Shown piece after piece: positions 1 to 20,494 of a DNA stretch of 20,494 nucleotides. The stretch's first letter is position 1, and the number at the start of each line of letters is the position of its first letter. The DNA is taken from positions 1 through 20,494 of the IMG/VR virus record IMGVR_UViG_3300009506_000215. The stretch is one strand, 5' to 3'. Below the pieces are notes generated by a model. It saw nothing but the letters and a program-made list of their open reading frames with translations. It ran no database searches and was not told where the DNA came from. This stretch comes from a virus. A program made the translations under genes and the position numbers.

Positions 1-26
1 ATGTAATAGGGCATCTTCACGAGGAC

Positions 27-299
27 ATGTCGGCAAAAAAGCGCATTATGAGTGGAGGAAGATCATGCAATAAGATTATTCAGAAGATTTCAAAGGGGAT
101 GTATGGCGGTACATATCTGAAAACATATTGGTCCGAGTCTGAAATAGCGAAACCGGGGCGCACACCGTCATATGGCTACGGGGAAAAGAAGATGTATTCA
201 CCAGCCCCGCTAGGCTCCACGGCATTCGTAATACAGCCCAAGTCTGGCAACATAGGGACCCTTGATTCAGACACCATCATGATGCACAAGGAGAACTAA
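27..299 (+). CDS. Small hypothetical protein, uncertain
   Basis: This is an open frame of 90 codons that I do not recognise. The product is basic at the N-terminus, rich in Gly, Ser and Tyr, and has no visible membrane segment or Cys motif. The ATG at 27 has a GAGGA only one base upstream, which is too close to work well. Internal in-frame ATGs at 48 and 99 are alternatives; the one at 99 follows an AAGGGG. The first nine bases of the window read ATG TAA TAG and could be the tail of an upstream gene. The frame stays open to a TAA at 297-299, and the next gene begins 60 bases later with a good ribosome binding site. It is supported only by being open, on the coding strand and non-overlapping. 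Confidence 0.4.
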   Translation: MSAKKRIMSGGRSCNKIIQKISKGMYGGTYLKTYWSESEIAKPGRTPSYGYGEKKMYSPAPLGSTAFVIQPKSGNIGTLDSDTIMMHKEN

Positions 300-359
300 A
301 TAAGAAAGCGAACACACCCTTTCAATCATACAGGAGTAGCGCATAGCCAGGAGGCTACA

Positions 360-878
360 ATGGAACACGGCGTACCGGATCCGGATATGATAGGGAGAAA
401 ATTTGGAGAGTGGACTGTGATCAGGAAGGCTACCCTGGACGAAGCAAAGGGGAACTGTAGATCGGACTATCAACGTAGTTGGCTTGCCCGTTGCTCCTGC
501 GGGAAGGAAAAGATACAGCTTGAAGGCAATCTCATCAAGGGATTGACACATCGCTGCAGATCATGCGCCGTAAAAAAATACTGGGCCGAGCGCAAGGAGA
601 GCACGGACGACTATGACATAATGGACCGCGTAATAGACGGCGACAAATGCACCATGCCATTTGATCAATGTGTAGCGATTCAACTTCGAGGCTGGCAGGA
701 GAACAAGAGGCATGAACTAGTATTCAAGACCGGGCCGAAGCAATGCGCCCACTGTGTCAAGGGCAGGGACCGATTAAGCATCTATTACGACCAACACACA
801 AAACAAACCAGAGACACCGGACGGCAACCGTACCATTTACTTGACATAATTCACGCAAAAGCGTATATTCCCGCCTAG
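360..878 (+). CDS. Phage zinc-ribbon-like protein (172 aa)
   Basis: The N-terminal part has the layout of a common phage family: an IGRKFGEWTV-type strand (residues 11-20), then Cys45-x-Cys47-Gly and, after about 20 residues, Cys66-x2-Cys69. Together these make a probable zinc-binding ribbon. A second Cys set (Cys97, Cys104, Cys129-x2-Cys132) suggests another metal site. Related N-terminal ribbons often sit in phage proteins with HNH or AP2-type DNA-binding domains, but I see no HNH catalytic motif here, so nuclease activity is not supported. The start is well marked by CAGGAGG a few bases before the ATG. It lies just upstream of the terminase genes. A nucleic-acid-binding role is inference. 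Confidence 0.75.
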   Translation: MEHGVPDPDMIGRKFGEWTVIRKATLDEAKGNCRSDYQRSWLARCSCGKEKIQLEGNLIKGLTHRCRSCAVKKYWAERKESTDDYDIMDRVIDGDKCTMPFDQCVAIQLRGWQENKRHELVFKTGPKQCAHCVKGRDRLSIYYDQHTKQTRDTGRQPYHLLDIIHAKAYIPA

Positions 879-980
879 ATAGATATTTACCCCATACCTT
901 ACCCTTGCTCGAGTCGAGATCGTGGCTTACAGAGCATCTGAGAAGCCAGATTATGTAAAATAACCGTTCAGGCCCTATGA
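879..980 (+). other. Gap before terminase genes with small hairpin
   Basis: This is a 102-base gap between the zinc-ribbon gene and the small terminase gene. It holds a short perfect inverted repeat CTCGA-G-TCGAG near 910 and a possible hairpin at 924-947 (GGCTT/AAGCC outside, CAGA/TCTG inside). No T tract follows the hairpin, so it is not a convincing terminator. I see no good sigma70-like promoter. Confidence 0.3.
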
Positions 981-1409
981 ATGTCCAAGGTAGAGCCGGT
1001 CGTAGACAAAAAAAAGTTCAAGAGTGCCATCGAGAAATACGGCGGTTCCACTCGAGCGATAGCCAAGGGTCTCCATGTATGCCGAACCACAGTTTATGCC
1101 TACCTCAAGCGCTGGCCCGACCTGAAGGATTATCTCAAGGAGGTTCGAGAGACAATCAACCCAGAGCTCGCCGACGATGGCGTGACACACAACCTTCGGG
1201 AAGGCAACTGGGCTACGATCAAATGGTACAAAGCAGTGTACGAGGGTTTGATCGAACGCAAGGAGTTGACAGGTAAGGATGGGGGCCCTATCGACGTGGC
1301 TGGACAACTCACTATTCAGGACAGATCCGCTCTTCGAGAGTTTGGACGGCGTTTGGGAAAAGTTAAGTCCGAAGGGCCAGAGGGATCTGATTCGGGAGAC
1401 AACGGATGA
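981..1409 (+). CDS. terS: Terminase small subunit (putative)
   Basis: The small terminase subunit recognises phage DNA and delivers it to the large subunit. A helix-turn-helix is visible at about residues 20-45 (GGSTRAIAKGL followed by RTTVYAYLKRWPDL). A second family hallmark comes later: REGNWATIKWY, then ERKELTGKDGGP (about residues 92-104), which matches the ERQELTG-DGGP motif seen in many small terminase subunits. The C-terminus is a Gly/Ser/Glu/Asp-rich tail. The immediate downstream neighbour is an obvious large subunit. The ATG at 981 has only a weak AGG upstream; an ATG at 977 is in another frame. The last 131 bases overlap the start of the large-subunit frame. Confidence 0.85.
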   Translation: MSKVEPVVDKKKFKSAIEKYGGSTRAIAKGLHVCRTTVYAYLKRWPDLKDYLKEVRETINPELADDGVTHNLREGNWATIKWYKAVYEGLIERKELTGKDGGPIDVAGQLTIQDRSALREFGRRLGKVKSEGPEGSDSGDNG

Positions 1410-2850
1410 CCAGGAAGTCGGACTCTACTTCTTCGCAAAATACGTCCTTGGATACTGGTGGCTCTGCTGGGAGCCTCATTATGAATTCGCCAAAGAGATC
1501 CAAAGGGACATCAACCTCAGTCTCTTCTTGCTGCCGCGTGGACACTGCAAGACCCAGATTTTCTGTCACGCAGACGGAATCAGGCGCTACCTGCGTGATC
1601 CCACTTCCACCATTGGCATCTTCAGCGATACGCTCAAGCGGGCCAAGAGGAGGCTGTCGGCTATCGGGGCACATTTCGAGAATAACGACATTCTCAGGGC
1701 GGCATGGCCTGAACGAGTATGGCCTGATCGCAGACCTCCTCGCGGTGTTAAATGGTCTCCGAACGCCGACGGAGAGCTCAACCTCCCAGGACATGAAGGC
1801 GGTGAGGATCCGACTTTTGCGGCCCACGGCCTCGACCACATGCCAACAGGAGCTCACCCCAGAATAATAAAGGGGGACGACCTTGTCACAGTCGAAACGA
1901 CTACCAATAGGGACCAGATTATCAAGAACATCGATAACTTCGGACTGGTACGGTCTTCGATCCTGCCGCCTGGTGGGAATCTACAGGTGTGTGGGACCAT
2001 CTACGACGATGGAGACCTGCACAGAATCATGGAAGACTCGGGCCAATACCGAACTTATAAACGACCTTGCTCGAGCACACCAGACGACCCTACGGTGCCT
2101 GAACCAAGGCTTGACAAGGGTGTACCCTTATGGACGGTACAGTTTGGTATTGAAGAACTGAGGGCGAAGCGTGACGACCCGACCGTATCCAATTACATCT
2201 TCTCCTGCCAATACCTTCTGGATCCTGCTCCGGAGGACGAGCGGGCATACTTCAAGGTCAAGGAGTGGTTCACAGAGCGGTGGACGGCCAAGACGCTGCC
2301 GAAGCATCTCAAGTATTACGTCGGGCAGGATTGCGCCCTGGGCGAGAAGGATGATAACGACTATACGGTTATCGTGGTCTTTGGCTTGGCGCCGGATGGC
2401 AAGTGGTACTGGGTGGACACACATCGGTTCCGTGGGGATTCCATGGAGATCGTCAACCTCATGCTTTGGATCAACGCAGACAAGCACCCGGGACTATGGG
2501 GCCTCGAATGGGAGAACATCACCAAGAGCTTCGGCCCGTGGCTCGAGCGCGAAATGCGAGACCACAAGAACTATATCAACCTGGAAAAACTGCCACCTGC
2601 CGGTAAGGATCTCGTCTTCCACGCCCGGAGCTTCCAAGCTATGTGCCGGAGCGGTAGTGTTATCCTACCTGCGAAGGGCGAGACCGACTGGCTTGAGGAC
2701 GCGGAGTACGAAATGAGGAAGTTCCCGAGGGCGAAGCACGACGACATAATCTCTGCGGCGGCCAAGTTCGCGCAAGCCGTGAATCTCCAGTACAAGCCGC
2801 TCACGGAGCAGGAGAAGCAGGACAAACTGCGACGATTGGGGAGAGTGTGA
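1279..2850 (+). CDS. terL: Terminase large subunit
   Basis: This is the packaging motor ATPase with a C-terminal nuclease, 523 aa. The Walker A is LLPRGHCKTQ at residues 84-93; Cys90 replaces the more usual small residue. The Walker B is RIIKGDDLV (195-203, with Asp200/Asp201). A coupling-type motif LQVCGTIYDDGDL lies at 235-247. The RNase H-like nuclease is indicated by YYVGQDCALG (Asp351), a GLEWEN segment (Glu410/Glu412) and KHDDIISAAA (Asp488/Asp489). An in-frame TGA at 1267-1269 lies just upstream, so ATG 1279 is the first possible ATG. An AAGGAG at 1260-1265 gives a long spacing of 13 bases. The only other early start is a TTG at 1342 with no good ribosome site, so an overlap with the small subunit is likely real. 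Confidence 0.95.
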   Translation: MGALSTWLDNSLFRTDPLFESLDGVWEKLSPKGQRDLIRETTDDQEVGLYFFAKYVLGYWWLCWEPHYEFAKEIQRDINLSLFLLPRGHCKTQIFCHADGIRRYLRDPTSTIGIFSDTLKRAKRRLSAIGAHFENNDILRAAWPERVWPDRRPPRGVKWSPNADGELNLPGHEGGEDPTFAAHGLDHMPTGAHPRIIKGDDLVTVETTTNRDQIIKNIDNFGLVRSSILPPGGNLQVCGTIYDDGDLHRIMEDSGQYRTYKRPCSSTPDDPTVPEPRLDKGVPLWTVQFGIEELRAKRDDPTVSNYIFSCQYLLDPAPEDERAYFKVKEWFTERWTAKTLPKHLKYYVGQDCALGEKDDNDYTVIVVFGLAPDGKWYWVDTHRFRGDSMEIVNLMLWINADKHPGLWGLEWENITKSFGPWLEREMRDHKNYINLEKLPPAGKDLVFHARSFQAMCRSGSVILPAKGETDWLEDAEYEMRKFPRAKHDDIISAAAKFAQAVNLQYKPLTEQEKQDKLRRLGRV

Positions 2851-2933
2851 AACGCAAGCGCCTCTTGCGATTGATCACGAAGGTGCTATTGTTCATATTG
2901 AGGCGGGTCGGAACCGAGGAGGATAAATCATGA
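2847..2933 (+). CDS. Very small basic/hydrophobic peptide (28 aa)
   Basis: A GTG overlaps the large terminase stop codon (GTGA), preceded by GGGGAG, and opens a 28-codon frame that ends in an ATGA overlap with the next gene. The product has a strongly basic start (MKRKRLLRLI), a short hydrophobic stretch (VLLFIL) and a charged end. This could be a membrane-associated peptide. The start/stop overlaps at both ends favour a real coupled gene. The ribosome site is very close to the GTG and the product is tiny, so confidence is limited. Confidence 0.4.
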   Translation: MKRKRLLRLITKVLLFILRRVGTEEDKS

Positions 2934-3079
2934 ACGGCCGAGTAGCACGATGGATTCGGCAGGCGGTGTTCGGAGACCGGGCCACGAAATCCGAGGGTCG
3001 CAAGTACCTGAAGCACCGGAAGACCGGGCAGGTGGTACTAGACCCGAACCACGACCCATCGGCGACGAGAAGGGCGTAA
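2930..3079 (+). CDS. Small basic phage protein (49 aa)
   Basis: The gene is preceded by a strong GAGGAGG seven bases before the ATG and overlaps the preceding small frame as ATGA. The 49-residue product is basic, with a Trp/Arg-rich start (RVARWIRQAVFG) and a KYLKHRKTGQVVLDP segment of a kind common in short phage proteins encoded near terminase genes. No catalytic or metal-binding motif is visible. The function is unknown. The near-consensus ribosome site and clean packing between neighbours make it a good call despite its length. Confidence 0.65.
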   Translation: MNGRVARWIRQAVFGDRATKSEGRKYLKHRKTGQVVLDPNHDPSATRRA

Positions 3080-3101
3080 CAGACCGTGAAGAGGAGGTTT
3101 C

Positions 3102-3284
3102 ATGCCGCCTAAAAAGAAAAACTGGATCAAGGGAGCAATCAAGCATCCAGGCGCCCTGCGGAAACAGCTTGGAGCAAAGAAGGGAAAGCCGATCCCTGCC
3201 AAGAAACTGAATAAGGCCGCAAAGGCAAAGGGGACGCTAGGACGTAGGGCGAGGCTGGCCAAGACTTTGAGAAAGATGCACTGA
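3102..3284 (+). CDS. Conserved small Lys-rich phage protein (60 aa)
   Basis: This is a very basic 60-residue protein with the pattern WIKGAIKHPGALRKQLG, then IPAKKLNKAAKAKG, then LGRRARLAKTLRK. This arrangement recurs in many small phage proteins of unknown function near packaging or structural genes. The charge suggests nucleic-acid contact, which is inference. A GAGGAGG lies a few bases upstream of the ATG. The stop overlaps the next start as TGATG. Confidence 0.8.
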   Translation: MPPKKKNWIKGAIKHPGALRKQLGAKKGKPIPAKKLNKAAKAKGTLGRRARLAKTLRKMH

Positions 3285-3430
3285 TGACCGTTAGGGGCAG
3301 GTCGATATACCATTGTCACGGTAAGAATAAGGGGAAGAAGTTCAGAACATATTCATCCCCTTCCAAAGCAAAGCAGGTTCACAGCGCGATGCAGGCTAAA
3401 AGGCGCAAAAAGACGAGGAAGGCATCATGA
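3284..3430 (+). CDS. Small basic phage protein (48 aa)
   Basis: This 48-codon gene starts in a TGATG overlap with the preceding gene and ends in an ATGA overlap with the next. The product begins with a SIYHCHGKNKGKKFRTY segment and continues through SKAKQVHSAMQAKRRKK. The HCHG...KAK..H..MQA pattern is familiar from short phage proteins of unknown function. It is Lys/Arg-rich and has one Cys. There is no separate strong ribosome site, so translational coupling to the upstream gene is likely. Confidence 0.65.
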   Translation: MTVRGRSIYHCHGKNKGKKFRTYSSPSKAKQVHSAMQAKRRKKTRKAS

Positions 3431-3615
3431 CTGAGCGAGACCCGATCGAGGAATGGGCTCGAGACAGGTGGTTTGTGCCGGGGCAGCCGTACCCACGAGG
3501 ATGCAGGACCGAGGACATGGCGGAGATGCCGAGGATACCAATAAAGGTACTCAAAATATGCTCCCAATGCGACCACGACGACTGCCCGGGGCAGAACCGA
3601 AAAGAGGAGGATTGA
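3427..3615 (+). CDS. Small Cys-containing hypothetical protein (62 aa)
   Basis: The start overlaps the previous stop as ATGA. The product is acidic at both ends and carries four Cys residues: Cys26, then Cys45-x2-Cys48-x4-Cys53 in a KICSQCDHDDCPG segment. That could hold one zinc ion. I do not recognise the family. It is followed one base after its TGA by the next gene, whose GAGGAGG ribosome site lies inside this gene's last codons. Confidence 0.6.
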   Translation: MTERDPIEEWARDRWFVPGQPYPRGCRTEDMAEMPRIPIKVLKICSQCDHDDCPGQNRKEED

Positions 3616-3616
3616 C

Positions 3617-4018
3617 ATGAGAAACGCAATAATCACCTTATCGATCATCGGATTGCTGTGTTCAGCGGTTGTGTGGTTGTCTGCGGCCCGCTACCACGGA
3701 CCCGATGCGACCGACATTATCGAATCGCAGGGCCCGTCTGATGCCGACGACTTAGACATCGAGCCGGTAGATGTGGGAGAGACAATCTACCTGAACATCA
3801 CCAAAGATCCCGACAAGTATGATTCAAATGCAAAAACTGAGTTATTCTCCATGTTGACCAAGTTCGACCCAGAAGAATACAAGAACGCCGACACTTATCT
3901 GCACACGGAGGTGCCGATTCACGTCTACCTTTACAGCGACGATGATGTATACGATTTCGTAATCCTGCCCGGAAGTTACAAGGGTGCGATCATGCTGAAC
4001 GAAGGGAGCTCGACATGA
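3617..4018 (+). CDS. Membrane-anchored or exported hypothetical protein
   Basis: This is a 133-residue protein. Residues 3-23 form a hydrophobic segment (AIITLSIIGLLCSAVVWLSA) after a short basic start, consistent with an uncleaved signal anchor or a signal peptide. The rest is acidic and probably folds outside the cytoplasm, with Asp-rich stretches near residues 42-50 and a beta-like VPIHVYLYSDDDVYDFVIL segment late. A GAGGAGG precedes the ATG. It overlaps the holin-like gene by four bases, which suggests a place in the lysis block, possibly as an accessory envelope protein. That role is inferred from context only. Confidence 0.65.
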   Translation: MRNAIITLSIIGLLCSAVVWLSAARYHGPDATDIIESQGPSDADDLDIEPVDVGETIYLNITKDPDKYDSNAKTELFSMLTKFDPEEYKNADTYLHTEVPIHVYLYSDDDVYDFVILPGSYKGAIMLNEGSST

Positions 4019-4221
4019 GTGACAAGAAGAAAACCCCAAAGACATCCAAGGCGGCATTCGGAGGTGCGGCCGGAACGATTCTGCTACTACTGGCCAAGCA
4101 GTTCATCCCCGGTGCTGACGAGTGGATCACGCAGGAGTTCGTAGCGGCCTTCCTGACGGTCGTAGGCGCTCTTGTCGCTCATTTCATGCGTAAGGGCATG
4201 GTAAAGGAGCCCGAGGAATGA
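4015..4221 (+). CDS. Putative holin (68 aa, two membrane helices)
   Basis: This small protein has a charged N-terminus (MSDKKKTPKTSK), a first hydrophobic segment at about residues 14-28, a short polar turn (GADEW) and a second hydrophobic segment at about 43-58, ending in a basic/acidic tail. That size and two-helix shape are typical of phage holins, which make membrane holes and time lysis. An M15 peptidase gene about 1 kb downstream supports the idea. The start overlaps the previous gene as ATGAG, and the stop overlaps the next as ATGA. Holin families are too diverse for a firm call by eye. Confidence 0.55.
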   Translation: MSDKKKTPKTSKAAFGGAAGTILLLLAKQFIPGADEWITQEFVAAFLTVVGALVAHFMRKGMVKEPEE

Positions 4222-4322
4222 TACGAAAACTGATTAAGTTTGTGCTGGTCCTTCTGGCGGCATTCGTAATATGGTACATACTGATGCACTTCGGGGGCGA
4301 ACCGAAGGCGGGAGGTTTCTGA
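4218..4322 (+). CDS. One-helix membrane peptide (34 aa)
   Basis: The gene begins in an ATGA overlap with the holin-like gene, with GAGGA just upstream, and ends in a TGATG overlap with the next gene. The product has a basic start (MIRKLIK) and one strongly hydrophobic helix (FVLVLLAAFVIWYILM), then a short GGEPKAGGF tail. The organisation and charge pattern make it a plausible coupled membrane peptide of the lysis block, for example a holin modulator. That role is inference. Confidence 0.55.
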   Translation: MIRKLIKFVLVLLAAFVIWYILMHFGGEPKAGGF

Positions 4323-4786
4323 TGCGAAAGCAGAATAGCACGGCATTACCGTTCGTCACGCTGGCCATGATGGTCCTTTTCGCCGCGGCGATTCTCTTTT
4401 GGAATCGCTTTGCCGTCGAATGCTCGGCGCCAACCGATGTCACCGGGACGTATTTCATGGTGAATACTGACCAGGCTTCCATTCAATCATATCCGGACCC
4501 GCTGGATCTCACCCAGTTGCGGGAGAAAGACGTACTCAGGAGCGGTAGGTTCCCCGTTCTTGTTACTGACTATCCGGAATGGAAAGGATCTTACGCCCTG
4601 AACCCGACAAATCGGAAGGCTCCAGGTAGTCTGATTCTGAGCAACGAAAAAGATCAGGAATTGACATTCACGGTGAAAACGTGTAAAGGAATAACCACAT
4701 TGGAGAGCGTGAATCTAATACCCGTATTGACGTACAATGACGCACCGCTAACGGTTATGGACATAGACGAAGATTCGGACATGTGA
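4322..4786 (+). CDS. Exported hypothetical protein, paralogue 1 (154 aa)
   Basis: I place the start at ATG 4322 because it overlaps the previous stop (TGATG) and has GGGAGG nearby. The same frame is open upstream to an ATG at 4271, but that would overlap the small membrane peptide. Residues 10-27 are hydrophobic (FVTLAMMVLFAAAILFW), a signal peptide or anchor. The mature part starts with Cys-x2-Pro-x-DVTGTY and contains a later TFTVKTCKGI segment. Both motifs recur in the next gene, so the two look like tandem paralogues. The small beta-rich outside domain could sit in the envelope. I do not recognise a catalytic motif or a spanin-like coiled coil. Confidence 0.65.
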   Translation: MRKQNSTALPFVTLAMMVLFAAAILFWNRFAVECSAPTDVTGTYFMVNTDQASIQSYPDPLDLTQLREKDVLRSGRFPVLVTDYPEWKGSYALNPTNRKAPGSLILSNEKDQELTFTVKTCKGITTLESVNLIPVLTYNDAPLTVMDIDEDSDM

Positions 4787-4809
4787 ATATGTGGAAGAGG
4801 GGGAAGATC

Positions 4810-5145
4810 ATGCGAAGTACAAGATTTGCGGGCATTGTGATGGTTATCCTGTTTGCCTGTCAATATTACGGGTGTTGCGAGGTGCCGGACGATGTTACCG
4901 GGGACTATTATGCTATGGTAGAAGCAGACCACGCCATTCCGGGTTCATTCGTGCTGGAACAGGTAGGGTCGAATGTGTTCGTGACGGGCGACCCGATGAA
5001 ATTCGGATACTACGACATAGATACGGGACAGTTGATAATGATCGACCCCCTAGGCCCGGACTGGACGTTCAGTGCCGATTGCTGCGAGGGCATCAAGGTT
5101 CTTTATGGACATATCGGCGAGGTGGAAGTGATCTACAGCGAATAA
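4810..5145 (+). CDS. Exported hypothetical protein, paralogue 2 (111 aa)
   Basis: ATG 4810 is preferred because it follows a purine-rich AGAGGGGGAAG and gives a normal signal peptide: a basic MRSTR start, a hydrophobic FAGIVMVILFA segment and a Cys-rich end (YYGCC). A GTG at 4783 and an ATG at 4789 would extend the frame upstream. The mature part starts with CCEVPDDVTGDYY and later has TFSADCCEGIKVL, matching the preceding gene at both places. The product is shorter than its neighbour because the middle is reduced. A lipoprotein is possible given the early Cys, but no classical lipobox is clear. The function is unknown. Confidence 0.65.
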   Translation: MRSTRFAGIVMVILFACQYYGCCEVPDDVTGDYYAMVEADHAIPGSFVLEQVGSNVFVTGDPMKFGYYDIDTGQLIMIDPLGPDWTFSADCCEGIKVLYGHIGEVEVIYSE

Positions 5146-5155
5146 GGTACATGAT

Positions 5156-5548
5156 GTGCCGTGGCAGGATTTACTCAAGGATTTGTTCTTGAATGGAGTA
5201 TATGCGCCGCCTCTGGACCCCGATGCGGCAAGTTTGCGTCAGTGGCAGTCGAAGTTCGCGTGGATGCTGAAGGATTTGATAGACGAAGCATTCCGGAGGG
5301 GGTATGAAGTCACGCTCGGAGAAAGCTATGTACCCGACCCTGCGAAGACCGGGCATAATCCTAATGGCGTTCACAGCCTACGGCTTGCTCAAGACCTCAA
5401 TCTATTCAAGGACGGTAGATATCTCACGGAAACGGAAGATCACCGGCCACTCGGGGAGTACTGGAAATCGAAGGGCGGGACATGGGGAGGAGACTTCAAG
5501 CGACCAGACGGGAACCATTATTCACTAGCATGGAAGGGTAGGGCGTGA
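5156..5548 (+). CDS. M15-type peptidoglycan peptidase (endolysin)
   Basis: This 130-residue protein matches small phage endolysins of the M15 metallopeptidase type, which cut peptide cross-links in the cell wall. The N-terminal region has a long helix (about residues 25-48). The active-site motifs follow: HSLRLAQDLNLF gives His73 and Asp80, and GGDFKRPDGNHYSL gives His121 as the third zinc ligand, with Asp118 nearby. The W..GG..F segment before it is also typical. There is no signal peptide, so release would need the holin. The start is a GTG at 5156 with AAGG upstream; ATGs at 5151 and 5154 are in other frames. It ends in a GTGA overlap with the next gene. Confidence 0.88.
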   Translation: MPWQDLLKDLFLNGVYAPPLDPDAASLRQWQSKFAWMLKDLIDEAFRRGYEVTLGESYVPDPAKTGHNPNGVHSLRLAQDLNLFKDGRYLTETEDHRPLGEYWKSKGGTWGGDFKRPDGNHYSLAWKGRA

Positions 5549-5751
5549 TCTCCTCGTTCAACAACTACACCGGGAGGAGGAGGGTTCGAGCAAGGTGTTG
5601 GAATTGCGGTAGAATGTATTATGAGCATGAATTATCCAAATATGATTCATGGACAAGAAGATTTCTGGATGGCCTTTGTGACAAGTGTCGTCAGTGGACG
5701 AAGAAATGTTTTTCAGACAGAGCAAGGGAAGATAGTAAAGTAGCCCAATAA
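5545..5751 (+). CDS. Small zinc-ribbon protein (68 aa)
   Basis: A GTG start overlaps the endolysin stop (GTGA). The product carries two Cys pairs, Cys18-x2-Cys21 and Cys45-x2-Cys48, spaced like a zinc ribbon, in an otherwise Arg/Lys- and aromatic-rich chain (RARCWNCGRMYYEHEL; FLDGLCDKCRQW). It probably binds zinc and perhaps nucleic acid or protein. No family can be named. It is the last gene before a strong terminator. Its base composition is more A/T-rich than that of its neighbours, which may indicate separate acquisition. Confidence 0.65.
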   Translation: MISSFNNYTGRRRVRARCWNCGRMYYEHELSKYDSWTRRFLDGLCDKCRQWTKKCFSDRAREDSKVAQ

Positions 5752-5771
5752 CAATCGATTCCTGCGAATCA

Positions 5772-5821
5772 GGGGGACCACCACCGGCCGGCCGGGTCTC
5801 GGGGTGTGGTCCCCCTTTTTT
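5772..5821 (+). terminator. Strong intrinsic terminator after lysis block
   Basis: GGGGGACCAC (5772-5781) pairs fully with GTGGTCCCCC (5806-5815). The stem extends inward by ACC/GGT around a bulged C, and a run of six T follows (5816-5821). The portal ribosome site begins about ten bases further on, so the terminator sits directly against the next gene. Confidence 0.9.
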
Positions 5822-5844
5822 CGTGGGTTGGAAGGACGAACCGA

Positions 5845-7734
5845 ATGCCAAGCGAAACCTCACGAGCCGGAAAGGCGTATGTAGCTGAATTCGTTATGGA
5901 CGTGTTCAAGAACTTCAGCGAGCAGCGACAGGAGCTCCTTGAAGACCGGATGCACACGAATTACGACGCCTATATCGGCAACAAGAACTCCGATTATCTC
6001 CGGAAGTGGAGGAAGTTAGAGGGTAGCGACTGGCGGTCCAACGTGTTCGTGAGACTCACAAAGCAGAAAACCATATCCTACGTCGCGCAAGTTGGCGGCA
6101 TCGAAGACCAGGGCGGCCAGGTGCCGAAAGGCATAGAACCGACGCCATACCCGGAAAACGCCCCCGACATGCCTATGAGCGTGGAGGAGGCTAGGAAGCG
6201 CTGTGATCTCATGTCCAAGAAGGTGGACGATCTGGACGTGGAGACACACATTCGTCGCGTGGTGGCGTCCTCACGGCTCGAGATGGGTATTTATGGATGG
6301 TCCTGGCTGCATTATCCGGTTCTCATGCCGTATCAGATAAGCGAGTCGCAATTCGTTCCCCCGGATGTGGGCGGATTGCAGTTGCCTCCAGAGCTCATTC
6401 AGCGTTTCGGCACGTTCAAGATGAAGCAGTCTACCGTTATGCTTCCGACCGTCCAGCATCCGAACATCTGGGATATCTTCTGGGATCTGGAAGAGTCGGA
6501 CCCGCAGAAGGGGCAGGGCATTATCTATCGCCGGTTTATGAGCAAGTGGGAACTCAGGCAACTAGCCAAGGGGCGCGGATGGAACGAAACCTACGTCGAA
6601 AACGTGATAAAGCATTACGAGAACGACGACGACAGCGACGACACGGACGGTCAGGAGGGCGACTACCGGGACAGTCTCATCCATCGCAGGCGCAATATCC
6701 CGGTGCTTGCCTATTGGGGCCGTATGAACCGCAAATATGTGAAGGGCCACACGGGCGGCAAGGGTTCCTATGAGCTCGGGGAACTCAGCGAGGACGGCAA
6801 GGATCAGGAGATATTCACCGTCGTCGCAGGGAACGCCAAGAGAAACGAGGTAATTTACGCTCCGAAAGAAAACACCCTTCCGCTCAAGCGCAGACCGCTT
6901 TACCTGTGTAGGCTAGAGGACATACCACACGAAGCCAGGGGTGTAGGCGTACCCGAAAACGTCGAGGATATGCAGGAAGTTATCAACGGCCTTGTGCGCT
7001 GCTACCTGGACAACAAGAAACTGGCGGCGAACATCCTCATGGCAGGGAAGATCGAAAACCTGGACCCGGATACTGACACAACGCTATGGCCTGGTAAATG
7101 GTTTCAGTTGGCCGAGAACGTACGCACGATTAACGAGGCTTTTACCTTCTTTGCCCCTCCGGATGTGACGCAGGGCATGGAACGATCGATTGCCATGTTT
7201 GAGAGTTTCGCAGACCGGGCCTCTAATCTTCCACAGATATTGGAGGGCGCAGTAGAGAAGCCCGGGAAGCACACGGCATTCGAGATATCGCAGGCATCAC
7301 AGAATGCGAACCAGACCATCGGGGCTGCCGTAAAAAACCGTGATGAGTACCACTTCAAGCCGGTCATGGAATCACAATATGCGTGGCTTATGCTCAACGA
7401 CCCGGACCCGAGCATCAAGGGCGACTATACCTGCAAGGCGATGGGTTCTCAGCGATATCAGAACCAAATTACGCAGCAGCACAAGATATTGCAGTTCGCG
7501 CAATTCGCCCTGCAAGACCAGTATTTAAGGATGCTGACAAAACCGCTCCCGCTCTTAAAGGATTTTGCGAGGGCGCTCAACATGGACCCGGAGAGGGTGA
7601 TCAAGACCGAGGAGGAGTTGAAGGCACAACAGGAGGAGATCATGGGCTATCTGACCCAGAACGCGGGCCGGGGCAATGTTATGCCCCAAGCACCGCCGGG
7701 GGAAGAGGCCGCAGGTCGAATTCTGCAACCATAA
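5845..7734 (+). CDS. Portal protein
   Basis: The portal is the dodecameric ring at the capsid vertex through which DNA enters and leaves. The 629-residue product has the features of large portals of short-tailed phages: a helical N-terminus, a DWRSNVFVRLTKQKT segment, an IYGWSWLHYPVL segment, HPNIWDIFWDLEES, a central IPHEARGVGVPENVEDMQEV helix region, and an extended helical C-terminus ending in a Gly/Pro/Ala-rich tail. I chose ATG 5845 because AAGGA (5832-5836) lies eight bases upstream. The earlier in-frame GTG at 5806 lies inside the terminator stem and is unlikely to be used. The position between terminase and scaffold/capsid genes agrees. Confidence 0.9.
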   Translation: MPSETSRAGKAYVAEFVMDVFKNFSEQRQELLEDRMHTNYDAYIGNKNSDYLRKWRKLEGSDWRSNVFVRLTKQKTISYVAQVGGIEDQGGQVPKGIEPTPYPENAPDMPMSVEEARKRCDLMSKKVDDLDVETHIRRVVASSRLEMGIYGWSWLHYPVLMPYQISESQFVPPDVGGLQLPPELIQRFGTFKMKQSTVMLPTVQHPNIWDIFWDLEESDPQKGQGIIYRRFMSKWELRQLAKGRGWNETYVENVIKHYENDDDSDDTDGQEGDYRDSLIHRRRNIPVLAYWGRMNRKYVKGHTGGKGSYELGELSEDGKDQEIFTVVAGNAKRNEVIYAPKENTLPLKRRPLYLCRLEDIPHEARGVGVPENVEDMQEVINGLVRCYLDNKKLAANILMAGKIENLDPDTDTTLWPGKWFQLAENVRTINEAFTFFAPPDVTQGMERSIAMFESFADRASNLPQILEGAVEKPGKHTAFEISQASQNANQTIGAAVKNRDEYHFKPVMESQYAWLMLNDPDPSIKGDYTCKAMGSQRYQNQITQQHKILQFAQFALQDQYLRMLTKPLPLLKDFARALNMDPERVIKTEEELKAQQEEIMGYLTQNAGRGNVMPQAPPGEEAAGRILQP

Positions 7735-7746
7735 GAGGAGGATGGC

Positions 7747-8010
7747 GTGAGGAAGCACCCGACACAATTATCAGTGGAACAGGTAGAGGCTTTCAGTCAA
7801 TGCGCTGCCTGCCGGTTCTGGAAAGTGTGGCTCAAACTGATAGACGACGAGGATGTGGCCTTGGACAAGGAACTTCGCCAGCCGATAAATGTTCGGGAGG
7901 CGGATTTGTTTGCCAAGGGACAACTCGAGACCCTATCATGGTTGCGAAGTCATCCGGACCTAGCATTGAAGGCCATTGAGAAAGCCAAAGAAAAGGAATC
8001 GAAGAGGTAA
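7747..8010 (+). CDS. Small portal-adjacent hypothetical protein (87 aa)
   Basis: A strong GAGGAGG lies before a GTG start at 7747; a nearby ATG at 7742 stops after two codons. The product is mainly helical and charged, with a CAAC pair at residues 19-22, a WKVWLKLIDD helix, and a Lys/Glu-rich C-terminal helix. It fits the small helical proteins often found just after portal genes in such phages, whose role is unknown. It is the last gene before the second terminator. Confidence 0.75.
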   Translation: MRKHPTQLSVEQVEAFSQCAACRFWKVWLKLIDDEDVALDKELRQPINVREADLFAKGQLETLSWLRSHPDLALKAIEKAKEKESKR

Positions 8011-8040
8011 GTAGCAGTACCCAAACTTATGCTCACAATT

Positions 8041-8089
8041 AGCGGATCTCGACTGGGCGCCCAGATCCCGAGTCGAGGTCCGCTTTTTT
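8041..8089 (+). terminator. Strong intrinsic terminator after portal block
   Basis: A 14-base arm AGCGGATCTCGACT (8041-8054) pairs with AGTCGAGGTCCGCT (8071-8084) with one T-G wobble. The 16-base loop itself contains GGGCGCCC, and a T tract follows (8084-8089). It separates the portal block from the 1085-residue protein, whose start lies 33 bases on. Confidence 0.93.
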
Positions 8090-8122
8090 GTGGGCGAAAT
8101 GAAAACAGAAAGGAGCAAGTAA

Positions 8123-11100
8123 ATGAATCGTAAGAAAATGATAACCATTGCAGCCGTTGTTCTGGCCGTAGGAATGGCGACTACAGCAGCATACGCCGTA
8201 TGGAATCAGCTTCAGTGGTTCCGCGCTGGCATGGTCGTCTTCCAGAACGGGAACGGCAAAGCCATTGACGTAAGGACTGGCGATCTAACGTTCGATGATG
8301 GCTACGTCAAAATCGATGACGGATCTAGCACTACTCCGTCTACCACTCTTGCAGACGGCGGATTGTTTCTAACCGGAGTAGTCGAATCTGACGGGGGCGC
8401 AAACTTCGACGAGAACGTAACCGTTGCAGGCATTATCGATTTCGACAGTGCCACCGTCGATGGAACGGACAGCTATATCGAAATGCCTGAAATCACTGCT
8501 CCCGGCAGTCCTGCGGCCAATACCGGGCGCATCTACGTCGCTGATGACGGCGGCGGAACGACCACGCCCTACTTCAAGGATTCTGCCGGTGTGGCTACGA
8601 GCCTTATCGCTGCCGCTGCGGGTGGTAATACTCTTGATCAGGCATATGACCAGGGTGGGGCTGGATCCGGCAATAAGATCAATGCGGACTCTAATGAGGT
8701 GGAAATCGAGGTTGCAGACACCTCGGCCAACGTCGCCCTTTTGCTCGACAATAACGATGTTACTGGAAATCCGGATACCCTGTCTATCGACAATGCCGGT
8801 ACGGGTGATGCGATCGCCGTTAATTCGGCCGGGGGCGGCCTGGACTTCGACGGGACGGTTGCCACCATAGCGGCCAACGGCGATGTTAGTATGAACGATC
8901 TGACCGCCGTGGACGGCACATTCAGTGGGAACCTTTACATCCCCGCGCTCGTGTCCGCTGCCGCTGGCAATGTGAATCTTACGATTGATGCCGCAGGCAC
9001 CGGTACAATCGCAATCGGCAACACATCGACAGGACGCATATACACGACGAATGCGGCCGTAGACATCGGAGATGCCGCAAGTGATACGCTTACGATTACG
9101 TCCAGTGTAGATGCAGACCTTGTTTTTGATGATCAGGTTACAGACTCCCCGAAAGCCACCTTCACAGCAGCGACGAACAACAGCGGGTCTGTCCATCAGG
9201 ACAACACGACCGACGACCTTATCCTTGCTCCAAGTACGGCCAATGCCGCAGACGGTGTGAGGGTGCTTACCGGAAACCTGATGGTAGGAAACGGCGTACC
9301 GGGTGTGGCCCTGAATGGCGAAGACGCCTACATTGAAGGCACCCTGGAAGTTGATGGCGCAACACAGATGGACGGAGCCCTTGTGGTGAACTCTACGGTG
9401 CAGACTACTGGCGGCCTGAACTGCGACGAGAGCATTGACATCGATTTCGACGCGAACGACGAATACTTCACCGTAACGTCGAACGACTCTGCCTACGCCG
9501 CCGACGCCATCATCAGCACGTTCTACGGCGAGGATGCAACAGGCTCCACGAACGACACGACACTTGTGGGCCTCATGTGGAAGGCCGACGCCGATGCGAA
9601 CGATATTTTCTTCACCTGTTCTGATAACGACGGTGACGAGAAGTTCGCCATCGGCCCTGGCGGGAATACCGCCTGGACGCTGGACGCGGCCGCTGGAGTG
9701 GTTGTAGACAAGGCCACTACAGACTCAACCGTTGATGGACTCGCCATTTCCCACGATACAAACACAAACGGTATGTACGCTATCGATATCGACAGCAATT
9801 ACCTTGCCGGGAATGGGGTTGGTGAGTACAGCGGCGGTATCTATATCAATCTGGACGACGACTCTGACGCCGCAGGGTATTACGCAGGAATCTTCATCGA
9901 CGGAGCGGAAGTACCCCATGTCGGCTCAAGTACAATCGACGGATTATGGATTGAAGATATGGATGCTGGCGTTAGAGTTTTCACACCGGCAGCGGGCAAG
10001 GCTCTTTTTGTCGATGCCTATACAAACGACCTGACAAATACAGACGGTGCTATCGATATACAGATCGACACGCTTACCAACGGTGTCGATGGTGTGCGCG
10101 TTGACCTGGACTGGCTGGATGCCGCAGATAGTGCCGTTGGCAATGCTTTCTACGCCGACCTTGACGACGACGATACAACCCTGACCGTGAACGAGTCGAT
10201 CCTGCGTGGTTTCTCTGCCGTCGCAACCGATGTAACTGGAAACGCTCTTGTGCAGGGCTTCTACACAGGCGGTGCGGAAGTCGCCCTTCAGGCCGACACC
10301 GGGTATGTCAGAATCGGCAATCTCGGTACGCCCGATGTGACTCCTGGAGATGGCGACCTGTACGCAGAGGGGACTGTGGAAGTTGACGGAGCGACCCGCC
10401 TTGATGGTGCATTGACTTTGAACGCAGCCCTAACACAGACCCTTGGTGCGGGAGAAGCTCTTACAATAGATGCGGATACCACGGCGCACACAGGAACAGC
10501 CGGTGCAATCAACATGGACTACAGAAGCGCCACAACTATATCGAGCGCCTTTGATTTGAATGTTGAATCCGATGTTGCAGGCGGAGCAAGCGAAGTTGTA
10601 AGAGGAATAGTTATCACCCTTGACGACGATGCCAACACAGCCTCCGACGAGGTAGTTGGTATTCAATTCGGATCTACGGGCGATGCTACCGGCCTTCAGT
10701 ACGCAATGGAGGTAACGGGTGCTGGAATCGATTATTCGCTAAAGGCCGATTCAGGACGCATTCTTTGTGTAGACCCGCTGGAACTCGGAGGGGCATCGGC
10801 AGGAACCAGTCCGATTGAGTTTGAAGGAACAACCGACAACTCTTCGGAAACCGGCCTAACCGTTGAAGACCCGACAGCAGACCGAATCATAACCCTGCCT
10901 GACTACAGTGGTTCAGTACCGCTTGTAAGCAATCAAGGGTTCACACAGACAGACTGTTCCGGCGTTGCAACGGCAACGGATATTACCGGCTCCAGTATTT
11001 CTCTGCCAGACGGGTGGTTCACGGCAGGGAAGGCAATCCGGTACACCATCGGCGGTACTTCGGATGGTTCTGGCGGCGCGGCCATGAGCCTTGCCATTTA

Positions 11101-11380
11101 CGTTGACGACGCTCAATTCGGAGTAGTCGAACTCACCACATCACAGAGTGACGACTGGTACGCCACGTTCACCATGTACGAATACACCGATGCAGCGCAT
11201 CAGAAGATCATCGGCGTTCTGGATGCAGAGGGCGAGGGCCAGACGGTTGAATACGACGTTGACACGACAAACTTCAACGACGGAGGCGCCACAACCGTTA
11301 AGCTCCAGGGTAACACCAACAACGCGGCAGACCATATCTATGTGGAGTTTGTCACCATCGAAACGTGGTCTAAAAATTAG
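8123..11380 (+). CDS. Large repetitive beta-rich protein with signal peptide
   Basis: This 1085-residue protein starts with what looks like a Sec signal peptide: MNRKK, a hydrophobic ITIAAVVLAVGMATTA core, and a TAAYA end suitable for cleavage after Ala25. The rest is Gly/Asp/Thr/Ala-rich and low in Lys and Cys, typical of extended beta structure in fibres or adhesins. Recognisable modules are LDQAYDQGGAGSGNKI (171-186), a repeated EGT-EVDGAT--DGAL motif at about 405-420 and 749-764, and three LDDD segments at about 577, 680 and 833. A C-terminal domain (about 930-1085) resembles a beta-sandwich receptor-binding tip. AAAGGAG precedes the ATG. It is probably a virion fibre or surface protein, but the signal peptide leaves secretion possible. 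Confidence 0.75.
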   Translation: MNRKKMITIAAVVLAVGMATTAAYAVWNQLQWFRAGMVVFQNGNGKAIDVRTGDLTFDDGYVKIDDGSSTTPSTTLADGGLFLTGVVESDGGANFDENVTVAGIIDFDSATVDGTDSYIEMPEITAPGSPAANTGRIYVADDGGGTTTPYFKDSAGVATSLIAAAAGGNTLDQAYDQGGAGSGNKINADSNEVEIEVADTSANVALLLDNNDVTGNPDTLSIDNAGTGDAIAVNSAGGGLDFDGTVATIAANGDVSMNDLTAVDGTFSGNLYIPALVSAAAGNVNLTIDAAGTGTIAIGNTSTGRIYTTNAAVDIGDAASDTLTITSSVDADLVFDDQVTDSPKATFTAATNNSGSVHQDNTTDDLILAPSTANAADGVRVLTGNLMVGNGVPGVALNGEDAYIEGTLEVDGATQMDGALVVNSTVQTTGGLNCDESIDIDFDANDEYFTVTSNDSAYAADAIISTFYGEDATGSTNDTTLVGLMWKADADANDIFFTCSDNDGDEKFAIGPGGNTAWTLDAAAGVVVDKATTDSTVDGLAISHDTNTNGMYAIDIDSNYLAGNGVGEYSGGIYINLDDDSDAAGYYAGIFIDGAEVPHVGSSTIDGLWIEDMDAGVRVFTPAAGKALFVDAYTNDLTNTDGAIDIQIDTLTNGVDGVRVDLDWLDAADSAVGNAFYADLDDDDTTLTVNESILRGFSAVATDVTGNALVQGFYTGGAEVALQADTGYVRIGNLGTPDVTPGDGDLYAEGTVEVDGATRLDGALTLNAALTQTLGAGEALTIDADTTAHTGTAGAINMDYRSATTISSAFDLNVESDVAGGASEVVRGIVITLDDDANTASDEVVGIQFGSTGDATGLQYAMEVTGAGIDYSLKADSGRILCVDPLELGGASAGTSPIEFEGTTDNSSETGLTVEDPTADRIITLPDYSGSVPLVSNQGFTQTDCSGVATATDITGSSISLPDGWFTAGKAIRYTIGGTSDGSGGAAMSLAIYVDDAQFGVVELTTSQSDDWYATFTMYEYTDAAHQKIIGVLDAEGEGQTVEYDVDTTNFNDGGATTVKLQGNTNNAADHIYVEFVTIETWSKN

Positions 11381-11410
11381 ACGCCTCCAAGTAGGCAGAA
11401 AGGAGGTGTC
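11380..11410 (+). promoter_or_regulatory. Hairpin sequestering the next gene's ribosome site
   Basis: GACGCCTCC (11380-11388) pairs along its full length with GGAGGTGTC (11402-11410), using one G-T wobble, around a 13-base loop. The 3' arm is the Shine-Dalgarno sequence of the gene starting at 11413, and the 5' arm begins at the last base of the upstream TAG. No T run follows, so it is not a terminator. The geometry suggests translational coupling. Confidence 0.6.
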
Positions 11411-11412
11411 TT

Positions 11413-11814
11413 ATGCCAGCAGCCGGAGATAGAACGCTAACATCAAGCGGTCACATTTATGGTGATACGTTCATGGTTTTGGTTAATTGGACGGCGGATT
11501 CAGGCGATGGATCGTTTGCCGCGATGGTTATTCCGTGGAGAATTGACGGGTACATTCAGAAAATAACCACAGCGCCAGGAGGCACGGCACCGACAGCATC
11601 TTATGATCCAGTTTTAAAGGACGCTGACGGTGTGGATGTAACCGGGAATGTGCTTGCGAACAGGAGCGCGACGGCCGCCGAAACGGTGCGACCGAATTTC
11701 GATTCGGTAAAGACGCCGATTTATGTAGACGGATGCCTTTCGCTGACGATTACCGGGAACTCCGTGAACAGTGCGACTGGAACGATCAAGGTGTTTTTTA
11801 ATCGTAAACCGTAG
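11413..11814 (+). CDS. Small virion-like hypothetical protein (133 aa)
   Basis: AGGAGGTG lies upstream of the ATG but inside a predicted stem. The product is beta-rich with no Cys cluster or signal peptide. Its order of segments, IPWRIDGYIQKITTAPGG, SYDPVLKDADGVDVTGN, LANRSATAAE, then YVDGCLSLTITGN near the end, resembles short phage structural proteins encoded next to fibre or capsid genes. It may be a decoration or fibre-associated protein. That is inference from position and composition. Confidence 0.7.
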   Translation: MPAAGDRTLTSSGHIYGDTFMVLVNWTADSGDGSFAAMVIPWRIDGYIQKITTAPGGTAPTASYDPVLKDADGVDVTGNVLANRSATAAETVRPNFDSVKTPIYVDGCLSLTITGNSVNSATGTIKVFFNRKP

Positions 11815-11888
11815 GCCCCTTGATGGCAGGGATTACCGAAAGGCCCCGGCCGTGAAGGACTAGCCGAACGAATGAGGAGGATAAGGCA
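11815..11888 (+). other. Short gap before scaffold gene
   Basis: The 74 bases between the virion-like gene and the scaffold gene contain a direct repeat of AGGCCCC (about 11812 and 11840) and a strong GAGGAGG before the scaffold start. I see no clear promoter or terminator. Confidence 0.3.
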
Positions 11889-12797
11889 ATGTCAGAAGAG
11901 CAGATGGTAACAGAGGTTATGGACGAAGTGAACGAAGAGGCTGGAGAATTCGACAAGGGTTTTGACGAAGAACCCGAAAGCGGTAGCGCCGAAGAAACGC
12001 CACCCTCGGAAGAGGCCGGGTCCGAAGAAGGCCCGACTACCTCCGAAGAGGATGGCGGTGCTGCCGGTGAAGGCGGCGAAAAATCGGTAGAAGTAGACTG
12101 GAAGGCCCGTGCCGAAGAGGCGGAAAGGCGACTGGCATCAACCGAGAAGGAGGCGAAAGACAATCACGCCGAATTCACGAAGCGATCCCAGGAACTAGCC
12201 GATCTGAAGAAGAAGGTCGAAGCGCTCGAGTCTGCCTCCGCCGGTGATCCCTACGAATTGACGCCCGAGGAACAGGCCATTCTGGACGACAATCCGGAAC
12301 TTGCAGGGCTCATCGACAAGATGGCCGGGAAGAAGACCGGTGATTACACCAGCTTACAGGAGACAATCAACAAACTCTCCGAGGCCGAGGCCAGACGAGC
12401 GAAAAACGATCTTCTCAACGAGACCAATTACAAGCTCGTGAAAGGGTTCACCCGAGAAGACGGTAAGCGCATCGAGGGACACGCCGACGCCGCCGAGATC
12501 ACCGGGAGTGACGATTTCAAGAGGTGGCACGAGGAAGAAGAGGCAAAGGATCCGTCTTTCAAGGACCGAGGACGAAATGCCTTTGAGAGCGGGGACGCGG
12601 AAACGCTTATCAACATCCTCTCCGCCTACAAGGCGAACCGCGCCGCGAAAGCCGCCGAAGCCGCCGAAACCAAACGCCTCGAGAAATCGAAGAAACAGAC
12701 CGACCAGGCACAAGCCTCTATTACCTCTGCTCCTGGCGGAACGCCGCAGGGAGGGAAGAGCGAAGGAACATTTGAAGAAGGATTCGACATGGAATAA
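11889..12797 (+). CDS. Capsid scaffolding protein (putative)
   Basis: The 302-residue product is strongly acidic over residues 1-75, mostly Glu, Gly, Ser and Pro. A predicted coiled coil follows (about 77-125, EEAERRLASTEKEAK through LADLKKKVEALESA), then a helical central region, a Lys/Ala-rich helix (about 250-272) and a Gly-rich tail. There is no signal peptide or enzymatic motif. A charged, helical protein directly upstream of the major capsid gene is the standard picture of a scaffold, which guides procapsid assembly and is then lost. The ribosome site GAGGAGG precedes the ATG. Identification rests on position and composition, not on a signature motif. Confidence 0.75.
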   Translation: MSEEQMVTEVMDEVNEEAGEFDKGFDEEPESGSAEETPPSEEAGSEEGPTTSEEDGGAAGEGGEKSVEVDWKARAEEAERRLASTEKEAKDNHAEFTKRSQELADLKKKVEALESASAGDPYELTPEEQAILDDNPELAGLIDKMAGKKTGDYTSLQETINKLSEAEARRAKNDLLNETNYKLVKGFTREDGKRIEGHADAAEITGSDDFKRWHEEEEAKDPSFKDRGRNAFESGDAETLINILSAYKANRAAKAAEAAETKRLEKSKKQTDQAQASITSAPGGTPQGGKSEGTFEEGFDME

Positions 12798-12841
12798 ACC
12801 GGCTCATTTGAGAGCCAACCTTTAAGGAGGTGAACTACCCA

Positions 12842-13846
12842 ATGGCAGATCAAGTCTACTCCGACATTTCCCCAAAGGTAGAGGGATACGCATCGAAGAT
12901 GTTGCTTGAAAGGGCACTGCCTGAAATGCCCCTCGAGCAGCTCGTCATGGTGCGGCCTTTGCCGGGAAAATCAACGAAAACAATGGTTCTGCGAAGATAT
13001 CTCAGCCTGAGCAGGATCACAACCCCGATGGCCGAGGGTGTCACGCCCGCGCTGGAAAAGATGACCTACGAGGATTTCTCGGTCGTTCTCGACCAGTTCG
13101 GTAAGGGCGTCCCGCTCACGGATCAGATCATGGACTTCCACGACGACCCGATTCTCGCCGAATCGACGGACCTGCTCGGCGAAATCACTGGCGAGTCGAA
13201 GGAGGTCTTCAACATCGAGGTGATCAAGGGTGGAACGCAGGCGGCCTATGCGGGCGGAACGACTCGTGCGACCGTCGATGAAACCATCCAGCTTACACAC
13301 ATCGATGTGGCGATTCGGACGCTACGCGGCAACAACGCGAAGTACTACAAAAAGAAAATCATGCCGACCGTGAAGTACGCCACCGAGCCGGTTCCGGATG
13401 CGTTCTTCGGATACACACACACCGATGCGGAACAGGATCTCAAGAGGATCGAGGGATTCCTGCCCGTTCACAAGTACGCAGACCCGACCAAGGCCCTGCC
13501 GAACGAGTTTGGTTCGATCGACCGGCTCCGCATCCTCACCGGAACGCTTTGCGAGCCGTGGGAGGATAGCGGTGCCGCAGTCGGCGCGACGGGTCTGAAG
13601 AGTACCAGCGCCGTCAATATCGACGTGTACCCGATGGTCATCATGGCCCCGAATGCGTGGTATTCAGTTCCTCTCCGGAGGAAGAACGCGCCGAGGGTGA
13701 TGGTGCTGAACCCTGGCAAGGCTCGCGGCGGAGACCCCTTCGGTCAGCGCGGAAGCGTGACAACCAAATTCTATCATGCAGGGCTTATCGTACAGGATCT
13801 CTTCCTGTACAGGATCGAGTTCGGCGTGACGGAGAACCCGCTGTAA
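12842..13846 (+). CDS. Major capsid protein, N4-gp56-like
   Basis: The 334-residue product resembles the N4-gp56 family of HK97-fold capsid proteins. Family-like points are the N-terminal helix with YASKMLLERALPEMPLEQL, the LSRITTPMAEGVTP segment, the YEDFSVVLDQFGKGVPLTDQ strand-helix, a central beta region, the VYPMVIMAPNAWYSVPL segment, and the closing DPFGQRGSVTTKFYHAGLIV followed by LYRIEFG. AAGGAGGTG lies upstream of ATG 12842, so a further in-frame extension to 12830 is unlikely. Two stop codons (TAA TAG) end it. It follows the scaffold and is probably one of the most expressed genes. Confidence 0.9.
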   Translation: MADQVYSDISPKVEGYASKMLLERALPEMPLEQLVMVRPLPGKSTKTMVLRRYLSLSRITTPMAEGVTPALEKMTYEDFSVVLDQFGKGVPLTDQIMDFHDDPILAESTDLLGEITGESKEVFNIEVIKGGTQAAYAGGTTRATVDETIQLTHIDVAIRTLRGNNAKYYKKKIMPTVKYATEPVPDAFFGYTHTDAEQDLKRIEGFLPVHKYADPTKALPNEFGSIDRLRILTGTLCEPWEDSGAAVGATGLKSTSAVNIDVYPMVIMAPNAWYSVPLRRKNAPRVMVLNPGKARGGDPFGQRGSVTTKFYHAGLIVQDLFLYRIEFGVTENPL

Positions 13847-13872
13847 TAGCGAACCAAAGGAGGTGAATATTT

Positions 13873-14412
13873 ATGGAGATCATCAGTGGCGGATGCCTCG
13901 GTAATAACGGAACCGACATCTGTGTCATTCTGGGTTTCGTGCCGCAATGGATTTTCTTTCAGATCGATGCGAGCAACCCGACCACGTTCATGTGGAACAG
14001 GGAAGGGACACTTTACTCCAACTCCGATGTCGGTGGACTTCTGAACAACAACTCCACCTTCTCGGATCTTTCAGCGGCGAACGGTGTGACGGTATATTCC
14101 GGTGGCGACAAGATCATCTATGACGGGACAACCGACAACCGTTGGGAAGTCCATGAATCGGCCATCACGTTCCCTGCTGGCGACATCGCCCTTGCGGCTG
14201 ATGTAACGGGCAAATTCTACTGGGGCGGTCATGTGAAAAACGCATCGACCGATGATGACGAAGTGGAATACCCGGTACATGTCCTCGGGTCCGACACGCC
14301 GAAGGACGGAACCGTTCTCAGGCTTCCCCCGGGGTTTTTCCTCGGTGCGAGTTCAGTCTTGAACCCGAACGGTGCCAGAGTCAGTTGGCTGGCAATCGGG
14401 CAAAGGATGTAA
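13873..14412 (+). CDS. Capsid-adjacent hypothetical protein (179 aa)
   Basis: AAAGGAGGTG precedes the ATG. The product is beta-rich, with ICVILGFVPQWIFFQID near the start (residues 17-33), a VTVYSGGDKIIYDGT strand pair, and a closing PPGFFLGASSVLNPNGARV segment. Proteins with the GFVP-W-- and GFFLG-S---NPNG pattern commonly follow N4-gp56-like capsid genes in environmental phages. No function is known to me; a head decoration or vertex protein is possible. It is cleanly placed and has codon use like the capsid gene. Confidence 0.75.
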   Translation: MEIISGGCLGNNGTDICVILGFVPQWIFFQIDASNPTTFMWNREGTLYSNSDVGGLLNNNSTFSDLSAANGVTVYSGGDKIIYDGTTDNRWEVHESAITFPAGDIALAADVTGKFYWGGHVKNASTDDDEVEYPVHVLGSDTPKDGTVLRLPPGFFLGASSVLNPNGARVSWLAIGQRM

Positions 14413-14425
14413 TGAGATAGAGGGG

Positions 14426-14525
14426 CTTCGTCACATCATAAGGTGACGGGGAAACAAAACCGAGATGTTGGCCGGGGGGCCATCATGGGTCGCTCCCTCC
14501 TCGGTGATCCGGCCCCCTTGGCCAA
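14426..14525 (+). promoter_or_regulatory. Two tandem hairpins in a 134-base gap
   Basis: The first hairpin pairs CTTCGTCAC (14426-14434) with GTGACGGGG (14443-14451), using two wobbles. The second pairs TTGGCC (14468-14473) with GGCCAA (14520-14525) and continues through GGGGGCC/GGCCCCC after a small internal loop. Neither is followed by a T tract, so these are not ordinary intrinsic terminators. They may be RNA processing, stability or attenuation elements between the capsid genes and the connector genes. Confidence 0.5.
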
Positions 14526-14546
14526 TATCCAGAGGAGGTATGAACA

Positions 14547-15140
14547 ATGGAAGCGAGTGAAGCCTTGAATGAAAAAGACACGAAGAGGAAAAAAGTCAAG
14601 CAAAATCCGTATCTTGAGCAGTACCCAGACGACCCGTATCTTCTGAAAAACCCCGATGCTGTGCCGGACGAGGCGAACCGGTTTTTCGTCATAAAGCTCA
14701 ACGATCAGCCCGGAGACAAGAGCGAACCGGAACAGGTGAGTGTAGGCGGTGGATACGGGCCCAGGCCGCAAAGAGTGGCAGGGAAGAATCCGGAAACCGA
14801 CGAAGAATACCAGAAGTACCTGGAGACCAAGCCGCCGTGGGCGAGGACTCGAGGGAATCTGTCTCGATTCGTTCTACAGCGGAACGTCATGTGCGCCGTC
14901 CCCGGCCACGTCGTAGTGAGACTGAAGGATTCCTATAGGCCGAAGTACAAGCTGATTACGGCCGACCAGAATCCGGATGGCGATTTCGACGCTATGGTGC
15001 GACTTCCGAACTCCACGAGGTTCCCGTTCCAGCAATGGGAAATCACCGAAAAGGGATACAAGGCCCTCTTAGCCAAGGTTCGCAAAGACCCGAAGTTTGA
15101 GATCACGGAAGACGATTTGAAAAAATACATGGTGCTTTAA
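14547..15140 (+). CDS. Hypothetical structural-region protein (197 aa)
   Basis: GAGGAGG precedes the ATG at 14547; an ATG at 14540 stops after six codons. The N-terminal 40 residues are Lys/Asp/Pro-rich and probably disordered. A middle segment is Pro/Gly-rich (GGGYGPRPQRVAGKNPETDEE), followed by a beta-like core (CAVPGHVVVRLKDSYRPKY) and a helical C-terminus. I do not recognise the family. It lies between the capsid genes and the adaptor-like genes and ends in a TAATG overlap with the next. It may contribute to the head or connector, but this is inference only. Confidence 0.65.
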   Translation: MEASEALNEKDTKRKKVKQNPYLEQYPDDPYLLKNPDAVPDEANRFFVIKLNDQPGDKSEPEQVSVGGGYGPRPQRVAGKNPETDEEYQKYLETKPPWARTRGNLSRFVLQRNVMCAVPGHVVVRLKDSYRPKYKLITADQNPDGDFDAMVRLPNSTRFPFQQWEITEKGYKALLAKVRKDPKFEITEDDLKKYMVL

Positions 15141-16006
15141 TGGCCGATTATCCATACACGTCTTACGCCCGGAAGTTCAACGAGATTGTGGACGATACGT
15201 TACGCATTTGCTTGGACTTCCGAGGCAAAGGACAAGACGGCTACACGATAAAACAGGACGAAGTTCTACCAGCGGCGAAATGGGCCATCAATGAACTGGT
15301 GCGCCGGTCCTCATGCCTGCGGGAAGTGGGTGTTGTCGGATTGTCTGATGGCACGGGTATTTATGATCTTCCGCCCGATCTTCTTCGCCTGCAAAGAGTT
15401 GGATTTAATAACCTGAAAGGATACGTCATCCTTCCGACTTCGGTAACAGAGGTCGATATGTACGGAGGCGCATTCGAGCCGGAAGGAGATCCTGTAAAAT
15501 TCTATCGGGAAATGCTGGCTGACGATCAGATTGGACTTATGCCGGTTCCCGGTACGGACGGATCGACCTTCACACCAGCCGGATCTCTTCCCTACGGAAA
15601 CATTCGGGAACTCGTAGATGCAGACGGAAATGAATTGCCAATAACAAGCCCATCAACCAGAACTGGAACCGGGGAAAGCGGCCTGGGGCGAATTTCGGGT
15701 ATTCCGTTCCGGGTCCGAGGCGGTGGCCGTCCATTGCGGGAGGTGATCAGCCCCTACGGGAACGTGACCATCCATTACGTCCGCAAGCCCGACAATGACG
15801 GCAAGTATCCCGATGAGGGTTTACCCGAGTGGGTACACAAGGATGTGAAGTACGGGGCGGCAGCATATGTGTTGCAATATCGCCGGGAGCCGAAACTGCG
15901 GCAACTCGCCGCCCGGTATTCAGCGAAGTGGGACATGGTAATCGGCAAGGTGCGTAGGCGCACTTTCCACAGGGGACCGATGGGACACAGTGCGGAGCCG
16001 ATGTGA
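15140..16006 (+). CDS. Head-tail adaptor-like protein 1 (288 aa)
   Basis: The start overlaps the previous stop (TAATG). The N-terminal third is helical, with DEVLPAAKWAINELVRRSSC. A GIYDLPPDLLRLQRVGFNN segment follows, then GDPVKFYREMLADDQIGLMPVPG. The alternation of N-terminal helices, Y-D-L-P-x-D-[FL]-L-R, then G-x-P--[FY], then L-P-P--G is typical of phage adaptor or connector proteins that extend the portal ring in short-tailed phages. The C-terminal part has another helical run (VHKDVKYGAAAYVLQ) and a basic end. The same design recurs in the next gene. Confidence 0.65.
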   Translation: MADYPYTSYARKFNEIVDDTLRICLDFRGKGQDGYTIKQDEVLPAAKWAINELVRRSSCLREVGVVGLSDGTGIYDLPPDLLRLQRVGFNNLKGYVILPTSVTEVDMYGGAFEPEGDPVKFYREMLADDQIGLMPVPGTDGSTFTPAGSLPYGNIRELVDADGNELPITSPSTRTGTGESGLGRISGIPFRVRGGGRPLREVISPYGNVTIHYVRKPDNDGKYPDEGLPEWVHKDVKYGAAAYVLQYRREPKLRQLAARYSAKWDMVIGKVRRRTFHRGPMGHSAEPM

Positions 16007-16719
16007 TGGCCAAGAACCCCGAACTCCGAATGACGCTTGCAGAACTCGTCAATCAGACGTTCCTGCTATTGGGAGACCCGGCCAAGGAGCGATACGACGA
16101 AGATTATGTAAAGTTGCAACTCAACTTCGCACAGATGGATTTCTGCCTTGACACACATATGATCGTGGAAGAAATCGAGGAATTTCAATTAAAAGCGAAC
16201 GTATTTATCTACGATCTTCGGCAAGCAGCATTGAACGCCTACGAGGACGACGGAACCACGAGGCCCTATGCCTTTCCGATGCGTATCGTTTACTGGATAA
16301 CAGATACCCTCCAGAGAGTCCTGTATCCGCGCAGGATGGAAAACTTCGATATAGGGGGCATAGACAGGTCTGCAACCGGAGCGCCCTATTACTGGGGCAC
16401 TGAACTCGTCGGAGAGCATAAAATAATGGTCAACCCGATTCCCGATGAGGACGGGGACGCATCGGACGCGGAAGGGAACATCAACGTCAAATATTGCGCC
16501 TATCCGAATTACATGAGCGCGGATTCGGATTACCCGGACATCACGATTGCGAGTTTTCACGAAGCATTGCCGTTCCGGGCTGCCTCTAGGATCATGGAGG
16601 AGGACGGCGATATCGACGGAGCCGACGATCTGGAGGGGCAATTTCAACTCAGGCTTGCCCGGTTCCGGGGACATAGAAAAGTCGGCATGACGAGGTACAG
16701 GGGAGCAACGCCGCTATGA
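16006..16719 (+). CDS. Head-tail adaptor-like protein 2 (237 aa)
   Basis: ATG 16006 overlaps the previous stop as TGATG; a GTG at 16003 would add one residue. The product starts with helices (TLAELVNQTFLLLGDPAKERY; VKLQLNFAQMDFCLD), then a beta part with FIYDLRQ, RPYAFPMRIVYW, TGAPYYWG and HKIMVNPIPDEDGD, and ends with a helical ASFHEALPFRAASRIMEEDG and a basic tail. This follows the order seen in the preceding gene, so the two are probably distant relatives forming successive rings below the portal. Its stop overlaps the next gene (ATGA). Confidence 0.6.
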   Translation: MAKNPELRMTLAELVNQTFLLLGDPAKERYDEDYVKLQLNFAQMDFCLDTHMIVEEIEEFQLKANVFIYDLRQAALNAYEDDGTTRPYAFPMRIVYWITDTLQRVLYPRRMENFDIGGIDRSATGAPYYWGTELVGEHKIMVNPIPDEDGDASDAEGNINVKYCAYPNYMSADSDYPDITIASFHEALPFRAASRIMEEDGDIDGADDLEGQFQLRLARFRGHRKVGMTRYRGATPL

Positions 16720-18737
16720 TAATCGATCGGTTTTTCGGCATAGCGCCTAGATACAAGAACGACCCGGCCGCAGGATTTGCCCTGACTGCCGAGAACGTCG
16801 ATCTGTTCAGCGAAAAGATCAGGTCGGTCAGGTCGGATAAGCTGGTTCAACCATTGAACCCGGACGACATTGCAGACCACAACGACATGACCTACCATAA
16901 CGGTCAATTTTTAACAGGGAAGGACAAACATTATCATCGATGGATTACCGGCGCGTCGATTGATGGAGAGAAAACCCTTGATATTTTAATCTATCTCGAC
17001 GACAAGGGGAAATTGAAGAAATCCGTCAACGGAACCGTAGCGGATTTAGGTTGCGATCTTCCGGCCGTTCCGACGGTAGAGGATACGGGTGCACCCGGGG
17101 GAGCGACATACGAGGAATACTCGACGCATATAAAGCCGAACGACCCGCTGTATGATTGGAAGCCAAGCGGGTCAAACAACGAGTATTACCTTGCATATCA
17201 CGACGGAACCATACCGAATGATTTCGTAGAACCGAACGGCGTAAAAATAAAAGGGACCGAGAAGGTTGAAGGCGTTGTAGGCAGTCTGAATCGAAACGAA
17301 TGGGGATGGGGCAACAATGATGGCCTGTTGGACCAGGACGGGAACCCGGCCAACACGGTATATGTGAAGGTGTGGACAACCAGAAATTACTATGGCGCAA
17401 CCATATATTACTACAATCCCGACGAGGCCCTTTACGGACCCGGGGATTCAATGTGGGACCATATAGATGACAGTTGGATCCACATCATTCAGACCGGAAC
17501 GGTTCCGGTATATCAGGAAGGCACGAACATCATAGACGATAGTGTTCAATATATCATAACGTGGTCAAGGGATGTAAATGGGCACCTCGACGAGTCCGGC
17601 CCGTCCGACCCGACAGAAGGTTTGGAGATAGAAACATCGTCTGTGAAGATAACAAGGCCGTCCACCTACCCGGATTTTACGACTCACTGGAACATTTACC
17701 GCCTCGGGGAAAATACGGCAGAATTCCTGCTGGTGGATATCGTTCCAATAAGCCAGGAAAACTATTACGACTCGAAATCTCCGGACGACCTCGGGGAGAC
17801 ACCGCCGTCATGGTATAAATCCAGAGGCACAGAGAACGAGATAATATTCCGGCCCCCGCCTACCAGGGTTGACGGCATCATCGGCATGCACGCGGGGATG
17901 TTGTTTTACTATCTAGACAGCCGAATATTCTGGAACGAGCCGGAGAAGATTGACGCATGGAATTCGGACTATTGGGCCAATGCACCGGCAAAGATCAAGG
18001 GCGGAAAGCCCATAGGCGGTACGGTATCCATAATCACGGCAAATGGACCGTTCAGGCTGGACGGAACCGATCCTGAAAACATGATCCCGCCGACAAGGGA
18101 TCTCGGAGAGGAGCCGTGTCCGGGCCGAGCGATTGCCATTACGGAATTCGGGCTTACCTACCTCGGAGATTCCGGCATCACCAATTTCGACGGCGTACAG
18201 ACCAGGGTTATTTCCGATGAATCATTCGGAGAGGACTGGTTTGTAAAAAATATCAACTATGACACGGCCAGGATGGTGGATGGCGACGGAATACTGACGG
18301 TGTACCACGATGGCGGTCAACTGGTTATAGACCACAGGACTCAGCCGTTTATCGTCACGACCAGGGACGAAGTGATAAAGGCGGCGTATTTCAGGCCGGA
18401 GGACGGGAAACTCTTCAAACTGAAGGTCATGAGGGATGGCGCCGGGATTTACGAATCCGAGATGGGCGATGACTTCCTGACTGGAACATGGGAATCAGGG
18501 AACCTTCTCAACGGAAGCCCTGTCTTTAAACCGTGGAACAATGTCGTCGTAAACGGCGATGGTGATGCAGAGGTAACGGCTTATATAGACGGCGTGGAGG
18601 CGGCATCCAAGACAATGGAACTGTCACACACACTGGACAGGAAGCGGCGCCTTATGTTCCCGCAGCATTCTTTCGGGCGTTCGTCGAAAGTCAAACTGGT
18701 AGGAACTCTGTATGTCGATGAGGTGATAGTGGAATGA
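16716..18737 (+). CDS. Tail hub/plug protein, P22 gp10-like (putative)
   Basis: This 673-residue protein is mostly beta and lies after two adaptor-like genes. The N-terminus has FFGIAPRYKNDPAAGFALTAENVDLFSEKI, a pattern seen at the start of P22 gp10-type DNA-stabilisation/tail hub proteins. Residues about 118-265 look like an inserted domain, with NEYYLAYHDG, NEWGWGNNDGL and NTVYVKV. An FN3-like domain follows (about 278-362: YIITWSRDVNGHLDESGPS to WNIYRLGENT). The rest has repeated propeller-like strands (DGIIGMHAGMLFYYLDSRIFW; GTVSIITANGPFRLDG; LTYLGDSGITNFDGVQ). Such proteins close the head and build the short tail. The identity is inferred by pattern, so a related role is possible. Confidence 0.6.
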   Translation: MIIDRFFGIAPRYKNDPAAGFALTAENVDLFSEKIRSVRSDKLVQPLNPDDIADHNDMTYHNGQFLTGKDKHYHRWITGASIDGEKTLDILIYLDDKGKLKKSVNGTVADLGCDLPAVPTVEDTGAPGGATYEEYSTHIKPNDPLYDWKPSGSNNEYYLAYHDGTIPNDFVEPNGVKIKGTEKVEGVVGSLNRNEWGWGNNDGLLDQDGNPANTVYVKVWTTRNYYGATIYYYNPDEALYGPGDSMWDHIDDSWIHIIQTGTVPVYQEGTNIIDDSVQYIITWSRDVNGHLDESGPSDPTEGLEIETSSVKITRPSTYPDFTTHWNIYRLGENTAEFLLVDIVPISQENYYDSKSPDDLGETPPSWYKSRGTENEIIFRPPPTRVDGIIGMHAGMLFYYLDSRIFWNEPEKIDAWNSDYWANAPAKIKGGKPIGGTVSIITANGPFRLDGTDPENMIPPTRDLGEEPCPGRAIAITEFGLTYLGDSGITNFDGVQTRVISDESFGEDWFVKNINYDTARMVDGDGILTVYHDGGQLVIDHRTQPFIVTTRDEVIKAAYFRPEDGKLFKLKVMRDGAGIYESEMGDDFLTGTWESGNLLNGSPVFKPWNNVVVNGDGDAEVTAYIDGVEAASKTMELSHTLDRKRRLMFPQHSFGRSSKVKLVGTLYVDEVIVE

Positions 18738-18949
18738 AGGTCATAAGAAGCGCCCTGATAACGCAAAGGCAACAGTTCGAGCGAATGAAGAGGCTCATTA
18801 CCGGCCGGGAGAAGGGGAACAAGAGCATGAAGGGAAGAAAGGTATCCTTCCTGAAGCCGGGCAGCAGAAGTACTGACGCCTCGACATATGGCCAGTTGCA
18901 GGATTCAGACGACGACAAGGCACTGGAGGCTTTTTTCCATGGCGACTAG
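18734..18949 (+). CDS. Small hypothetical protein (71 aa)
   Basis: The start overlaps the large upstream gene (ATGA). The product is Lys/Arg-rich in its first 45 residues (QQFERMKRLITGREKG) and acidic at the end (QDSDDDKALEAFFHGD). No membrane segment or motif is visible. It overlaps the next gene by 11 bases, and that gene's ribosome site lies inside this coding region. It is probably real by packing, with function unknown. Confidence 0.6.
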   Translation: MKVIRSALITQRQQFERMKRLITGREKGNKSMKGRKVSFLKPGSRSTDASTYGQLQDSDDDKALEAFFHGD

Positions 18950-19289
18950 ACCGGTAAGAGGCCACGTTTATCTGAATACGGCCGGGGACGACAAAGTAGT
19001 ATTTCGCGCCAAGGGCGATACCGTTGGAAAGGTCACGGTGACTGAGCAGGGCAACGATACACCGACGATAAGGATTGCCCGTGCATTGAGAAGCGAGAAT
19101 AACCGGCAACTTTCCAATTACATTGTACGATCTTTGACGCTAACAGCATATCAGGTATACGAATGCCCTGTGAAAATAACGATGAGAAAGGGCGATGTCG
19201 TCACTGTTGAGATGCCTGTTGCCGGTGTGGCAGGCCCCCCGGCAACAGGTGCCGTATCTGCAAATTTCGAGGGGCTTCAAAAAACATAA
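18939..19289 (+). CDS. Small beta-rich hypothetical protein (116 aa)
   Basis: I chose ATG 18939 because GGAGG lies about nine bases upstream. The same frame is open upstream to an ATG at 18888, but that would overlap the previous gene by 62 bases. The product is mostly beta (RGHVYLNTAGDDKVVFRAKGD; VKITMRKGDVVTVEMP) with a Gly/Pro/Ala-rich linker near the end. There is no signal peptide or Cys cluster. It sits between the tail hub and the Gly-rich proteins, so a tail or virion role is possible. I do not recognise the family. Confidence 0.65.
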   Translation: MATRPVRGHVYLNTAGDDKVVFRAKGDTVGKVTVTEQGNDTPTIRIARALRSENNRQLSNYIVRSLTLTAYQVYECPVKITMRKGDVVTVEMPVAGVAGPPATGAVSANFEGLQKT

Positions 19290-19300
19290 AGGAATATGTC

Positions 19301-19939
19301 ATGGCTATAGATATCGGGAGTTTACTCACTGGTGCTGGTGGACTTGGATCAGCGATTGGCGGCCTGTTCTCAGCGTTCGGATCGAGCGATGCACTGAACG
19401 ATTTAATCAAGCTAGAAAAGCAGAAATATTACGACGAGCGTGGCCGGAGACAATGGTTCGACAAATTGTTCATGCCACGGTACGAGGAAACGGTGAGGCA
19501 GGCGTTTCTTCCCACTGAGGAGCAACCGGGATATCTCAGGGCCATCGGGAAGTATGAGCGGGGACTTGGAGATGTTGTCGGCAATCTGAGCCGAATCTAC
19601 GGGAGAAACGTCGGCACGGGCCAGGAGGACGCTGCAAGAAGGAGGGCAGCCCTAGTCGGCGCCAAGGGACGGGCAGACATAAAATCACAATGGGACGCGA
19701 ACAGATTGAATCAGATCATCAGCGTCCTTGGGCTTGGGAGCTCCACGCTCAACACACCCATTCAGAATGATCTTGGCGGGGCATATCGAACTGCCTTTAA
19801 CAATTACAACAGTGACGCGGCAGCCGGGTTTGGAGGGTTTGGCAACGCCATGCAGAATCTTGGTTTCATGTACGGGAAAAGAGGCGGCAATAACGATAAC
19901 GACGGATACGTTGATCCTTTAACCGGGCAACCTAGATAG
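19301..19939 (+). CDS. Gly-rich protein, possible ejection protein (212 aa)
   Basis: AAGGA precedes the ATG. The N-terminus is Gly-rich and moderately hydrophobic (LLTGAGGLGSAIGGLFSAFG). A long helical middle follows (KLEKQKYYDERGRRQWFDKLF through ARRRAALVGAKGRADIKSQW), and the tail is Gly/Asn/Asp-rich (FGGFGNAMQNLGF; GGNNDNDGYVDPLTG). A Gly-rich hydrophobic start with a helical body, encoded after the tail genes of a podovirus-like phage, fits the internal virion proteins that are ejected with DNA, such as the P22 gp7/gp20/gp16 set. No specific homology is claimed. Confidence 0.6.
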   Translation: MAIDIGSLLTGAGGLGSAIGGLFSAFGSSDALNDLIKLEKQKYYDERGRRQWFDKLFMPRYEETVRQAFLPTEEQPGYLRAIGKYERGLGDVVGNLSRIYGRNVGTGQEDAARRRAALVGAKGRADIKSQWDANRLNQIISVLGLGSSTLNTPIQNDLGGAYRTAFNNYNSDAAAGFGGFGNAMQNLGFMYGKRGGNNDNDGYVDPLTGQPR

Positions 19940-19950
19940 GAGCGAGTACT

Positions 19951-20494
19951 ATGTCTTGGGGAAAGGCACTGGCTGGCCTTGGGGGCGGCCTGACACAATT
20001 CGGTACGGGGCAGATCAAGGGATGGGAATACGAGGACATACGAAGGGACAAGGAAAGACAGTTATCCCAGACCGACGAACGCTTGCGGCAGGGCCGTGAG
20101 CAACTGGAAGCCACGAAGGAATACCGGGATGCCCTGAAGGCATTTAACGGGGACAAACTCGCCATGCAGAAGTACATGAATGGCATGTCCACAGTCGATA
20201 TGTTTTTGAAGAATAAGCAATGGGATCAGGCGATCGGATTGTTCAACCAGCTACAGGACGAGGCCGGGCAACCATTTAAAATAGAACCCGGATCGCTGAA
20301 GGAAACAGCAGACGGCGGCTTTGAATATAGTACTGCGGGTGGTTCGCTATTCAGACACGACGCACAGGGCAACGTGAAGGAGTATCCATCGACATACTCC
20401 AAGGCAAGAGCAGAGGCCAAGCTTACCGGAGGAAAGCCAGAAAAGAAACTTCTCCCTTCGCAACTCGCCAAGGAATACGACACGCTGGCGGTAA
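19951..20494 (+). CDS. Partial Gly-rich/coiled-coil protein, cut by window end
   Basis: The ATG follows AGGAGC with good spacing, and the frame stays open for all 181 remaining codons to the window edge, so the end is unknown. The product begins Gly-rich like its neighbour (MSWGKALAGLGGGLTQFGTG). A long charged helical region follows (about residues 27-100: DIRRDKERQLSQTDERLRQ through FLKNKQWDQAIGLFNQLQD), probably coiled coil, then a Gly/Ser-rich region. The similar start to the preceding gene suggests both belong to the ejected internal protein set. It is not a convincing tape measure from this fragment. Confidence 0.65.
   Translation, partial: MSWGKALAGLGGGLTQFGTGQIKGWEYEDIRRDKERQLSQTDERLRQGREQLEATKEYRDALKAFNGDKLAMQKYMNGMSTVDMFLKNKQWDQAIGLFNQLQDEAGQPFKIEPGSLKETADGGFEYSTAGGSLFRHDAQGNVKEYPSTYSKARAEAKLTGGKPEKKLLPSQLAKEYDTLAV

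Follow-up and report, generated by a model that had tools for sequence, protein, structure and literature searches.

A large fibre-like protein with a predicted Sec signal peptide encoded between the portal and scaffold genes of a podovirus-type phage

Tailed-phage virion proteins are expected to remain in the cytoplasm until lysis. Exported phage lysis and exclusion proteins are well known, as are phage fibres, and the locus described here raises the question of why a large fibre-like protein encoded among head genes should begin with what looks like an export signal. The window, i.e. the whole 20,494-base virus record IMGVR_UViG_3300009506_000215, has its listed phage genes all on one strand (the + strand as presented). 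They include a terminase (1279–2850, phrog_38), an M15-type endolysin (5156–5548), a portal (5806–7734, phrog_332, with SU10_portal below cut-off), a scaffold-like protein recognized by position and acidic composition (11889–12797), an N4-gp56-type major capsid protein (12830–13846, phrog_1357), an SU10-type adaptor (15140–16006) and a phrog_511 protein (16716–18737). Judged from the terminase, portal, scaffold-like, capsid, adaptor and phrog_511 genes, the window is part of the genome of a podovirus-type phage whose capsid is of the N4-gp56 type. The fibre-like gene (8123–11380, + strand, 1085 aa) has the portal gene as its upstream and the scaffold-like gene as its downstream neighbour; a small ORF (7747–8010) lies between it and the portal gene, and the next gene after it (11413–11814, + strand) codes for a 133-aa protein with no signal peptide and no family assignment.

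The fibre gene starts at an ATG, and a good Shine-Dalgarno sequence, AAGGAG, can be read 7 nt before it (positions 8110–8115, + strand). An internal start bypassing the signal peptide was rejected, since later start codons lack a comparable Shine-Dalgarno. The predicted Sec/SPase I-type signal peptide covers residues 1–25 (8123–8197, + strand), with a predicted cut at AYA^V. As can be seen from the N-terminus of the protein, MNRKKMITIAAVVLAVGMATTAAYA^VWNQ, every part of a Sec/SPase I signal is present: a positively charged n-region (NRKK), an uncharged hydrophobic core (MITIAAVVLAV) and, preceding V26, the residues AYA, which satisfy the -3/-1 rule with small residues at both positions. Mean Kyte-Doolittle hydropathy reaches 2.31 over 15 residues in the core, the maximum for the protein and a value attained within the first 35 residues in 0.5% of shuffled copies. 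We scored these features with a purpose-written rule (charge, uncharged hydrophobic core, -3/-1 residues) calibrated on an E. coli K-12 stretch, in which it passed 12/12 exported, 0/23 cytosolic and 2/4 multi-span membrane proteins, the exported and cytosolic labels being our own. The window protein scored 12.83, within the range of the exported E. coli proteins (10.15–13.72), and none of 2000 shuffled versions of its first 60 residues reached this value. Among 1010 long ORFs from about 100 phage loci, only 15 passed the rule and several of these passes are false; we judged this to be the case for L056 and for four terminases (internal hydrophobic segment, ATP-binding region). No lipobox cysteine follows the h-region, the first Cys of the protein being residue 434. 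We conclude that the Sec signal peptide proposed for this ORF in the sequence-only reading is real as a sequence feature, conforming to the n/h/c-region and -3/-1 rules and scoring as exported proteins do. Export of the protein is likely.

That earlier reading had proposed looking in metagenomic phages for the same N-terminus. When the viral collection was searched with patterns from the full-length protein, the N-terminus or the portal, there was no match, and what recurs instead is signal peptides of unrelated sequence on comparable proteins. One of these is encoded directly after the capsid gene (9734–10555) in L102 (IMGVR_UViG_3300017991_000297), a phage with a phrog_15 terminase, a lambda-type portal (phrog_21) and a tape-measure protein, all three unrelated to those of the window phage. 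This protein has its own signal peptide, MKKFRQCMKSFGLIAILVSMAAIGLVWA, and its own Shine-Dalgarno, it weakly matches the phrog_38058 tail fibre (E 4e-4), and its linker and C-terminal domain are 51% identical to window residues 898–1084 (189 aa); it differs from the window protein in being only 273 aa long and in missing the long stalk. In L038, a relative with a capsid protein 40% identical to that of the window, the slot between portal and scaffold is occupied by a 304-aa protein that begins with a signal peptide and has, at 25.2 bits (cut-off 22), a GH16/ConA-type domain in which the catalytic ExDxE was not seen; a search for this protein in bacterial genomes found none. The more distant relative L009 has a signal-peptide fibre after its capsid gene, with a central module 43% identical to that of the window protein, and an OmpH/Skp protein, also with a signal peptide, encoded between its portal and scaffold genes (L009:1966–2667; PF03938, E 5e-14). 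Skp/OmpH is a periplasmic chaperone for beta-barrel proteins. Finally, L015, a different tailed phage, encodes a fibre that begins with a signal peptide, shares the TLDQAYD motif and has YadA-head repeats.

The N-terminal segments of the L009, L038, L102 and L015 proteins obey the n/h/c-region and -3/-1 rules with unrelated sequence; since they are alike in kind and unlike in sequence, they are what selected export signals should look like. Fibres of cultivated phages for which the linker motif is all that is shared were also scored, and none had a signal peptide. Because of these four cases and the linker-only fibres, the comparison indicates that a signal peptide on a fibre-like protein is a trait and not an accident. 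A further gene of the window, located after the capsid gene (13873–14412), codes for a protein with the N-terminal pattern LGFVPxxI..W.R whose clear relatives are confined to L009, L036 and L038. All four carriers, the window phage included, also encode near their head genes a protein that has a signal peptide and is 233 aa or longer (Fisher 1.5e-5). We do not rely on this subclade, because the group was noticed through the signal peptides and because the window phage joins L036/L038 with a support of only 0.41 in the capsid tree.

The main alternative to export is that the protein is a head or neck fibre of the virion, folding in the cytoplasm with its N-terminus unprocessed and serving as a particle anchor or as a membrane-touching segment in assembly or entry. 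The gene does lie between portal and scaffold/capsid, in a block where head-fibre and decoration genes are found, its linker and tip are also seen in virion fibres, and signal-peptide-like fronts occur on virion proteins of L036 and of L041/L043. In L036, a relative of the window phage close to L038, an SU10-type adaptor/connector (L036:3428–4135; PF24175, 69.5 bits, match from residue 29) is preceded by a 20-residue segment, MTRYILAAILAALVAIPAWA, that makes an equally good signal peptide and has a strong Shine-Dalgarno. A connector should hardly be able to act outside the cytoplasm. Near-identical collar-domain tail fibres of L041 (10087–11013) and L043 (8555–9481) also have signal-peptide-like N-termini. 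Together, the connector and the collar-domain fibres imply that, in this phage group, either a front of this kind can occur without secretion or some virion proteins are exported. However, the L041/L043 fibres start without a recognized Shine-Dalgarno, and the window N-terminus, like its L009, L038, L102 and L015 equivalents, obeys the n/h/c-region and -3/-1 rules, the type and not the sequence being conserved, as in an export signal. We consider an unprocessed virion fibre somewhat unlikely. Both options of the sequence-only reading are thus partly upheld: a different role for the hydrophobic N-terminus in a virion protein is kept alive by the L036 connector but is opposed by the n/h/c and -3/-1 pattern, whereas a secreted or surface protein is favoured by recurrence of the signal peptide in relatives and unrelated phages, with the connector front speaking against it.

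The gene had also been placed inside the head operon, with expression alongside the head proteins. Its position between portal and scaffold stands and a common unit with scaffold and capsid is likely, but membership of the portal transcript is made less likely by an intrinsic terminator (8041–8090, + strand) that follows the portal unit and precedes the fibre gene and consists of a long G+C-rich stem (8041–8084) and a U run. The fold of positions 8025–8100 has a free energy of -41.5 kcal/mol (z -6.5), and 0/200 shuffles were as good. In the intergenic regions from the fibre gene to the capsid gene, no equally clear terminator was detected. Given the strong terminator before it and none equally clear up to the capsid gene, it is more probable that the fibre gene opens a fibre–11413–scaffold–capsid unit than that it is carried along on the portal transcript, and the 11413–11814 gene probably belongs to the same unit. 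A consensus sigma-70 promoter was not found just upstream of the fibre gene, an absence that says little for a phage. Elsewhere in the window, between the post-capsid gene and the following ORF, a very stable long hairpin without a U run (14413–14546; -58.5 kcal/mol, z -3.1) is a possible regulatory or processing element.

The predicted mature protein (residues 26–1085; 8198–11377, + strand) appears fibre-like and all-beta. Its composition (A 12.7, G 12.0, D 11.9, T 11.7%) confirms the Gly/Asp/Thr-rich sequence described earlier, the beta character being taken from a low-confidence whole-chain model (pLDDT 37) that supports no claim about the fold. The protein is acidic, with 167 D+E vs 32 K+R and a pI of about 4.05. 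A central module, GRIYVADDGG..PYFKDSAG..TLDQAYDQGGAGSG (residues 118–245; 8474–8857, + strand), is common to large fibre-like ORFs on 13 viral contigs, two of them with signal peptides. The linker FEGTTDNSSETGLTVEDPTADRIITLPDYSG (residues 898–930; 10814–10912, + strand) has the pattern FEGxT..ET..T..DPTADR.ITLPDYSG, which matches tail fibre/baseplate proteins. Tail/appendage fibres of the pelagiphages HTVC008M and Kolga and of cyanophages have the same linker (FEGxTxDxxETxxTVxDPTADRTITLPD) and a beta-rich fibre composition, but their N-termini are of the cytoplasmic type, with no signal peptide, and their genes lie in tail/baseplate regions. Although no family in Pfam, PHROG or NCBIfam, and hence no curated fibre family, matches the window protein, and a PDB sequence search gave no match (five hits above E 0.3 were disregarded), the modules shared with fibres support the fibre-like character first read from the sequence. 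A C-terminal membrane anchor as in trimeric autotransporter adhesins gave no Pfam match, and the C-terminus is predicted to be a soluble jelly-roll.

Structure prediction, proposed earlier for the full chain and for residues ∼930–1085, was informative for the latter part only. About residues 931–1085 (10913–11377, + strand) form a predicted beta jelly-roll homologous to the L102 C-terminus, in an all-beta model with a mean pLDDT of 59.9 and about 70 within the domain. Foldseek matched this tip to phage fibre, spike and depolymerase proteins. The PDB folds that it matched at Z about 10 were those of trimeric TNF-like lectins and legume lectins; the N-domain of BC2L-C (2wq4) gave Z 10.2 with an rmsd of 2.8 over 120 and legume lectins scored equally, jelly-roll matches at this level being commonplace and the tip model moderately confident. 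TNF-like lectins (BC2L-C N-domain, PLTL) resemble the predicted tip in jelly-roll topology, at only 13–17% sequence identity. The modelled fold resembles the trimeric TNF-like lectin type, a likeness that is no proof of sugar binding. Recurrence of the combination of signal peptide and fibre-like protein in unrelated viruses suggests that some phages export such proteins, probably sugar-binding ones, from the infected cell. A profile of the C-terminal domain recovered only L102 in viral contigs.

The low similarity of the window protein to known phage proteins, together with the strong upstream terminator, as with insulated accessory genes, would also fit accidental or host-derived cargo, that is, a captured bacterial surface-protein gene or an assembly artefact. 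We regard this as very improbable: the gene matches the flanking virion genes in strand and composition, related proteins occur in viral contigs, and no relative of the C-terminal domain was found in 84,980 bacterial and archaeal genomes in a pattern search of limited reach.

The sequences themselves show a cleavable-type signal peptide and fibre-type repeats with a linker; the tip is predicted to be a jelly-roll, and other phages have this architecture too. We give about an even chance to the explanation that the window protein is a Sec-exported, trimeric, glycan-binding fibre with a surface or periplasmic role at the envelope of the infected cell. Such a fibre would be made late, together with the scaffold and capsid proteins, and the chain would be exported by Sec and cleaved after Ala25. 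Trimerization would follow in the periplasm, in L009 perhaps aided by the phage's own Skp, and the lectin-like tip would bind an envelope or surface glycan. The bound fibre could then mask receptors, or could alter the binding of progeny or competing phages by the dying cell and its debris. Besides receptor masking, its purpose may lie in aggregation, in the control of superinfection or in docking on virions after lysis. Alternatively, and improbably in our estimation, the exported fibre would form its trimer in the periplasm and attach to the released particles no earlier than lysis. This would reconcile export with the fibre modules and the head-operon position, and the phage-encoded Skp of L009 would suit beta-fibre folding in the periplasm, but it leaves the L036 connector unexplained, and no precedent for such docking was found in the part of the literature covered.

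Among known systems, the superinfection-exclusion lipoproteins Cor and Llp are phage-encoded, exported to the envelope, small and processed by SPase II. Like them, the window protein is phage-encoded and predicted to be envelope-directed, but it is large, of the SPase I type and built as a fibre. The head fibre gp8.5 of phi29 is fibrous and its gene adjoins the capsid gene, so that it and the window protein are alike by description; to our knowledge, gp8.5 has no signal peptide. In a survey, target proteins of phage diversity-generating retroelements were without signal peptides (PMC6199706). Export of a tailed-phage fibre by Sec was not found reported, in a partial coverage of the literature in which absence proves little; within the same bounds, SPase I signals on large fibre-like proteins that are encoded in the head-gene blocks of unrelated tailed phages appear to be undescribed. 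The recurrence of such proteins means either that large fibres are deliberately placed outside the cell or that signal-peptide-like N-termini have an unrecognized role in the virion, and both readings are directly open to experiment. Deliberate export, if true, would give phages a new way to mask receptors, control superinfection or decorate virions after lysis. Tentatively, and with slightly less than even confidence, we propose a class of Sec-exported fibres beside the capsid genes of several unrelated tailed phages, one with its own periplasmic chaperone, that would act outside the cytoplasm as surface decoys or adhesins or dock on virions after lysis.

Three small proteins of the window (3617–4018, 4322–4786 and 4810–5145) have signal-peptide or lipoprotein-like N-termini and adjoin a holin-like ORF (4015–4221) and the M15 endolysin; the second and third look like paralogues (CSAPTDVTGTYF / CCEVPDDVTGDYY). 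These two may be envelope proteins of the spanin or exclusion type.
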